From the NCBI RefSeq assembly GCF_010731635.1, contig NZ_AP022583.1, positions 1,984,001-2,048,000 on the forward strand: a stretch of 64,000 bases of DNA, given 5' to 3'. A model generated the notes under the pieces. The model saw only the letters and a list, made by a program, of their open reading frames with translations, was not told where the DNA came from and searched no databases. A program made the translations under genes and the position numbers. Of this stretch, positions 1 through 64,000 are shown piece by piece. Numbering within the stretch: the stretch's first letter is position 1; each line of letters begins with the position of its first letter. This DNA comes from Mycobacterium noviomagense (GTDB lineage Bacteria; Actinomycetota; Actinomycetes; Mycobacteriales; Mycobacteriaceae).

Positions 1-779
1 TACTCGGGCAGGTAGTGGCGCAAACTGGACTCGAAGAACATATCCGCCCCGAGCCGCTTGGCGTTGACGCGGATGGCGCGCATGAACATCCATTGAGGAA
101 TGTCGATGTGACGCACGCGGCGGCCTAGCGCTTCACCCACCGCTTCGGCAATGTCGGCTCCCGACAACATCGTCGGACCTGTCGGGCGATAGGCCCGGCC
201 ATCATGGCGGTGGGGGTCAAGCAAAGCGCTTACCGCAACGCGCGCGATATCTTCGTTGGACGGAGGCGCATTGCGGCCGGCCCCAGTCGGCACCGGCAAC
301 ACACCGAGCTGGGCGGCCAGCGGAACAAGCTGCAGGTAGTTGTCGGCGAAGAACCCGGGATCAACCGAGACATGGGCAGTGTCCGGCAGCAGATCGAACA
401 GTCTGGCTGTCAGCCAGGCATGCCGGGTCATCAAAGATGGATGCTCAGGGCTGGCCAGCCACTGGCCCAACGCCACCACTGCCTTCACGCCTGAGCGCCG
501 CGCGGCCACGGCAAAGGCAACCGCACTGTCCAGCGCATGCGGGTGGTACGGGGGATTGAAATATAGCCGGTCGACGCCGTCCAACGCGGCCTGAACCTGC
601 TGGATGTCGAACATGTCCGCGGCGACGACTTCAGCGCCAAGGGTCTGCAGCCGGGCACTGCGTGCATCATGGCGGTGCACCATCGCCCTGGTTGGCACGT
701 CCTTCTCCAACAGTTGGGCAGCAACCGCACTGCCGATCCTGCCCGTGGCGCCGGTTACCAGCACGCGAGTGTTTGTCAT
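1..779 (-). CDS. NmrA-like NAD(P)-binding protein (3' end beyond window)
   Basis: A reading frame open from the ATG at 779 to the left edge encodes at least 259 residues. The N-terminus carries a Rossmann glycine motif (VTGATGRIG, glycines at residues 10, 13 and 16), followed by NmrA-like sequence; no SDR-type YxxxK is evident. Such proteins are NAD(P)-dependent reductases or redox sensors. A good ribosome site (AGGAGA) precedes the start, and the efflux gene ends 37 bases upstream on the same strand, so the two are probably co-transcribed and controlled by the divergent HxlR regulator. The substrate is unknown and the C-terminus is not in the window. Confidence 0.82.
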   Translation of the reverse strand, partial: MTNTRVLVTGATGRIGSAVAAQLLEKDVPTRAMVHRHDARSARLQTLGAEVVAADMFDIQQVQAALDGVDRLYFNPPYHPHALDSAVAFAVAARRSGVKAVVALGQWLASPEHPSLMTRHAWLTARLFDLLPDTAHVSVDPGFFADNYLQLVPLAAQLGVLPVPTGAGRNAPPSNEDIARVAVSALLDPHRHDGRAYRPTGPTMLSGADIAEAVGEALGRRVRHIDIPQWMFMRAIRVNAKRLGADMFFESSLRHYLPE

Positions 780-816
780 CAGATTTCCTGTCTCCTAGTT
801 GGACCAACGCTGTTAC

Positions 817-2457
817 TCAGCGAAGTGTGTGGGTCATCGAGCGGCCATGGCCCGGAACCTCGTTGTGCTGCACATGCTTTCCGTCACGCGATGGCCCGCG
901 CGATTCGGGCCGTCCTGTGAACTCGGGTGCGGATCGGTGTTCTCGCGCGGGCAGCAGCGCCGCAACCGCGACCGCTGCGGCAAGCGCGATAGCGGCGCAG
1001 ACCAGTGAGCCGATCTGCATGCCATCGAGGAAGGCGTGGTTGACAGCGCCACGAACGTCGGTCACCCGCGCCGCGGGCAGTTGCCCAATAACCTTGTAGG
1101 CGGCGGCCATTGAGTGTTGCATCGTCGACCGGACGTTTCCGGGAAGCGCCGCCAGCGACGACGCGGAGCCGATGCGGCCGGAGTACACCGAGGCGAACAC
1201 GCTTCCCACAATCGCGACGCCGAGGGTGCCGCCCAGTTCACGTGTGGTGTCGTTGACGGCCGAACCGACGCCGGCCTTGTCGGCGGACAGCGATCCCATG
1301 ATCGCCTCGGTGGCCGGCGCGGTGGTCAGGCCGAGGCCGCCGCCGAGAAGCACCATCTGCGCGGCGACCACGATGTAGGACGTGGCCGCATCGGCGGTGG
1401 ACGCCCATGCCAGGCCGGCCGCGAAGATCCCCAGTCCCGCGGCAACGACCGCCGTGGTGCCGATTCGCTCGACCATCCGTGGACCGACGACGCTGGCGAC
1501 CGCGATCGAGATGGCGACCGGCAATAAGCGCACACCGGTTTCAAACGCGCTGTAGCTCTTGATGAACTGGAAGTACTGGGTGATGACGAAGATGAAGCCG
1601 AACAGGGTAAGGAAGCCCGCCGTCACCGCGAGGCTCCCCCCAGAGAATCGGCGATTGGCGAACACCGACACATCGAGCATCGGATGCGTGCTGCGTCGTT
1701 CCCACAACGCAAAAGCGGCGAGGACAACCGTGGCGATGCCGAAGCCTGTCGCAGCACGTGAGCTGGTCCATCCCCAGTTGGGCGCCTCGATGACGGTGTA
1801 GACCAGCGTGGTCACTCCGACGGCGGACAGGACGAGCCCGGGTATATCGACTTTTGGAGCGGCCGGATCGCGGGAGGTCGGAACGAATAGGATCCCTCCG
1901 AGGATGGCGGCCGTTGCAACCGGCACATTCACCAGAAATATTGAGCCCCAGGAGAAGTGCTCAAGCAGCCAGCCGCCGGTCATCGGCCCGGCAGCGACGC
2001 CGACCCCGACCATCGCCGCCCATACGCCGATCGCTTTGGCCCGCGGTATGGGGTCGGTGAAAATGTTCGTGATGAGACCCAGCGTCGTCGGGAAGATAAC
2101 CGCGGCGCCCACCCCCATCGCGGCGCGCGCCCCGATCAAGGCGTCCGCCGAATCCGCCTGCGCCGCAACGGCGGATGTGATTGCGAACAGGGCAACCCCG
2201 CCACTGAGCCACCCACGCCGGCCATAGCGGTCGCTTAGGCTGCCCACCGACAGCAGCAAGCCGGCCATCACGACGGTGTAGGCATCGACGATCCATTGCA
2301 GCTGGGAGGTGTCCGCGTTCAGGTCACGGGAGAGTGTCGGCAGGGCGACGTTGACGATGGTGGCGTCGACGCTGATGACGAAGACGCTCAGGCAGATGAC
2401 GGCAAGTGCGGCGGTGGGATGGCCGCTGAACACGGTATGACGGAAGGAGGTACGCAT
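817..2457 (-). CDS. MFS drug efflux transporter, DHA2 (EmrB/QacA) family
   Basis: A 546-residue multi-pass membrane protein with about 14 predicted helices. It has the DHA2 signatures: an early helix with SVDATIVNVALPTL, the loop GSLSDRYGRRG, and AAMGVGAAVIFPTTL. The family exports drugs and dyes by proton antiport. I chose the ATG at 2457; a TTG 36 bases upstream is also open but lies in the putative operator. The gene is divergent from an HxlR regulator and upstream of an NmrA-like gene, the usual layout of an inducible efflux/detoxification unit. The C-terminal tail after the last helix is charged and probably cytoplasmic. Confidence 0.9.
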   Translation of the reverse strand: MRTSFRHTVFSGHPTAALAVICLSVFVISVDATIVNVALPTLSRDLNADTSQLQWIVDAYTVVMAGLLLSVGSLSDRYGRRGWLSGGVALFAITSAVAAQADSADALIGARAAMGVGAAVIFPTTLGLITNIFTDPIPRAKAIGVWAAMVGVGVAAGPMTGGWLLEHFSWGSIFLVNVPVATAAILGGILFVPTSRDPAAPKVDIPGLVLSAVGVTTLVYTVIEAPNWGWTSSRAATGFGIATVVLAAFALWERRSTHPMLDVSVFANRRFSGGSLAVTAGFLTLFGFIFVITQYFQFIKSYSAFETGVRLLPVAISIAVASVVGPRMVERIGTTAVVAAGLGIFAAGLAWASTADAATSYIVVAAQMVLLGGGLGLTTAPATEAIMGSLSADKAGVGSAVNDTTRELGGTLGVAIVGSVFASVYSGRIGSASSLAALPGNVRSTMQHSMAAAYKVIGQLPAARVTDVRGAVNHAFLDGMQIGSLVCAAIALAAAVAVAALLPAREHRSAPEFTGRPESRGPSRDGKHVQHNEVPGHGRSMTHTLR

Positions 2458-2489
2458 GGAAGCGACAGTAAACTGAGAAGACAAATTAA

Positions 2490-2505
2490 TCAAGTGATGA
2501 GTTGA
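2490..2505. promoter_or_regulatory. Imperfect palindrome in the efflux/HxlR divergent promoter
   Basis: The 16-mer TCAAGTGATGAGTTGA has outer arms TCAA/TTGA and symmetrical inner bases, and it lies in the AT-rich gap between the divergent efflux and HxlR genes. HxlR dimers bind short palindromes of this kind near their own promoters, so this is a reasonable operator candidate. Only the symmetry and position are seen; binding is inferred. Confidence 0.4.
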
Positions 2506-2535
2506 AAAGTGCGTCGCGATGGTAGAGTGGCTGGT

Positions 2536-3201
2536 GTGGCGACAAGGAAGAGCTACAACCAGAACTGCCCGATAGCGCGCGGGCTGGACGTCCTCGGTGA
2601 CCGGTGGACGCTGCTGATCTTGCGTGAGCTCATCGGTGGTGCGCGCCGCTACGCCGACTTACGGGCGGCGCTTCCCGGGATTGCTACCAACCTGCTCGCT
2701 GACCGGTTGCGCGAATTAGAAGACGCCGGCTTGATCGGCCGCACCGAACTACCGCCGCCGGTCGCCCGAACCGTTTACACCCTCAGCGAGATGGGCTGGC
2801 GCAAGGTACCGCCGGTGATTCAGGCGATCGCCACGTTCGGGCTGGATTTGCTCGAACCCGCCGACAGCGCGCTCACGCCGTTGAACGGCTTTCTGGCCGG
2901 AATCCTCCTCGGCATCGACCGGGCCCGCCTCGCAGAGCTGTCCGGTTCTTACCGTGTCGAAATCGACGGTCGCCGTTTCGAATTCGGAGTGGCCAGGGAA
3001 GGTCTCACCGCTGCCCACGGCCCACCGGCGGTCACCGTCACCGCGAGCGCGTCAGATCTGATCACCGCGCGTCTAGGGAGCACAGCCGCTGAACGGAAGG
3101 CTGCGCTGCGGCGGTGGAAATTCGACGGCAGCGAGGACGCCGTCAAAGCGATGCGCACCGCTTTCAGATTGACGGGAGATCCCGGGCTCTCGAGCCCGTA
3201 A
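2536..3201 (+). CDS. HxlR-family transcriptional regulator with SCP2-like C-terminal domain
   Basis: A 221-residue protein starting at GTG 2536; an upstream GTG at 2509 is also open but would sit against the palindrome. Residues 1-100 form the HxlR winged helix, recognised by YNQNCPIARGLDVLGDRW and the following helix-turn-helix. Residues from about 110 to the end resemble the sterol-carrier-like domain found on many actinobacterial HxlR proteins, which may bind a hydrophobic ligand. Being divergent from an MFS pump, it probably represses the pump and the NmrA-like gene. The Cys near the N-terminus could be redox-sensitive, but this is not shown. Confidence 0.82.
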   Translation: MATRKSYNQNCPIARGLDVLGDRWTLLILRELIGGARRYADLRAALPGIATNLLADRLRELEDAGLIGRTELPPPVARTVYTLSEMGWRKVPPVIQAIATFGLDLLEPADSALTPLNGFLAGILLGIDRARLAELSGSYRVEIDGRRFEFGVAREGLTAAHGPPAVTVTASASDLITARLGSTAAERKAALRRWKFDGSEDAVKAMRTAFRLTGDPGLSSP

Positions 3202-3225
3202 GCGGCACGCTAGTTGTGCTCGCTT

Positions 3226-3741
3226 TTACCGCTCGACACCGGCTCGGCGAGGCAGCTTCCAATTCGGGCGCGGGTAGTGGCAGGTGTACCCGTTGGGATA
3301 GCGCTCCAGGTAGTCCTGATGCTCGGGCTCGGCCTCCCAGAACTCGTCGGCCGGGCTGACCTCCGTCACTACCTTGCCGGGCCACAAACCGGACGCATCG
3401 ACGTCGGCGATGGTGTCCAAAGCGATCTGCTTCTGCTCGTCGTCGAGATAGAAGATCGCGGAGCGATAGCTGGTGCCGACGTCGTTGCCTTGGCGGTTCT
3501 TGGTCGTGGGGTCGTGGATTTGGAAGAAGAACTCCAGCAGCGTGCGGTAATCGGTGCGCGCCGGGTCGTAGATGATCTCGATCGCCTCTGCGTGCCCGGG
3601 GTGATTGCGGTAGGTGGGGTTAGCGTTCTGCCCGCCGGTGTAGCCGACGCGGGTGGAGATGACGCCCGGCTGCATGCGAAACAGGTCCTGCATGCCCCAG
3701 AAGCAGCCGCCCGCCAGAATCGCCTTCTTGGTATTCGTCAT
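3226..3741 (-). CDS. msrA: Peptide methionine sulfoxide reductase A
   Basis: This 171-residue protein reduces the S-epimer of methionine sulfoxide in oxidised proteins. The catalytic motif GCFWG is at residues 12-16 with Cys13 as nucleophile, and YTGG, GHAE and the segment YRSAIF are conserved. Length is normal for the family. The start at 3741 has a strong ribosome site (AAAGGAGG) with good spacing. It is the orthologue of Rv0137c by sequence and neighbourhood, opposite the Rv0138-like gene. Confidence 0.96.
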
Positions 3742-3789
3742 GGTTCAGCCTCCTTTATCCGAGCATAGGAAGTGCTCGACAAACCGAGG

Positions 3790-3803
3790 TAGAACGTGTT
3801 CTA
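3790..3803. promoter_or_regulatory. KstR-type operator upstream of the Rv0138-like gene
   Basis: TAGAACGTGTTCTA is an exact match to the mycobacterial KstR consensus TnnAACnnGTTnnA. It ends 8 bases before the GTG start at 3812 and lies 49 bases upstream of msrA. KstR represses cholesterol catabolism genes and is released by a cholesterol-derived CoA thioester. The match is seen directly; regulation of these genes is inferred. Confidence 0.65.
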
Positions 3804-3811
3804 GTTTTGAC

Positions 3812-4318
3812 GTGACGACTCAGCGGTTCAGTCACGACGAGCTCGTCGACGCGTTCCACGGATACGAGCAGACCGTGGCCCGCGCCGCCGAAACGCGGGA
3901 TTGGGACGCCTGGGTGCGGCAGTACACACCGGACGTGGAGTACATCGAGCATGCGGCGGGCACCATGAGAGGCCGCGACGAGGTGCTGGCCTGGATCCGC
4001 AAGACGATGACGACGTTTCCCGGCAGCCACATGGTCGCATTCCCGTCGTTGTGGTCGGTCATCGACGAGCCGACCGGGCGGGTCATCTGCGAGCTGGACA
4101 ATCCCATGGTCGACCCCGGCGACGGCACCGTCATCAGCGCGACCAACATCTCGATCATCACCTACGCCGGCGATGGACTGTGGTGCCGTCAAGAAGACAT
4201 CTACAACCCGCTGCGCTTCGCACGCGCGGCGATGAAGTGGTGCAAGAAGGCGCAAGAGCTCGGCACGCTCGACAAGGACGCCGCGCGCTGGATGCGCGAG
4301 TACGGAGGGCAGGAATGA
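3812..4318 (+). CDS. SnoaL/NTF2-like protein, Rv0138 orthologue
   Basis: Starts at GTG 3812 and gives 168 residues; the open frame runs further upstream but would cross msrA. The fold is NTF2/SnoaL-like, with YTPDVEYIEHAAGTMRGRDE in the first half. These small cone-shaped proteins act as isomerases, cyclases or hydratases, or merely bind ligands; the substrate here is not known. It overlaps the next gene by four bases (ATGA), so the two are translationally coupled. The perfect KstR-type site just upstream suggests sterol-linked control. Confidence 0.85.
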   Translation: MTTQRFSHDELVDAFHGYEQTVARAAETRDWDAWVRQYTPDVEYIEHAAGTMRGRDEVLAWIRKTMTTFPGSHMVAFPSLWSVIDEPTGRVICELDNPMVDPGDGTVISATNISIITYAGDGLWCRQEDIYNPLRFARAAMKWCKKAQELGTLDKDAARWMREYGGQE

Positions 4319-5332
4319 CTGCACGACCGAAACTGGTCATCGGCGCCAACGGTTTCCTGGGCTCACACGTGACCCGCCAGCTCGTCGCCGACGGCGCCGA
4401 CGTGCGGGCGATGGTGCGGCCCCACCGCCAACACCCGCAGCATCGACGACCTCGCCGTCACCCGCTTCGAGGGCGACGTCTTCGACACCGCCACGTTGCG
4501 CGCCGCGATGGACGGTGTCGACGACGTGTACTACTGCGTCGTCGATACCCGGGCCTGGCTGCGTGACCCGTCCCCGCTGTTTCGCACCAACGTCGAAGGT
4601 TTACGCAATGTCCTCGACGTGGCGAAGGAGGCCGACCTACACAGGTTCGTGTTCACCAGCACCTACGCGACCATGGGCCGGCGCCACGGTCACATCGCCA
4701 CCGAAGACGACCAGATCCGCCGCCGCGGACTCACCCCGTATGTCCAATCCCGCGTCCAGGCAGAGGATTTGGTGTTGCGTTACGTCGCCGAGCAAGGGCT
4801 GCCCGCGGTCGCGATGTGCGTCTCGACGACCTACGGCGCCGGCGACTGGGGCCGCACGCCACACGGCGCGTTCATCGCCGGCGCTGTCTTCGGCAAGCTG
4901 CCCTTTCTGATGGACGGCATCGAACTGGAAGTCGTCGGCGTGGACGACGCGGCGCGGGCATTGATCCTCGCCGCCGAGCGCGGACGCAACGGGGAACGCT
5001 ACATCGTCTCGGAGCGGATGATGCCGCTGAAGGAGGTCGTGCGGATCGCGGCCGACGAAGCCGGCGTGCCGCCACCGCGCCGGTCCATCTCGGTGCCGGT
5101 GCTCTACGCGCTGGGGGCGCTAGGCAGCCTGAAGGCTCGGTTCACCGGTAAAGACGCCGAACTCAGCCTTCAGTCGGTTCGGATGATGCGCGCCGAAGCC
5201 CATGTCGACCACAGCAAGGCGGTTCGCGAATTGGGCTGGCAGCCAAGGCCGGTCGAGGAGTCGATCCGCGAGGCGGCGCGGTTCTGGATGGGGCTACGCG
5301 ACGCCAGAGGCAAGAGCGCCGCCACAAGCTGA
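4315..5332 (+). pseudogene. NAD-dependent epimerase/dehydratase, Rv0139-like, frameshifted
   Basis: The N-terminus (LVIGANGFLGSHV, a GxxGxxG Rossmann motif at residues 8-14) is read from ATG 4315. The rest of the protein is in another frame from about 4430 onward, including FVFTSTYATMG, PYVQSRVQAEDL and SVPVLYALGALG. Removing one C from the CCCC run at 4420-4423 restores a continuous 338-residue extended SDR, the length expected for Rv0139. The total length, 1018 bases, is a multiple of three plus one, which fits a single insertion. It is either a recent pseudogene or a homopolymer sequencing error. It is coupled to the upstream SnoaL-like gene. Confidence 0.85.
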
Positions 5333-5398
5333 AGCCGACGGGAATCTTCCTCGCCGCCCGCTGTTACACCTGCTATCCACGCGTGAGGAGATTCCAAC

Positions 5399-5773
5399 AT
5401 GAGCGACCGGATTGTCTTAGAACCCAGCACCGAGCACCCGATCACGATCGAGCCCACCAGGGGCCGCGTGCAGGTCCGCGTCAACGGCCAGATCGTCGCC
5501 GACACGCAAGCGGCCCTAACCCTCCAGGAAGCTACTTTGCCTGCCGTGCAATACATTCCAATGACCGACGTGGTCCACGATGTGCTGACACGCAGCGACA
5601 CCAAGACCTACTGCCCGTTCAAAGGCGAGGCCAGCTACTACAGCGTGTCCACCGGCGCCGGTGACACCGTCGACGACGCGATATGGACATACGAGGAGCC
5701 TTACCCCGCTGTGTCGGCAATCGCCGGCCACGTCGCCTTCTACCCCGACAAGGCCGAGATCACCATCGGCTAG
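5399..5773 (+). CDS. DUF427 family protein, Rv0140 orthologue
   Basis: A 124-residue protein with ribosome site GAGGAG ahead of ATG 5399. It matches the single-domain DUF427 fold: VRVNGQIVADTQAAL, then TKTYCPFKGEASYY and HVAFYPDKAEI, all family hallmarks. Its biochemical role is not established. Its stop overlaps the stop of the convergent SnoaL-like gene. A two-domain relative occurs at 29862-30542. Confidence 0.9.
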   Translation: MSDRIVLEPSTEHPITIEPTRGRVQVRVNGQIVADTQAALTLQEATLPAVQYIPMTDVVHDVLTRSDTKTYCPFKGEASYYSVSTGAGDTVDDAIWTYEEPYPAVSAIAGHVAFYPDKAEITIG

Positions 5774-6147
5774 GCCTCGGATAGCAACCGGGTATCGGAG
5801 TACTCCCGTAACGACACGATCTGGCCGTCGCGGGTGTCGACGATGAAGCAGTAGGGGCTTTCGTAGCGGGTCCCGGAGGCCGTTACGCCATCGCCTTGCG
5901 CCTCGATCACGACGCTGTCGCCGTCGCTGATGCATCGCAAAAGATCCAGGGTTAGCTCGACGTCGTGGCTGCGCCGCTCGATCTGCCTCTGTAACGCCGC
6001 CTTGTCCGCCGATTCCCGCGTAGCGACATTCCAGTAGGTGAAGTCGTCGCTGAGCAGAGCAAAACACTCGTCGACGTCCCCGCCCTGCAAGCACTGCAGG
6101 AACATCCACGCCAGTTCGGCCTGAGGGTTATCGAACGGCGTGATCAT
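5770..6147 (-). CDS. SnoaL-like protein, Rv0141c orthologue
   Basis: Starting at ATG 6147 this is a 125-residue protein with a SnoaL-like/NTF2 fold (CLQGGDVDECFALLSDDFTY near the N-terminus, YCFIVDTRDGQI near the C-terminus). A longer open frame begins upstream at 6186, but the internal ATG gives a typical domain boundary. It converges with the DUF427 gene, sharing four bases. Substrate unknown; it may be an isomerase-like or purely binding member. Confidence 0.82.
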   Translation of the reverse strand: MITPFDNPQAELAWMFLQCLQGGDVDECFALLSDDFTYWNVATRESADKAALQRQIERRSHDVELTLDLLRCISDGDSVVIEAQGDGVTASGTRYESPYCFIVDTRDGQIVSLREYSDTRLLSEA

Positions 6148-6264
6148 GTCGCCATCCTGTCTCGCGGCACACTGGCGGTCAATCACGCGCGACCGTGTCG
6201 CGGTGCCGGTCCGACCCTATGATCTGTGAAGTTCGGCAGTCGCGGGGTTGGCGTAGGGATATAG

Positions 6265-7173
6265 GTGAAGCGGGCTCGCACGGTCAGGTTCTCGGGCGTC
6301 GTCAGCCCCGGAATCACGTTGGCGCCGTTACAGCGCGGCCCACGCGATCCGTGCTTCCAAGTTCGCGACGGCGTGATTTGGCGGACCAGCTTGTTACCCA
6401 GCGGTCCCGTCACAGCACGGATCAGCCGCACGGCACCCAACGCCGTGAGGTGCGCGGCATGGGGCAGCGGCGCTGAGGAGTTCGTCGATGCGCTGCCGGC
6501 ACTGGTGGGCGCCGACGACGACGCTTCGGATTTCCTCCCGCAAGAACCGACCGTCGCCGCCGCGCACCGAAGGCTCCCACACCTGCGGTTGGGCCGCACC
6601 GGGCGGGTGCTGGAAGCGTTGATTCCGGCGATCCTCGAGCAGCGGGTCCCCGGCGCCGACGCATTCCGGGCCTGGCGCGTCCTTGTCACCAAATTCGGCA
6701 CCGGGGCGCCGGGTCCGGCCCCGGCGGGAATGCGCGTGCCGCCGTCGGCTGAGGCCTGGCGAGGCATTCCGTCGTGGGAGTTCCACCGCGCCAATGTGGA
6801 CCCGGGACGAGCCCGCACCGTCGTGGGTTGCGCGCAGCGGGCGTCGTCGCTGGAACGGCTCGGGTCATGGCCGGCCGAGCGGGCCAGGGAGGCGCTCACC
6901 TCGCTGCCCGGGGTGGGCGTGTGGACCGCCGCCGAAACTGCGCAGCGAGCGTTCGGCGACGCCGACGCGTTGTCGGTCGGCGACTACCACATCCCCAAGA
7001 TGATCGGGTGGACACTGCTGGGCCGGCCGATCGCCGACGACGTGATGGTCGAGCTGCTCGAGCCGATGCGTCCGCACCGCCACCGCGTGGTCCGCTTGCT
7101 CGAGGCCAGTGGATTGGCATACGAACCACGCCGCGGTCCGCGGCTGCCGGTGCACGACATCCGCGGCATTTGA
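6265..7173 (+). CDS. HhH-GPD DNA glycosylase-like protein, Rv0142 orthologue
   Basis: A 302-residue protein starting at GTG 6265 behind AGGGAT. The C-terminal half has a helix-hairpin-helix glycosylase motif, LPGVGVWTAAETAQRAFGD from residue 214, followed by SVGDYHIPK, where Asp240 is the likely catalytic aspartate of the AlkA/3-methyladenine glycosylase class. The first 100 residues correspond to the AlkA-like beta domain. The inferred role is excision of alkylated or otherwise damaged bases. Spacing from the convergent SnoaL-like gene is normal. Confidence 0.85.
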   Translation: MKRARTVRFSGVVSPGITLAPLQRGPRDPCFQVRDGVIWRTSLLPSGPVTARISRTAPNAVRCAAWGSGAEEFVDALPALVGADDDASDFLPQEPTVAAAHRRLPHLRLGRTGRVLEALIPAILEQRVPGADAFRAWRVLVTKFGTGAPGPAPAGMRVPPSAEAWRGIPSWEFHRANVDPGRARTVVGCAQRASSLERLGSWPAERAREALTSLPGVGVWTAAETAQRAFGDADALSVGDYHIPKMIGWTLLGRPIADDVMVELLEPMRPHRHRVVRLLEASGLAYEPRRGPRLPVHDIRGI

Positions 7174-7180
7174 GGCCGGG

Positions 7181-7207
7181 GGTATACCGGCATCGGTCCC
7201 TGGGTAC
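7181..7207 (+). promoter_or_regulatory. SigF-type promoter of dps
   Basis: GGTAT (7181-7185), a 16-base spacer and GGGTAC (7202-7207) match the mycobacterial SigF consensus GGWWT-N16/17-GGGTAY exactly. It lies 41 bases upstream of the dps start. General-stress sigma control of dps fits its starvation role. The assignment rests on sequence match only. Confidence 0.72.
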
Positions 7208-7248
7208 TCGTCAGCGGACCGTGTGCCTATCACGTTAGGGAGTAATCG

Positions 7249-7797
7249 ATGACACAGTTCACGATTCCAGGCTTGACCGACAAGCAGGCAGCGCGGCTCG
7301 TCGAGCTGCTGCAGAAACAGCTGAGCACCTACAACGATCTACACCTGACGCTCAAGCACATCCACTGGAATGTGGTCGGCCCGAACTTCATTGGCGTGCA
7401 CGAAATGATCGATCCGCAAGTTGAAGCAGTGCGCGGCTACGCCGACGTGCTGGCCGAGCGCATCGCCGCGCTTGGCGCGTCCCCGCAGGGTACCCCGGGC
7501 GCGATCATCAGAGACCGCACCTGGGACGACTATTCGGTCGGCCGCGACACCGTGCAAGCGCACCTGGCGGCGCTCGACCTCGTCTACACGGGCGTAATCG
7601 AAGATATTCGCAAGGCCATTGACGAGACGGAAGAGCTCGACAAGGTCACCCAAGACATCCTGATCGAGCAGGCCGCCGAACTGGAAAAGTTCCAGTGGTT
7701 TGTCCGCGCCCACCTGGAAAGCGCGGGCGGAAAGCTGGCTCACGAGGGATCGGCCACCGAACAGGATGCCGCGAGCACGGCCCGGCGTAAGACCTGA
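7249..7797 (+). CDS. dps: Dps, DNA-binding protein from starved cells
   Basis: A 182-residue ferritin-like protein that forms a 12-mer, oxidises and stores iron, and binds DNA through basic tails. Inter-subunit ferroxidase ligands are visible at His39 (KHIHWN), His51 (GVHEMID), Asp66 and Glu70. It closely matches M. smegmatis Dps1, including a lysine/arginine-bearing C-terminal tail ending ARRKT. M. tuberculosis has no dps at this locus. A ribosome site (AGGGAG) and the SigF-type promoter precede it. Confidence 0.95.
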   Translation: MTQFTIPGLTDKQAARLVELLQKQLSTYNDLHLTLKHIHWNVVGPNFIGVHEMIDPQVEAVRGYADVLAERIAALGASPQGTPGAIIRDRTWDDYSVGRDTVQAHLAALDLVYTGVIEDIRKAIDETEELDKVTQDILIEQAAELEKFQWFVRAHLESAGGKLAHEGSATEQDAASTARRKT

Positions 7798-7906
7798 CAT
7801 CAGGGCGGGGTCAGCAGCTGAGGCGTCAAGGTAGGCGAACGCCGCCACCGGGAATATCCGGACTCCGGTCCGGTTATATCGGTATCCCGGATTTATGGAG
7901 GTACCA

Positions 7907-8304
7907 GTGCCTGCCGTCACTGCTGACACGCTGAGCTTGCCCCGAGTGACCGTCGCGGGTCCGGGCGAGACCGAACGCCCGGTTCGTTCGATTACCACCG
8001 GACCACGCGGATCGGTGGGCCCCGGGGGGACCCGATCCAGCACGGCCAGTTGACGGTCCTCGGGCCCGGCGACCGGATAACCGTCGCCGCCGACGCGGCC
8101 CAGGATTTGCACCGGCCCACGTTCGAGGTGCTGATTCTGGGTGGGCGGCCCATTCGGGAACCGGTCTTCCACTACGGGCCCTTCGTGATGAACACCAAAG
8201 TCGAAGTCATCCAGGCGCTCGAAGACTTCCAGGCCGGCAAGTTCGGTGATATTCCGCCTGACGCGCTAATGCCACACAGCTACGGCCGCACGCCGTCGGT
8301 GTAG
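7907..8304 (+). pseudogene. Pirin-family gene with the core deleted
   Basis: The first 40 or so codons (from GTG 7907, GGAGG upstream) read like a pirin N-terminus (TADTLSLPRV, ERPVRSITTGPRGS). That frame then stops. From about 8026, in a different frame, the sequence reads like the pirin C-terminus (PIQHGQLTVLGPGDRITV, EVLILGGRPIREPV, YGPFVMNTKVE). Roughly 200 central residues, including the metal-binding cupin, are missing, and the junction falls in a C/G run near 8018-8030. A functional pirin cannot be made. The intact pirin at 56979-57704 is a different subfamily. Confidence 0.8.
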
Positions 8305-8350
8305 CAGCGCCGTCGGATGGCCGCGGCGCTGCTGGAGGCGAAAGCCATAG

Positions 8351-8366
8351 TGTGACCTGTGGCACA
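8351..8366. promoter_or_regulatory. Candidate operator of the Rv0144-like TetR gene
   Basis: TGTGACCTGTGGCACA has arms TGTG/CACA and ends 8 bases before the TetR start at 8375. TetR proteins usually bind such dyads at their own promoters. The symmetry is weak, so this is only a candidate. Confidence 0.3.
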
Positions 8367-8374
8367 ATTTAAGG

Positions 8375-9010
8375 GTGCCGCGAACCGGGAGTCGGGGACC
8401 GGGTCGCCCCCCGGCAGCGAAGGCTGCGGAAACACGAAAACGCATCATGCGCGCGGCTCGCGAGGTGTTCAGCGAACGGGGATATGAGGCCGCGACCTTT
8501 CAGGAGATCGCCGTCCGAGCCGACCTGACGCGGCCCGCGATCAACCACTACTTCACCAACAAACGGGTGCTGTATCTGGAAGTGGTCGCGCAGACGACCC
8601 AGCTCGTGGTTACCGCCGCAATCGAGCGGGCACAGCGCGAGACGACGCTGTTGGGCCGGTTGTCGCAATTCGTCGCGGCCACCATCGAAGCCGACGCGCA
8701 GAACCGGTCGTCTGCGGCCTTCCTTATCACCGCGGTGTTGGAGTCGAAACGGCATCCGGCGCTCAGTGGGGTCGAAAACGACTCTCTCCACGCCACACGG
8801 GGGTTCCTCAACGGCGTGCTCGACGACGCGATCCAGCGCGGCGAGCTGACCAGCGACACTGACGTCGCGTCGCTGACCGAGATGCTGGTGGCAGTGCTGT
8901 GCGGCGTGGGCTTCTACGCCGGTTTTGTGGGCAATCGGCAAGAGTTGGACGCCATCACCGCGCTACTGGGCCAGCTGATGGCCGGCCGGCTCTGGCAGCT
9001 GAGAAACTAG
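8375..9010 (+). CDS. TetR-family regulator, Rv0144 orthologue
   Basis: A 211-residue regulator starting at GTG 8375. The N-terminal TetR helix-turn-helix spans roughly residues 20-65, with RIMRAAREVFSERGYEAATF and then TRPAINHYFTNKRVLYLEVV. The C-terminal ligand domain (70-211) is helical and not diagnostic. It lies just upstream of three SAM methyltransferase genes on the same strand, about 100 bases apart, and may control them. A basic, glycine/proline-rich leader precedes the DNA-binding domain. Confidence 0.85.
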   Translation: MPRTGSRGPGRPPAAKAAETRKRIMRAAREVFSERGYEAATFQEIAVRADLTRPAINHYFTNKRVLYLEVVAQTTQLVVTAAIERAQRETTLLGRLSQFVAATIEADAQNRSSAAFLITAVLESKRHPALSGVENDSLHATRGFLNGVLDDAIQRGELTSDTDVASLTEMLVAVLCGVGFYAGFVGNRQELDAITALLGQLMAGRLWQLRN

Positions 9011-9075
9011 CCCGCCAGATCACGGCCCCGTGCGCTGCGCATCGGCGCAGTGATATCGCGCACACAACCATATAG

Positions 9076-9097
9076 GCTACCTAACTTATTCGGTAGC
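9076..9097. promoter_or_regulatory. Inverted repeat upstream of the methyltransferase array
   Basis: GCTACC (9076-9081) and GGTAGC (9092-9097) are separated by ten mostly A/T bases, ending 11 bases before the first methyltransferase start. It could be an operator for the adjacent TetR protein or part of the promoter. Nothing in the sequence decides between these. Confidence 0.4.
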
Positions 9098-9108
9098 ATA
9101 GGCGCGAT

Positions 9109-11952
<2,844 letters not shown>

Positions 11953-12019
11953 CCAGCGCCTGTTGCCCAACCGGGTGGTTGATTAAGATTGGGCTTCCGC
12001 CGGTCGGGAAGGGAAACCC

Positions 12020-12079
12020 ATGACCCGCGCCGGCGACGATAAGTGCGCAGCGATGAGGAGGAGCGGCGCCTATGACTAG
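12020..12079 (+). repeat. MIRU-like element with mini-ORF, upstream of the aldehyde dehydrogenase gene
   Basis: This stretch encodes a 19-codon mini-ORF beginning MTRAGDD whose end overlaps the ATG of the aldehyde dehydrogenase gene. It is clearly similar to 63724-63780 (shared GGCGACGAT, AGCGATGAGGA and GAGCGGCGC). A small ORF overlapping the neighbour's start is the hallmark of mycobacterial interspersed repetitive units. This copy carries a changed middle segment compared with the 63.7 kb copy, which shifts its reading frame. Confidence 0.7.
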
Positions 12080-13490
12080 CGAAGCCGCCGCACAACCCAG
12101 CCCCGACACCGCCGCATCCGCTCGAACGGACATCCCGCAAACGGTCGCTCACCTACGGGAAACCTTCGCCACCGGCCGAAGCCGCAGCCTTGAGTGGCGG
12201 CGCACGCAGTTGCGCGCCATCGAGAAGATGATGGCCGAGAACGAGACCAAGATCGCCGAGGCGCTTCAAGCCGACCTGTGCCGCAAACCATTCGAGGCGT
12301 GGATGGCCGACATCGCGGGCACCGCCGCCGAAGCGCGGTATGCGGCCAAGCACGTTGGCAGTTGGATGCGCCGTAAATACCGCCTGCTGGAACGCGCACA
12401 GCTGCCCGGCCTCGGCTGGGTGGAGTACGAACCCTACGGGACGGTGCTGATAATCGGTGCATGGAACTACCCATTTGTATTGACCCTTGGCCCAGCCATC
12501 GGGGCGATCGCTGCCGGAAACACTATGGTGCTCAAGCCTTCTGAGGTCACCCCAGCGTCTTCGCGGTTGATAGCCGAACTGGTGCCGCGATACCTGGACG
12601 GCGAAGCGATCGCGGTAGTCGAGGGCGACGCTGCGGTCAGCCAGCAGTTGATCGCCCAAGGCTTCGATCGGGTGGTGTTCACCGGCGGCACGGAGATCGG
12701 CCGCAAAGTCTATGAAGCTGCTGCACCACACTTGACTCCCGTCACTCTCGAACTGGGCGGTAAGAGCCCGGTGATCGTCGCTGCGGACGCTGACGTGGAC
12801 GTCGCCGCCAAGCGCATCGCCTGGATCAAACTGCTCAACTCCGGCCAGACCTGCATTGCGCCGGACTATGTGCTGGCGGACGCGAGGATCCGCGACGAAC
12901 TCGTCACCAAGATCGGCGAAGCCATCACCACGTTCGGCTCCGACGAGCCAGCCGGAATGCGCATCGTCAACCAACGCCAATTCGACCGGCTGACCGGTTA
13001 CCTGGCCAACACGAAGGGTACCGTCGCCGTGGGAGGCACTTCAGCTGCTGCGGATCTGCGGATTCAGCCGACGGTGGTGGTCGACCCGGATCCGCAGGAA
13101 CCGCTGATGACCAACGAGGTCTTTGGCCCGATTCTGCCCGTGGTCACGACCGAGTCTTTGGATGAGGCAATACGTTTCGTCAACTCGAGGCCCAAGCCGC
13201 TGGCGGCGTATCTGTTCACCAAGACCCGCGCCGTGCGTGAGCGGGTGATCAAGGAAGTGCCAGCGGGCGGCATGGTGGTCAACCACCTCGCCTTCCACTA
13301 CTTCACGTCCAAGCTGCCGTTCGGTGGCGTCGGCCCGTCCGGCATGGGCGCCTACCACGGCCGTTGGGGGTTCGAGGAATTTAGCCACCGCAAGTCGGTG
13401 CTCACCAAGCCAACCCGCCCCGACTTATCGAGCTTTATCTACCCGCCGTATACAGAGAAGGCGTGGAAGTTGGCGCGCCGGCTCTTCTAG
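12072..13490 (+). CDS. NAD(P)-dependent aldehyde dehydrogenase, Rv0147 orthologue
   Basis: 472 residues; oxidises aldehydes to acids, probably fatty or aromatic ones. The catalytic set is intact: general base Glu227 in LELGGKSP, nucleophile Cys261 in SGQTCIAPDY, and NAD-loop FTGGTEIG (203-210). The last 20 residues contain a hydrophobic/aromatic stretch (FIYPPY), and the layout resembles fatty-aldehyde dehydrogenases of the ALDH3 type. The start overlaps a MIRU-like mini-ORF, suggesting coupled translation. It precedes the SDR gene by 48 bases on the same strand. Confidence 0.92.
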   Translation: MTSEAAAQPSPDTAASARTDIPQTVAHLRETFATGRSRSLEWRRTQLRAIEKMMAENETKIAEALQADLCRKPFEAWMADIAGTAAEARYAAKHVGSWMRRKYRLLERAQLPGLGWVEYEPYGTVLIIGAWNYPFVLTLGPAIGAIAAGNTMVLKPSEVTPASSRLIAELVPRYLDGEAIAVVEGDAAVSQQLIAQGFDRVVFTGGTEIGRKVYEAAAPHLTPVTLELGGKSPVIVAADADVDVAAKRIAWIKLLNSGQTCIAPDYVLADARIRDELVTKIGEAITTFGSDEPAGMRIVNQRQFDRLTGYLANTKGTVAVGGTSAAADLRIQPTVVVDPDPQEPLMTNEVFGPILPVVTTESLDEAIRFVNSRPKPLAAYLFTKTRAVRERVIKEVPAGGMVVNHLAFHYFTSKLPFGGVGPSGMGAYHGRWGFEEFSHRKSVLTKPTRPDLSSFIYPPYTEKAWKLARRLF

Positions 13491-13538
13491 CGGTTGCCGG
13501 ACGCTGACCCCGAGCGCAATCGACCCGAAAGGAAGTTC

Positions 13539-14402
13539 ATGCCCGGAGTGCAGGATCGTGTCATCGTCGTCACCGGAGCCGGCGGGGGACTGGGCCGCGA
13601 ATACGCCCTGACCTTGGCCCGAGAAGGCGCCAGCGTCGTGGTCAACGACCTCGGCGGAGCCCGCGACGGCACGGGAGCCGGACATTCGATGGCCGATCAG
13701 GTCGTGTCCGAGATCAAAGACGCCGGCGGCCGTGCGGTCGCCAACTACGACAGCGTCGCCGAGGCCGAGGGCGCGGCCAACATCATCCAGACCGCGCTCG
13801 ACGAATTCGGGGCGGTGCATGGCGTGGTGAGCAACGCCGGGATTCTGCGCGACGGCACCTTCCACAAGATGTCGTTCGAGAACTGGGACGCGGTGCTCAA
13901 GGTGCACCTGTACGGCGGCTACAACGTGCTGCGCGCGGCTTGGCCACACTTCCGCGAACAGAGTTACGGCCGCGTCGTCGTCGCCACCTCCACCAGCGGC
14001 TTGTTCGGCAACTTCGGCCAATCCAACTACGGCGCAGCCAAGTTGGGCCTGGTCGGCCTGATCAACACGCTGGCGCTGGAAGGCGCCAAGTACAACATCC
14101 ACGCCAACGCGGTCGCTCCAGTCGCGGCGACCCGGATGACGCAGGACATCTTGCCTCCAGAGGTGTTGGAAAAGCTCAAGCCCGAGTTCGTCGCGCCGAT
14201 AGTGGCCTACCTGTGCACTGAAGAATCCAGCGACAACGGATCGGTGTTCGTCGTCGGCGGCGGCAGGGTGCAGCGGGTTGCGCTGTTCGAGAACGAGGGC
14301 GCCAACTTCGCCAATCCGCCGTCGGTTGACGAGGTCGCCTCCCAGTGGGCGCAGATCACCGATTTGTCCGGGGCGAAGCAGGCTAGCTTCTCCGTACGGT
14401 GA
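13539..14402 (+). CDS. Short-chain dehydrogenase, Rv0148 orthologue
   Basis: 287 residues from ATG 13539 (ribosome site AAAGGAAG). Resembles the dehydrogenase domain of MFE-2-type 3-hydroxyacyl-CoA dehydrogenases: VTGAGGGLGREYAL cofactor motif, VVNDLGGARDG loop, NAG at SNAGILRDG, catalytic Ser and YxxxK in FGQSNYGAAKLGLVG. The likely reaction is NAD(P)-linked oxidation of a 3-hydroxyacyl-CoA or similar alcohol. It overlaps the following quinone oxidoreductase gene (GTGA). Confidence 0.92.
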   Translation: MPGVQDRVIVVTGAGGGLGREYALTLAREGASVVVNDLGGARDGTGAGHSMADQVVSEIKDAGGRAVANYDSVAEAEGAANIIQTALDEFGAVHGVVSNAGILRDGTFHKMSFENWDAVLKVHLYGGYNVLRAAWPHFREQSYGRVVVATSTSGLFGNFGQSNYGAAKLGLVGLINTLALEGAKYNIHANAVAPVAATRMTQDILPPEVLEKLKPEFVAPIVAYLCTEESSDNGSVFVVGGGRVQRVALFENEGANFANPPSVDEVASQWAQITDLSGAKQASFSVR

Positions 14403-15115
14403 AAGCCTGCGTCGTCAAGGAACTTTCGGGTCCTGGTGGACTGGTCTACACCGACGTCGACGATGTGCAGGGAGGCGACGACATGGTGGTCGTCGATGTG
14501 CGCGCCGCTGGAGTCTGCTTTCCCGACCTGCTGCTGAGCAAAGAGGAGTCCCAGCTCAAGCTCCCGCCGCCGTTCATTCCCGGCATGGAGGTCGCGGGTG
14601 TGGTTCGCTCGGCACCGGAGGAGTCGGGTTTCAAGGTGGGCGAGCGGGTCTCGGCTCGGCCGGTGGCGTGGGCAGCGCCGCCGTCCAGGTGGCCAAGGCG
14701 ATGGGCGCCGGTCAGGTGATCGCGATGGTGCATCGTACGGGCGCAACGGATTCCGTCGAGTCGCTGGGCGCTGACGTGGTATTGCCGTTGACCGACGGCT
14801 GGGCCCAGCGGGTGCGCGACGTGACCAACGGCCCGCGGCGTCGACATCGTGGTCGACCCCATCGGTGGGCCTGCGTTCGACGACGCCATCCGGGTACTGG
14901 CCATCGACGGCAAGCTGCTGGTGATCGGTTTTGCCGCCGGCGGCATCCCGAGCGTCAAGGTCAACCGGCTGCTGCTGCGCAACGTTGGCGTGTTCGGCGT
15001 GGCGTGGGGCGAATACCTGAACAAGGTTCCGGGTTATCCGCTGTCGGAAGGGCGTGCCGCACTGCAGAGCCTGGCCGATGGCGGTGTGTTCGGCAAGGTG
15101 GTGCTGGAACCGTAG
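14399..15115 (+). pseudogene. Quinone oxidoreductase-like MDR gene, Rv0149-like, deleted and frameshifted
   Basis: The beginning (MKACVVKELSGPGG, FIPGMEVAGVV, GFKVGERVSA) is a normal zinc-free MDR N-terminus. Near 14650 it jumps, in a different frame, to the nucleotide-binding region (GSAGGVGSAAVQVAKAMGA), so about 80 residues are missing. A second shift at the CCC run 14832-14834 (one C too many) moves to a third frame reading VVDPIGGPAFDDAIRVL to the end. Total length is 717 bases against about 966 for Rv0149. Two independent lesions make a working product unlikely. Confidence 0.85.
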
Positions 15116-15119
15116 ACGC

Positions 15120-15938
15120 TCAGTCCAGCAGCGCGACCCGAAGCCGATGCACGTCGTCGTCGGTGATGCCCGCGTCACGCAGATAAACGTCCAGGGAGCC
15201 GAAGGTCTCGTCGATCGACTGGCGCGCAGCGGCCAGATACTCGGGGCGGACACCGAGGACCTCATCGGATAGGCGGGCCTCGGTGAACGTCATGACCTCG
15301 GGAGTCAGTTCGGTGTCTGAGCGCTGCTGGATCATCTCCATGATTCGGGCGCGCAGCTCTGGCGCCGCCTCGTTGCTGCGCAAGTAGTCGGCCAGAATAT
15401 CGTCACGGTCCAGCCCGATCGCTTCCAGCACCACAGCGATGACGAAGCCGGTGCGGTCCTTGCCCGCAAAGCAGTGGGCCAGTACCGAGCGTCCGGCGGC
15501 TAGTAGCGAAACGACCTGCCGCACAGCGCGTTGCGCCCCGGGGTACGTGGGGAACCTGCGGTACTCGTCGACCATGTAGCGGCTGGCGGCCTCGGCGACC
15601 GACTCGTCGCTGGGCTTGTCGGTCATCAGCCGTTTGAACGCATGCTCATGCGGCGGCTCGCCGTCGGCCTCGCTTTGGTCGGCGGCGAGGTCAGGGATCG
15701 GCAACAGGTGAATGTCGACGCCGTCGGGCACCCGTCCCGGTCCGCGGCGCTGCACCTCGCGAGGCGAGCGCAAGTCGGCGACAGCGCTAACACCGAGCCG
15801 GCGCAGCGCTGCCCGCCCGTCGTCGTCCAGACTGGTCAACTCCCCTGAGCGGAACAGCCGCCCGGGCCGGATACCCGCGGCCACCGAAACGTCGCGGAAG
15901 TTCACCGCGCCGGGCAGTTCCCGGATCTCAGTGGTCAC
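15120..15938 (-). CDS. ptbB: Protein tyrosine/phosphoinositide phosphatase PtbB
   Basis: 272 residues with the P-loop phosphatase signature HCFAGKDRTG: nucleophile Cys156, Arg162. This is the Y_phosphatase3 type of the M. tuberculosis PtpB, which is secreted and dephosphorylates phosphotyrosine and phosphoinositides. No signal peptide is seen. The GTG start at 15938 overlaps the stop of fadE2 (GTGA), so it is translated with fadE2, as in Rv0154c-Rv0153c. Its end abuts the broken Rv0149-like gene. Confidence 0.93.
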   Translation of the reverse strand: MTTEIRELPGAVNFRDVSVAAGIRPGRLFRSGELTSLDDDGRAALRRLGVSAVADLRSPREVQRRGPGRVPDGVDIHLLPIPDLAADQSEADGEPPHEHAFKRLMTDKPSDESVAEAASRYMVDEYRRFPTYPGAQRAVRQVVSLLAAGRSVLAHCFAGKDRTGFVIAVVLEAIGLDRDDILADYLRSNEAAPELRARIMEMIQQRSDTELTPEVMTFTEARLSDEVLGVRPEYLAAARQSIDETFGSLDVYLRDAGITDDDVHRLRVALLD

Positions 15939-17161
15939 TGAGTAACCGCCGAAGCGAAAGCGCTTTTCTCGCGGCCGATTTCAGCACGGGCGATGGAGCG
16001 CAGGTGTACCTCGTCCGGCCCGTCGAAGATGCGCATCGCGCGGTGCCAGCCGTACAGCCGGGCCAGCGGGGTGTCGTCGCTGATCCCCGCCGCGCCATGC
16101 ACTTGTATGGCGCGGTCGATCACATCGCAGGCCACCTGCGGTGCCACCGCCTTGATCTGCGAGACCAGTAGATGCGCGGCCTTGTTGCCGTGTTGGTCGA
16201 TGGTCCATGCGGCTTTTTCACACAGCAGCCGAGCCTGGTCGATTTCGTTGCGCGACTTGGCAATCGACTGCTGCACCACGCCCTGCTCGGCCAGCGTCTT
16301 GCCGAAGGCCACTCGGCTGCGGGCCCGGTCGACCATCAACGCCAGCGCGCGCTCGGCGGCGCCGAGGGCACGCATGCAGTGGTGGATGCGGCCCGGACCC
16401 AGCCGGGCCTGCGCAATCGCGAAACCCGCACCCTCCTCGCCCAGCAGATTGGTCGCCGGGACCCGCACGTTGTCGTAGATGATCTCGCAGTGGCCGTGCT
16501 GATCCTGCCAGCCGAACACCGGAGTGGAGCGCACGACCGTCACACCCGGGGTGTCCATCGGCACCAGGATCATCGACTGCTGCTGGTGGGCCGCGGCATC
16601 GGGATTCGTGCGGCCCATCACGATCAGGATCTTGCAGCGCGGGTCGGCCGCGCCCGACGTCCACCACTTGCGGCCGTTGATGACGTAGTGGTCGCCGTCG
16701 CGGGTGATGGTGGTTTCGATGTTGCGGGCGTCGCTGCTGGCGACGGCCGGTTCGGTCATCGAGAACGCGCTGCGGATCTCGCCGTCGAGCAGCGGCTGCA
16801 GCCACTGGCAGCGCTGTTCGTCGGTGGCGAACAGGTGCAGGATCTCCATGTTGCCGGTATCCGGTGCGGCGCAGTTGAGCACTTCGGGCGCGATCTCCAG
16901 GCTCCAGCCCGTCAGCTCGGCCAGCGGCGCATAGTCGGCGTTCGTCAGCCCCGACTCGGCGGGCAGGAACAGGTTCCACAATCCACGCTCTTTGGCCTTG
17001 ACTTTGAGGTCCTCGATGATCGGGGGCACAGTGTGGTCGCCCGGACCCGCTTCGTGGCGGTAACGGTCGTACTCGGCTTCGGCCGGAAAGACGTACTCGG
17101 TCATAAAGTCGGACAGCCGCTTGTGGTAGTCACTGGCCTTGGCCGACATGGCGAAATCCAT
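15935..17161 (-). CDS. fadE2: Acyl-CoA dehydrogenase FadE2
   Basis: 408 residues starting at ATG 17161; a GTG three codons upstream is also open. FAD-dependent acyl-CoA dehydrogenase: AFSMTEPAVASSDA and DHYVINGRKWWTSGA in the flavin-binding middle domain, QVHGAAGISDDTPLA and YGWHRAMRIFDGPDEVH near the C-terminus. The length and signatures resemble ACAD10/11-type bacterial enzymes. It performs the alpha,beta-dehydrogenation step of beta-oxidation or a related pathway, with unknown chain preference. Upstream partner of ptbB in a two-gene operon. Confidence 0.93.
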   Translation of the reverse strand: MDFAMSAKASDYHKRLSDFMTEYVFPAEAEYDRYRHEAGPGDHTVPPIIEDLKVKAKERGLWNLFLPAESGLTNADYAPLAELTGWSLEIAPEVLNCAAPDTGNMEILHLFATDEQRCQWLQPLLDGEIRSAFSMTEPAVASSDARNIETTITRDGDHYVINGRKWWTSGAADPRCKILIVMGRTNPDAAAHQQQSMILVPMDTPGVTVVRSTPVFGWQDQHGHCEIIYDNVRVPATNLLGEEGAGFAIAQARLGPGRIHHCMRALGAAERALALMVDRARSRVAFGKTLAEQGVVQQSIAKSRNEIDQARLLCEKAAWTIDQHGNKAAHLLVSQIKAVAPQVACDVIDRAIQVHGAAGISDDTPLARLYGWHRAMRIFDGPDEVHLRSIARAEIGREKSAFASAVTQ

Positions 17162-17218
17162 GCCAGTCACGATAGGCGACCGGCTTGCCGTGCGAGTAGA
17201 CGCATCGCGGGCTACATC

Positions 17219-17245
17219 GGCCCGAGGAGGAGCCGGGCCATCGGG
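17219..17245 (+). repeat. 27-bp repeat, copy A (upstream of pntAa)
   Basis: This 27-base stretch matches 18710-18736 at 25 of 27 positions, including the shared core CCCGAGGAGGAGCCGG. It lies in the fadE2-pntAa gap. It may be a fragment of a MIRU-like element, since the GAGGAGGAG core also occurs there. Confidence 0.55.
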
Positions 17246-17294
17246 TTAGGGTAGCGGGGCAATCCAACGGCGCAGGAAAGTAGATGTACGCGCG

Positions 17295-18392
17295 ATGACA
17301 GATACGCAGACGACGGTTGGGGTGGTCGCCGAGTCAGGGACGGACGAGCGGCGGGTCGCGCTGGTGCCCAAGGCGGTGGCGCCGCTGACGAAAAGCGGTG
17401 TCGCGGTCGTCGTCGAATCCGGTGCGGGCGGAGGGGCGCTGCTGCCCGACGAGCTCTACACGGCCGTCGGTGCCAGCATCGGTGACGCGTGGGCCGCCGA
17501 CATCGTCGTCAAGGTTGCGCCGCCGACCGCCGAGGAGGTCGCCCGGCTGCACCGCGGCCAGACCCTGATCGGCTTTCTTGCCCCACGCAACGCCGACAAT
17601 CAGATCGAGGCGCTGCGGGCGGCGGGTGTGCAGGCGTTCGCGTTGGAGTCGATCCCGCGGATTTCGCGGGCGCAGTCGATGGATGCGCTTTCGTCGCAAG
17701 CCAACGTCGCGGGATACAAAGCGGTGCTGCTGGCCGCCTGGGAGTCGACACGGTTCTTCCCCATGCTGACCACCGCGGCAGGCACGGTGAAGCCGGCGAC
17801 GGCGCTCGTGCTCGGCGTTGGCGTGGCCGGCCTGCAGGCGCTGGCGACGGCCAAACGACTGGGTGCGCGCACCACCGGCTACGACGTGCGGCCCGAGGTG
17901 GCCGACCAGGTCCGCTCGGTGGGGGCGCAGTGGCTGGAGTTGGGCATCGAAGCTACTGGTGAGGGCGGGTACGCACGCGAGCTCAGCGAAGAAGAACGCG
18001 AGCAGCAACAGAAAGCGTTGGAGGAGGCGATCACCGGGTTTGACGTGGTGATCACCACTGCTTTGGTTCCGGGCCGCCCGGCGCCACGGCTGGTGACCGC
18101 TGCGGCGGTGGAAGGGATGAAGCCGGGCAGTGTGGTGGTGGACCTGGCGGGGGAGGCCGGCGGAAACTGCGAGCTGACCGAGCCCGGCCGCACCGTCGTC
18201 AAGCACGACGTCACCATCGCCTCGCCGCTCAACCTGCCGGCGACCATGCCTGAGCACGCCAGCGAGCTTTACAGCAAAAACATCACGGCCCTGTTGGAGC
18301 TGTTGGTCAAGGACGGGAAGCTGGCGCCCGATTTCGACGATGAAGTGGTGGCGGCGGCATGCGTGACCGCAACAGCGGGAGAGGACAGCTAG
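17295..18392 (+). CDS. pntAa: NAD(P) transhydrogenase subunit alpha, part 1 (PntAa)
   Basis: 365 residues, cytoplasmic NAD(H)-binding domain of the proton-translocating transhydrogenase. It has the AlaDh/PNT N-terminal signature (GTDERRVALVPK), RAQSMDALSSQANVAGYKA, and the dinucleotide fold VLGVGVAGLQALATAKRLGA. With PntAb and PntB it transfers hydride from NADH to NADP+ using the proton gradient. Its stop TAG directly abuts the ATG of pntAb, showing one operon. Confidence 0.96.
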   Translation: MTDTQTTVGVVAESGTDERRVALVPKAVAPLTKSGVAVVVESGAGGGALLPDELYTAVGASIGDAWAADIVVKVAPPTAEEVARLHRGQTLIGFLAPRNADNQIEALRAAGVQAFALESIPRISRAQSMDALSSQANVAGYKAVLLAAWESTRFFPMLTTAAGTVKPATALVLGVGVAGLQALATAKRLGARTTGYDVRPEVADQVRSVGAQWLELGIEATGEGGYARELSEEEREQQQKALEEAITGFDVVITTALVPGRPAPRLVTAAAVEGMKPGSVVVDLAGEAGGNCELTEPGRTVVKHDVTIASPLNLPATMPEHASELYSKNITALLELLVKDGKLAPDFDDEVVAAACVTATAGEDS

Positions 18393-18773
18393 ATGTACAA
18401 CGACCTTCTGGCCAATCTGGCGATCCTGGTGCTCGCCGGGTTTGTCGGCTTTGCGGTGATTTCCAAGGTGCCCAACACGCTGCACACCCCGCTGATGTCG
18501 GGCACCAACGCCATCCACGGCATCGTCGTCCTCGGCGCGCTGGTGCTGCTCGGTCGAATCGAGCACCCGTCGATCGCGTTGCAGATCATTCTGTTTGTCG
18601 CGTTGGTCTTCGGCACCCTGAACGTCATCGGCGGTTTCATTGTCACCGACCGGATGCTGGGCATGTTCAAAGGCAAGAAGCCGGCGCCTGTGACGTCCGG
18701 CGACGATGCGGCCCGAGGAGGAGCCGGACAATCGGGCCCCGTTAAAACTGGGACGGACGGGCAGGGTCGATGA
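18393..18773 (+). CDS. pntAb: NAD(P) transhydrogenase subunit alpha, part 2 (PntAb)
   Basis: 126-residue membrane subunit with three to four hydrophobic helices (LAILVLAGFVGFAVISKVP, GIVVLGALVLLG, IILFVALVFGTLNVIGG). The core ends near residue 103 (TDRMLGMFKGKKPAP). The remaining tail, from about residue 105, is hydrophilic, glycine-rich and encoded partly by a 27-bp repeat also found before pntAa. It makes the protein longer than the Rv0156 product of about 110 residues. The end overlaps pntB by four bases (ATGA). Confidence 0.94.
   Translation: MYNDLLANLAILVLAGFVGFAVISKVPNTLHTPLMSGTNAIHGIVVLGALVLLGRIEHPSIALQIILFVALVFGTLNVIGGFIVTDRMLGMFKGKKPAPVTSGDDAARGGAGQSGPVKTGTDGQGR
18710..18736 (+). 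repeat. 27-bp repeat, copy B (inside the 3' end of pntAb)
   Basis: 25 of 27 bases match 17219-17245. The bases just before it (GGCGACGATGC) also match the start of the MIRU-like elements, so this is likely a degenerate MIRU relative inserted between pntAb and pntB and now translated as the PntAb tail. Its AGGAGG core may serve as a ribosome-binding element. Confidence 0.5.
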
Positions 18774-20194
18774 GCTACCTGGTCACGATCCTCTACATCA
18801 TCTCGTTCGCGCTGTTCATCTACGGCCTGATGGGTCTGACCGGGCCCAAGACCGCGGTCCGCGGCAACCTGATCGCCGCGGTGGGTATGGCCATCGCCGT
18901 GGCGGCGACCCTGGTCATGATCCGCCACACCCACCAGTGGCCGCTGATCATTGCCGGCCTGGTCCTGGGCGTCGTGCTCGGCGTTCCACCGGCACGGCTG
19001 ACCAAGATGACCGCTATGCCGCAACTGGTGGCGTTCTTCAACGGCGTGGGCGGCGGCACCGTCGCGTTGATTTCGCTGTCGGAGTTCATCGAGACGGCTG
19101 GGTTCTCCGCATTCCGGTATGGCGAGTCGCCGACCGTGCACATCGTGGTCGCTTCGCTGTTCGCCGCGATCATCGGGTCGATCTCGTTCTGGGGGTCGAT
19201 CATCGCGTTCGGCAAGCTCCAGGAGATCATCTCCGGCCGCCCGATTGGCATCGGCAAGGCGCAACAGCCGCTGAATCTGTTGTTGCTGGTGGCGGCCGTG
19301 GTGTGCGCAGTGGTCATCGGACTCGGCGCGCATCCGGGCACCGGCGGGGTGGCGTTGTGGTGGATGATCGGGCTGCTCGCCGCTGCCGGGGTGCTTGGCC
19401 TGATGGTGGTGCTGCCTATCGGCGGTGCCGACATGCCCGTCGTCATTTCGATGCTCAACGCGATGACCGGTCTGTCGGCCGCCGCAGCCGGCCTCGCGCT
19501 GAACAACACCGCGATGATCGTCGCCGGCATGATCGTCGGCGCCTCCGGTTCCATCCTGACCAACCTGATGGCCAAAGCGATGAACCGCTCCATCCCGGCG
19601 ATCGTCGCCGGCGGGTTCGGTGGCGGCGGCGTGGCTCCCGGCGGCGACGGCGGCGGCGACAAGCACGTCAAGTCCACCTCGGCCGCCGACGCCGCGATCC
19701 AGATGGCCTACGCCAACCAGGTGATCGTCGTGCCTGGCTACGGCATGGCCGTCGCACAGGCCCAACACGCCGTCAAGGACATGGCGAGCCTGCTCGAATC
19801 CCGCGGCGTGCCGGTCAAATACGCGATCCACCCGGTCGCCGGCCGGATGCCCGGGCACATGAACGTGCTACTCGCCGAAGCCGAAGTCGACTACGACGCG
19901 ATGAAGGACATGGACGACATCAACGACGAGTTCGCCCGGACCGACGTCACGCTCGTGATCGGCGCCAACGACGTCACCAACCCGGCCGCGCGCAACGAGC
20001 CGAACTCGCCCATCTATGGCATGCCGATCCTCAACGTGGACAAGTCCAAATCGGTGATCGTGCTCAAGCGGTCGATGAATTCGGGCTTCGCGGGCATCGA
20101 CAACCCGCTGTTCTATGCCGAGGGCACCACCTTGCTGTTCGGTGACGCGAAGAAGTCAGTGTCCGAGGTGACCGAGGAACTGAAGGCGCTCTAA
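18770..20194 (+). CDS. pntB: NAD(P) transhydrogenase subunit beta (PntB)
   Basis: 474 residues. About nine membrane helices occupy residues 1-260, followed by a linker rich in glycine (VAGGFGGGGVAPGGDGGG) and the NADP(H)-binding domain III (VIVVPGYGMAVAQAQHAV, HPVAGRMPGHMNVLLAEA, VTLVIGANDVTNPAA). Completes the proton-pumping transhydrogenase that supplies NADPH. Translationally coupled to pntAb. Confidence 0.96.
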   Translation: MSYLVTILYIISFALFIYGLMGLTGPKTAVRGNLIAAVGMAIAVAATLVMIRHTHQWPLIIAGLVLGVVLGVPPARLTKMTAMPQLVAFFNGVGGGTVALISLSEFIETAGFSAFRYGESPTVHIVVASLFAAIIGSISFWGSIIAFGKLQEIISGRPIGIGKAQQPLNLLLLVAAVVCAVVIGLGAHPGTGGVALWWMIGLLAAAGVLGLMVVLPIGGADMPVVISMLNAMTGLSAAAAGLALNNTAMIVAGMIVGASGSILTNLMAKAMNRSIPAIVAGGFGGGGVAPGGDGGGDKHVKSTSAADAAIQMAYANQVIVVPGYGMAVAQAQHAVKDMASLLESRGVPVKYAIHPVAGRMPGHMNVLLAEAEVDYDAMKDMDDINDEFARTDVTLVIGANDVTNPAARNEPNSPIYGMPILNVDKSKSVIVLKRSMNSGFAGIDNPLFYAEGTTLLFGDAKKSVSEVTEELKAL

Positions 20195-20316
20195 ACCGGT
20201 GGATACGCCGGCGGCGGGTAGCCCTGGCCGTCGGTCACCCCGCGCAACCCCCAGGTGAAGTACTTGAAGAAGAACTCGAGCTCGTCGGAAAAGTCGTAGC
20301 TGGGATCCGGATCCAT
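20191..20316 (-). CDS. Small conserved protein, Rv0157A-like
   Basis: A 41-residue protein beginning MDPDPSYDFSDELEFFFKYF and ending in a proline-rich segment (GYPPPAYPPV). GAGGTGG precedes the ATG at 20316 at good spacing. It lies opposite the end of pntB, sharing four bases, in the same place as Rv0157A of M. tuberculosis, a small conserved hypothetical of nearly the same length. It is acidic at the front and aromatic in the middle. Function unknown. Confidence 0.72.
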   Translation of the reverse strand: MDPDPSYDFSDELEFFFKYFTWGLRGVTDGQGYPPPAYPPV

Positions 20317-20412
20317 GTGACCACCTCATCTCGACCGCGACGTTTCTAGCTCCGCAGTCTAGTCCCACCCGGCAACGGCGCGACAGCCGATGAGCGGCTT
20401 GAATAGAGTATC

Positions 20413-20422
20413 CAACTAGTTG
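20413..20422. promoter_or_regulatory. Palindrome upstream of the Rv0158-like TetR gene
   Basis: CAACTAGTTG is a perfect 10-bp palindrome, 25 bases before the TetR start and at a typical promoter distance. Probably the autoregulatory operator; not proven. Confidence 0.45.
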
Positions 20423-20447
20423 ATCGACACTGCCGAAACGAGTAGAC

Positions 20448-21122
20448 ATGCCATCCGACAGCACCAGCCCGAATGGGCTTTCCCGCCGCGAGGAGCTGCT
20501 GGCCGTTGCCACCAAGCTGTTCGCCGCGCGCGGTTACCACGGCACCCGGATGGACGACGTCGCCGATGTCGTGGGGTTGAACAAGGCAACGGTGTATCAC
20601 TACTACGCCAGCAAGTCGCTGATCCTCTTCGACATCTACCGCCGGGCTGCCGAGGGCACGCTGGCTGCCGTACACGATGACCCGTCGTGGACGGCCCGCG
20701 AGGCGCTCTACCAGTACACCGTCCGGCTGCTCACCGGAATCGCCGGCAACCCCGAGCAGGCCGCTGTGTATTTCCAGGAGCAGCCGTACATCACCGAATG
20801 GTTCACCGAGGAACAGGTCGCCGAGATCCGCGAAAAGGAAACCCAGGTCTACGAACACGTGCACGGCCTGATCGACCGCGGCATCGCCAGTGGCGAGTTC
20901 TACGACTGCGACTCCCACGTACTGGCGCTCGGCTACATCGGGATGACGCTGGGCAGCTACCGCTGGCTGCGGCCCAGCGGCCGACGCACCGCCAAGGAGA
21001 TCGCCGCCGAATTCAGCACCGCGCTGCTGCGAGGCCTGATCCGCGACGAGTCGATCCGAGCGGAGTGGTCGCTCGGCGACGACGTCAAAACCGAAAGCGA
21101 TACAGCCGGTCGATATTCCTGA
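20448..21122 (+). CDS. TetR-family regulator, Rv0158 orthologue
   Basis: 224 residues. The DNA-binding domain (residues 10-60) reads REELLAVATKLFAARGYHGT then LNKATVYHYYASKSLILFDI. The C-terminal domain (TetR_C type) runs to about residue 200 and ends in a short charged tail. M. tuberculosis Rv0158 lies in the same place after pntB. Its last 38 bases overlap the convergent methyltransferase gene. Target genes are not evident from the sequence. Confidence 0.88.
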   Translation: MPSDSTSPNGLSRREELLAVATKLFAARGYHGTRMDDVADVVGLNKATVYHYYASKSLILFDIYRRAAEGTLAAVHDDPSWTAREALYQYTVRLLTGIAGNPEQAAVYFQEQPYITEWFTEEQVAEIREKETQVYEHVHGLIDRGIASGEFYDCDSHVLALGYIGMTLGSYRWLRPSGRRTAKEIAAEFSTALLRGLIRDESIRAEWSLGDDVKTESDTAGRYS

Positions 21123-21909
21123 CGAACGGGATTGCGAACAGCATCCGATAAAGCAGCCGTTGCGGCCTCAGCGGAATCTTCGCCGGATCGATGAGCGGCG
21201 CCGTCTCAAGCAGCTCCAGCCGCGGGATCCACTGCATGAGTTCGCCGCCGCCTCGGGTGCCCCATTTGACGATGCCGGACGTAAAGATCCGGGAAAGCCT
21301 TGGGCCCCACGGTGATTCCAGGTCAGCCAGCAGTTCGCCAGTGCTGAAACGATCGGTCACCCGCTGCAGCAGATCACGGACTTCGGTTGCGGTGAGGTAC
21401 ATCAGCAGCCCTTCGGCGATCACCAACGCGGGGCCACCCGCAGGGGTCTGTTCCAGCCACTGCGGATCGGTCACCGACGAGCCGATCATCCGGTATCCGT
21501 CGTGGTCGTCGTACAACTTGCGCCGTAAGTCGATGACGTTGGGGACATCGACGTCGAACCACTGCACTGTCGGTGGCGTCTCAAGCCGAAACGCACGGGT
21601 ATCCAGCCCGCAGCCCAGGTGCAGGACAACGGCATCGGGATGACGCTGCAGGAAGTCGGCGGCCCAGATGTCAAGCTGCTTGGCGCGGATTGTGACCATG
21701 AACTGGTTGGTCGCCGGCAGCATCGACCAACGCATCCGCGCGAAGTCATAGTCGATTCGGTCTACCGCCTCGGCGGCGGCGTGGTCACCGAGAACTGGGT
21801 GCGCCGAACGGCTTTCGTATGCCCGCAGGTAAAGAGTGCACAGGTTGGTCCACTCCACCGAACCCCAGCGCACGCTGCTGAAGTCGACCTTGTCCGACTG
21901 CTCTGTCAT
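21085..21909 (-). CDS. SAM-dependent methyltransferase, LCM/PPM family
   Basis: 274 residues from ATG 21909, preceded by GGAGAAAG; a longer open frame begins 33 bases upstream inside the regulator. Leucine carboxyl methyltransferase-like: VVLHLGCGLDTRAFRLE binds SAM, WFDVDVPNVIDLRRKLY is the following acidic loop, and [20 protein letters not shown] is typical. Such enzymes methylate carboxyl or hydroxyl groups of small molecules. It is coupled (ATGA) to the upstream regulator gene, so the pair forms one unit. M. tuberculosis has no equivalent here. Confidence 0.87.
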   Translation of the reverse strand: MTEQSDKVDFSSVRWGSVEWTNLCTLYLRAYESRSAHPVLGDHAAAEAVDRIDYDFARMRWSMLPATNQFMVTIRAKQLDIWAADFLQRHPDAVVLHLGCGLDTRAFRLETPPTVQWFDVDVPNVIDLRRKLYDDHDGYRMIGSSVTDPQWLEQTPAGGPALVIAEGLLMYLTATEVRDLLQRVTDRFSTGELLADLESPWGPRLSRIFTSGIVKWGTRGGGELMQWIPRLELLETAPLIDPAKIPLRPQRLLYRMLFAIPFVRNIDRLYRFRF

Positions 21910-22376
21910 CGCTTTCTCCTGTCGGCGCGATACTCGCTCCACCGCCGCATCAGTTCGTCGCGGTAGTCGCTGACGCAGAACTCACAGAAGTCCCGGAAAT
22001 CCTCCAGTCGCTCACGCTGTTCGGCGCGATCCTTGTCCAGCAGCGACAGGCCGAACTCGGCCACTTCGATGCCGGGCCGCATCAGTGCCAGTTGCACGTT
22101 CAAGACGCTGGTGAACCCCCCGGGGGTGACACGGTAATGATGTTGGCGCGACGCGGCGGGCAGCCGCTGGATCATGCCGCCCTCCTGGAGTTGACGCGCC
22201 ACAGTGCTGACCGATGCTTTGCTCACCAACAGCGCCTCGGCGATTTGCGACAACGATTGCTGCGGCGGGTCACAGATCATCAGCCACCCGTAGACCCGGC
22301 CCATCGTTCGGGTGGCACCCAGCATCTCGAAGAACAAGCCGACACGGTCGACGAACTCCGCTTCGCCAGGAGACAT
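21906..22376 (-). CDS. GbsR/MarR-type winged-helix regulator
   Basis: 156 residues from ATG 22376, which has GAGGTGG upstream; GTG 22382 is the longer alternative. Resembles GbsR-type MarR proteins: FFEMLGATRTMGRVYGWLMI then QSLSQIAEALLVSKASVST as the helix-turn-helix, with RLPAASRQHHYRVTPGGF as the wing. The C-terminus is helical and acidic-basic mixed. A strong 22-bp dyad sits 16 bases upstream, so it likely represses its own gene and the coupled methyltransferase. Confidence 0.83.
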   Translation of the reverse strand: MSPGEAEFVDRVGLFFEMLGATRTMGRVYGWLMICDPPQQSLSQIAEALLVSKASVSTVARQLQEGGMIQRLPAASRQHHYRVTPGGFTSVLNVQLALMRPGIEVAEFGLSLLDKDRAEQRERLEDFRDFCEFCVSDYRDELMRRWSEYRADRRKR

Positions 22377-22392
22377 TGCCACCTCGTCATGA

Positions 22393-22414
22393 ACGTTCAG
22401 TACGGACTGAACGT
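22393..22414. promoter_or_regulatory. Perfect 9+4+9 dyad, likely operator of the GbsR-type regulator
   Basis: ACGTTCAGT and its exact complement ACTGAACGT are separated by ACGG. It lies 16 bases upstream of the regulator gene and 25 bases beyond the end of the hydrolase gene. Eighteen symmetrical bases make it one of the strongest dyads in the window. Fits a MarR/GbsR dimer site. Confidence 0.65.
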
Positions 22415-22439
22415 AGTATAAGCTGCGCCTGGCGAGGGG

Positions 22440-23336
22440 CTACCGAGCGCCTGGCTTCAGATGCATGTCGAGGAAGGCCAGCTGATCCGCGACGACTCGG
22501 TCGAAAGCGTCTCCCACGTAGATGTCGAAGTGACCTTCTGGATAGACCTTAATTTCGCCTCGTGGCGCTTTGGCGCCGTGGCGCAGGGTGGCCGCGGCGG
22601 GTGCCACCGAGTCGCGTTCGCACACACAGAACAAGATCGGGCAAATGACCTTCGTGGCCGCACGGCCCGGCCGGTAGCTGAGGACCTTGATAGCGAAGCG
22701 GGCGGCGACCTCGTTCCGGAATTGCATCCCGTCGGGCAGCAGCCGCAGGAATCCCGGGTACGCGTCGGGTGCGTTCATCAGCGCGATCTCGTCCGGGTAG
22801 CCGACCACCGGCACCATCACCGGCGGCCTGCCGAGCCGGGCAGCGGCCAGATCGCGCAACGCTAATGCGGTAATGCGCGCGGTGATCAATGGGTTCATCT
22901 TGCGCGTAGAGGCGATGCCGTCGGTGAACGGGCACTGAGCGACGACGGCCGCGATACCCGGCAGCCGGGCCGCCGTGGCGATCACATGACCGCCACTAAA
23001 AGAGGTGCCCCACAAGCCGATTCGTTGATCGTCGACCCCTGGCAGCGTGCGGGCATAGGCAACAGCGGCCGCCCAGTCCTGCAATTGCATGCCGATGTCA
23101 AGCAGCTGGCGGGGCTCGCCTTCGCTGTCACCGAAGTTGCGGTAGTCGAACACCAGGCAGGCAAATCCCGCAGCACAGAAGCGTTCGGCGTAGGCGTCGA
23201 GCCGCATGGCGCGCACACCACCGAGCCCGTGCGCCATCACCAGCAGCGGCGCATCGCCGGTTGTTTCCGGCCGGTACAGCCAGGCGCTGATCCGTTCATG
23301 GCCGGAGTTGAACTGGACATCCGCACGCTGTCCCAT
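22440..23336 (-). CDS. Alpha/beta hydrolase
   Basis: 298 residues from ATG 23336; the open frame extends 57 bases further into the divergent gene's promoter. Nucleophile Ser112 in GTSFSGG, likely acid Asp in CERDSVAP, and His in PEGHFDIY complete the triad; the oxyanion segment is AHGLGGVRAMRLD. Resembles the dienelactone-hydrolase/acetyl-xylan-esterase-like group of hydrolases. Substrate unknown; esters or lactones are plausible. It is divergent from the Rv0161-like flavoprotein, with starts 48 bases apart. Confidence 0.85.
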   Translation of the reverse strand: MGQRADVQFNSGHERISAWLYRPETTGDAPLLVMAHGLGGVRAMRLDAYAERFCAAGFACLVFDYRNFGDSEGEPRQLLDIGMQLQDWAAAVAYARTLPGVDDQRIGLWGTSFSGGHVIATAARLPGIAAVVAQCPFTDGIASTRKMNPLITARITALALRDLAAARLGRPPVMVPVVGYPDEIALMNAPDAYPGFLRLLPDGMQFRNEVAARFAIKVLSYRPGRAATKVICPILFCVCERDSVAPAAATLRHGAKAPRGEIKVYPEGHFDIYVGDAFDRVVADQLAFLDMHLKPGAR

Positions 23337-23383
23337 CAATGCCTCCGTCTCGGCCTGGCGTCGCCATGTGATACTCCCACGCG

Positions 23384-24736
23384 ATGACCGCACGCATGCT
23401 GCAGCGGCTGTCCACGGTCGTGGGAGCTAAGCACATCAGCGCCGATTCCGACGTCCTGGCCGCCCGCAGCGTCGACCACACCGGCCGCCACCGCGGTCAA
23501 GCGAGTGCGCTGGTGCGTCCCGGCTCCACCGACGAGGTCGCCGAGGTGCTGCGCGTGTGCCGCGACGCCGGCGCACACGTCACCGTTCAAGGCGGATGCA
23601 CATCGCTGGTCGCCGGCACCGTCCCCGAGCACGACGATGTGCTGCTGTCCACCGAGCGACTGAACACCGTCGGGTCGGTCGGCAGCGTCGAGCGCCGTCT
23701 CCAGGTCGGCGCCGGGGCCACGCTGGCCGCCGTGCAGCAGGCTGCGAGTGGTGCCGGTCTGGTCTTCGGCGTCGACTTGGCCGCCCGCGACACGGCAACC
23801 GTCGGCGGCATGGCTTCCACCAATGCCGGCGGACTGCGCACTGTGCGCTACGGCAACATGGGCGCGCAGGTGCTCGGCTTGGACGTCGCGCTGCCCGACG
23901 GCTCGGTGCTGCGCCGGCACAGCAGGGTGCGTGCCGACAACACCGGCTACGACTTGCCCGCGCTGTTCGTCGGCGCCGAGGGAACCCTCGGCGTCATCAC
24001 CGCGCTCGACCTGCGTCTGCACCCGGCGCCCTCGCACCGGGTGACCGCCATATGCGGCTTCTCCGACCTCGGCGCATTGGTCGATGCGGCGCGAGTGTTT
24101 CGCGATCTCGACGGCATCGCGGCGCTGGAACTGATCGACGGCCAAGCAAGTGCCCTGACCGCAGAACGTCTCGGAGTGGCGGCGCCGGTGAGCGGGGACT
24201 GGCTGCTGGTGGTGGAGTTGGCGGGCGATCACGACCAGACCCCGCGGCTGGCCGGCGCGTTGGACGGCGCGTGGCTGTGCGGCGAGCCCGCGGTCGGTGT
24301 GGATGTCGCCGCGCGGCAGCGGCTCTGGCGGGTGCGGGAATCGGTGCCGGAAGTTCTCGGCGCCTACGGTCCGCCAGTGAAATTCGACGTGTCACTGCCG
24401 CTGTCGGCGATCTGCGGCTTTGCCCACAAGGCTGCGAAGCTGGTGGACCGCTATGCTCCCGGCGCCCTGTCGCTGTTGTTCGGCCACATCGGCGAAGGCA
24501 ATCTGCATCTGAACGTCCTGCGTTGCGGGCGCGAGCAGGAACCCGACCTGTGCGCGGCGATCATGGAGTTGATCGCCGCCTGCGGCGGCAACGTCAGCTC
24601 CGAACACGGCGTGGGTAGCCGCAAACGCGCTTACCTCGGCATGTCCCGCGAACCGGCCGACATCGCCGCGATGCGGACGGTCAAGAAGGCTTTCGACCCG
24701 ACCGGCTACCTCAACGCCGCTGTGCTTTTCGACTAA
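23384..24736 (+). CDS. FAD-linked oxidase, GlcD type, Rv0161 orthologue
   Basis: 450 residues. The PCMH-type FAD domain occupies residues 35-215 (HVTVQGGCTSLVAGTVPEH, ATVGGMASTNAGGLRTVRYG). The C-terminal oxidase domain ends with LFGHIGEGNLHLNVL and SSEHGVGSRKRAYLG, the GlcD/D-lactate dehydrogenase signatures that hold the metal and substrate. Oxidises a 2-hydroxy acid or similar, donating electrons to quinone or a partner. Its stop overlaps that of the convergent TetR gene. Confidence 0.92.
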   Translation: MTARMLQRLSTVVGAKHISADSDVLAARSVDHTGRHRGQASALVRPGSTDEVAEVLRVCRDAGAHVTVQGGCTSLVAGTVPEHDDVLLSTERLNTVGSVGSVERRLQVGAGATLAAVQQAASGAGLVFGVDLAARDTATVGGMASTNAGGLRTVRYGNMGAQVLGLDVALPDGSVLRRHSRVRADNTGYDLPALFVGAEGTLGVITALDLRLHPAPSHRVTAICGFSDLGALVDAARVFRDLDGIAALELIDGQASALTAERLGVAAPVSGDWLLVVELAGDHDQTPRLAGALDGAWLCGEPAVGVDVAARQRLWRVRESVPEVLGAYGPPVKFDVSLPLSAICGFAHKAAKLVDRYAPGALSLLFGHIGEGNLHLNVLRCGREQEPDLCAAIMELIAACGGNVSSEHGVGSRKRAYLGMSREPADIAAMRTVKKAFDPTGYLNAAVLFD

Positions 24737-25269
24737 TCACTCGCTTTGATGCCCACAGCGTGGCGGAGTTGCGCCAAGAACTGCTCGGCGTCGTCGGCTC
24801 GGACCATGTAGTGCGAGATTGCGATCCGGATCGCGGCTGCGGCTTTGACCGCGCCGCCGGGCCCCGGAAGCAGGCGTTGCAGTCCTTCACGCATTTCCGG
24901 AAGGACACGGGAGAACTGCGCGATCACATGCTCGGGCTCGATGTCGATCATGCGCACGCCCGAGTAGGAGTATTGGTATTCGACGATGAAACGTAAGGCG
25001 GCGTCGAGCCTGTCGGCGCCCTTAAGACCGGCTGTTGCCTTGGCTAAACCGCTTTCGAAAGTCTGACGTTCGTAGCTCGAAAACGCATCCAGCAACTCCT
25101 CTTTCGACGCGAACCAGCGGTAGAGGGTCGGACGCGAGACATGCGCCTGCGCGGCGACGTCAGAGAGGCTGAGCTTGCGTTTGCCGTTGCGGCTGACCAC
25201 CTCGGCGGTGGCCGCAAGGATCCGCTGCCGGGTCGAAGTGTCGGTGTCGGTGGTCGTCGGGTGGTTCAC
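24733..25269 (-). CDS. TetR-family regulator, candidate master of the 24.7-32.5 kb cluster
   Basis: 178 residues from GTG 25269; an open frame continues upstream to 25377 but would cover the operator. N-terminal helix-turn-helix: RILAATAEVVSRNGKRKLSL and AQAHVSRPTLYRWFASKEEL. The rest is a helical ligand domain with no recognised relative. A TTTACA-N14-TGTCAC dyad sits 11 bases before its start, and four more copies lie before its downstream neighbours, so autoregulation and control of the cluster are likely. The inducer is probably a CoA thioester or acid from the pathway. M. tuberculosis lacks it here. Confidence 0.85.
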   Translation of the reverse strand: MNHPTTTDTDTSTRQRILAATAEVVSRNGKRKLSLSDVAAQAHVSRPTLYRWFASKEELLDAFSSYERQTFESGLAKATAGLKGADRLDAALRFIVEYQYSYSGVRMIDIEPEHVIAQFSRVLPEMREGLQRLLPGPGGAVKAAAAIRIAISHYMVRADDAEQFLAQLRHAVGIKASD

Positions 25270-25279
25270 GTCTGAAAAC

Positions 25280-25305
25280 TTTACAAACTTTGGTCGAAGT
25301 GTCAC
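25280..25305. promoter_or_regulatory. Dyad operator 1 of 5 (TTTACA-N14-TGTCAC), TetR/SDR divergent promoter
   Basis: TTTACA at 25280-25285 and TGTCAC at 25300-25305, exactly 14 bases apart. It covers the TetR ribosome-site region and lies 88 bases before the divergent SDR-like gene. Same spacing and half-sites as four other copies downstream. Confidence 0.7.
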
Positions 25306-25393
25306 GCTGTTTTCGTGCCACTGTCTTGGTCCTTCGGGGGAGCCTTTCCGCCCGCCGGCGAGGTAACTGACCACCAAATCCTAGACGCTGGTC

Positions 25394-26062
25394 GTGACTG
25401 AAGCTGAGCCCGCCGTGCCGGCCCAGCCTCCGCGCGCCGTCATGCTGACCGGCGCATCGTCACCGGTAGCCCGCGCCACGGCGGCGCGATTGGCTCGTCG
25501 GGGCGATCTGGTGCTGATAGGCAGCCGGCGCCCCGAGATCTGTGAGCGGCTCGCCGCTCGTCTTCGGGCACAAGGCGCGACGGCGTTCGCTGCCTACCTC
25601 GATCTGGCCGACACGTCGTCGATCGATTTGTTCGTCGAGTCGGCGCGTTATCTCGTCGGCGAGGTGGACGTGCTGATCACCGACGCTGGCCTCTCAGCCG
25701 CCAGAAGCGATATGTTCGGCGCGCAACACCTTGCGGCACAAGTGATTCCGCCGATGATCAGGCGTGGCCGTGGCGACGTGGTTCTGGTCAGTCCGGACAT
25801 CCTTGCCGGCGCGACGCCACCAAATGCGTGCCGGCGTGCCCTGGACGCGTGGTTATCGGGCTTGGACGCCGAATTCGTCGGCACCGGCGTGCGGGCGTCG
25901 ATCATCCGGTCCGCCGGGATCGCCGCTCGCGTGGCACCGGCCGACGTCGCACGTGTGATCGCAGCCATGGTCGGGTCCGGCGAGTCGATGCACCTGCGGC
26001 TTGTTGAGGTCATCTCGCAGCACCCGGCGCCCGCACCGGCCAAAGAGCGAAAAGCTCGCTGA
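25394..26062 (+). CDS. SDR-fold protein lacking the usual catalytic Tyr/Lys
   Basis: 222 residues from GTG 25394. The Rossmann part is normal (MLTGASSPVARATAARLARR, YLDLADTSSID, DVLITDAGLSA). Where SDRs have YxxxK the sequence reads TPPNACRRALDAWLSG, so the tyrosine is replaced by Asn or lost and the lysine is not conserved. It may bind NAD(P) without standard chemistry, or be a structural or regulatory member. It is divergent from the TetR gene with the dyad between them, so it probably belongs to the regulon. Confidence 0.82.
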   Translation: MTEAEPAVPAQPPRAVMLTGASSPVARATAARLARRGDLVLIGSRRPEICERLAARLRAQGATAFAAYLDLADTSSIDLFVESARYLVGEVDVLITDAGLSAARSDMFGAQHLAAQVIPPMIRRGRGDVVLVSPDILAGATPPNACRRALDAWLSGLDAEFVGTGVRASIIRSAGIAARVAPADVARVIAAMVGSGESMHLRLVEVISQHPAPAPAKERKAR

Positions 26063-26096
26063 GCGTCGCCGACCGGCCCCACATCCTCGGCGGAAG

Positions 26097-26906
26097 CTAG
26101 GTTCGGCGGCGCACCAGCACGGACTGCTGAATGCCGCCCACCGCTTCGTGCTCGTCGAACAGGGTGCCCACGGTCGTTCCGATACCGTCTGGGCCGTAAC
26201 TGGTTTCGGCGCGAATACCAATCCACTCGCCCTGCGGAATCCGGTGCACATGCACAACGAGGTCGTTGTTGAGAAATGTCCATTTGGTGATGTCGAGTTT
26301 CGACCCGATGCCATTGGCGCAATCAGCCACCGCGAAGAGTCGCTCCAGCGGCGACATCGTTTCACCCTTGACGAGATCGACGGTGGGCTTGATCCACGAT
26401 TCGCCCGGCCCGGCATCGAGGGGCGGGGTGAGCCAGCGCCAATCCAGGCTGTGCACGTAGTTGCGGTCGAAATCTTTTTCCAGGTTGCGGCTGCGCCCTT
26501 GACTGAGCGGCCCGAGCGGCGGGGCTGGCGCGTTCACGACATCCGCTGTGTCGAGCTGCAGGAGCCGCCACCCGCTGGCCTGGGCGACGGGTCTGGGCTG
26601 ACCGCCCGGCCCCAGGCCCAGCATCTCGGCGGTAAGCAACTCGATCTGCTTGCCGGGCCGTTCGATCCGCGAGCGAACCCAGAAGTCGCCTTCCGCCGGT
26701 ACGGGACCCAGCAAGTCGACGACGACGCGGCTGAGCCGGGTGTCGTCGCGGCGAGCGCAGCGCTCGAGTGCCCGCACCAATAGCGCGGACACCGGTGCGG
26801 CGTGCTGCATCGACGCTGACCACGTGCTGCGCACCAGATCGGTTGCAGTGAACTTCTCGCCCAACGGATCGGCAGAGTCGACCAGCTCGTAGTACGAGTC
26901 GCTCAT
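26097..26906 (-). CDS. TesB-like thioesterase family protein (first)
   Basis: 269 residues from ATG 26906. Double-hotdog TesB-like fold of the kind annotated as thioesterase-family proteins in mycobacteria: FTATDLVRSTWSASMQHAAP at the front, ERLFAVADCANGIGSKLD and WIGIRAETSYGPDGIGTTVG in the second hotdog. Expected to hydrolyse or bind acyl-CoA thioesters. It begins 17 bases after the stop of the SMP-30 gene, so the two form an operon driven from the dyad at 27794. The exact substrate is unknown. Confidence 0.82.
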   Translation of the reverse strand: MSDSYYELVDSADPLGEKFTATDLVRSTWSASMQHAAPVSALLVRALERCARRDDTRLSRVVVDLLGPVPAEGDFWVRSRIERPGKQIELLTAEMLGLGPGGQPRPVAQASGWRLLQLDTADVVNAPAPPLGPLSQGRSRNLEKDFDRNYVHSLDWRWLTPPLDAGPGESWIKPTVDLVKGETMSPLERLFAVADCANGIGSKLDITKWTFLNNDLVVHVHRIPQGEWIGIRAETSYGPDGIGTTVGTLFDEHEAVGGIQQSVLVRRRT

Positions 26907-26922
26907 GCGTCTTTCGCCAGTG

Positions 26923-27753
26923 TCACGGCAGGCCGGCGCCGGGAATGTCGACGGTGACGGCGTCCAGCCGAGACAACCGAGTTCCCTTGAGCCGCTTGGG
27001 ATACACATCGGTGCTCGACAACAGAAAAAGGGTACGGCGTGCCGGACCGCCGAGCGTGCAGGCGATGGCGGCCCGCTCGCCGATGTCGATGCGGTCCGTT
27101 ACCACGCCGCCGGCGGTGATCCGTTCGAACTGGTGGCGCAGAGTCATCGCCGTCCACACCCCGCCGTCGGCGTCCAGCGCGATACCGTCGGGTGGTCCGT
27201 CCAGCCCGTCGGCGAAGGTCCGGCGGTCGGTGAGGGCACCGTCCTCGGTGATGCGGAAGGCGGTCAACCGGCGCGCCATCGACTCGGCGACGATCAACGT
27301 TCGGTCGGGCGTGATCACCATGCCGTTAGGGAAATCTAGGTCTTCAGCGACGACGCTCACCGAATTGTCGGGATCGAGGCGCACGATCACACCGCCGTGG
27401 AAGCCCTGGGACCCGATGTAGGCGCGCCCGGCGTCGTCGACGACCATATCGCCGAGCTCATCCGGTACCGCCTCGGCAAGGTCGGCGATCGTGGTCACGC
27501 TGTCGCCGTCATAGCGCAAAACCAGCCGGTCTTCGGTGGAGGTGATCAGCAGTGAGCCGTCCGGCCGAAAACCCAACCCGGACGGGCTGTGACCAGGCAG
27601 CGGCAACGTCGTCATCGAGCCGCCCAGCGTGACGGTGTGCACCGCCTCGCCGAGCATGTCGGAGAACCACAGCAGGCCCTCGAACCAACGTGGGCCTTCA
27701 CCGAAGCAGAAGCCTTCGGCTAACGGCGTCAGCTGGTCAACTGTCAACGCCAT
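26923..27753 (-). CDS. SMP-30/gluconolactonase-family lactone hydrolase
   Basis: 276 residues, six-bladed propeller of the SMP-30/gluconolactonase family. Metal-site positions are recognisable: Glu19 (GEGPRW), Asn143 (DFPNGMV), Asp189 (PPDGIA). Hydrolyses lactones or organophosphate-like esters. An AGGAGG lies somewhat far (about 13 bases) from the ATG at 27753. The upstream dyad (27794-27819) is shared with the divergent F420-type gene. In a CoA-thioester pathway it could open a ring lactone; this is inference. Confidence 0.85.
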   Translation of the reverse strand: MALTVDQLTPLAEGFCFGEGPRWFEGLLWFSDMLGEAVHTVTLGGSMTTLPLPGHSPSGLGFRPDGSLLITSTEDRLVLRYDGDSVTTIADLAEAVPDELGDMVVDDAGRAYIGSQGFHGGVIVRLDPDNSVSVVAEDLDFPNGMVITPDRTLIVAESMARRLTAFRITEDGALTDRRTFADGLDGPPDGIALDADGGVWTAMTLRHQFERITAGGVVTDRIDIGERAAIACTLGGPARRTLFLLSSTDVYPKRLKGTRLSRLDAVTVDIPGAGLP

Positions 27754-27793
27754 TCGATGTGTCCTTACCTCCTGTGACGACGCCTACCGAAGG

Positions 27794-27819
27794 TTTACAG
27801 AGTAGCCGACAAGTGTCAC
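27794..27819. promoter_or_regulatory. Dyad operator 2 of 5, SMP-30/monooxygenase divergent promoter
   Basis: TTTACA 27794-27799 and TGTCAC 27814-27819, 14 bases apart. Lies 40 bases from the SMP-30 start and 60 bases from the divergent F420-type oxidoreductase start. Confidence 0.7.
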
Positions 27820-27879
27820 GGAAGTTCCACCGACCGTGTACCGTTTCGGTGCAACGGCGCTACCAGCGAAACGGCGAGC

Positions 27880-28806
27880 ATGTACTTCTCGATCACCCAT
27901 CCCATGCACAGCCACCCGTATCATCCGGAATTGGTTAGCGGGCAGGGTGTTTCGACGGTCGCCGCAGCGGCTGAAGCGGCAGGCTTCCACGGATTCGGGT
28001 TCACCGACCACCCTGCTCCCACGCAGCGCTGGCTAGACGCCGGCGGTCATGACGCTCTGGACCCGTTTGTGGCGATGGGGTTCGCCGCCGCGCGCACGGC
28101 CACGTTGAGGCTGATCCCGAACATCGTGGTACTGCCCTACCGAAACCCGTTCCTGGTGGCCAAATCCGGCGCGACGCTGGATTTGTTGTCCGGTGGCCGG
28201 TTCACGCTGGCGGTCGGCGTGGGCTACCTCAAACGCGAGTTCGCGGCCCTCGGGGTCGACTACGACGAACGGGCCGAGCTGTTCGATGAGGCGCTGGAAG
28301 TGATCCGCGCGGTGTGGACCACCGACGGCCTGTCCTTCGACGGACGGCACTTCACCGCCCGAGGGATCACCGCGCATCCGCGGCCGGTGAGCCAGCCGCA
28401 CCCGCCGATCTGGATCGGCGGCAATACCGGGGCGGCCCGCCGGCGCGTCATCAAGCACGGCGACGGCTGGTGTCCGTTCCCCGCCCCGGCGGCACTGGCC
28501 CAGACCGCCCGCACGGCCGCCATCGACTCGATCGAGCGGCTCGGCGCCGGCATCGAGGATTTGCGCCGCCGCTGTGAGGCGGCGGGCCGGGATTGGTCGG
28601 TAATCGACGTGGTATTCACCAACTTCGACGGCGGCAGGCCGGCAAGCGACGACTTCAATGCTGACGCCTTTCTGACCGGTCTCGACAAGCTGGCTGCGTT
28701 GGGCGTCACCTGGGTGCAGGTCAGCTTGCCAGGCGACAGCTTGGCGCACGCGCTGGAAACCATCGACCGGTTCCGGGCCTTGGTGATCGACTCGGGCCAA
28801 CCGTAA
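27880..28806 (+). CDS. LLM-class F420-dependent oxidoreductase
   Basis: 308 residues. Luciferase-like fold matching the TIGR03619-type F420 group: MYFSITHPMHSHPYHPELVS start, FGFTDHPAPTQRWLDAGGHD, LIPNIVVLPYRNPFLVAKSG, GGRFTLAVGVGYLKREFAAL and PPIWIGGNTGAARRRVIKHG. Catalyses hydride transfer or monooxygenation with coenzyme F420 (or FMN). Together with the lactonase next door it could carry out an oxygenation and ring-opening pair, but that is inference. The TesB-like gene follows 38 bases later with its own dyad. Confidence 0.9.
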   Translation: MYFSITHPMHSHPYHPELVSGQGVSTVAAAAEAAGFHGFGFTDHPAPTQRWLDAGGHDALDPFVAMGFAAARTATLRLIPNIVVLPYRNPFLVAKSGATLDLLSGGRFTLAVGVGYLKREFAALGVDYDERAELFDEALEVIRAVWTTDGLSFDGRHFTARGITAHPRPVSQPHPPIWIGGNTGAARRRVIKHGDGWCPFPAPAALAQTARTAAIDSIERLGAGIEDLRRRCEAAGRDWSVIDVVFTNFDGGRPASDDFNADAFLTGLDKLAALGVTWVQVSLPGDSLAHALETIDRFRALVIDSGQP

Positions 28807-28809
28807 GGC

Positions 28810-28835
28810 TTTACAAGTTTCGAGGGAAATGTCAC
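28810..28835. promoter_or_regulatory. Dyad operator 3 of 5, upstream of the TesB-like gene
   Basis: TTTACA 28810-28815 and TGTCAC 28830-28835, spaced by 14 bases. It ends 9 bases before the GTG at 28845, so the transcript is probably leaderless or the site blocks elongation from the upstream gene. Confidence 0.7.
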
Positions 28836-28844
28836 CCTCCCTGT

Positions 28845-29726
28845 GTGACCACGGAATCTGAGCAGACCCATTGGTCGGTTACCGGCCTGCTTGACTTGTT
28901 CGACGTGCAGGCCGCCGAAGCCGACCGCTTCACCGGCGACACGGGGATCGCGGGCCAAGACGAGCGGCAGGTGGTGGAAGGCACCCAGGTGCTGGCGCAA
29001 GCGATTGTCGCAGTGGCCAAACGGTTTCCGGATAAGTCGGTGCGCTCCGCGCACGCGGTATTCGTCCGCGCCGTCATGGTCGGTCCGCCGGTCGAATTCG
29101 ACATCGACGTCGTGCACGAGGGTCGCTCCACCGCAACCGCTGTCGTGTCGGTGCAGCAGAACGGCCGTCGCTGCATCACGGTGACCGCGCTCGCCGACGT
29201 CCCGTCGCCTGACGTCATCACCCACCACTTGCCGCGTCCCGAGGTGGCCCCGCCCGCTGCGGCGAACCCTTCGCCCATGCCGATGGCCGGTCGCGAAGTC
29301 CGGCTGGTCGACGTCATCGATGTCAACAGCCCCGACGAGGTCGGGCCGCCGGAGCTGTATGCCTGGCTGCACTACGACCCGATCCCCACCCGCGACGATC
29401 TGGCCAAGGCGCTGATCGCGTATTTCACCGGCCACCTGGGCATCTCGACCACGATGCGCGCCCACGAAGGCATCGGCACCAGCCAGGCGCACCTGACCGT
29501 GTCGACTGCGCCGATGACGATCGCGGTCAGCTTCCACGAACCCGTGTCGTGGACCGGTTGGTTGCTCTACACGCACGAGAGCACTCAGGTCGGGGCGGGC
29601 ATGTCGTATGTCCGCGGCACGGTGCACACCGAAGAAGGTGAGTTGATCGCGTCGTTCGCTCAGGAAGCGCTGATCCGGCCGCTGAGGCAGACCGACACCG
29701 CGATCAAAGCCGAAGCGCGGCTCTAA
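28845..29726 (+). CDS. TesB-like acyl-CoA thioesterase II (second)
   Basis: 293 residues from GTG 28845. Two hotdog domains: residues 1-120 (VVEGTQVLAQAIVAVAKRF) and 155-290 (WLHYDPIPTRDDLAKALIAY, SFHEPVSWTGWLLYTHEST, GELIASFAQEALIRPL). The second domain keeps the Gln of FAQE and a Ser/Thr near HESTQ, but the Asp of the classical YASD motif reads YFTG, so activity may be altered. Its end faces the DUF427 gene across a hairpin. Confidence 0.85.
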   Translation: MTTESEQTHWSVTGLLDLFDVQAAEADRFTGDTGIAGQDERQVVEGTQVLAQAIVAVAKRFPDKSVRSAHAVFVRAVMVGPPVEFDIDVVHEGRSTATAVVSVQQNGRRCITVTALADVPSPDVITHHLPRPEVAPPAAANPSPMPMAGREVRLVDVIDVNSPDEVGPPELYAWLHYDPIPTRDDLAKALIAYFTGHLGISTTMRAHEGIGTSQAHLTVSTAPMTIAVSFHEPVSWTGWLLYTHESTQVGAGMSYVRGTVHTEEGELIASFAQEALIRPLRQTDTAIKAEARL

Positions 29727-29783
29727 CTTCCGTTCATGTGTCTCACTGGCCACGCCAGTCTCTGCAGCGGGGGACTACCCGAT

Positions 29784-29835
29784 GTGCCCGCCTTCGAGCG
29801 ATTCCTAGCTGGGCTAATCGCTGCTAGGCGGGCAC
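29784..29835. terminator. Large hairpin between convergent genes
   Basis: Outer arms GTGCCCGCC (29784-29792) and GGCGGGCAC (29827-29835) are perfectly complementary; inside them AGCGAT pairs with ATCGCT and TAG with CTA, so the whole 52 bases can fold. It lies between the ends of the TesB-like and DUF427 genes, so it is probably a two-way terminator, though there is no clear U-tract. No other copy was noticed in the window. Confidence 0.5.
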
Positions 29836-29861
29836 GTTGACTATCCACTCCGTGGCGTGAC

Positions 29862-30542
29862 TCATGTGGCAGGCGGGAGTTCAGCAACGACGTCGGCGCG
29901 CGTCTCGTCGAAGCTGACGTAGCCCCTGATTGGCAGGCTCTCCGCAGGCGGGTCCGGATAGCTCCACGCCACGTCCTCGACCACAGTGTCGCCGATGACG
30001 GCCCGCCAATATGTCGCGAAACCCTTGTAGTTGCAATAGGTCGACGTATCGGTCTGCCGCAGCAGATCGGTGCGGACGTGCGACGGATCCACGTAGAGCC
30101 GCGGCTGCAGCGCGGTCTCGAAAACGATGACGGTGTCGTCGGTGTCGACCAATACCCCGCCTGCGATGTGAACGCGCAGCCGGCGCCGCGTCGGCCGGCA
30201 ATCGACACGGTGATACGGATTGGGCGGATAGTGCACGAGCCGGCGGCCCTCCTCCAGCCACGTGTCGACCGCATCCCACGGCACATGCACGAACCCGGGT
30301 GCTTCCGGCACCGGCTCGTTGGGCAGCCCGTCGACCTCCGATGCGGGAAACGCGTAGCTGAGCGGTTGATTTCGGCGATGCACTAGCAATGCCCGCTCGG
30401 TGTCGATCACCATTCGTCCGTCTCGGAAACCCTGGACGCGACGCGGATGCGGCTCGACGTACACCGGGTCGTCGGGCAGCGGTGGCGAGAACCACCCGGC
30501 GGGATCGTTGCTCAGCGGGCCTCGCCCGGCGACCAAGCTCAT
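29862..30542 (-). CDS. Two-domain DUF427 protein
   Basis: 226 residues from ATG 30542, ribosome site GGAGGAAC. Residues 30-110 resemble a degenerate DUF427 half and residues 115-220 a full copy (VHIAGGVLVDTDDTVIVFE, YVDPSHVRTDLLRQTDTSTY, YCNYKGFATYW). Biochemical role unknown. The dyad at 30561 shared with the CoA-transferase promoter suggests it belongs to the same regulon. A single-domain relative is at 5399-5773. Confidence 0.87.
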   Translation of the reverse strand: MSLVAGRGPLSNDPAGWFSPPLPDDPVYVEPHPRRVQGFRDGRMVIDTERALLVHRRNQPLSYAFPASEVDGLPNEPVPEAPGFVHVPWDAVDTWLEEGRRLVHYPPNPYHRVDCRPTRRRLRVHIAGGVLVDTDDTVIVFETALQPRLYVDPSHVRTDLLRQTDTSTYCNYKGFATYWRAVIGDTVVEDVAWSYPDPPAESLPIRGYVSFDETRADVVAELPPAT

Positions 30543-30560
30543 AGTTCCTCCACGCCTCAG

Positions 30561-30586
30561 CTTACAAATCATGCCAGCTCTGTAAA
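30561..30586. promoter_or_regulatory. Dyad operator 4 of 5, DUF427/CoA-transferase divergent promoter
   Basis: CTTACA 30561-30566 and TGTAAA 30581-30586, 14 bases apart: the most symmetrical copy, with TTACA/TGTAA perfectly complementary. It is 19 bases from the DUF427 start and 29 bases from the CoA-transferase start. Confidence 0.72.
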
Positions 30587-30615
30587 CACCGTCGAGCGAT
30601 GGTTCATGGCAGGGT

Positions 30616-31797
30616 ATGGCCATGGCCGGACCACTGGAAGGCGTCAAAGTCGTCGAGCTCGGTGTCTGGGTGGCCGGCCCGGCCGCCGGAGCCATCCTCG
30701 CGGACTGGGGTGCCGACGTCGTCAAAATCGAGCCGCCGACCGGCGACCCGGGACGCGCATTCGGGCGCATGCTGGGGCTCGATCTCGACACCAACCCACC
30801 GTTCGAGATGGACAATCGCTCCAAGCGCAGCATCGTCCTCGACCTCACCAGCGACGACAGCCGCACGACTGTATTCGAATTGCTCAGTGGCGCAGATGTT
30901 TTCGTGACGAACATCCGCCTCGGCGCGTTGCAGCGCCTCGGCTTGGATTACGAATCGCTGGCCGCCGACTTTCCCCGGCTGGTCTACGGGCTGATCACCG
31001 GCTACGGCGAAACCGGTCCCGACGGCGACCGGGCCGCCTACGACATCGCGGCGTTCTGGTCGCGTGCCGGGGTGGCTCATCTTTTGACCCGTCCCGGTGA
31101 CACGCCACCGTTTCAACGGGGCGGCATGGGCGACCACATGGCCGGCATGACGCTGGCGGCCGCGATCTGCGCGGCGCTGATTGCCCGCGGCCGAACCGGC
31201 ACCGGTCAGTTGGTCAGCACGTCGCTGTATCGCCAGGGCGCTTACACCGTGAGCTTCGACTTGAACACCTACCTGATGACGGGCCACACCATCGCCGTCG
31301 GGCAACGCGAGTCGATGGGCAACCCGTGCATGAACAACTACACGGCCGGTGACGGGCGGCGATTCTGGATCGTCGGCTTGCAAGGCGACCGGCACTGGCC
31401 TGCACTCTGCCGCGTCGTGGGCCACCCCGACTGGCTGACCGATCCTCGCTTTTCCGATGCCCGCGCCCGCGCGCACCACGCCGTCGAGCTCATCGCCCAG
31501 CTAGACGACATCTTCGCGACCAAACCGCTCGACGAGTGGGCGCAGATCTTCGCTGCCGAACCGGAGTTCTTCTGGTCGCCGGTCAACTCGCTCGAGGATG
31601 TCGTGGCCGACCCCCAGTTCCACGCCGCGGGCGGTCTGGTCGACGTACCGCACCCGGATGGAGCCGTCGCGATGGCCGCGACGCCCGCGGATTTCCACGG
31701 GACCCCGTTGACGCCGCGATCCACCGCACCAAAACTTGGTCAGCACACCGAGGAAGTCCTCGCCGAACTGAAGGCGCGTCGCGCCGGTCGGGACTGA
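30616..31797 (+). CDS. Class III CoA-transferase (CaiB/BaiF/Frc family)
   Basis: 393 residues; an internal ATG two codons later is also possible. Family III signatures: LGVWVAGPAAGAILADWGAD, VKIEPPTGDPGR, DNRSKRSIVLDL, and AYDIAAFWSR, where Asp143 is the predicted catalytic aspartate forming the mixed anhydride. Moves CoA from one acid to another, or isomerises 2-methylacyl-CoA. In this cluster it is the most likely step that activates or deactivates a carboxylic acid. Its stop lies six bases before dyad 5. Confidence 0.92.
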   Translation: MAMAGPLEGVKVVELGVWVAGPAAGAILADWGADVVKIEPPTGDPGRAFGRMLGLDLDTNPPFEMDNRSKRSIVLDLTSDDSRTTVFELLSGADVFVTNIRLGALQRLGLDYESLAADFPRLVYGLITGYGETGPDGDRAAYDIAAFWSRAGVAHLLTRPGDTPPFQRGGMGDHMAGMTLAAAICAALIARGRTGTGQLVSTSLYRQGAYTVSFDLNTYLMTGHTIAVGQRESMGNPCMNNYTAGDGRRFWIVGLQGDRHWPALCRVVGHPDWLTDPRFSDARARAHHAVELIAQLDDIFATKPLDEWAQIFAAEPEFFWSPVNSLEDVVADPQFHAAGGLVDVPHPDGAVAMAATPADFHGTPLTPRSTAPKLGQHTEEVLAELKARRAGRD

Positions 31798-31802
31798 CCG
31801 AC

Positions 31803-31828
31803 TTTACAGATCCGGCCGAAACTGTCAC
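31803..31828. promoter_or_regulatory. Dyad operator 5 of 5, upstream of the unknown 190-residue gene
   Basis: TTTACA 31803-31808 and TGTCAC 31823-31828, 14 bases apart. Lies in the short gap after the CoA-transferase and 60 bases before the next gene, as for dyad 2. Confidence 0.68.
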
Positions 31829-31888
31829 GCTGGGGTGGACCGGCGCGATGCTCCGGCGTGGCCTTGCTTGAACTGCCGAAGGGATGCG

Positions 31889-32461
31889 ATGACGACCTCC
31901 ACCCCGGTGCACAACCCGTGCTCATCGGAGCAACTCAGCGATCCCTATTGCGGGGTGCTGACGTATCGCCTCGACGTCGTCGCGAACACCGTCGTCGATG
32001 TGGTGCGCTCGGCGGGTGGATGGCTATATGACAGAGTGGCGGCCGGCTGGGATGTCCACGTTCTCTTGCCGCACCGCGGCGATACCCGACCGTTGCAGAT
32101 CCTCGGCGTACACGCCGACGACCTCGACGAGCAGTTTGCGCCCGCGAGCGCACCGTGGCTCGGCCAAGGGTTAGCCGTCAGCGCCGACGTATTCGCAGCC
32201 CATCCACGTATCCGCGAGTTGGTGTTCGAGGCCCTGGACCATCGCCTGACGGAAGTCGCGCTCTGGGATGACGGTTGGCCGTTGGCGGTCGGGCGCCGCA
32301 CGACCACTGTGCAGCATGTGCTCAGCGGAGCGGCCCGGATTTTCAAGAGTTATGCCCTTGCGGAAGCGGGGATTTCAGCGCAGCCCGCCGGCCCCACGGA
32401 GACACTGCGCAGCGACATGAAGACATGTTTGCCCGTCGCTTCAGACTTGGTGCCGGTTTAG
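31889..32461 (+). CDS. Unknown 190-residue protein in the cluster
   Basis: Starts at ATG 31889; an open frame begins further upstream at 31835. I recognise no family. Features seen: hydrophobic/aromatic front half (VVDVVRSAGGWLYDRVAAGW), a mixed middle (HADDLDEQFAPASAPW) and a C-terminal segment with an RRTTTV motif before a likely helix (GAARIFKSYALAEAG). No signal peptide or membrane helix. The dyad upstream ties it to the regulon. Its stop overlaps the end of adhE1. Confidence 0.75.
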   Translation: MTTSTPVHNPCSSEQLSDPYCGVLTYRLDVVANTVVDVVRSAGGWLYDRVAAGWDVHVLLPHRGDTRPLQILGVHADDLDEQFAPASAPWLGQGLAVSADVFAAHPRIRELVFEALDHRLTEVALWDDGWPLAVGRRTTTVQHVLSGAARIFKSYALAEAGISAQPAGPTETLRSDMKTCLPVASDLVPV

Positions 32462-33567
32462 TCAAACGTGATCAGTTGCCGGATGGCGGCGCCGTCGGCG
32501 AGATGATCCATCGCCTCGTTGATGTCCTCAAGCGCGATCCTCGACGACACCAGCGATTCCACCGGAAGCCGGCCCGATCGCCACAGTTCCACAAACCGGG
32601 GAATGTCGCGGCTGGGCACCGCCGAACCCAGGTAGCTGCCGATCAGCGAACGCCCCTCAGCGACAAAGCCCAACGGCGACAAGCTGATTCGAGCTTCTGG
32701 TGGCGGCAGCCCGACCGTGATCGTCCGACCGCCCGGAGCGGTCAAGTCGATCGCCGTCTGCAACGCGGCGGGGTGTCCGACGGCCTCGATCACCACGGCG
32801 GCCTTCACCCCGGCATCGGCGGCCTGCTGCGGCGTGTAGGCCTCGTGTGCGCCGAGGCCGCGGGCCGCCCCTAATTTCTCCGGCAGTTGGTCGACGCCGA
32901 CGACACGAACGTCGTCGTAGGCCAATGCGGTCAGCACTGCAGCCATCCCCACACCCCCGAGTCCGACGACGGCGACCGTCCGACCGGGTTGCGGGACGCC
33001 GACGTTGAGCACCGCTCCGCCGCCAGTCAGCACGGCGCAGCCGAGCAGCGCGGCGACGGGAGCAGGGACGTCATTGGGCACCGGTACGACGCTGGCACGG
33101 TTGACCACGGCGCGAGTCGCAAACCCCGATACGCCGAGATGGTGATATACCGGCTGGCCGTCCCGGGTCAGCCGCATACCGCCGCCGAGCAAAGTGCCGG
33201 CAGTATTCGCGGCGCTGCCCGGTTCGCACGGGGTAAGCCCTTCGGTGGCACACGCCGCGCAGTGTCCACAGCGTGGCAAGAACGCCATCACCACCCGCTG
33301 GCCGACCACCAGATCGGTGACGCCGTCACCGACCTGCTCGACGACACCGGCCGCTTCGTGGCCGAGCAGCATGGGTACCGGTCGTACCCGGTTGCCGTCG
33401 ACCACCGACAAGTCCGAGTGACACACCCCGGCTGCTTCGATGCGAACGAGAAGCTCGCCGGTTGCAGGCGGCGCCAAACCAAGCTCCACCACAGTGATGG
33501 GCTTCGATCGCGCGTAGGGCCGCGGCAGTCCGATCCGCTCCAGCACGGCGCCGCGAATTCGAAACAT
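32458..33567 (-). CDS. adhE1: Zinc-type alcohol dehydrogenase AdhE1, Rv0162c orthologue
   Basis: 369 residues from ATG 33567; a TTG four codons earlier is open. MDR family with catalytic zinc site (CHSDLSVV, GHEAAGVVEQ), structural zinc cysteines in CGHCAACATEGLTPC, and the NAD fold VVGLGGVGMAAVLTAL. Oxidises primary or secondary alcohols with NAD. It is divergent from the Rv0163-like hotdog protein, with a 14-base gap. Distinct from the second MDR alcohol dehydrogenase at 57742-58866. Confidence 0.92.
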   Translation of the reverse strand: MFRIRGAVLERIGLPRPYARSKPITVVELGLAPPATGELLVRIEAAGVCHSDLSVVDGNRVRPVPMLLGHEAAGVVEQVGDGVTDLVVGQRVVMAFLPRCGHCAACATEGLTPCEPGSAANTAGTLLGGGMRLTRDGQPVYHHLGVSGFATRAVVNRASVVPVPNDVPAPVAALLGCAVLTGGGAVLNVGVPQPGRTVAVVGLGGVGMAAVLTALAYDDVRVVGVDQLPEKLGAARGLGAHEAYTPQQAADAGVKAAVVIEAVGHPAALQTAIDLTAPGGRTITVGLPPPEARISLSPLGFVAEGRSLIGSYLGSAVPSRDIPRFVELWRSGRLPVESLVSSRIALEDINEAMDHLADGAAIRQLITFD

Positions 33568-33581
33568 GTTGGAATACAACC

Positions 33582-34052
33582 ATGACGTCGGTTCCGCCTA
33601 CACCGGACAGCCTCACCAGCCGCGACTTTCCGGTGCTTTGGCCGGTGCTCACCCGGTGGGCCGACAATGACATGTTCGGCCATCTCAACAACGCCGTCTA
33701 CTACCAACTGTTCGACACCGCGATCAACGGCTGGATCAACACCAACGTCGAAGTGAACCCGGTCACCATGCCGGCCCAGGGAATCGTCGCCGAGTCGGGC
33801 TGCCGCTACTTCTCCGAACTCCACTTCCCGCAACGCCTCGTCGTCGGCCTGGCGGTGACTCGGCTCGGACGCACCAGCGTCACCTATCGACTCGGACTAT
33901 TCCGGGCAGCCGAGGAACTCGCCGCTGACGAGCCGCAGCCGCCCGCCGCGCTCGGCCACTGGGTTCACGTCTACGTCGATCGGACCAGCCGCAAACCGGT
34001 ACCGATTCCCGATGCCATTCGAGCGCTGCTGTCGACTGCCTGTGTCAGTTAG
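33582..34052 (+). CDS. Hotdog thioesterase, Rv0163 orthologue
   Basis: 156 residues. 4HBT-type single hotdog with the helix motif TRWADNDMFGHLNNAVYYQL, where the Asp is the usual active-site acid. Acts on a CoA or ACP thioester; substrate unknown. Starts 14 bases from the divergent adhE1 and is followed 30 bases later by the Rv0164-like gene, the same order as M. tuberculosis. Confidence 0.92.
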   Translation: MTSVPPTPDSLTSRDFPVLWPVLTRWADNDMFGHLNNAVYYQLFDTAINGWINTNVEVNPVTMPAQGIVAESGCRYFSELHFPQRLVVGLAVTRLGRTSVTYRLGLFRAAEELAADEPQPPAALGHWVHVYVDRTSRKPVPIPDAIRALLSTACVS

Positions 34053-34082
34053 CGGTTCGGCCCTCCCACGTATGCTCGGCCA

Positions 34083-34538
34083 ATGCCGTTCGTGAGCAAG
34101 ACGGTCGAGGTTGCGGCCCATGCGGCCTCCGTCATCGGCATTGTTGCCGACTTCGAGTCCTACCCCCAGTGGAATGAGGAGATCAAAGGTCTTTGGGTGC
34201 TGGCCCGCTACGACGACGGGCGTCCCAGCCAGCTGCGCCTGGACATGGCGTGGCAGGGCATCGAAGGCACTTACATCCAGGCCGTGTACTACCCGAGCCC
34301 GACGCAGATTCAGACGGTCATGCAGCAGGGCGACCACTTCACCAAGCACGAGCAGCTGTTCAGCGTGGTGGAGATGGGTCCGACGTCGCTGTTGACGGTC
34401 GACATGGACGTCGAGACCGAGATGTCGGTGCCCAGCCTGATGGTCAAGAAGATGGTCAACGACGTGCTGGACTACCTTGCCGACAACCTCAAGCGGCGGG
34501 CCGAGCAGCTAGCGGCCAATCAACATAGGCCCGGTTAG
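34083..34538 (+). CDS. SRPBCC/START-like protein, Rv0164 (TB18.5) orthologue
   Basis: 151 residues of the SRPBCC lipid-binding fold (cyclase/dehydrase-like): VAAHAASVIGIVADFESYPQ at the front, then DYLADNLKRRAEQL as the closing helix. Thought to bind hydrophobic ligands. Conserved next to the mce1R-mce1 locus. Its stop overlaps the stop of mce1R (convergent). Confidence 0.92.
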   Translation: MPFVSKTVEVAAHAASVIGIVADFESYPQWNEEIKGLWVLARYDDGRPSQLRLDMAWQGIEGTYIQAVYYPSPTQIQTVMQQGDHFTKHEQLFSVVEMGPTSLLTVDMDVETEMSVPSLMVKKMVNDVLDYLADNLKRRAEQLAANQHRPG

Positions 34539-35239
34539 CACCAGATTCCCGTCCGTTCCAGCTTCTCAGTGAGCCGACGTGCCCCGTCGGTGAATTGCCA
34601 CGCGGTGTGCTCGACCACCGCAGCGGTGTCGCGGCGGCGCAGCGCACCGATCAACTGCCGGTGATTGTCCGCCGCGGCCGCACCCCACTCCGGGTCGGAG
34701 GCATAGACCAGTGCTGGCATATAACGCGCGGCATGCAGCAGAAACCACGCCAGTTTGATCCGGCCGCTGGCGAGATTGAAGGAGCGGTGGAAAACGAACT
34801 CGGCCGACGCGATCGCTTCGGTGTCGCCGGATCCGACAGCTGCGGTGAACTCGTCGTTGAGGTGGTCAAGCTCGTCGATCTGGGCGTCGGTGATCAGATT
34901 GGCGGCAGCGGCGGCCAGCTCCTTGGCGATGGTGGCCTGCAACCAGAAAATATCGGCGATGTCTTGGCGGGTCAGCGGCAGCACGACGTGGCCGCGGTGC
35001 GGTTCAAGCTGCACCATGCCCTCGCCGCGAAGTTTGAGTAGCGCCTCCCGTACCGGTGTGACGCTGACGCCGAGCTGGGCTGCGGTCTCGTCGAGCCGGA
35101 TGAACGTCCCAGGACGCAGCGTGCCGGACATGATCGCCGCACGCAGATGTGCTGCGACCTCATCGGACAACTGCGCGCGGCGCACACGACGCCAGCTGCG
35201 CGGCTGCCTGGAAGGAGATGCCTTAAGGGGTGCGTTCAC
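34535..35239 (-). CDS. mce1R: GntR-family repressor of the mce1 operon (Mce1R)
   Basis: 234 residues from GTG 35239. N-terminal GntR winged helix (SDEVAAHLRAAIMSGTLRPG, LGVSVTPVREALLKLRGEGM) and a C-terminal FCD domain that binds a carboxylic ligand. In M. tuberculosis Rv0165c represses fadD5-mce1 and is released during infection. It is divergent from fadD5 across a 120-base gap holding an AT-rich palindrome. Confidence 0.93.
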   Translation of the reverse strand: MNAPLKASPSRQPRSWRRVRRAQLSDEVAAHLRAAIMSGTLRPGTFIRLDETAAQLGVSVTPVREALLKLRGEGMVQLEPHRGHVVLPLTRQDIADIFWLQATIAKELAAAAANLITDAQIDELDHLNDEFTAAVGSGDTEAIASAEFVFHRSFNLASGRIKLAWFLLHAARYMPALVYASDPEWGAAAADNHRQLIGALRRRDTAAVVEHTAWQFTDGARRLTEKLERTGIWC

Positions 35240-35304
35240 CTTGGATTTCCGGGGGACTTGTCTCAGCTGCCGTCAGGCCATAATGTGACCCACACAACAC
35301 GAAG

Positions 35305-35314
35305 TTTGATCAAA
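35305..35314. promoter_or_regulatory. Candidate Mce1R operator
   Basis: TTTGATCAAA is a perfect 10-bp palindrome in the mce1R-fadD5 intergenic region, followed at once by TATCAA. It is 66 bases from mce1R and 46 bases from fadD5. Not verified as the Mce1R site. Confidence 0.4.
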
Positions 35315-35359
35315 TATCAACCCGACTTGAGCCGAACGCCGAGGAAGGGGCATCACTAG

Positions 35360-37000
35360 TTGACCGCGCTGATGACCGGACAGACGGCCGCCTCCACGGA
35401 CCAGCCCTACCTCTCGCGACGCCAGAACTGGGTCAACCAACTCGAGCGTCATGCGCTGATGCAACCGCAAGCGGCGGCGTTGAGATTCTTGGGCAAAACC
35501 CTGACCTGGGGGCAGCTGCGGCACCGGGTGGCCGCGCTGGCCGATGCGTTGAGCCGTCGAGGGGTCGGCTTCGGCGATCGGGTGATGATCCTGATGCTCA
35601 ACCGCCCGGAGTTCATGGAAGCCGTGCTGGCGGCCAACATGATCGGCGCGATCGCGGTACCGGTGAACTTCCGGCTGACACCGACCGAGGTCGCCTTCCT
35701 GGTAGGCGACTGCGACGCGCAGGTGATGATCACCGAACCGGTGCTGGCTGCGGTGGCGACTGCCGTTCGCGACATAGAGCCGAGCCTGAGCGCGATCGTG
35801 GTCGCCGGTGGCGCCACCGAGGACGGCCTGCTGGGCTACGAAGATCTGGTGAACGAGGCCGGGGATCCACACCAACCGGTCGACGTTCCCAATGACTCGC
35901 CGGCGCTGATCATGTATACCTCCGGAACCACCGGACGGCCGAAGGGCGCCGTGCTCACCCACACCAATCTCACCGGCCAGACGATGACGGCGCTCTACAC
36001 CCACGGCGCCGACGTGAACGACGTCGGGTTCATCGGTGTCCCGTTCTTCCACATTGCCGGGATCGGCAACATGCTGACCGGCATGCTGCTCGGCCTCCCC
36101 ACGGTGATTCATCCACTGAGCGCTTTCGACCCTGGTCAGCTACTGGATGTGTTGGCGGCAGAGAAAGTCACCGGGATCTTCCTGGTTCCCGCACAGTGGC
36201 AGGCGGTATGCGCCGAGCAGCAGGCCCATCCGCGCGACCTTCGATTGCGGGTGATCTCGTGGGGGGCGGCGCCGGCGTCGGATACGTTGCTGCGGCAGAT
36301 GTGTGAGACCTTCCCCGGCGCTCAGATATTGGCGGCGTTCGGCCAGACCGAGATGTCGCCGGTCACCTGCATGCTGCTCGGCGAGGACGCCATCAGAAAG
36401 CGGGGATCGGTCGGCAAGGTGATCCCGACCGTGGCCGCCCGTGTGGTCGACGACGACATGAACGACGTACCGGTCGGCGAAGTCGGCGAAATCGTCTACC
36501 GCGCGCCCACGTTGATGAGCGGCTACTGGAACAACCCGGAAGCCACCGCCGAGGCGTTCGCCGGCGGCTGGTTCCACTCCGGCGACCTCGTGCGCATGGA
36601 CGACGAGGGCTACGTCTGGGTTGTCGACCGCAAGAAGGACATGATCATCTCCGGTGGAGAGAACATCTACTGCGCCGAGGTGGAGAACGTCCTCGCGGGC
36701 CATCCCGCCATCGTCGAAGTTGCCGTCATCGGGCGAGCGGACGAGAAGTGGGGAGAGGTACCCATTGCCGTCGCAGCGGTGGGTCCCGAGACCGAGCTGA
36801 GCCTCGCTGATCTTGACGAGTTCCTCAACGACCGGCTGGCGCGCTACAAGCATCCCAAGGGCCTGGAAATCGTCGACGCGCTGCCGCGCAACCCGGCCGG
36901 AAAGGTGCTCAAGACCGAGCTCCGCCGGCGCTACGGCGGCGCACCGGAGGCCCGCTCAGGCCCCGAAAACAGCTGTCCTCCAGCCAGAACAGATAACTGA
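35360..37000 (+). CDS. fadD5: Fatty-acid CoA ligase FadD5
   Basis: 546 residues from TTG 35360, which has GAGGAAGGGG at workable spacing (an ATG four codons on is weaker). ANL superfamily: P-loop MYTSGTTGRPKGAVLTHTN, IILAAFGQTE-like segment, SGDLVRMDDEGYVWVVDRKK hinge, and NPAGKVLKTELRRRYG with the catalytic C-terminal Lys. Activates fatty acids to CoA esters. First gene of the mce1 operon; in M. tuberculosis it is linked to fatty-acid recycling from mycolic acids. Confidence 0.94.
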   Translation: MTALMTGQTAASTDQPYLSRRQNWVNQLERHALMQPQAAALRFLGKTLTWGQLRHRVAALADALSRRGVGFGDRVMILMLNRPEFMEAVLAANMIGAIAVPVNFRLTPTEVAFLVGDCDAQVMITEPVLAAVATAVRDIEPSLSAIVVAGGATEDGLLGYEDLVNEAGDPHQPVDVPNDSPALIMYTSGTTGRPKGAVLTHTNLTGQTMTALYTHGADVNDVGFIGVPFFHIAGIGNMLTGMLLGLPTVIHPLSAFDPGQLLDVLAAEKVTGIFLVPAQWQAVCAEQQAHPRDLRLRVISWGAAPASDTLLRQMCETFPGAQILAAFGQTEMSPVTCMLLGEDAIRKRGSVGKVIPTVAARVVDDDMNDVPVGEVGEIVYRAPTLMSGYWNNPEATAEAFAGGWFHSGDLVRMDDEGYVWVVDRKKDMIISGGENIYCAEVENVLAGHPAIVEVAVIGRADEKWGEVPIAVAAVGPETELSLADLDEFLNDRLARYKHPKGLEIVDALPRNPAGKVLKTELRRRYGGAPEARSGPENSCPPARTDN

Positions 37001-37165
37001 CGATAACGACAATTTCACTATGGGTGTCATGAGAGGCCAATTGTGCGGATTGCGATGTGCGGTCCTGAAGGCATCGGGTACAGTCCTGTGGTCTCTCTTA
37101 CTACCTGTGAGTAGGGAGGCGGCGGTCACACCACCCAGGGGCGGGGCAAGGAGGAGGCGTGCGAC

Positions 37166-37207
37166 ATGAACCGCCGCTACACCTGGGGGCTCGCGGTCGG
37201 ATCGTGA
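37166..37207 (+). CDS. Possible 13-residue leader peptide before yrbE1A
   Basis: An ATG at 37166 with an unusually strong ribosome site AAGGAGGAGG at 37148-37157 (8-base spacing) opens a 13-residue frame (MNRRYTWGLAVGS) ending at TGA 37207, ten bases before the yrbE1A GTG. It is in the fadD5-yrbE1A gap, where the mce1 operon has its internal promoter region. It could be a leader that couples translation to yrbE1A, or chance; conservation is untested. Confidence 0.4.
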   Translation: MNRRYTWGLAVGS

Positions 37208-37217
37208 GGGGGCACTA

Positions 37218-38021
37218 GTGACGACGACGCAGCAGCCACGGCTCACCGACTATGTGCGTGACCAAGTGGGTCCGCCGCTCAAAACCGTCGGCGGCTTCTT
37301 CCGGATGTGTGTGCTGACCGGCAAGGCGCTCCTTCACTGGCCGCCACAATGGCGAGAGTTCATCCTGCAGTGCTGGTTCATCATGCGGGTCGGCATCTTG
37401 CCGACTATTGCGGTTTCGATCCCGTTGACGGTGCTGCTTACCTTCACACTCAACGTGTTGCTGGCCCAGGCCGGTGCTGCCGACATCTCGGGCGCGGGTG
37501 CGGCGATCGGCGCTGTCACCCAGCTCGGCCCGCTGACCACGGTGCTGGTGGTGGCCGGCGCGGGCTCAACGGCCATCTGCGCCGACTTGGGCGCGCGCAC
37601 CATCCGCGAAGAGATCGACGCGATGGAGGTGCTCGGCATCGACCCGATCCACCGACTGGTCGTGCCCCGCGTCCTCGCTGCGACCGTGGTCGCCACCCTG
37701 CTGAATGGACTCGTGATCATGGTGGGACTGGTCGGCGGCTACATCTTCGGCGTCTATCTGCAAAACGTGTCGGGCGGCGCCTACCTCAGCTCGCTGACCT
37801 TGATCACCGGTTTGCCCGAAGTCGTCATCGCGACCGTCAAAGCCGCCGTTTTCGGACTGATCGCCGGTCTGGTCGGCTGCTACCGCGGGCTGACCGTCCG
37901 GGGTGGCTCGAAGGGGTTAGGAGTGGCCGTCAACGAGACCGTGGTGCTGTGTGTGGTCGCCTTATACGCCGTCAACGTGATACTGACGACCATCGGTGTC
38001 CGATTCGGAACGGGGCGCTGA
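37218..38021 (+). CDS. yrbE1A: Mce permease subunit YrbE1A
   Basis: 267 residues, MlaE-type permease with five to six helices and the conserved segment ADLGARTIREEIDAMEVLGI, where MlaE proteins contact the ATPase MceG. With YrbE1B it forms the membrane channel of the Mce1 lipid importer. Start GTG 37218. Confidence 0.95.
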   Translation: MTTTQQPRLTDYVRDQVGPPLKTVGGFFRMCVLTGKALLHWPPQWREFILQCWFIMRVGILPTIAVSIPLTVLLTFTLNVLLAQAGAADISGAGAAIGAVTQLGPLTTVLVVAGAGSTAICADLGARTIREEIDAMEVLGIDPIHRLVVPRVLAATVVATLLNGLVIMVGLVGGYIFGVYLQNVSGGAYLSSLTLITGLPEVVIATVKAAVFGLIAGLVGCYRGLTVRGGSKGLGVAVNETVVLCVVALYAVNVILTTIGVRFGTGR

Positions 38022-38022
38022 C

Positions 38023-38892
38023 ATGTCGACGATCGCCGTACTGCGCTCCCGATTCCCCCGAGCCACTCGCAACGTCAGCCGCTCCGCCAGCGCCGCGGTT
38101 GGGGGATTCGATAAAGCGGGGCGCATGGCCGTGTTTGCGGTCGAAGGCGCCATCGGGTTTGCCTGGGTACTGCGTCATTACCGCAAAGAGGTACTGCGGC
38201 TCATCGCTGAGATCGGCATGGGCACCGGCGCCATGGCTGTCGTGGGTGGCACCGTCGCGATTGTCGCTTTCGTGACGCTGTCCGGTAGCTCGCTGGTCGC
38301 CATCCAGGGCTTTGCGTCGCTGGGCTACATCGGTTTCGACGTCTTCACCGGTTTCTTCGCCGCGCTGATCAACGTGCGCATCGCCGCCCCTGTGGTGACC
38401 GGAGTCGCACTCGCGGCCACGGTCGGCGCGGGCGCGACGGCCGAGTTGGGCGCCATGCGGATCAGTGAGGAGATCGACGCGCTCGAGGTCATGGGCATCA
38501 AGTCCATCGCATATCTGGTGTCCACCCGGGCGCTGGCCGGCCTGATCGTGATCATCCCGCTGTATGCAGCGGCGATGCTGATGTCGTTCATCTCCCCGCA
38601 GCTCGTCACGACGGTCTTATACGGCCAGCCCTCGGGCACTTACGACCACTATTTCCGGTCATTCCTGCGTCCCGAGGACGTGCTGTGGTCGTTCGTCGAG
38701 GCCATCATCATCGCCGGTCTGGTGATGCTCACGCACTGCTACTACGGATACACCGCCAGCGGCGGCCCGGTCGGCGTCGGTGAGGCCGTCGGCCGGTCGA
38801 TGCGGTTCTCGCTGGTTTCGGTTCAGGTCATTGCCCTGTTTGCCGCGTTGGCGCTCTACGGCGTCAACCCCAACTTCAATCTCACGATGTAA
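38023..38892 (+). CDS. yrbE1B: Mce permease subunit YrbE1B
   Basis: 289 residues from ATG 38023, one base after yrbE1A ends. MlaE-type permease partner; shared motif AELGAMRISEEIDALEVMGI and helices such as AGLIVIIPLYAAAMLMSF. A basic first 30 residues precede helix one. Confidence 0.95.
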   Translation: MSTIAVLRSRFPRATRNVSRSASAAVGGFDKAGRMAVFAVEGAIGFAWVLRHYRKEVLRLIAEIGMGTGAMAVVGGTVAIVAFVTLSGSSLVAIQGFASLGYIGFDVFTGFFAALINVRIAAPVVTGVALAATVGAGATAELGAMRISEEIDALEVMGIKSIAYLVSTRALAGLIVIIPLYAAAMLMSFISPQLVTTVLYGQPSGTYDHYFRSFLRPEDVLWSFVEAIIIAGLVMLTHCYYGYTASGGPVGVGEAVGRSMRFSLVSVQVIALFAALALYGVNPNFNLTM

Positions 38893-38897
38893 CCGCC

Positions 38898-40208
38898 ATG
38901 ACGACACCACGAGGGAAAGAGAACGTCATCCGCACCCCGCCGTACAAGACGGCGGGGATAGTCGCTTTGGTGCTGGCGCTGGTCGTGACCGGGCTGGTGT
39001 ATTGGCAGTTCCGGGGCAATTTCACACCCAAGACGCCGCTGACAATGCTGTCTTCGCGGGCGGGTTTGGTGATGGACCCCGGTAACCCGGTGACCTATAA
39101 CGGCGTCCAGATCGGCCGGGTGGGCAGCATCTCCGAAACGCAGCATAACGGCAAGCCTGCGGCAAAGTTCACGCTGAACGTGAATCCCAAGTACATCAAG
39201 CTGATTCCGGCCAACGTGAACGCCAACATCAGGGCCACCACGATTTTCGGCAACAAGTATGTGGCACTGACGTCGCCGAAAAACCCGAGCCCCCAACGGA
39301 TTACACCGCAGCACGTGATCGATGCAACGTCGGTGACCACGGAGATCAACACGTTGTTCCAGACGATCACCTCGATCACCAGCAAGGTGGATCCGGTCAA
39401 GGTCAACCTGACGCTGAGTGCGGCTGCGGAGGCGTTCAACGGGTTGGGCGACAAGTTCGGTCAGTCGCTGGTCAAGGCGAACGCCGTGCTCGACGACGTC
39501 AATCCCCAGCAGCCGCAAGTTCGTCGCGACATTCAGCAGTTGGCGGCGCTCGGCGACACCTATGCCAATGCCGCACCGGATCTGATCGACTTCCTCAACA
39601 ATGCGGTGATCACGGCGCGTACGTTGCATCGCCAGGAAAAAGATCTGGATCAGGCTCTGCTGGCTGCGGCCGGTTTAGGCAACACCGGTGAGGACATTTT
39701 CCGCAGGGGCGGACCGTATTTGGAGCGGGGAGCCGCCGATCTGGTTCCGACTGCCAAGCTGCTCGACACCTACAGCCCGGAACTGTATTGCACGGTCCGC
39801 AACTATCACGATGTCGAGCCCAAGATCGCGGCGGGGACAGGTGGCCGCGGAGGCTACGCGCTGCGAACCGAGACGGAGTTGCTGTCGGGGTTGGGGGCCA
39901 TACTGACTCCTGCCGGATTGACCGGCACCATACTTACGCAGGGCTTGCTTGGGATAGCCGGGCTGGTCGGCGGGGCGCCCAATCCCTATATCTATCCGGA
40001 GAACTTGCCGCGCGTGAACGCTCACGGGGGTCCTGGCGGTGCACCGGGCTGCTGGCAGACAATCACCCGTGATTTCTGGCCCGCTCCCGAGTTGGTGATG
40101 GACACCGGCAACAGCATCGCACCGTACAACCACATCGAGGTCGGCTCACCGTACGCGATCGAGTATGTCTGGGGCCGCCAGGTAGGGGACAACACGATCA
40201 ACCCATGA
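38898..40208 (+). CDS. mce1A: Mce1A, MlaD-type substrate-binding subunit
   Basis: 436 residues. One N-terminal membrane helix (AGIVALVLALVVTGLVYW), then the MlaD/Mce domain (about 40-115, NGVQIGRVGSISETQHNGKP), then the long helical needle and a C-terminal domain. Assembles with Mce1B-F into the hexameric tunnel that carries fatty acids from the outer membrane side to the YrbE channel. Starts six bases after yrbE1B. Confidence 0.95.
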   Translation: MTTPRGKENVIRTPPYKTAGIVALVLALVVTGLVYWQFRGNFTPKTPLTMLSSRAGLVMDPGNPVTYNGVQIGRVGSISETQHNGKPAAKFTLNVNPKYIKLIPANVNANIRATTIFGNKYVALTSPKNPSPQRITPQHVIDATSVTTEINTLFQTITSITSKVDPVKVNLTLSAAAEAFNGLGDKFGQSLVKANAVLDDVNPQQPQVRRDIQQLAALGDTYANAAPDLIDFLNNAVITARTLHRQEKDLDQALLAAAGLGNTGEDIFRRGGPYLERGAADLVPTAKLLDTYSPELYCTVRNYHDVEPKIAAGTGGRGGYALRTETELLSGLGAILTPAGLTGTILTQGLLGIAGLVGGAPNPYIYPENLPRVNAHGGPGGAPGCWQTITRDFWPAPELVMDTGNSIAPYNHIEVGSPYAIEYVWGRQVGDNTINP

Positions 40209-41245
40209 AAATCACCGGTACCGCTGTCAGGCTCGGCATCATCGCGGTGGTGCTGCTGCTGTTCACTGTGCTGATCATTGTGGTGTTTGGTCAGATGCGC
40301 TTCGACCGGACCTACAGCTATTCCGCGGAGTTCAGCAATGCCAGCGGGCTGCGCAATGGCCAGTTCGTCCGCGCTTCGGGAGTCGAAGTAGGCAAGGTCA
40401 CGAATGTCAAGCTGATTGACGGCGGCCGGCGGGTGCGGGTGGACTTCAACGTCGACCGCTCGATACCGCTGTACCAGTCCACGACCGCGCAGATCCGCTA
40501 TCAGGATCTGATCGGCAACCGCTACGTCGAACTCAAACGCGGCCAGGGCGGGGGAGCAGACCGGGTGCTGCCGCCGGGAGGATTCATCCCGCTGTCGCGC
40601 ACGTCGCCCGCCCTGGATCTCGACGCGCTGATCGGTGGTTTCAAACCGCTGTTCCGGGCGCTCGACCCACAGAAGGTCAACACCATCGCGAGCGCGATTA
40701 TCACGGTGTTCCAGGGTCAGGGCGGGACGATCAACGACATCCTTGACCAGACCGCGCAATTGACGTCCCATATCGCCGAACGTGACGAAGCGATCGGCGA
40801 GGTGATCAAGAACCTCAACCTCGTGCTGGACACCACGGCCAAACACCGCAAGCAGTTCGACCAGACACTGGACAACTTCGAGAAGCTGATAACCGGGCTG
40901 AAGAACCACGCCGACCCACTGGCCGCCGGCACCGCCAACATCAGCAACGCCGCAGGCACGGTCGCTGACCTGCTGGCCGACAACCGCGCCCTGTTGCATA
41001 AGGAGCTGGGTTACCTGGAGGCTATTCAGCAACCGATCATCGACGAACGGGATCAGTACGACGACCAGCTTCGCCGGACGCCGCCCGCGCTGAACCAAAT
41101 CGGCCGCGGCATCGGCCTTTACGGCGACTGGGTGAATTTCTACGCCTGCGACATCACGATCAAATGGAACGGGCTGCAAGCCGGTGGCCCGGTGCGCACA
41201 GTCAGGGTTTGGCAGCAGCCGACGGGCAGGTGCACACCGCAATGA
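40205..41245 (+). CDS. mce1B: Mce1B, MlaD-type subunit
   Basis: 346 residues, the same length as the M. tuberculosis protein. Helix one is LGIIAVVLLLFTVLIIVVFG; the MlaD domain contains NGQFVRASGVEVGKVTNVKL. Overlaps mce1A by four bases (ATGA) and mce1C by four. Shorter C-terminus than Mce1C and Mce1D. Confidence 0.95.
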   Translation: MKITGTAVRLGIIAVVLLLFTVLIIVVFGQMRFDRTYSYSAEFSNASGLRNGQFVRASGVEVGKVTNVKLIDGGRRVRVDFNVDRSIPLYQSTTAQIRYQDLIGNRYVELKRGQGGGADRVLPPGGFIPLSRTSPALDLDALIGGFKPLFRALDPQKVNTIASAIITVFQGQGGTINDILDQTAQLTSHIAERDEAIGEVIKNLNLVLDTTAKHRKQFDQTLDNFEKLITGLKNHADPLAAGTANISNAAGTVADLLADNRALLHKELGYLEAIQQPIIDERDQYDDQLRRTPPALNQIGRGIGLYGDWVNFYACDITIKWNGLQAGGPVRTVRVWQQPTGRCTPQ

Positions 41246-42846
41246 GAACGCTCGAACCCCCCAACCGGCTACGCATCGGGCTCATGGGCCTGGTGGTGGT
41301 GTTGATGGTCGTAGCCTTCGGCCAAACCATGACCAGCGTCCCCATGCTGTTCGCCCAGCCCAGCTATTACGGGCAGTTCACCGACAGCGGCCAACTCAAC
41401 AAAGGCGACAAGGTGCGCATCGCCGGGGTGAACGTCGGCGTCGTGCAAGCACTCAAGATCGACGGCGACCACGTGGTGATCAAGTTTTCGACCGGCAGCA
41501 ACCCCATCGGCACCGAAAGCCGGCTGGCGATCAAGACCGACACCATCCTGGGTAAGAAGGTGCTCGAGGTTGAACCGCGCGGCACCCAGCAACTGCGCCC
41601 TAACGGAGTACTGCCGCTGGGCCAGAGCTCCACCCCGTATCAGATCTATGACGCGTTCTTCGACGTGACCAAGGCGGCCTCTGGCTGGGACATCGACACC
41701 GTGAAGCGGTCGCTGAACGTGCTGACCCAGACTATCGACCAGACGTACCCGCACCTGAGCCCGCTCCTCGACGGGGTGGCCAAGCTGTCCGACACCGTGG
41801 GCAAACGCGACGAAGAGGTCAAACACCTTCTCGCGCAGGCTAATAAGGTTGCCAGCGTACTGGGTGACCGCAGCCAGCAGATTGACCGGCTGCTGGTCAA
41901 CGCGAAGACCCTGTTGGCCGCCTTCAACGCACGCAGCCAGGCCATCAGTGCGCTGCTTGGCAACGTATCGTACTTTTCGCTTCAGGTGCAGGGTCTCATC
42001 AACGACAACCCGAACCTGAACCACGTCTTGGAGCAGTTGCGGATCGTCAGTGACCTGCTGGTCAGGCGTAAGGACGACCTGGCTCAGGCGCTCACAATCA
42101 TCGGTAAATTCGCCGCAGCTGTAAACGAGACCATCGCGTCGGGACCGTACTTCAAGGTGGTCCTGTCTAACCTGCTGCCGTACTGGATCCTGCAGCCCTG
42201 GGTCGACGCGGCGTTCAAGAAACGCGGCATCGACCCCGAGGAGTTCTGGCGCAATGCCGGGTTGCCCGCATTCCGGTTCCCCGATCCGAATGGAACCCGG
42301 TTCCCCAATGGCGCGCCGCCGCCGGCGCCGCCCGTGTTGGAGGGCACCCCGGACCATCCGGGGCCGGCTGTCCCGCCCGGATCGCCGTGCTCGTACACGC
42401 CGACGCCGGAACTGCTGCCGCGGCCGTGGAACCCGCTGCCGTGCGCGGGCATCAATCAAAACCAAGGCCCGTTCGGCCCATTGTCGGGCCCGGACCTGGC
42501 CCCGCCCGACGTCATGGCATCGCCGCCGAACCCGAACGGACTTCCGCCGACACCGGGTATTCCGATCGCCGGGCGGCCGGGTGAAATCCCGCCGGACGTT
42601 CCCGGTACCCCGGTTCCGCTGCCACCGAACGCGCCGCCGGGGGCCCGCAGCGAGCCACCCAACGCACCGGTGGCGGGCCCGGCTCCCGCGAATCCTGCGG
42701 CGGCACCGCCGCCGCCACCACTGGCCCCGGGGCCGCCGGCGCCGCCAGGTCCGGGGCAACAGCTGCCGGCGCCCTTTATCCCGCCCGGTGTGCTGGGAAG
42801 CCAGCCGGGCGGCGGCGGAGGAAGCTTGGGAGGTGGCCAGCAGTGA
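41242..42846 (+). CDS. mce1C: Mce1C, MlaD-type subunit with proline-rich tail
   Basis: 534 residues starting at ATG 41242; the open frame extends upstream into mce1B. Transmembrane helix IGLMGLVVVLMVVAFGQTM, MlaD domain (KGDKVRIAGVNVGVVQAL). From about residue 360 the protein becomes a low-complexity Pro/Ala/Gly tail of roughly 170 residues, somewhat longer than in M. tuberculosis (515 residues overall), likely extending into the periplasm or cell-wall zone. Confidence 0.94.
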   Translation: MRTLEPPNRLRIGLMGLVVVLMVVAFGQTMTSVPMLFAQPSYYGQFTDSGQLNKGDKVRIAGVNVGVVQALKIDGDHVVIKFSTGSNPIGTESRLAIKTDTILGKKVLEVEPRGTQQLRPNGVLPLGQSSTPYQIYDAFFDVTKAASGWDIDTVKRSLNVLTQTIDQTYPHLSPLLDGVAKLSDTVGKRDEEVKHLLAQANKVASVLGDRSQQIDRLLVNAKTLLAAFNARSQAISALLGNVSYFSLQVQGLINDNPNLNHVLEQLRIVSDLLVRRKDDLAQALTIIGKFAAAVNETIASGPYFKVVLSNLLPYWILQPWVDAAFKKRGIDPEEFWRNAGLPAFRFPDPNGTRFPNGAPPPAPPVLEGTPDHPGPAVPPGSPCSYTPTPELLPRPWNPLPCAGINQNQGPFGPLSGPDLAPPDVMASPPNPNGLPPTPGIPIAGRPGEIPPDVPGTPVPLPPNAPPGARSEPPNAPVAGPAPANPAAAPPPPPLAPGPPAPPGPGQQLPAPFIPPGVLGSQPGGGGGSLGGGQQ

Positions 42847-44468
42847 GCACGATCTTCGATATCCGGAACATGCGACTGCCCCGGCTGTCGCGGGCATCGG
42901 TGATCATCGCGTCACTGGCGGTAGTGCTGGCCATCGTCGCCTTCTTCGTCGGTCGGGAGATCCTGCAGAAGTTGACCAACAACACCGTGGTCGCCTACTT
43001 CACCGAAACGAATGGGCTCTATGCCGGGGACAAGGTCCAGATCATGGGTGTGAAGGTGGGGACGATCGACAAGATCGAGCCCGCCGGCGACAAGATGAAA
43101 GTGACCTTCCACTACAGCAACAAGTACAAGGTGCCAGCCAACGCCTCGGCGGTGATCCTGAACCCGACCCTGGTGGCGGCCCGGAATATCCAGCTGACAC
43201 CGCCCTACAAAGGCGGCCCGGTACTTCCCGACAACGCAGTGATACCGATCGAGCGTACTCAGGTGCCAACTGAGTACGACCAACTGCGCAACAGCATCAC
43301 CAACATCATCTCGAAACTCGGCCCAACCAAGGAGCAACCCAAGGGACCCTTCGGTGACGTGATCGAGTCATTCGCCAACGGGCTGGAGGGTAAAGGCAAA
43401 CAGATCAACACCACATTCGACGCCCTGTCGCGCGCGTTGACCGCGCTGAACGAGGGCCGTGGTGACTTCTTCGCAGTTCTGCGCAGCCTGGCGCTGTTCG
43501 TCAACGCCCTACACCAGGACGACCAGCAGTTCGTCGCGTTGAACCAAAACCTGGCTCAGTTCACCGACAACCTGGTCGGCTCCGACCGGGATCTGGCCAA
43601 TGCGCTCCAGCAGACCGACAGTTTGTTCGCCACCCTGCGGCCGTTCCTGGACAAGAACCGTGAGGTGCTGACGCACGACGTCAACAACCTCGCCACTGCG
43701 ACCACCACCCTGGTCCAGCCGGAGCCGTTGAACGGGTTGGAGACCGGTCTGCACGTTCTGCCCACGGCCGCCGCGAACATCAACCAGATCTATCACCCGT
43801 CGCACGGCGGTGTCGTCGCGATTTCGGAGATTCCAAACTTCACCAATCCAATGCAGTTCATCTGCAGCGCGATTCAGGCCGCCAGCCGGCAAGGGTATCA
43901 GGAGTCCGCCGAACTGTGCGCACAATACCTGGCACCGATTCTCGATGCGATCAAGTTCAACTACCTGCCGTTCGGCCTGAACTTGTTCAGCACCGCCGAG
44001 ACGCTGCCTAAAGAAATCGCCTACTCCGAGCCGCGGCTGCAGCCACCGAACGGCTACAAGGACACCACCGTTCCGGGCATCTGGGTGCCGGACACACCAA
44101 CCTCGCACAAAAACACCCAACACGGCTGGGTCGTCGCGCCAGGCATGCAAGGAACGCAAGTGGGTCCGATCACCGCGGGTCTGATGACACCGGACTCGCT
44201 GGCCGAACTCATGGGCGGCCCGGATGCGCCGCCGCCGCCAGGCGGGCTGCAGACACCGCCGGGACCGCCGAATGCGTACGACGAGTACCCGGTGCTGCCA
44301 CCGATCGGCGTGCAAGCACCGCAGGTGCCGATCCCGCCACCGCCGCCGGCACCGGCGGTGGTCCCGGGTCCGGTGCCGCCGACACCTGCGCCGGTGTCGG
44401 CACCTTCGCCGGGATCGGCGTCTGCGCCGGCCGGTCCGCCGCTGCCCGCTGAGGCAGGTGGCCAGTGA
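42843..44468 (+). CDS. mce1D: Mce1D, MlaD-type subunit with proline-rich tail
   Basis: 541 residues from GTG 42843, overlapping mce1C. Hydrophobic anchor VIIASLAVVLAIVAFFVGRE, MlaD domain GDKVQIMGVKVGTIDKIEPA, helical needle to residue 300, then a C-terminal domain and a Pro-rich end (VPIPPPPPAPAVVPGP). M. tuberculosis Mce1D has 530 residues. Confidence 0.95.
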   Translation: MSTIFDIRNMRLPRLSRASVIIASLAVVLAIVAFFVGREILQKLTNNTVVAYFTETNGLYAGDKVQIMGVKVGTIDKIEPAGDKMKVTFHYSNKYKVPANASAVILNPTLVAARNIQLTPPYKGGPVLPDNAVIPIERTQVPTEYDQLRNSITNIISKLGPTKEQPKGPFGDVIESFANGLEGKGKQINTTFDALSRALTALNEGRGDFFAVLRSLALFVNALHQDDQQFVALNQNLAQFTDNLVGSDRDLANALQQTDSLFATLRPFLDKNREVLTHDVNNLATATTTLVQPEPLNGLETGLHVLPTAAANINQIYHPSHGGVVAISEIPNFTNPMQFICSAIQAASRQGYQESAELCAQYLAPILDAIKFNYLPFGLNLFSTAETLPKEIAYSEPRLQPPNGYKDTTVPGIWVPDTPTSHKNTQHGWVVAPGMQGTQVGPITAGLMTPDSLAELMGGPDAPPPPGGLQTPPGPPNAYDEYPVLPPIGVQAPQVPIPPPPPAPAVVPGPVPPTPAPVSAPSPGSASAPAGPPLPAEAGGQ

Positions 44469-45643
44469 AGGGGGTGACGCGCGCCGTGGGCGCCATCGGT
44501 TGTCGGGCCCGACGCCGCATCTGGCAAGGACTGGCCCTGCTTCTGGCGGCTGTGATGCTGAGCTCCTGCGGCTGGCGTGGAATCGCGAACGTGGCGATTC
44601 CCGGCGGTCCCGGCACCGGAGCCGGCTCGTACACGATCTATGTGCAGATGCCGGAAACCTTGGCGCTCAACAACAACAGCCGAGTTTTGGTGGCTGATGT
44701 CTTCGTCGGCTCCGTGCGTGCAATCAAACTGAAGAACTGGATCGCCACGCTGACATTGAGGTTGGACAAGACCGTCAAGTTGCCGAAGAACGCCACCGCG
44801 AAGATCGGTCAGACCAGCTTGCTGGGTTCTCAGCATGTGGAGCTGGCGGCGCCGCCGCACCCGTCGCCGCAGCTGCTGAAGAATGGGGACACCATCCCAC
44901 TGAAGAACTCGTCGGCGTATCCCACGATCGAGCAAACTCTGGCCAGTCTCGCCATGATCCTGCGCGGAGGCGGTATCCCGAACCTCGAAGTGCTGCAGAA
45001 CGAGATCTACAACATCGTCAACGGGCGAGCCGATCAGATCCGCGCTCTGCTAGGGAGGCTGGACACCTTCACCCGGCAGGTCAACGAGCAGCGGTATGAC
45101 ATCACCCACGCCATCGACTCCACCAACCGGCTGCTGGCCTACGTCGGTCCCCGCTCCGACGTGATTGACCGGGTGCTCACCGAATTTCCGCCGCTGATCA
45201 AGCATTTCAACGAAAGACAGGATCTGCTGATCAACGCGGTCGATGCGCTGGGCCGGCTCAGCTACCAAGCCGACCGCTACCTTTCCGGTACGCGGCCCAA
45301 CCTGCACCAGGATCTGCAGTCGCTGCAGTGCCCGTTGAGGGAACTTGGCCGTGCCGCACCGGATCTACGCGGCGCACTCAAGCTGCTCCTCACTCAGCCC
45401 TTCGACATCGACACCGTGCCGAAGTTGCTTCGAGGCGACTACATGAACGTCTCGCTGGAGTTGGACCTGACCCTCTCCGCCGTCGACAACGCGTTCCTGA
45501 CCGGGACTGGGTTCTCCGGGATGTTGCGAGCACTTGAGCAGTCCTATGGCCGTGATCCGGAAACAATGATCCCGGACGTTCGCTACACACCGAATCCGAA
45601 TGACGCGCCCGGCGGGCCGCTGGTCGAAAGGGCGACATGCTAA
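44465..45643 (+). CDS. mce1E: Mce1E lipoprotein (LprK)
   Basis: 392 residues with a lipoprotein signal: hydrophobic LALLLAAVMLSSC, lipobox L32-S-S-C35. The mature protein would be acylated at Cys35. MlaD domain contains VLVADVFVGSVRAIKLKN. Anchors the Mce1 tunnel to the membrane and closes one side of the hexamer. Overlaps mce1D and mce1F. Confidence 0.95.
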   Translation: MKGVTRAVGAIGCRARRRIWQGLALLLAAVMLSSCGWRGIANVAIPGGPGTGAGSYTIYVQMPETLALNNNSRVLVADVFVGSVRAIKLKNWIATLTLRLDKTVKLPKNATAKIGQTSLLGSQHVELAAPPHPSPQLLKNGDTIPLKNSSAYPTIEQTLASLAMILRGGGIPNLEVLQNEIYNIVNGRADQIRALLGRLDTFTRQVNEQRYDITHAIDSTNRLLAYVGPRSDVIDRVLTEFPPLIKHFNERQDLLINAVDALGRLSYQADRYLSGTRPNLHQDLQSLQCPLRELGRAAPDLRGALKLLLTQPFDIDTVPKLLRGDYMNVSLELDLTLSAVDNAFLTGTGFSGMLRALEQSYGRDPETMIPDVRYTPNPNDAPGGPLVERATC

Positions 45644-47193
45644 GTCGGTTTCTCAGGCGGCAGCTGATCCTGTTCAGCATTTTGACGGCCATCGCGATTG
45701 TCGTGCTGGGCGTGTACTACTTGCGTCTCCCCACCTTAGCGGGTATCGGTCAGTACACTCTCAAGGCGGACCTGCCCTCATCGGGCGGTCTGTATCGAAC
45801 GTCTAACGTCACCTACCGCGGTATCACCATCGGCAAGGTCACCGACGTCCAGCCCACGGAAAGCGGTGCCCAAGCGACGATGAGCATCGACAGCCGCTAC
45901 AAAATCCCGCGCGACGCGACAGCCAACGTACATTCGGTGTCGGCCGTCGGTGAGCAGTACCTGGACCTGGTCTCCACTGGCAACTCGCGCCAGTACTTCT
46001 CAAACGGAGACACCATCACCAAGGGAACCGTTCCCGCTGAGATCGGGCCGGCTCTGGACACCGCCAACCGTGGGCTGGAAGTGTTGCCCAAGGACAAGAT
46101 CGGGACGTTGCTCGACGAAACCGCGCAAGCAGTTGGCGGGTTGGGTCCGTCGCTGCAACGGCTGGTCGACGCGACCCAAGCCATCACCAGCGACTTCAAC
46201 ACCAATATTCGTGACGTCAACGACATCATCCAGCACTCCGGGCCGATCCTGGAAAGCCAGGTTAATTCCGGCAACGCGATCGAGCGCTGGGCACGCAATT
46301 TGAACAACCTCGGTGCACAGGCAGCGGAAAACGACCAGCACCTCCAAAGCGTCCTAAGGCAAGCAGCGCCGACGGCTGACCAGGTTAACGAAGTTTTCAA
46401 CGATGTCCGGGAGTCGCTGCCGCAGACGCTGGCCAATCTCGAGATCGTGCTCGAGATGCTCAAGCGATACCACAGCGGTGTCGAGCAAGCCCTAGTGTTC
46501 TTGCCGCAGGGCGCGTCGATTGCCCAGGCGGTGGCGGCACCTTCCGAGCGCGATGGGCGTCTTTCGCTCCCCCTTGCACTGTCGATCAATCAGCCGCCGC
46601 CGTGTCTGACCGGGTTCCTTCCGGCATCGGAATGGCGGTCGGCGGCGGACACCAGCCTGCTGCCGTTGCCCGAAGGCATCTACTGCAGGATTCCGAAGGA
46701 GACGCCAGCCAATGCGGTCCGCGGGTCGCGCAACATTCCTTGTGTCGACGTCCCGGGTAAACGTGCTGCGACGCCGCGCGATTGCCGCGACCCTAAGCCG
46801 TACGTTCCGCTGGGGACAAACCCCTGGTATGGCGACCCGAACCAGGTCAAAAACTGCCCCGCGCCCGGCGCTCGCTGCGATCAGCCGATCAATCCAGGCC
46901 AGGTGATACCGGCACCGTCGATCAACACCGGCCTGAACCCGGCACCGGCCGACCGCGTAGCAGGGACGCCACCTCCGATCAGCGATCCGCTGCAGCGGCC
47001 TGGTTCAGGTACGGTGCAGTGCAACGGACAGCAACCGAATCCCTGCGTCTACACTCCCAGCGGGCCTCCCGCGGCGGTCTACAGTCCCCAGAGCGGTGAA
47101 CTGATCGGGCCCGATGGTGTCAAGTACGCCGTCGAAAACTCGAAGAAAACAGGAGACGACGGATGGAAGGAGATGCTGGCGCCAGCCAGCTGA
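45637..47193 (+). CDS. mce1F: Mce1F, MlaD-type subunit
   Basis: 518 residues. Anchor LILFSILTAIAIVVLGVYYL; MlaD domain TYRGITIGKVTDVQPTE; long helical region to residue 300; the last 170 residues are rich in Pro/Cys-type segments (QPNPCVYTPSGPPAAVYSPQ) typical of Mce F proteins. Its end overlaps the first Mam gene by 31 bases. Confidence 0.95.
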   Translation: MLSRFLRRQLILFSILTAIAIVVLGVYYLRLPTLAGIGQYTLKADLPSSGGLYRTSNVTYRGITIGKVTDVQPTESGAQATMSIDSRYKIPRDATANVHSVSAVGEQYLDLVSTGNSRQYFSNGDTITKGTVPAEIGPALDTANRGLEVLPKDKIGTLLDETAQAVGGLGPSLQRLVDATQAITSDFNTNIRDVNDIIQHSGPILESQVNSGNAIERWARNLNNLGAQAAENDQHLQSVLRQAAPTADQVNEVFNDVRESLPQTLANLEIVLEMLKRYHSGVEQALVFLPQGASIAQAVAAPSERDGRLSLPLALSINQPPPCLTGFLPASEWRSAADTSLLPLPEGIYCRIPKETPANAVRGSRNIPCVDVPGKRAATPRDCRDPKPYVPLGTNPWYGDPNQVKNCPAPGARCDQPINPGQVIPAPSINTGLNPAPADRVAGTPPPISDPLQRPGSGTVQCNGQQPNPCVYTPSGPPAAVYSPQSGELIGPDGVKYAVENSKKTGDDGWKEMLAPAS

Positions 47194-47918
47194 ATCCCAC
47201 CGATGCGGACGACTCTTCGTTTGTTCACGTGACGGTTGAACACTCGTCAGAATCCGAAGTGGGTGCCGACCAGACCAGTCCTGAAGTGACCGCGGAGGAT
47301 TCGGCCGAATCCGATGGTCGAGCCGCGCAGACGAACACAGAGTTGACAGCGGAGGATTCGGCGACCGCTGACGATATATCCGAGGCAGGCCCACCGCCCG
47401 CCGGTGTCGAGCGAGGCCCCTCGCGCCTGGGCCGGCGGTGGTTCGCCGGGATCGCTGTGGCGCTTCTTCTTTTGGCCGGCGGCATCGGCGCCGGAGGATA
47501 CTTTGCACTGCGCGCGCACCGGCACAGCCAGAACGTGGCCCGCGCCGAGGCGGCGGCCATAGTGGCGGCCAAGGACTGTGTCGGAGCAACGCAGGCACCG
47601 GACACCGGTGCCATGGCCGAGAGCGGACGGAAGATCATCGAGTGTTCCACCGGCGACTTCGGTGCCCAAGCCGCGATGTACAGCAGTCTGCTCGTCGATG
47701 CCTATCAGGCGGCAAACGCCCATGTTCAGGTATCGGACATGCGTGCGGCGGTAGAGCGCAACAACGGCGATGGTTCGGTCGACGTACTGGTGGCACTGCG
47801 CGTCAAGGTGACCAACGCTGAAGCCAAAGACCAGGAAACCGGCTACCGCCTGCGGGTCAAGATGGCATCCGATGATGGGCGATACAAGATTTCAAAGCTC
47901 GAACAGGTGACGAAGTGA
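47163..47918 (+). CDS. mam1A: Mce-associated membrane protein Mam1A, Rv0175 orthologue
   Basis: 251 residues from ATG 47163 (AGGAG seven bases before it). An acidic, disordered front (residues 1-80) precedes one membrane helix (FAGIAVALLLLAGGIGAGGY), then an extracytoplasmic alpha/beta Mam domain ending SDDGRYKISKLEQVTK. Longer than the M. tuberculosis protein, through the acidic region. Mam proteins stabilise the Mce complex. Overlaps Rv0176-like gene. Confidence 0.9.
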   Translation: MEGDAGASQLNPTDADDSSFVHVTVEHSSESEVGADQTSPEVTAEDSAESDGRAAQTNTELTAEDSATADDISEAGPPPAGVERGPSRLGRRWFAGIAVALLLLAGGIGAGGYFALRAHRHSQNVARAEAAAIVAAKDCVGATQAPDTGAMAESGRKIIECSTGDFGAQAAMYSSLLVDAYQAANAHVQVSDMRAAVERNNGDGSVDVLVALRVKVTNAEAKDQETGYRLRVKMASDDGRYKISKLEQVTK

Positions 47919-48898
47919 CGGTAGCGGTCGAGGACACCGCAACCGCACAGGCTGCCAACGTCGAGCCGAAGGATCGCCTGGCGCCGTGGCACATTCGTGC
48001 CGGCGCGTTGGGGGTGGACTTTTTGCCCGGCGTCGCGGTCATCGCGACAATGGGACTGAGCGCCAAGGCGTTGGCATCGCCTCTACATAGCACGTGGTTT
48101 TGGCTGGCGGTTTCGCTCATTGGCCTGGTTTTCCTGCTCACGGCCGTCAACCGGGTACTGCTACCGGCGATCACCGGTTGGAGCTTGGGCCGTGCGGTTT
48201 GCGGTATCAGAGTGGTGCGAGACGACGGCGAAGCGGTCGGACCGTGGCGTTTGTTGCTCCGAGATCTGGCACACGTGCTGGACACGGTATCGGTGTTCGT
48301 GGGTTGGCTTTGGCCGCTATGGGATTCGCGGCGGCGCACCTTCGCCGACTTGCTGTTGCACACCGAGGTCCGCCAGGTCCATTCCGATCAGCGGCCGCGC
48401 AACCTCCGTCGCCTGACCGGGACGGTGGTGCTGACCGCGGCCCTGCTGTGCCTGGCAGGAACTGCGATGGGCTACTTGGTGGTCTACCGCCATGACCGTG
48501 CGCTCGACCAGGTTCGTGCACAGATTGCGCTACAGGGCCCGAGGATTGTCACGGAAATGCTGACCTACGATCCCAAAACGTTGCAGAGCGACTTCGAACA
48601 TGCCCGGTCGTTGACTACCGACAACTACCGTGACCAACTCGCCGCCCAACAGCAGGCGGTACAGAAAGGTAAACCGGTCATCAACCAGTACCGGGTGGTG
48701 GACAGCGCGATCCGGTCGGTGTCGACCGATCGTGCAACGATGCTGTTGTTCATGCAGGGGCAGCGCGGCTTACCGCCGGGGGAGCGGTACCTCAGCGCAA
48801 CTGTCCGGGTGACATTCGCCAAGGGCGCGGACGCGCAGTGGCGTGTCGATGACCTGACGGTGTTGACCAAACCCGGGCCGGTGGGTCACAAAAAATGA
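47915..48898 (+). CDS. mam1B: RDD-domain Mce-associated protein Mam1B, Rv0176 orthologue
   Basis: 327 residues. Residues 20-150 form an RDD-type membrane domain (APWHIRAGALGVDFLPGVAV, GWSLGRAVCGIRVVRDDGEA, DSRRRTFADLLLHTEV), followed by another helix (LTAALLCLAGTAMGYLVVY) and an extracytoplasmic Mam domain. Conserved member of the mce1 operon. Overlaps both neighbours by four bases. Confidence 0.92.
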   Translation: MTVAVEDTATAQAANVEPKDRLAPWHIRAGALGVDFLPGVAVIATMGLSAKALASPLHSTWFWLAVSLIGLVFLLTAVNRVLLPAITGWSLGRAVCGIRVVRDDGEAVGPWRLLLRDLAHVLDTVSVFVGWLWPLWDSRRRTFADLLLHTEVRQVHSDQRPRNLRRLTGTVVLTAALLCLAGTAMGYLVVYRHDRALDQVRAQIALQGPRIVTEMLTYDPKTLQSDFEHARSLTTDNYRDQLAAQQQAVQKGKPVINQYRVVDSAIRSVSTDRATMLLFMQGQRGLPPGERYLSATVRVTFAKGADAQWRVDDLTVLTKPGPVGHKK

Positions 48899-49527
48899 GC
48901 CCGCGCCGCAAGATTCAATCCGACGAGCAACCGCTGCTCGTCGCGCGCACCGGGACGCGGCCGCGGCAGCTGGCGCTGCGGCTGCGTGAGCGGTTGCGCC
49001 CGCAAGCTTTGGCGCTACGGCTCCGGGCGGCTGCGCGGTCGCGACGATGGGCGTGGCCGCTGGCCACCATGGTGTCCGCCGTCGTCATGGTGGGCGCAAT
49101 CTCGGCGTGCGCTCTCATGCTGTTTTCGCACGAATCGCACCGGCGGACTGCCACGAAGGAGGCGGCGGTGCTGACCTACGTGAATTCTTTTATGACGCAG
49201 TTCACCTCCGTTGACCCGTTTCACGCCAACGACTATGTGGATCGCGTATTGGCCGAAGCCACCGGTGATTTCGCCAAGCAGTACCAGGATAAAGAGAACG
49301 AGATCCTCATCCAGGTCGCCAAGCAGGAACCGACGAGAGGCACGGTCCTCGACGCTGGGGTGGAAAGGTGGACCGACGACGGCGGCGCCGACGTGCTGGT
49401 CGCCGTCGACGTCACCTCCAAGTCTCCGGACGGCAAGCAGACATTCGAGAACGCGACTCGATGGATGGCGACAGCTAAGCAGGAAGGGAACCAGTGGAAG
49501 ATCAGCAACCTGACACAGGTGATCTGA
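48895..49527 (+). CDS. mam1C: Mce-associated membrane protein Mam1C, Rv0177 orthologue
   Basis: 210 residues. The first 50 residues are strongly basic (RQLALRLRERLRPQALALRL), then a helix (MVSAVVMVGAISACALMLF) and the Mam domain (YVNSFMTQFTSVDPFHANDY, QEGNQWKISNLTQVI). Longer than the 184-residue M. tuberculosis protein because of the basic region. Overlaps the next gene by 34 bases. Confidence 0.9.
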   Translation: MSPRRKIQSDEQPLLVARTGTRPRQLALRLRERLRPQALALRLRAAARSRRWAWPLATMVSAVVMVGAISACALMLFSHESHRRTATKEAAVLTYVNSFMTQFTSVDPFHANDYVDRVLAEATGDFAKQYQDKENEILIQVAKQEPTRGTVLDAGVERWTDDGGADVLVAVDVTSKSPDGKQTFENATRWMATAKQEGNQWKISNLTQVI

Positions 49528-50384
49528 CCAAAACCCGACCGTCACACCGGATGCCGCGGTGGTGGGAGCGTCGTCGACAAGCCCGGGCCAGCGCAGCAAC
49601 AACGCCGACCGAAAGCGTCGACGAGGCCTCTGGTGAGGAATCCGGTTCCGGCGGCGCCGTCGAGGCCGAACCTATCGAAACTTATGCGCCACAGCGCGAG
49701 TCCGAGGAAGCCCAGACGGAATCCGTCGACGACGACGTAGCCGAGAACGCTGAAACCGTCGGCGCCACAAGCGAAGACGCCGAGACGGACAGCGACGAGG
49801 CCCCAGAGAGCGAAAGCGGGGGAGAAGCAGCGGAAAGCGCCGAAGAGGGTGACACACGGGCCCGACGACCGGCCGGCAAGCGGCTCGCTGTCGCGGTGGG
49901 CATGGCCGCGGCTTTGTTCGTCGGCTCAGCGGCCTTCGCGGGTGCAACCGTGCAGCCTTATCTCGCCGATCAGGCCGCGGTGGCCACCAAGCTCGAGATC
50001 GCCCGAACCGCAGCAGATGCCATCACGACGTTGTGGACCTACACACCGGACAACATGAGCACGTTGGCGGATCGGGCGGCGAATTACCTCAGCGGTGATT
50101 TCGAAGCTCAGTACCGCAAATTCGTCGACGGGATCGCGCCGACCAACAAACAGGCAAAGATTACGAACAACACTCAGGTGACCGGGGTGGCGGTGGAATC
50201 GCTGGATGTGCCGGATGCCGTCGCGATCGTGTACACCAACACCACCTCGACCAGCCCGCTGACCAAAGGCATTCCGTCGCTGAAGTACCTGTCCTACCGG
50301 CTCTTCATGAAGCGGGCCCATGGGCGCTGGCTCGTCAACCGGATGACGACGATTACGTCGCTGGATTTGACGCCACGGGTTTAA
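49494..50384 (+). CDS. mam1D: Mce-associated membrane protein Mam1D, Rv0178 orthologue
   Basis: 296 residues. About 110 N-terminal residues are acidic and low-complexity (Glu/Ala/Ser), then a helix (LAVAVGMAAALFVGSAAFAG) and the Mam domain (KATIRTAADAIT-type region, TTSTSPLTKGIPSLKYLSYR). The acidic head is longer than in the 244-residue M. tuberculosis protein. Last gene of the mce1 operon. Confidence 0.9.
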   Translation: MEDQQPDTGDLTKTRPSHRMPRWWERRRQARASAATTPTESVDEASGEESGSGGAVEAEPIETYAPQRESEEAQTESVDDDVAENAETVGATSEDAETDSDEAPESESGGEAAESAEEGDTRARRPAGKRLAVAVGMAAALFVGSAAFAGATVQPYLADQAAVATKLEIARTAADAITTLWTYTPDNMSTLADRAANYLSGDFEAQYRKFVDGIAPTNKQAKITNNTQVTGVAVESLDVPDAVAIVYTNTTSTSPLTKGIPSLKYLSYRLFMKRAHGRWLVNRMTTITSLDLTPRV

Positions 50385-50523
50385 GCGCCGGGCGGCGGCG
50401 ACGGCCATCGTGAAAAGGCAGCTGGTTGTGGTGGAAGCCGAGGGCGCTACAAGCGGCGTGTTTAGGGCGGGAATCGGCGGGTAGCACTGAGAGGTTCAGA
50501 CCATACGGTGGACGGGAGGAACC

Positions 50524-50766
50524 ATGGCAACCGGAGAAACCGGATTCAGCGACGTCACCTTCGACCTCATCTCCGTGCAGTATCACTCGCTGAAAGCCGG
50601 TCACGACTATGGGCAGTACGTGCGTGATGCGAAGAACGCGGGCCTGGATGAGGTTGCCTCGTTTTTCGAGGAGGTCATGGCTCAAGACTCAGACCGGGCC
50701 AAGCGCTGTCACGAATTGCTGGCTAAGTTACAGGCTTCCTCGCAGGGTGGGCCTGCGGTGAAGTGA
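50524..50766 (+). CDS. Small ferritin-like/helical protein of 80 residues
   Basis: MATGETGFSDVTFDLISVQY starts an 80-residue helical protein; ribosome site GGGAGG precedes ATG 50524. The middle (DYGQYVRDAKNAGLDEVASF) and FFEEVMAQDSDRAKRCHELL give two amphipathic helices with His and Glu, reminiscent of mini ferritin-like or bacterioferritin-associated proteins, but metal sites are incomplete. Similar small proteins occur in other actinobacteria. Function unknown. Confidence 0.78.
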   Translation: MATGETGFSDVTFDLISVQYHSLKAGHDYGQYVRDAKNAGLDEVASFFEEVMAQDSDRAKRCHELLAKLQASSQGGPAVK

Positions 50767-50880
50767 CCACGTCGCCGGCCGCAGCCTAGATCTTATCGTA
50801 ATCTTAGATATCGCTTATTTTTCTTATTTTTGGATGTAGTGTCGCGTCCTGATGTGCCCCGGTACCGGAAAAGGAGCGCG

Positions 50881-52060
50881 ATGAACGAACCAGCGAAGCG
50901 TGCGGTCGTCTGCGGGGCAGGCATGGCTGGGCTTTTCGCCGCGCGGGTCCTGTCCGAGTTCTACGAGACCGTGACCCTCGTCGAGCGTGATCGGTTAACC
51001 AGCGATGAGTCCGAGCGCCGGGGGGTGCCCCAGGGTCGGCACTTTCATGCCCTTTCGATCGGCGGTTTCCCAACTGCTGGGGCGATTGTTCCTCGGGCTG
51101 CCCGATGCAATCGTGGCCGCGGGCGCGAGGATGTGCGATGACGCCAATCTGTCCCGGGTCTGTTTCCGCGCGGGCGGACACGAGCTCAACCGGTCAGGCC
51201 AGTTCAGTGATCCGGCCACCAGAGTGCTTTTCTCTGCCAGCCGCTCACTCCTGGAATCCCGTGTCCGACGACGCGTTCGCGCACTCCCGAACGTCGTCGT
51301 GTTGGACGGTCATGACGTGGTCGGGCCAATTGCGTCACAGCCGGACCGAATCACCGGCGCGCGGGTCGTCGATCGGGACACCGGTACGGAGACGGTTCTC
51401 GACGCCGACTTGGTCGTTGATGCGATGGGCCGCAGCGCGCGCACACCCGCCTTCCTGGAGAACTTGGGCTATGGCCGCCCCGTTGAGCAACGCGCGCTGA
51501 TGCACGGCAGCTATTCGAGCCAGTTGCTGCGGATCCCGGACGGAATGATTCCCGAGCTGCTGATCTTTGTCTGCCCGGAAGCGGATCGACCGACCGGCGG
51601 AGCGTTATCGGCGTATGAGAACGGCACGTGGATACTGTCGGTCGGATGCGTCGACAGGCGTGAGCCACCCCGTGACCTTGCCGGCATGATCAGCGTGTTT
51701 GCGCAATTTGCACCTGCTGCCGCCGCGGCGGCGGTGCGCGCCGGCGAAACCCTCGGGGAAGTGGCGGTGATCCGCCATCGCGGGGTGTGGCGACGCTATG
51801 ACAAGATGCCGACATTCCCGACCGGCCTGTTGGCGTTCGGCGACGCGATATGCAGCCTCAACCCGATTTACGGCCAGGGCATCACCATGGCGCTACTTGA
51901 GGCGGTTACGTTGCGCGAGTGCCTATTACGTGCAGATGCCGACCTGAGCAAGCGATTCTTTCGGGCTGCCGCCCAACGGATCGGGCCGGTCTGGGTCGCT
52001 AACCAAGCCAACGACCTCTACTTGACCAAGGCAGCGCGGCCGCATTCGCATTGCCGCTGA
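50881..52060 (+). pseudogene. FAD-dependent oxidoreductase, frameshifted and C-terminally truncated
   Basis: The start (ATG 50881, AAAAGGAG upstream) has the dinucleotide motif VVCGAGMAGLFAARVL. After HFHALSIGGF the frame shifts; the rest follows in a second frame (QLLGRLFLGLPDAIVAAGAR and onward, with FGDAICSLNPIYGQGITMAL). One C too many in CCC at 51069-51071 explains it (1180 bases, three times 393 plus one). The protein also ends early, in the sequence shared with the convergent PLP-enzyme fragment, losing roughly the last 80 residues. An AT-rich promoter-like stretch lies upstream. Confidence 0.83.
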
Positions 52061-52821
52061 AACCGTAATCCGGCGCTGCCCAGGCTGCGTAGCACCAACC
52101 ACGCCTCGAACGGGCCGAGAATCGCTCCGCTGAGCAGCCGTTCACGTTCGATCGCAGCGATGAGGTCCGGCTGGATACCGGCCACGTATCCGGCTAGAAC
52201 GTCACTGTGTCCCCCCAATGCCTTTGCGGCACTGGCAACCACCAAGTCGGCGCCTAATGACAACGGCTGTTGGCCGAGCGGTGTGGCGGTTGTGTTGTCG
52301 ACAACGAGTGTGGCGCCACGGCTATGGCAGACCGCCGCCAGTCGGTTCAGGTCGACCACATCAAGGCCGGGGTTGGTCGGAGTCTCCGCCACAACGAGAT
52401 CGGCGCGTGCTGCGGCGTCGAATATCTCCGAACTGTCGGCTTCGATCACGGTAACGCCGAGGCCACCGAGATGTTCGGTGGCATACCGGCGCACCTGGTA
52501 GTAGCCGTCGGCCGGCACGACCACCACCGACTGCGGCTCAGCCAGCACCCGCAACATCGAGGTGATCGCTGCCATTCCGGAGCCGAAAACCAATGCTGCC
52601 GTTGCGCCTTCCAGCGTCGCTATCGCCGATTCGAGCCGTCGCCACGTTGGATTGGAATTGCGACCGTAGGTGTCGAGGCCACCAGCGTCGTCGGGGTGCC
52701 GTTCAGCCGGTAGATGGTAGGTCGACGCAAAAACAGGAGACGGTGCGACCGGTTGGCCAGGGATAGCCGGAGATCGAACGGCTTTGACGCTGCGTGTGGA
52801 ATCGCCGTATGGATGGGTCAC
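52018..52821 (-). pseudogene. Cystathionine gamma-synthase-like PLP enzyme, C-terminally truncated
   Basis: 267 residues from GTG 52821 against about 380 for the family. The front and middle are intact: GRNSNPTWRRLESAIATLEG, substrate region VAETPTNPGLDVVDLNRLAA, and the PLP lysine Lys200 in ASAAKALGGHSDV. The C-terminal domain stops after SAGLRFQRQC and is lost. Its end overlaps the broken FAD gene end, so a single deletion probably removed both 3' ends. Activity is unlikely. Confidence 0.8.
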
Positions 52822-52852
52822 CGCGGTGGCGCCAGACGCATTGCAAGCTTAC

Positions 52853-53929
52853 TCAATTGAAGGCGAGCCAGCTCGGCAGCGCCCGCTCGTGGGAGTCGCA
52901 GAGCACCTGACGGGTGTCGCAGTTTCCCTTCGGCGCTCCATCGCCCGCCCACATGCCACCGGTATCGCGGCGCAGCACGATCGCCGACGACCCGCCACCG
53001 TCGAGCAGCACCGCGGTATCGCTGCCCAGGCCGCGGAACAGGTCTTGGATGTTGTCCGGGGTGTAGCTACCGCCTTGAAACACATACATTTCGTCCTTTG
53101 GCCGCGAATACGCGATTGCGGTGCGGGCGGCGTTGGGTCCGCCGTCGTTGAGCTGGCCCGTGTCGCCGGGCGACAACAGCCCGATCCCGCTGACCGCCAC
53201 AAACCGGGCACCCTTGTCGACCAGTCCCTGGATGACCGGCGCCGCCACATCGTAATCGTTGCTGCTTCGTGGCCGAATCACCGACGGCGCGCCCTCCGTC
53301 GGCAAGATCATGGTGCTCAAAGCAGACCAGTTGTTGTCTCCACCGGAGAGCCCCTGTTTTCCGGCGTAGGCGACGGTTCCGGTCACCGCCTGGTTGGCCC
53401 GGCCCTGGCCGCGGGTGTTGTCGACGAACGCGCCCAGCGGCGAGCTGCAACCGGTTGACTTCCACGACCCGCCTTTCTGCCCGCGGATGTCGAAGAAGTT
53501 GGCGTTGATCGCGATAGTCGGTTGACCCAACGCCTGCCAAGCCTGCAGCGGCGGATAGGTTTCCGACGCCTGCATCAACCCTTCTCCGGTGCGCGCCCCC
53601 GGGTTGCGCTCACAGCGAGCCTGATAACCACTGTGGCTGTCCACCAGTAGATGGGGCGAAAGCCGTTGCGAGGCAGCCTTGATGATCATTAGATGACCGC
53701 CGCTGTTCCCGTCGTACCAGTTACCGCCCGCATTAAGCATGGGGGCTGGGTGCCCGGCGCCGAAGTTGTACACCAGATATGTACCCCGCGTATTGGCAAT
53801 GGCGGCGGCCAGCAGGTCACGAGACTCTGCGTGGGCGACCGGCTGTCCGGTGCTCGTGGCCAGCGCCGCACAGACTACCGCTGCGCAGCTGGCTGCCATC
53901 CGCCGGAGGGTGACGGCGAGACTCGGCAC
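52853..53929 (-). CDS. lprO: Secreted phosphodiester glycosidase-like protein, LprO orthologue
   Basis: 358 residues with an N-terminal signal peptide (AASCAAVVCAALATSTGQ, likely cut after AHA). The C-terminal domain has the phosphodiester glycosidase (NAGPA/DUF2233) signature TAVLLDGGGSSAIVLRR, with TIAINANFFDIRGQKGG before it. Orthologue position matches Rv0179c, annotated as a lipoprotein, but I see no proper lipobox here. Thought to act on exported glycans. Its start lies 172 bases from the YhgE/Pip gene end. Confidence 0.88.
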   Translation of the reverse strand: MPSLAVTLRRMAASCAAVVCAALATSTGQPVAHAESRDLLAAAIANTRGTYLVYNFGAGHPAPMLNAGGNWYDGNSGGHLMIIKAASQRLSPHLLVDSHSGYQARCERNPGARTGEGLMQASETYPPLQAWQALGQPTIAINANFFDIRGQKGGSWKSTGCSSPLGAFVDNTRGQGRANQAVTGTVAYAGKQGLSGGDNNWSALSTMILPTEGAPSVIRPRSSNDYDVAAPVIQGLVDKGARFVAVSGIGLLSPGDTGQLNDGGPNAARTAIAYSRPKDEMYVFQGGSYTPDNIQDLFRGLGSDTAVLLDGGGSSAIVLRRDTGGMWAGDGAPKGNCDTRQVLCDSHERALPSWLAFN

Positions 53930-54000
53930 AGGTTGCCCTTTCGGCGCGGCGTCGTATTAGTATCACAACATTAGCCACACCTAAACCAGTGTCAACTTAT

Positions 54001-54016
54001 GTCACATTAGCGTGAC
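54001..54016. promoter_or_regulatory. Inverted repeat upstream of lprO
   Basis: GTCAC and GTGAC (54001-54005 and 54012-54016) around a six-base A/T-rich centre, 72 bases before lprO and 86 bases after the convergent-side YhgE gene end. It may act as an operator or terminator; no preference from the sequence. Confidence 0.35.
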
Positions 54017-54101
54017 GCTTTGGCCGCAGGCGAATCACGTTCCGCTGCTTGAACTTTGATGAGGGCTACTCGCCTGAGGGTGAGCACCGCTGGAGTCGGG
54101 C

Positions 54102-56018
54102 TCAGACCTTGATCGACGGCAGCAGCCTGGTCAGGTTCCACAGTCGATTACGCCTGGCCGATAGAGACGAGATCGCCAATGAGACAGCCCATATGCCGAT
54201 CAGCACGATCACCGCTTGCCACAACCGGAAATCGATCCCGCCCAATATAAGTTGACGTAATCCGTTGACGCCGTATGTCATGGGGTCAAAGTGGTGGAAT
54301 ACCTGGAACGGCTTAGACGTGGTCTCCACGGGGTACATCCCGCCGGCGCTGACCAGCTGCAGCATCAGTAGCGCCATGATCAGCACGCGCCCTACAGCCG
54401 GGCCGACGAGTGCGTTGATCGCCTGTGTCGCGGCAACGAACGCCCAGGAGACCAGGATCATGAAAGCCAGCATCGCGACCGGGTGAGCCGCGTGCATGCC
54501 GAGGGCGAATCGCACCACGCCGTAGAGGATGACCGCTTGTGCGATTCCGATCACTGCTGCGGGTACGTAGCTGGAAAGCGCAACGCGCAGGGCGATCACC
54601 TCTGCGGCGATCGCGCGGTTCTGCAACGGTCGCAGCACCATCCACAGCACGAGCGCACCGAAGAACAAGGCCAGGGTGAGGAAGAACGGCGCCATGCCGG
54701 TGCCGAAGTTGGGCGCGGCGTTCTCATGGGTGGTTTCCAGCTGGACCGGGCCACCGATGGTGTTGGCGATCGCCTCTTTCTGTTGGGTCGTCCAGTTGGG
54801 TACCTGCTTGGCGCCTTCGGCGAGTTTGGTGGCCAGTTCGGCCGATCCTGCCCTGAGTTGCCCGGTTCCCGATGCCAGCTGTTGCGCCCCGTCATCGAGT
54901 TTGGCTATACCGCTTGCCAACTCGGCGTTTCCGGCGGCGAGCTGCTGGGCGCCGTTCCGCAGCTGGGTGAGCTTGTTCGTCAGGTCCTGTCCCTTGTTGC
55001 CGACCTGGTCCAGGGCCGATTTCAGCGGGCCTGCGGCGTTTTGGGCATCGGTGAGCTGCTGGCGGATCTGCGGTGTGAACTGGTGTTGTCGGAGCTGATC
55101 CTGTATTCCGCGTAGCGCAGCGGCGGCATTGCGTGCGGCTGGGTCTTGGCTCGCCGAGAGCTGATCAATCACCGATGACAGGCCGTTAGCGGCGGCCTCT
55201 TGCGCGACCGCAATGCCGTTGATCTGATCGGCGGCCTGCTGCATCGCGGTCGCAGCCTGGCCGCTGTTGCCGCCGACCGTCGAGAGCGCTTTGCTCACCG
55301 CTAGCAGCGGGTCGGTGGCCTCGTTGGTGCCGTCGGAAAGCTGCTTGGCGCCGGTGGCAAGCTGCGCTGAGCCGGATCGGGCGGTGTGCAGGCCCGCTGA
55401 AAGCTGACTGGCGCCGTCGTCGACCCGCGCTGCGCCGTCGGCGAGTTGCCTGGCCGCGTCAGCGGCCTGCTTGATCCCTGAACCGGACGACACGACCACA
55501 GACAGCACCTGATTGACCGCCTGCCCGGATATTCGGGCTGATACGGCATTGAGCACCTGGCTGATGGCTGTGCGGCCAATGCTGGTCGAGATGTAGTTGT
55601 TGGCGTCGTTGTAGACGGCGATGAGGTTGGCTTGTCTGGGTTGCCCGGTCACCGGTGATGCGATCGCCGCGCTGAAGTCGGGCGGCAGCTCGAGCATGAA
55701 GTAGTACTTGCCGTGTCCGACGCCATCACGCGCCTCTTCGGGGTTCACGACGTGCCAGTCCAGGCTGCGGTCGGCCGTCAGGCCCTTGGCGATCTCGGCG
55801 CCGGCATTGATTTGCTGCCCGGACACGACAGCGCCGCGGTCAGAGTTGACCAGCGCCACGGGCATCTTGTTGACGTGTCCGAAGGGGTCCCAGTACGCCC
55901 ACAGGTACAGCGCTCCGTAGACCAGCGGGAGCAACATCAAGACCACGATGGCTGCGCGAGTCATTCTGCTGCGGCCGAAACGTTTTATTTCCGAACCAAA
56001 TGCGAGCCCGGCAAGCAT
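54102..56018 (-). CDS. YhgE/Pip-type ABC-2 exporter permease
   Basis: 638 residues. An N-terminal helix (AAIVVLMLLPLVYGALYLW), an extracellular segment (80-180), a long helical region (190-420) built from the YhgE/Pip 10/11-residue pseudo-repeats (QLASGTGQLRAGSAELATKL and relatives), and five C-terminal helices of the ABC-2 type. These proteins export unknown molecules or serve as phage receptors elsewhere. The upstream gene, three bases away, encodes a degenerate ABC ATPase. In M. tuberculosis the locus position is that of Rv0180c, but I cannot claim orthology. Confidence 0.85.
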   Translation of the reverse strand: MLAGLAFGSEIKRFGRSRMTRAAIVVLMLLPLVYGALYLWAYWDPFGHVNKMPVALVNSDRGAVVSGQQINAGAEIAKGLTADRSLDWHVVNPEEARDGVGHGKYYFMLELPPDFSAAIASPVTGQPRQANLIAVYNDANNYISTSIGRTAISQVLNAVSARISGQAVNQVLSVVVSSGSGIKQAADAARQLADGAARVDDGASQLSAGLHTARSGSAQLATGAKQLSDGTNEATDPLLAVSKALSTVGGNSGQAATAMQQAADQINGIAVAQEAAANGLSSVIDQLSASQDPAARNAAAALRGIQDQLRQHQFTPQIRQQLTDAQNAAGPLKSALDQVGNKGQDLTNKLTQLRNGAQQLAAGNAELASGIAKLDDGAQQLASGTGQLRAGSAELATKLAEGAKQVPNWTTQQKEAIANTIGGPVQLETTHENAAPNFGTGMAPFFLTLALFFGALVLWMVLRPLQNRAIAAEVIALRVALSSYVPAAVIGIAQAVILYGVVRFALGMHAAHPVAMLAFMILVSWAFVAATQAINALVGPAVGRVLIMALLMLQLVSAGGMYPVETTSKPFQVFHHFDPMTYGVNGLRQLILGGIDFRLWQAVIVLIGIWAVSLAISSLSARRNRLWNLTRLLPSIKV

Positions 56019-56020
56019 CG

Positions 56021-56725
56021 TCAGCCCTTTCCGGTCAAGGTGCGGTGATCGTGTAGCTCGTGGTCGGGTGCTTCAGCGCCAAGCGGGTTGGTCACCCCGA
56101 CGACGACGGTGCGCTGCGCGGCGATTGCGCCCAGCCTCTCGACCGCGATCGCCCGCCGCGACTCGTCGCGGACCTGCTCGAGATCACCGACCACCAAGAT
56201 TGGGCGGTTTGACAACAGCGCCAATGTGATTCGCAGCAAGAACAGTTCCAGATCCGACAAGTCCATGATGTAGGACTCGGCCGACGGCGGGGGCATCTCG
56301 CCCATGACTTCGCCCAGTTCGGTCTGGCCGGACTGGGCCGGTACCCGCGCATACCACGACGCCAGCCACCTGCACTGCTCGGCCAGCACGGTCTGCACTG
56401 TCACTGTTTCCTCCAAGTCATCGATGTCAGCGAATGCCGCGATCGAGCAGTGCCGGCGGATCGTCCGCGGTTCCGAATCGCCGAGCACTGTCACCGACCC
56501 GTGGGTGGCCTTGAGCCGTCCGGCGAGTGTCAACAGGAGTGCTGTCTGCCCCGGTCCTCCGGGCATTCGAATGGCGTGGAACCCCGGTGTGAGTGCCAGA
56601 TCGATGCCCGAGAAAAGCGGTCCGTGCTCGCCGTCCACCCCTAGGCCGGCGGCGGTGATCAGCGGGGACCCAGACTCGGTGTTCGTCGGCGGCGGTGCAG
56701 CATCCTGCTCGTCATGGGCGTTCAT
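56021..56725 (-). CDS. Degenerate ABC-type ATPase partner of the YhgE/Pip exporter
   Basis: 234 residues aligning with ABC nucleotide-binding domains but without working motifs. The Walker A position reads MPGGPGQTALLLTLAG (Gln60 in place of Lys), Walker B reads PILVVGDLEQV with misplaced acids, and no LSGGQ is found (the region reads DLSDLELFLLR). It may bind nucleotide weakly or have a structural role. The N-terminal 15 residues are acidic and disordered. Co-oriented with the exporter, three bases before its start. Confidence 0.75.
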   Translation of the reverse strand: MNAHDEQDAAPPPTNTESGSPLITAAGLGVDGEHGPLFSGIDLALTPGFHAIRMPGGPGQTALLLTLAGRLKATHGSVTVLGDSEPRTIRRHCSIAAFADIDDLEETVTVQTVLAEQCRWLASWYARVPAQSGQTELGEVMGEMPPPSAESYIMDLSDLELFLLRITLALLSNRPILVVGDLEQVRDESRRAIAVERLGAIAAQRTVVVGVTNPLGAEAPDHELHDHRTLTGKG

Positions 56726-56881
56726 GGGTTCTGCTCATTTCTGGCGATGGCTCGATCCATTCGATCAAACGCGCGACCTCCAGGCGAGTGTTGGTGCTCA
56801 CGGCGGCAAGTTAGGCAGAGCCGTCAATCGGGCATCCCGGTATGAAGGCAGTTGGCGGGCGCCTGAGGAGCGGAGGGCACC

Positions 56882-56962
56882 ATGGTCGGCACTGTTGTCA
56901 GCGCCGTTATCGCCATTGCCATCTACCTGGCAGTGACTGGCCCCAACCGCATCCGGCGTTAG
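56882..56962 (+). CDS. Predicted 26-residue single-helix membrane peptide
   Basis: ATG 56882 with the strong ribosome site GGAGGG (56872-56877) begins a 26-residue frame, MVGTVVSAVIAIAIYL..., ending TGPNRIRR. It has a central hydrophobic helix (residues 2-19) and a basic C-terminus, the layout of small membrane regulators. It stands between the ATPase and pirin genes, on the opposite strand. Too short for standard gene calling; conservation unknown. Confidence 0.55.
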   Translation: MVGTVVSAVIAIAIYLAVTGPNRIRR

Positions 56963-56978
56963 TCAGCCGACTGTACGC

Positions 56979-57704
56979 TCAGCCGCCAAGTTTTGCGTGC
57001 ATCTCCCACACCAGAATCTCCGCCGGCTCGGTTGCGGTCACCCGTCGCCCTTCGGATGCGGTGAACCGGACCGCGTCGCCCTCATGCAGATCGCCGAGAC
57101 CCTCAACCGACACCAGGCCGGACGTCACGAACAGATGCACGTACGGCGCCGACGGCAACTCGACACTGTCGCCGGGCCGCAGCCGCGCTCCGTGCAACGC
57201 CGCATTGCGGTTGTGCAGGGTGATGGCGGCCTCGTGGCCGGTCATACCGGAGGCGATGGTCGTCAGCCCACTGGTCAGCAGTTGGTCGTCGGTCTCGTGT
57301 TGCTGATAGCTGGGCTCGATACCGGTCTCGTCGGGTAGCACCCACATCTGGATGAAATGCACTGGCTCGCTTGCCGAGTCGTTCTTTTCCGAGTGCAGAA
57401 TGCCGCTGCCGGCCGACATGCGTTGCGCCAGTCCGGGATAGATCACACCGTGGTTTCCGGTCGAGTCCTGATGGGTCAGCGCGCCCTCCAGCACCCAGGT
57501 GACGATCTCCATGTCCCGGTGCGGGTGGGTGGCAAACCCGGTACGCGGCGCGACGATGTCGTCGTTGTTGACCAGCAGCAGGCCGTGGTGAGTGTTGGCC
57601 GGGTCGTAGTGGTCGGCGAACGAAAAGGAATGCCGGGAATTCAGCCAGGACGTCTTCGTGACAAACCGGTCGGCCGCGCGCCGGATCTCCGCGGTGGCAG
57701 GCAT
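56979..57704 (-). CDS. Pirin-family protein, Rv0181c orthologue
   Basis: 241 residues, bicupin pirin with the metal-binding set HPHRDMEIVTWV (His-x-His) and HSEKND (His, Glu). Pirins hold iron and act as redox-sensing cofactors or quercetinase-like dioxygenases; the role here is unknown. Correct order next to sigG region in M. tuberculosis. Different from the broken pirin at 7907-8304. Confidence 0.93.
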   Translation of the reverse strand: MPATAEIRRAADRFVTKTSWLNSRHSFSFADHYDPANTHHGLLLVNNDDIVAPRTGFATHPHRDMEIVTWVLEGALTHQDSTGNHGVIYPGLAQRMSAGSGILHSEKNDSASEPVHFIQMWVLPDETGIEPSYQQHETDDQLLTSGLTTIASGMTGHEAAITLHNRNAALHGARLRPGDSVELPSAPYVHLFVTSGLVSVEGLGDLHEGDAVRFTASEGRRVTATEPAEILVWEMHAKLGG

Positions 57705-57741
57705 AGCCCTCAGGGTAGTCCCGTGGACATGCCTGTGCGGC

Positions 57742-58866
57742 TCACCAGTCGGCGTCGGTGTAGCGGATGACGCCCCGGATGTTCTTGCCGTCCAGCATGT
57801 CCTGATAGCCCTCGTTGATGTCTTCCAGCCGATAGGTGTTCGTCACCATCTCGTCGATCTTGAGCAGCCCGGACTTGTACAGACCCACCAGCCGTGGCGT
57901 TTCGACGTGCGAGCTGCCGCCACCGAAGATGTTGCCTTTCAACGTCTTTTGCAACATCGCAAACAAGAACAAGTTGAGCTTGACGTCGACGTCGGTCATC
58001 GCACCCATCCCGGTCACCACGCAGGTCCCGGTCTTGGCGGTCAGGGTCAGCGCTTCTTCGATGTATTCCCCGCGCATCTCGCCGACCGCGATGATGGTCT
58101 TGTCGGCCATCAGGCCGTAGGTCAGATCCATCATCGGTGCGATCGCGGCGGACATCGACTCGTATACGTGGGTGGCGCCGAACTTCACGGCTTGCTCCCG
58201 CTTGAATTCGACGGGGTCGATTGCGATGACGTGCTTGGCGCCGGACAATACCGCGCCCTGCAGCGCGCTCATCCCGATGCCGCCCACGCCGACAATCGCG
58301 ACCGTCTCACCCGGCTGGACCTCGGCGACATTCGTCGCCGAGCCGAACCCAGTCGGCACCGCACAACCCATAATCGCCGCCGACTCGAACGGCACACCGG
58401 GGTCAATCTTGACGACCGAATCCTTGTGCACGGTCATGTAGGGCGCGAAAGTGCCGAGCAGGTTCATCGGCGAGACGTCATGCGATCCGGCTTTAATGCG
58501 GGAGGTGCCGTCGGCGATCGCTTTGCCGCCGAGCAACAGGGCGCCGCGGTCGCAGAGCGACCGGAAACCTTTCAAGCACGGTGGACAATCGCCGCAGGCC
58601 GGGATGAACGCCAAGATGACGTGGTCGCCTTCGCTGATTCCGGTGACGCCCTTGCCGACTTTGGTGACGACGCCGGCGCCCTCATGCCCGCCCAGTGCCG
58701 GCAAGCCGATCGGGGTGGCTCCGGTGGTCAGGTGGTAGTCGGAGTGGCACATGCCGGCGGCATGCACCTGGATCTGAACTTCGTCGTCGACCGGATCGCC
58801 GACCTCGATTTCGTCGACCCGAAACGGCGAGTTCAGCTCCCATAGCAGTGCGCCCTTGGTCTTCAT
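57742..58866 (-). CDS. NDMA/NAD-type zinc alcohol dehydrogenase, AdhB-like
   Basis: 374 residues. Zinc-type MDR closest to the mycobacterial AdhB (Rv0761c) group: CHSDYHLTTGATPIG, GHEGAGVVTKVGKGV, structural-zinc CGDCPPCLKGFRSLC, and nucleotide fold IVGVGGIGMSALQGAVLS. Oxidises alcohols using NAD or the tightly bound nucleotide that NDMA regenerates. A near-perfect KstR-type box lies 24 bases upstream. In M. tuberculosis the AdhB gene lies elsewhere, so this is a second copy or a relocated gene. Confidence 0.9.
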   Translation of the reverse strand: MKTKGALLWELNSPFRVDEIEVGDPVDDEVQIQVHAAGMCHSDYHLTTGATPIGLPALGGHEGAGVVTKVGKGVTGISEGDHVILAFIPACGDCPPCLKGFRSLCDRGALLLGGKAIADGTSRIKAGSHDVSPMNLLGTFAPYMTVHKDSVVKIDPGVPFESAAIMGCAVPTGFGSATNVAEVQPGETVAIVGVGGIGMSALQGAVLSGAKHVIAIDPVEFKREQAVKFGATHVYESMSAAIAPMMDLTYGLMADKTIIAVGEMRGEYIEEALTLTAKTGTCVVTGMGAMTDVDVKLNLFLFAMLQKTLKGNIFGGGSSHVETPRLVGLYKSGLLKIDEMVTNTYRLEDINEGYQDMLDGKNIRGVIRYTDADW

Positions 58867-58889
58867 GCCCGGGATATTAGCGAACGAGC

Positions 58890-58903
58890 CAGAACGTGTT
58901 CCA
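58890..58903. promoter_or_regulatory. Near-perfect KstR-type operator upstream of the AdhB-like gene
   Basis: CAGAACGTGTTCCA fits TnnAACnnGTTnnA except for the first base (C for T). Its core AGAACGTGTTC is identical to the site at 3790-3803. It sits 24 bases before the alcohol dehydrogenase start. Confidence 0.6.
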
Positions 58904-58962
58904 ATCCACGCGTTGAAACGCTGCTTTACCTGCGTGAATGGACTGCTACATCGTCTCGTTGG

Positions 58963-59646
58963 TCAGGCTGTGGCGGGGGTCAGCAGGGTTTGCGCTTGTC
59001 TCAGCGCGGCGTCCAGCCCGGGAAGTGTCAGTTTTCGCGCGCCGCCCAGATGAATTTCGATCTGGTACTCTGGCTGACCGTCGCGTCCGAAGATCGGTAA
59101 GACGACGAATTCAGTTGCCGGCAGCTCCGTTTCGAGAGTATGCGTCACTGACCGCAGCGTCACCATCGTCATCAGCGTGCTGAGTTGGCGGGTTATCTGT
59201 GCGGCGGGCTGCAGCGATGCCAGGACGGCGGCGAGCCGGTCGTGCAGTGCGGCGTGGGCGTCGTCGAAGCGCCAGGCGCCGTAGCCGCGGTGGCGGATGT
59301 CGGCGAGCACACGGCGATGTGCGGTGATGTCGGCGCGGGTGAGCCGGGGTGTGACCCGATGCAGCCAGTCCTCGACCGCGGTGTCGTCGCGCCAGGCCAT
59401 CGCAACCAGCCCGAACGGCGGAGCGATCGGGAAGCGCTGCCCTACGGCGTGCTCGCCGTCGGTGCTGTGGCCGACCGCGTCCACCGTCGTCAGCTGCCGG
59501 TCGCCGATTTTCGACATCGAGCAGCCCGCTGCGAGTGTGGTGTTCAAGAAGGTGAGCGCTTCGCGGCCGCGGTCCAGCAACAGGAATTGCGCCCGGAGAC
59601 CATGGACGATTCCGAACAGGCCGCTGCCCAGCGCATAGCGATCGAC
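58963..59646 (-). pseudogene. IclR-type regulator fragment, N-terminus deleted
   Basis: Only the C-terminal effector-like part remains: after YALGSGLFGIVHGLRAQF, the frame reads through FLNTTLAAGCSMSKIGDRQL, FGLVAMAWRDDTAVEDWL and EFVVLPIFGRDGQPEYQIEI. The helix-turn-helix is missing, and the sequence upstream of about 59645 is the antisense of the DapB-like fragment on the other strand. No credible start remains. The IclR assignment is moderate; only the effector domain can be judged. Confidence 0.65.
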
Positions 59647-60713
59647 CACCCGCAGCTGGAGCTGGTCGACCTCGTAGTGCACAGCGATGCCAAGGCCGGC
59701 CTGGACGCCGGGCAGCTCTGCGGCGTCGAGCCGGTGGAGTCGTGGCAACGCAGGATCCTGGTGCGATGCTGACCGGTGACGCCGACATGGTGCTCTATGC
59801 CGCCGCGGCCAATCTGCGGCCGCTGGAGGCAGTCGAGGACATGGCGGCGATCCTGGAGACCGGCAAAAACGTGGTGTCGTGCTCGGTGGTGCCTCTTGTC
59901 TTTCCCGACGCCGTCGACGCCGCGTTCACCGAACCGCTGCGGGAGGCGGCGCGTGCGGGCGGCGCGTCGTTCTTCACCACCGGCATCGACACTGGGTTCG
60001 CCAACGATGTTCTGCCCCTGGTGCTTTCGGGAGTGTCGCGGGTTGTCGAGAGCGTCCGCGTCAGCGAGATTTCCAACTACGCTACCTACCCCGACAAATC
60101 GGCGGTGTACGAGAACCTCGGGTTCGGCAAGCCGCCTGAGGTCACCCCGTTCGCGGCTACCACTGGCGTCTTCACCTTCGGCTGGGGCCCGGTGCTGCAC
60201 CAGCTTGCCGCCGGGCTGGGTGTGCAGATCGACCACATCGACGAACGCGTTGACCGCGTGGCCGCTGCGGAATCGTTCGACACGCCCACCGGCCACATCG
60301 CGGCCGGGACAATAGCGGCGATGCGCTCGACCCTGACCGGATATGTCTGAGACAGGTTGACTTTCGTCGTCGACCACGTCACCCGCATGCACGACGACAT
60401 CGCTCCGGACTGGCCACAGCCACATATCGCGATTCCGCCGCGCGACCTCGGCTACGGCGGGGCTTCCGGTCGCGGGGTCTACCGCGTCGAAATCGACGGC
60501 TCACCGAGCATGCGCTGCGAGCTTGAATTGGCCGACGACCACGACCACGATCTCGGCGCGCGGGTAGCCGGCGCATCGCGGATGGTCAACGCCATCCCGG
60601 CGGTATGCGAAGCGCCGCCCGGCCTGCTGTCGGCGCTGGATCTGCCACTGATCACCGGACGCGGTTTGGTGCGGCCGGTATCCGGACCGCCACCGGACAG
60701 CCGACTGTTCTAG
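59632..60713 (+). pseudogene. DapB-like dehydrogenase remnant (5' truncated, frameshift, in-frame stop)
   Basis: The sequence resembles dihydrodipicolinate reductase/2,4-diaminopentanoate dehydrogenase-like proteins without their first 20 or so residues: AIDHPQLELVDLVVHSD, then a shift near 59731-59737, then MLTGDADMVLYAAAAN onward. An in-frame TGA at 60348-60350 splits the rest from TFVVDHVTRMHDD, which continues in the same frame to 60713 (GYGGASGRGVYRVEI). At least three lesions; clearly inactive. Confidence 0.78.
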
Positions 60714-60730
60714 CCATTTCGGCGAGTGGT

Positions 60731-60780
60731 CCAGTTATTGCACGCTTTTCGCTCGAATGCGTGTCATAACTGGCCACTCG
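60731..60780. repeat. 50-bp hairpin repeat, left copy
   Basis: Identical over 50 bases to 61714-61763. The repeat can fold: CCAGTTAT at 60731 pairs with ATAACTGG, then CACGC with GCGTG, across a loop TTTTCGCTCGAAT. In this copy a flanking GCGAGTGG outside the repeat also pairs with CCACTCGC, allowing a stem of more than 20 pairs. It lies in the gap after the DapB-like remnant, 70 bases before the DUF559 gene. Confidence 0.85.
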
Positions 60781-60849
60781 CGGAGCGTTTATCCACAGGT
60801 CGGCTCAGCGCGGCCGACATGGTCGGCGGACTGCTGTCAAAGTCAGCGC

Positions 60850-61752
60850 GTGGCGGAGGGCGACTGGCCGTTCATCGGGACCGAAGCGCTGGCCGACGGC
60901 CAGGTAAGTAGACGCGCACTGCACAGCCGACACCGGCGCGTCTACCGCAACGTCTACCTGCCGAACGATCACGATCTCACCGCAGTCACCCGAGGAGTCG
61001 CGGCATGGCTGTGGTCCGGGCGCACGGCCACGGCCGCAGGATTGTCGGCCGCCGCGTTGCACGGCTCGGATTGGATTGACCCACGACTTCCCGCAGAGTT
61101 GTACCGCCGTAACGGCAAGCCTGTTGAAGGCATCGTTATCCATCGTGATGAGTTGTCGGACGACGAGGTATGCACGGTTCGCGGGATACCGGCCACTACG
61201 CCAACACGCACGGCGTTCGATCTCGGTCGCCGAAAAGGTTTGGTCCGCGCGGTAATTCACCTGGATGCGTTGGCGCGCGCCACCAGGCTGACGGTCGACG
61301 AGGTCGAGGAGTTGGTGCGACGGCGTAACGGTGTGCGTGGCCTGGTCCAATTGCGACGGGCGCTCGATTTGATGGACGGTGGTGCTGAGTCTCCGCAGGA
61401 AACCCGGACACGGCTGGTGCTGATCGACGCCGGCTTACCACGGCCGCAAACCCAGATCGTGGTGTGTGACCGGTACGGCGCCCCGTTCGCGCGGATCGAC
61501 ATGGGTTACGAAGATTTCAAAGTCGGTGTGGAGTACGACGGTATCCAGCACTGGACTGATCCGGCACGACGGGCATACGACATCGACAAACATGCGGAGT
61601 TGGTGGCAGTTGGTTGGAGGGTCGTCCGTGTTGGGGCAAACATGCTGCGCTACCGGCATAACGTCATCGTCGCCCGGACGTGTGCTGCGCTTCGCGAAGC
61701 CGGCGCTGACTGGCCAGTTATTGCACGCTTTTCGCTCGAATGCGTGTCATAA
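60850..61752 (+). CDS. DUF559/Vsr-like endonuclease-domain protein, AbiEi-like N-terminus
   Basis: 300 residues from GTG 60850; an ATG at 60757 is open but would include the gap after the left repeat. The front half (GTEALADGQVSRRALHSRHR, GVAAWLWSGRTATAAGLSAA, VRGIPATTPTRTAFDLGRR) resembles AbiEi-type antitoxin domains. The back half has the DUF559 restriction-like core: RIDMGYEDFKVGVEYDGIQH, then DIDKHAELVAVGWRVVRVG. The acid residues of the PD-(D/E)xK fold appear present. Its last 13 residues (WPVIARFSLECVS) are encoded by the right 50-bp repeat. Confidence 0.8.
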   Translation: MAEGDWPFIGTEALADGQVSRRALHSRHRRVYRNVYLPNDHDLTAVTRGVAAWLWSGRTATAAGLSAAALHGSDWIDPRLPAELYRRNGKPVEGIVIHRDELSDDEVCTVRGIPATTPTRTAFDLGRRKGLVRAVIHLDALARATRLTVDEVEELVRRRNGVRGLVQLRRALDLMDGGAESPQETRTRLVLIDAGLPRPQTQIVVCDRYGAPFARIDMGYEDFKVGVEYDGIQHWTDPARRAYDIDKHAELVAVGWRVVRVGANMLRYRHNVIVARTCAALREAGADWPVIARFSLECVS

Positions 61753-61763
61753 CTGGCCACTCG
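61714..61763. repeat. 50-bp hairpin repeat, right copy
   Basis: Identical to 60731-60780. It contains the last codons and the stop of the DUF559 gene. Here the outer stem is TGGCCAGTTAT/ATAACTGGCCA (11 pairs). Copies are 983 bases apart in direct orientation, bounding the DUF559 gene. Confidence 0.85.
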
Positions 61764-61767
61764 GCCA

Positions 61768-62763
61768 TTAGAGGCGCTCGGGCAGGCCGAATTTCGGGAA
61801 AAGGGTGGTGTCTAAGAACGCGACGACATGGCTGACACCGGAGTCGGTGATGTCGAGGACCTGCAGCTGAAACGGCAGATGCTGGTCGCCGTCGCGCATG
61901 TACATCGCGGCCGCGGGTTGCCCGTTGGCCAGCAACGGGATCAGCCGCATATCGCCGGTGGCTTGCGCGGGGCACTGCTGGCGCACCAATGTGGCGATCG
62001 CTTGCGGACCCTGGTACCAGCCGACGTATGGCGGCATCTCCCAGATCGCCTCGGTGGTGAACAGCTCGACCAGCCGGTCGACGTCGTAGGCCTCGAACGC
62101 TGAGATGTAGCGGGCCAGCCGATCCTGTGTGTCCGCCGAATCGGGCGCCGCCAGCCGGTCCTCGGCACAGGGACCGACCGCCTCCAATTGCGTGCGGGCC
62201 CGTTGCAGCAGGCTGTTGACGGCCGCGGTGCTGGTGCCGATTGCCTCGGCCACTTCCGCGGCCTTCCACTGCAGCACGTCGCGCAGCACCAGCACTGCCC
62301 GCTGCCGGGGCGACAGGTGTTGCAGGGCCGCGATGAACGCCAACCGCACCGACTCCCGCGATTCGACGATGTCCGAGGGATCGCTGGTGGTGTCCGGCAG
62401 CGGCTCGAGCCAGGCAATCTCCGTTCGCTCAACCAGCTCTGCAGTGGGATCGGCGCTGGGCGCCCCCAGCCCGGTAGGCAACGGCCGGCGTTGCCGGCCC
62501 TCCAGCGCGGTCAGGCAGGTGTTGGTGGCGATGCGGTGCAGCCACGTCCGCACCGAGGACTTGCCCTCGAAGCGGTCGTAGGCCTTCCAGGCCCGCAGAT
62601 ACGTTTCCTGAACCAGGTCCTCGGCGTCGTGCAGCGAACCCGTCATCCGATAGCAGTGCGCGAGCAGTTCCCGCCGGTACAGCTCAGCCTGCGCGGAGAA
62701 GTCGCCGTCGAGGCTTTCGGTGAGCAGACTCACGCGCACGAGCTTACGCAGGCAGCCTGACAT
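61768..62763 (-). CDS. sigG: ECF sigma factor SigG with SnoaL-like C-terminal domain
   Basis: 331 residues from ATG 62763; GTG codons at 62739 and 62733 are alternative starts, and the longer open frame would run into the divergent lipase gene. Sigma region 2 includes YRMTGSLHDAEDLVQETYLR; region 4 includes LSPRQRAVLVLRDVLQWKAA. Residues 200-331 form an NTF2/SnoaL-like domain (WEMPPYVGWYQGPQAIATLV) seen in the large-C-terminal ECF groups, which tunes activity in place of an anti-sigma factor. Linked to stress and phagocyte survival in M. tuberculosis. Confidence 0.9.
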   Translation of the reverse strand: MSGCLRKLVRVSLLTESLDGDFSAQAELYRRELLAHCYRMTGSLHDAEDLVQETYLRAWKAYDRFEGKSSVRTWLHRIATNTCLTALEGRQRRPLPTGLGAPSADPTAELVERTEIAWLEPLPDTTSDPSDIVESRESVRLAFIAALQHLSPRQRAVLVLRDVLQWKAAEVAEAIGTSTAAVNSLLQRARTQLEAVGPCAEDRLAAPDSADTQDRLARYISAFEAYDVDRLVELFTTEAIWEMPPYVGWYQGPQAIATLVRQQCPAQATGDMRLIPLLANGQPAAAMYMRDGDQHLPFQLQVLDITDSGVSHVVAFLDTTLFPKFGLPERL

Positions 62764-62776
62764 CCGCGTCCGCTGA

Positions 62777-63679
<903 letters not shown>

Positions 63680-63723
63680 ATGGCGGAACGGAAATGTCGG
63701 GCGTATCCCGTAATTTGGCGCTT

Positions 63724-63780
63724 ATGACTCGCGCTGGCGACGATGCAGAGCGAAGCGATGAGGAAGAGCGGCGCTTATGA
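63724..63780 (+). repeat. MIRU-like element with mini-ORF, upstream of the Rv0184-like gene
   Basis: An 18-residue mini-ORF MTRAGDDAERSDEEERRL whose TGA overlaps the ATG of the next gene (ATGA). Closely similar to 12020-12079. This is the typical interspersed-repeat layout that couples translation to the following gene; here the acidic/basic peptide is intact. Confidence 0.75.
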
Positions 63781-64000
63781 CTGACGACAAGATGCTGGCA
63801 CGCATCGCTGCCTTGCTGCGCCAGGCCGAAGGCACCGACAATCCGCATGAGGCCGAGGCGTTCATGGCGGCAGCGCAACGCTTGGCCACGGCGACGTCCA
63901 TCGACTTGGCGGTAGCCCGCTCGCACGCCGATAAGCGCACCCGCGCACAGACCCCGGTCCAACGCACCATCACCATCGGAGCGGCCGGCACAAAGGGGCT
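63777..64000 (+). CDS. DUF2786-like protein, Rv0184 orthologue (3' end beyond window)
   Basis: At least 74 residues visible from ATG 63777. The front (MTDDKMLARIAALLRQAEGT, NPHEAEAFMAAAQRLATATS) is the DUF2786 domain, whose members include short DNA- or RNA-interacting helical proteins of unknown role. Coupled to the MIRU-like mini-ORF by an ATGA overlap. Rv0184 has 249 residues; the rest is outside the window. Confidence 0.85.
   Translation, partial: MTDDKMLARIAALLRQAEGTDNPHEAEAFMAAAQRLATATSIDLAVARSHADKRTRAQTPVQRTITIGAAGTKG

Follow-up and report, generated by a model that had tools for sequence, protein, structure and literature searches.

BkaR (Rv2506/MSMEG_4718) has been described as an autoregulated mycobacterial TetR-family regulator with an adjacent multi-gene metabolic cluster and a repeated conserved palindrome, a 24-bp motif with the 16-bp core GTTA(N)T(N4)A(N)TAAC, to which one dimer binds (PMC3920632). 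Mce3R of Mycobacterium tuberculosis, a TetR-type protein that represses genes related to lipids and cholesterol, is described with a 25-bp site (PMC11667970), and the 28-bp operator of QacR is reported to be bound by two dimers (PMC6018408). Palindromes have also been predicted near conserved, divergently placed mycobacterial TetR genes, with 11 called highly significant (PMC4482099).

In this study, we analyzed a 64-kb stretch of the Mycobacterium noviomagense genome (the window), in which a first-pass annotation had noticed a TetR gene and a repeated dyad and had proposed a regulon of nine genes. No report of the motif or the regulon was found in open-licence PMC papers. We propose with considerable confidence that the cluster forms an autoregulated regulon of its own under the TetR protein, in a single explanation that combines four 32-bp operators, repression, a two-dimer geometry, and a reduced catabolic island.

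Predicted operator sites in the cluster and in the host genome

The motif TTTACA-N14-TGTCAC occurred exactly at positions 25280, 27794, 28810, and 31803 of the window. These were the only four exact copies in the 4,779,798-base genome, and all four lay inside the cluster, spread over ~6.5 kb. The genome-wide scan, which the first-pass annotation had put forward as a check, did not find the exact motif at many unrelated places. Operator 1 (25277..25308, 26-bp core 25280-25305, + strand) is in the tetR/sdr gap and had the top matrix score of the window (45.0 bits). Operator 2 (27791..27822, core 27794-27819, + strand) is in the smp30/llm gap, operator 3 (28807..28838, core 28810-28835, + strand) is 5' of tesB2, and operator 4 (31800..31831, core 31803-31828, + strand) is 5' of a gene for a PIG-L-fold protein. 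The distances from site to start codon were 10 bases for tetR, 88 for sdr, 40 for smp30, 60 for llm, 9 for tesB2, and 60 for the PIG-L-fold-protein gene.

A weak operator-like site (30558..30589, core 30561-30586, - strand) was found in the gap between the DUF427 and CoA-transferase genes, 18 and 29 bases from their respective start codons. The first-pass annotation had listed five dyads with 14-base spacing, all of which we recovered at its coordinates; it had counted three with identical half-sites, where four match the motif exactly, and had taken the fifth as a perfect dyad. The fifth site, CTTACA-N14-TGTAAA, is symmetric, but it departs from the consensus (two mismatches when read on the minus strand) and lacks the conserved flanks. 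It scored 13.5 bits on a symmetric matrix and 4.6 bits on an asymmetric one, compared to 27.6–36.3 and 33.3–45.0 bits, respectively, for the four exact sites, and it was rare in relatives.

Allowing up to two mismatches gave 36 + 29 (65) matches in the whole genome, fewer than the 53 + 55 (108) of a reversed control, and allowing up to three gave 15 matches in the 64-kb window against 17.5 expected, which is chance level. Since mismatched matches showed no excess over the controls, the signal resides only in near-exact sites, and weak matches in the genome (two mismatches or fewer) were rejected as regulon members.

Shape and conservation of the motif

Of 145 relatives retrieved by TetR homology, the best 80, which are Mycobacterium loci (L030-L109), contained 158 exact copies of the motif at a spacing of 14, in line with the conservation in related genomes that had been suggested as a further check. 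Spacings of 10–13 and 16–18 yielded no copy and a spacing of 15 yielded one, and the reversed control yielded none. According to genes called by our own codon-usage script, 147 of the 158 exact sites were non-coding, although non-coding DNA made up 9.9% of the 80 loci. Dyad profiles, built from the 38–39 clusters into which the site sequences collapsed, showed conserved half-sites and flanks around a variable centre. The 14-base spacing of the dyad stands, but its size of 26 bp in the first-pass annotation does not, because the conserved unit in the profiles is wider (AnC-TTTACA-AAt...aAg-TGTCAC-GCT), a dyad over ~32 bp whose outer half-sites are 20 bp apart from centre to centre.

The same half-sites were also found beside tetR for six TetR homologues of 48–55% identity in two other genera (L165-L170). 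In five of these loci (L165-L169), half-sites lie at 0, 9, 20, and 29, equivalent to a pair of N14 dyads offset by 9 bp. All four fit NTNACA/TGTNAN in three loci, and one half-site is degenerate in L167 and L169. The gene called across the gap from tetR in these five loci encodes a P450 of one family (c12, 56–59%). The sixth locus, L170, has a single N14 dyad plus an extra half-site and a different neighbouring gene.

The TetR regulator and its tie to the motif

The proposed reader of the dyad (24733..25269, - strand) is a single TetR of 178 residues (Pfam TetR_N PF00440, E 1.1e-13, 51.2 bits against a cut-off of 24). Its AF2 model shows an all-helical TetR fold with a C-terminal ligand domain, and the recognition-helix stretch SRPTLYRWF is, at most of its positions, invariant or close to it among the aligned homologues (alignment A3, from which L168 and L159 were left out). 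The protein matched 15 NCBIfam families, including the TetR subgroups KstR, FasR, BetI, and MftR, all far below cut-off; the KstR model, for example, scored 30.9 against a cut-off of 280. Among plasmids, two weak records were the only relatives found, with 34–37% identity over 54–61% of TetR.

The TetR gene and the motif tended to occur together. In 118 genomes of the genus, with TetR called at E ≤ 1e-45, 91 had both, six had TetR only, none had the motif only, and 21 had neither (Fisher p 3e-18); one of the 21 TetR-less genomes was identified by elimination, and three of them were less than 90% complete. In 301 genomes of the family, with TetR homologues called at E ≤ 1e-20, the corresponding numbers were 30, 8, 7, and 256 (Fisher p 2e-27), the motif appearing in one or two copies in each of the seven genomes out of 263 without TetR. 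Many of the genomes and loci are closely related, which makes the counts interdependent and the p values too strong. The idea that one TetR and one repeated dyad mark the cluster agrees with this co-occurrence (91 of 97 vs 0 of 21 genus genomes). Taken together, the sequence comparisons establish the motif, its conservation, and its tie to the TetR gene, and the TetR protein very probably reads the dyad.

Of 125 exact sites in TetR-bearing genomes of the family, 95 had a TetR homologue on the same contig at a distance of up to 30 kb, and the other 30 lay farther off or on a different contig, suggesting that paralogues or other proteins may share the site. Many genomes carry two or three TetR paralogues and one carries four. 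Several paralogues located elsewhere carry an exact site no more than 35 bp from their own start (G197:1029957, G224:4471340, G285:2289969, G377:C30:533473), and others have no such nearby site (for example, G273:38364 and G099:C11:300261). In G157, one of the six genus genomes with TetR only, the tetR locus (L158) has neither the target genes nor a site. In the host genome, where all four sites are intact, one homologue of TetR was found at E ≤ 1e-20 among the 11 of 78 first-look candidates that were scored.

A sister palindrome was observed upstream of a P450 gene at G000:1040762, a second locus with its own, different TetR, for which 30 loci were scored (the best-matching of 49 matching genomes among 60). 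Because of this separate TetR, we kept the palindrome apart from the regulon.

Genes with upstream sites

A gene was credited with an upstream site when a match of 12 bits or more, by the symmetric matrix, lay no farther than 250 bp before its start. Loci in which the start of the gene was absent, cut off, or too close to the end of the locus were dropped, leaving 4 to 80 of the 80 loci per gene. All 78 loci scored for tesB2 had a site upstream of it, and sites also preceded smp30 in 70 of 72 loci, the PIG-L-fold-protein gene in 43 of 43, and sdr in 4 of 4. The other genes had fewer (tetR 26/80, llm 4/76, DUF427 4/70, tesB1 1/73, CoA-transferase 0/61). Those tetR genes without a site of their own mostly follow smp30 and tesB1 on the same strand. 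The control genes had no upstream sites (the flanking genes hyd 0/56 and FAD 0/74; adh 0/6, fcdh 0/6), and away from known sites 23 of 1,383,660 positions reached 12 bits. As the matrix was trained partly on the same loci, the presence of sites is partly built in, but the contrast between genes is not.

The claim of nine target genes has to be cut back accordingly, since the weak fifth site is all that the DUF427 and CoA-transferase genes have in the window, and they have few or no upstream sites in relatives; the case for their membership in the regulon is weak. A wider control of the neighbourhood was rejected, given the site-free hyd and FAD promoters. Also rejected were the sites of L005 and L007 (score 16.6), which come from a single duplicated stretch next to or within a gene called as an aldo-keto reductase.

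Enzymes and the PIG-L-fold protein of the cluster

On the plus strand, the SDR-like protein (25394..26062; adh_short, E 1.1e-16), whose gene was present in four of the 80 loci, is a probable pseudoenzyme. The usual SDR motifs are TGxxxGxG and YxxxK; it reads TGASSPVA in place of the former, and the latter is absent from its expected place. Two TesB-like acyl-CoA thioesterases are predicted from matches to 4HBT_3/4HBT_3C, one encoded on the minus strand (tesB1, 26097..26906) and one on the plus strand (tesB2, 28845..29726). The SMP-30/gluconolactonase-like protein (smp30, 26923..27753, - strand) matched SGL at E 8.4e-50. The LLM-class oxidoreductase (llm, 27880..28806, + strand) scored 275.7 bits against a cut-off of 166.9 for TIGR03619, the F420_Rv2161c subfamily, and is predicted to be F420-type from this above-cut-off membership. 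The DUF427 (NTP_transf_9) protein (29862..30542, - strand; PF04248, E 9.7e-33) is followed by a family III CoA-transferase (30616..31797, + strand; CoA_transf_3, E 2.6e-115), which fell below the cut-offs of all seven NCBIfam models it matched.

The last gene of the cluster (31889..32461, + strand) encodes a protein with no Pfam match at E 0.01, for which structure modelling gave a PIG-L/LmbE-type deacetylase fold. The N-terminal zinc motif of PIG-L/LmbE proteins is HPDDE. In a structure-model alignment of 36 of 63 relatives plus the window protein (partial and some close relatives were left out), HPDDE was missing from its expected position in 36 of 36 aligned rows, and the window protein reads VVANTVVDVV there. 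The family has 811 database relatives; among the 120 listed, none had a Pfam domain and nearly all named ones were called hypothetical. The window protein combines a recognisable fold with the absence of a metal motif.

Larger islands in other mycobacteria

The same TetR and its sites run through ~20-kb islands in other mycobacteria (L143/L144, L145/L146, L150/L151, and also L147), and a comparable island was found in another genus (L155). These islands add P450s, a 4Fe-4S ferredoxin, a BVMO-type flavoprotein, an HSL-like esterase, an SDR, an HpcH/HpaI aldolase, and a Zn-ADH, together with NIPSNAP, acyl-CoA dehydrogenase, WS/DGAT, aldehyde dehydrogenase, SnoaL, and kinase-like proteins. One of the P450s is related to CYP268A2 (E 1.6e-122), and the best PDB matches of the BVMO-type flavoprotein were steroid and cyclohexanone monooxygenases. 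In three further loci (L153, L173, L174), the FAD-side cluster is joined to some of the island genes. Searches of the host genome with the island BVMO gave matches of at most 38% identity (36% for the best-scoring one), and a search with the island aldolase, run without a positive control, gave no match at E 1e-20.

The window cluster resembles a reduced form of these ~20-kb P450/Baeyer-Villiger islands, and we tentatively read it as reduced rather than ancestral. A broader and distinctly more tentative possibility is that the TetR and its paralogues form a genus-wide family that marks P450/BVMO islands with one 32-bp operator. The window cluster and those of slow-growing relatives would then be a stripped remnant under the original switch, keeping a new subfamily of zinc-motif-less PIG-L-fold proteins that is repeatedly linked to P450 genes and may serve as a carrier, a chaperone, or a metal-free hydratase/lactonase.

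Proposed regulation and alternative explanations

We propose that the TetR protein binds the 32-bp dyad AnCkTkACA...TGTmAmGnT at the four operators, and that it represses tetR/sdr, smp30-tesB1 together with the divergent llm, tesB2, and the PIG-L-fold-protein gene. The DUF427/CoA-transferase pair would be under weak control at most, by way of the degenerate fifth site. The operators are 9–60 bp from the nearest start codons, which suits repression. The 20-bp separation of the outer half-sites and the variable centre would agree with a pair of dimers that meet, through their proximal subunits, at the centre of the site, and two dimers per operator, as in QacR, seem the most probable arrangement. 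The repression would probably be lifted by an intermediate of the pathway, either hydrophobic or CoA-linked. The cluster enzymes may be the retained core of a larger island with P450s, a ferredoxin, a Baeyer-Villiger-type monooxygenase, an esterase, dehydrogenases, an aldolase, an acyl-CoA dehydrogenase, and a CoA-transferase. The most likely role of such an island would be to oxidise a terpenoid-like ketone, cyclic or branched, with CoA thioesters as the products. We infer binding, repression, stoichiometry, ligand, and substrate from these patterns; a terpenoid or cyclic ketone as substrate or ligand, judged from the enzyme types, is our best guess, though somewhat less likely than not. The CoA-thioester or lactone catabolism put forward in the first-pass annotation is plausible.

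It seems improbable that another regulator, whether a TetR paralogue or some unlinked protein, reads the dyad and that the TetR gene at 24733..25269 merely adjoins it. The 30 distant sites, the genomes with several paralogues, and the sister palindrome at the second P450 locus with its different TetR would all be consistent with such a reader. Against it, the host genome shows a single TetR homologue among the scored candidates while its four sites are intact, the exact motif was absent from all 21 genus genomes without a close TetR homologue, and distant TetR homologues retain the half-sites in the promoters of their own genes. That the motif is a promoter (sigma-factor) signature or a repeat element instead of an operator is less probable still, to the point that we give it hardly any weight, even though the sites are overwhelmingly non-coding and mostly near gene starts and TTTACA is similar to a -35 box. 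The dyad reaches into both flanks at a single fixed spacing of 14, it is tied to TetR-bearing genomes, and its half-sites and flanks are conserved where its middle is not. The promoter reading was rejected on a flank profile without a constant -10 element, and the repeat-element reading on the variation of the middle bases.

The direction of control and the purpose of the cluster leave more room for other views, although we consider it rather unlikely that the TetR is an activator or that the cluster serves detoxification or lipid remodelling instead of carbon catabolism. DUF427, WS/DGAT, and the PIG-L-fold protein lacking the metal motif are non-standard parts for a catabolic pathway, and paired thioesterases would terminate beta-oxidation rather than supply it. 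The short distances between operators and start codons, however, are those expected for repression, and in the larger islands P450 and ferredoxin are joined by a BVMO-type enzyme, an esterase, an aldolase, and an acyl-CoA dehydrogenase, a set that suits catabolism. Repression by the adjacent TetR of a catabolic cluster is the reading that we prefer.

Comparison with known systems

Our analysis provides an exact, testable predicted operator for an uncharacterised TetR present in 97 of 118 sampled genus genomes. The operator would tag the genes that belong to the pathway, and it could help to locate such islands in other genomes and to seek the inducer.

Compared to the TetR systems described so far, the locus is closest in layout to the BkaR regulon as reported, with a TetR gene, an adjacent metabolic cluster, and a repeated palindrome, and with autoregulation that is here proposed. 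It differs in its genes and in its site, a dyad of ~32 bp with outer half-sites 20 bp apart instead of a 24-bp motif. The predicted palindromes near divergently placed mycobacterial TetR genes are the same kind of prediction; the table of that study goes by Rv numbers, and the comparison is by kind, not motif by motif. Like the Mce3R described for M. tuberculosis, the window protein is a mycobacterial TetR-type regulator, but it is a single TetR with a symmetric site, unlike the double TetR in one chain and the asymmetric site of Mce3R. With the QacR operator as described, the window operator shares a long, extended dyad with widely spaced outer half-sites, and the half-sites at 0, 9, 20, and 29 in the five relatives from other genera also fit this type. 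In such an arrangement, two dimers on overlapping palindromes, with proximal subunits sharing base pairs, would place the distal half-sites ~20 bp apart. The predicted targets of the window TetR are enzymes, in contrast to the efflux pump reported as the target of QacR.

Variation in gene content at tetR loci

The tetR gene was also found at loci where target genes were missing. In genome G157 it was retained between the FAD and adh genes (L158:2415-2936), and at this locus the target genes and the operator were absent. In Candidatus M. methanotrophicum, tetR and one operator were retained (L032:8530-9534); the CoA-transferase gene was fragmented, and the remaining target genes were missing from this locus. 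Genome G099 carried three divergent TetR homologues (44-55%) over about 40 kb (L160:1-19999 and L161:1-20000), a region with several P450-family genes in which the sites were also present. A DNA photolyase-like gene (group c13), located at an island border at L143:2925-4217, adjoined the P450/Baeyer-Villiger islands in four fetched loci (L143, L146, L150, and L157).

Operator-like sites at other loci

An unlinked exact site (TTTACAGCCTCGGTCAT...) was conserved at L131:1498 and L138:1498, where it was neighboured by an aldehyde dehydrogenase-like gene and a P450-like gene. Near-identical copies of this site were found in genomes G136, G253, G333, G341, G383, G401, and G402.

Among the matches listed (120 of 811), the closest species-named relatives of the unknown protein at 31889-32461 of the window were those of Mycobacterium xenopi, at 73%, and of M. 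heckeshornense, at 69%. In genome G000, a second P450 locus had its own TetR, which was adjoined by a paralogue of this protein. This locus contained a perfect palindrome, GTTACAG...CTGTAAC (G000:C1:1040762-1040787, equivalent to L205:10760-10791), directly upstream of a P450-ferredoxin gene pair. For related P450s, a site scoring at least 12 bits was located upstream in 16 of 30 loci (L175-L204), which represented the best 30 of 49 matching genomes among 60. The half-sites of the G000 palindrome were separated by the same 14-base spacing as in the cluster operators.
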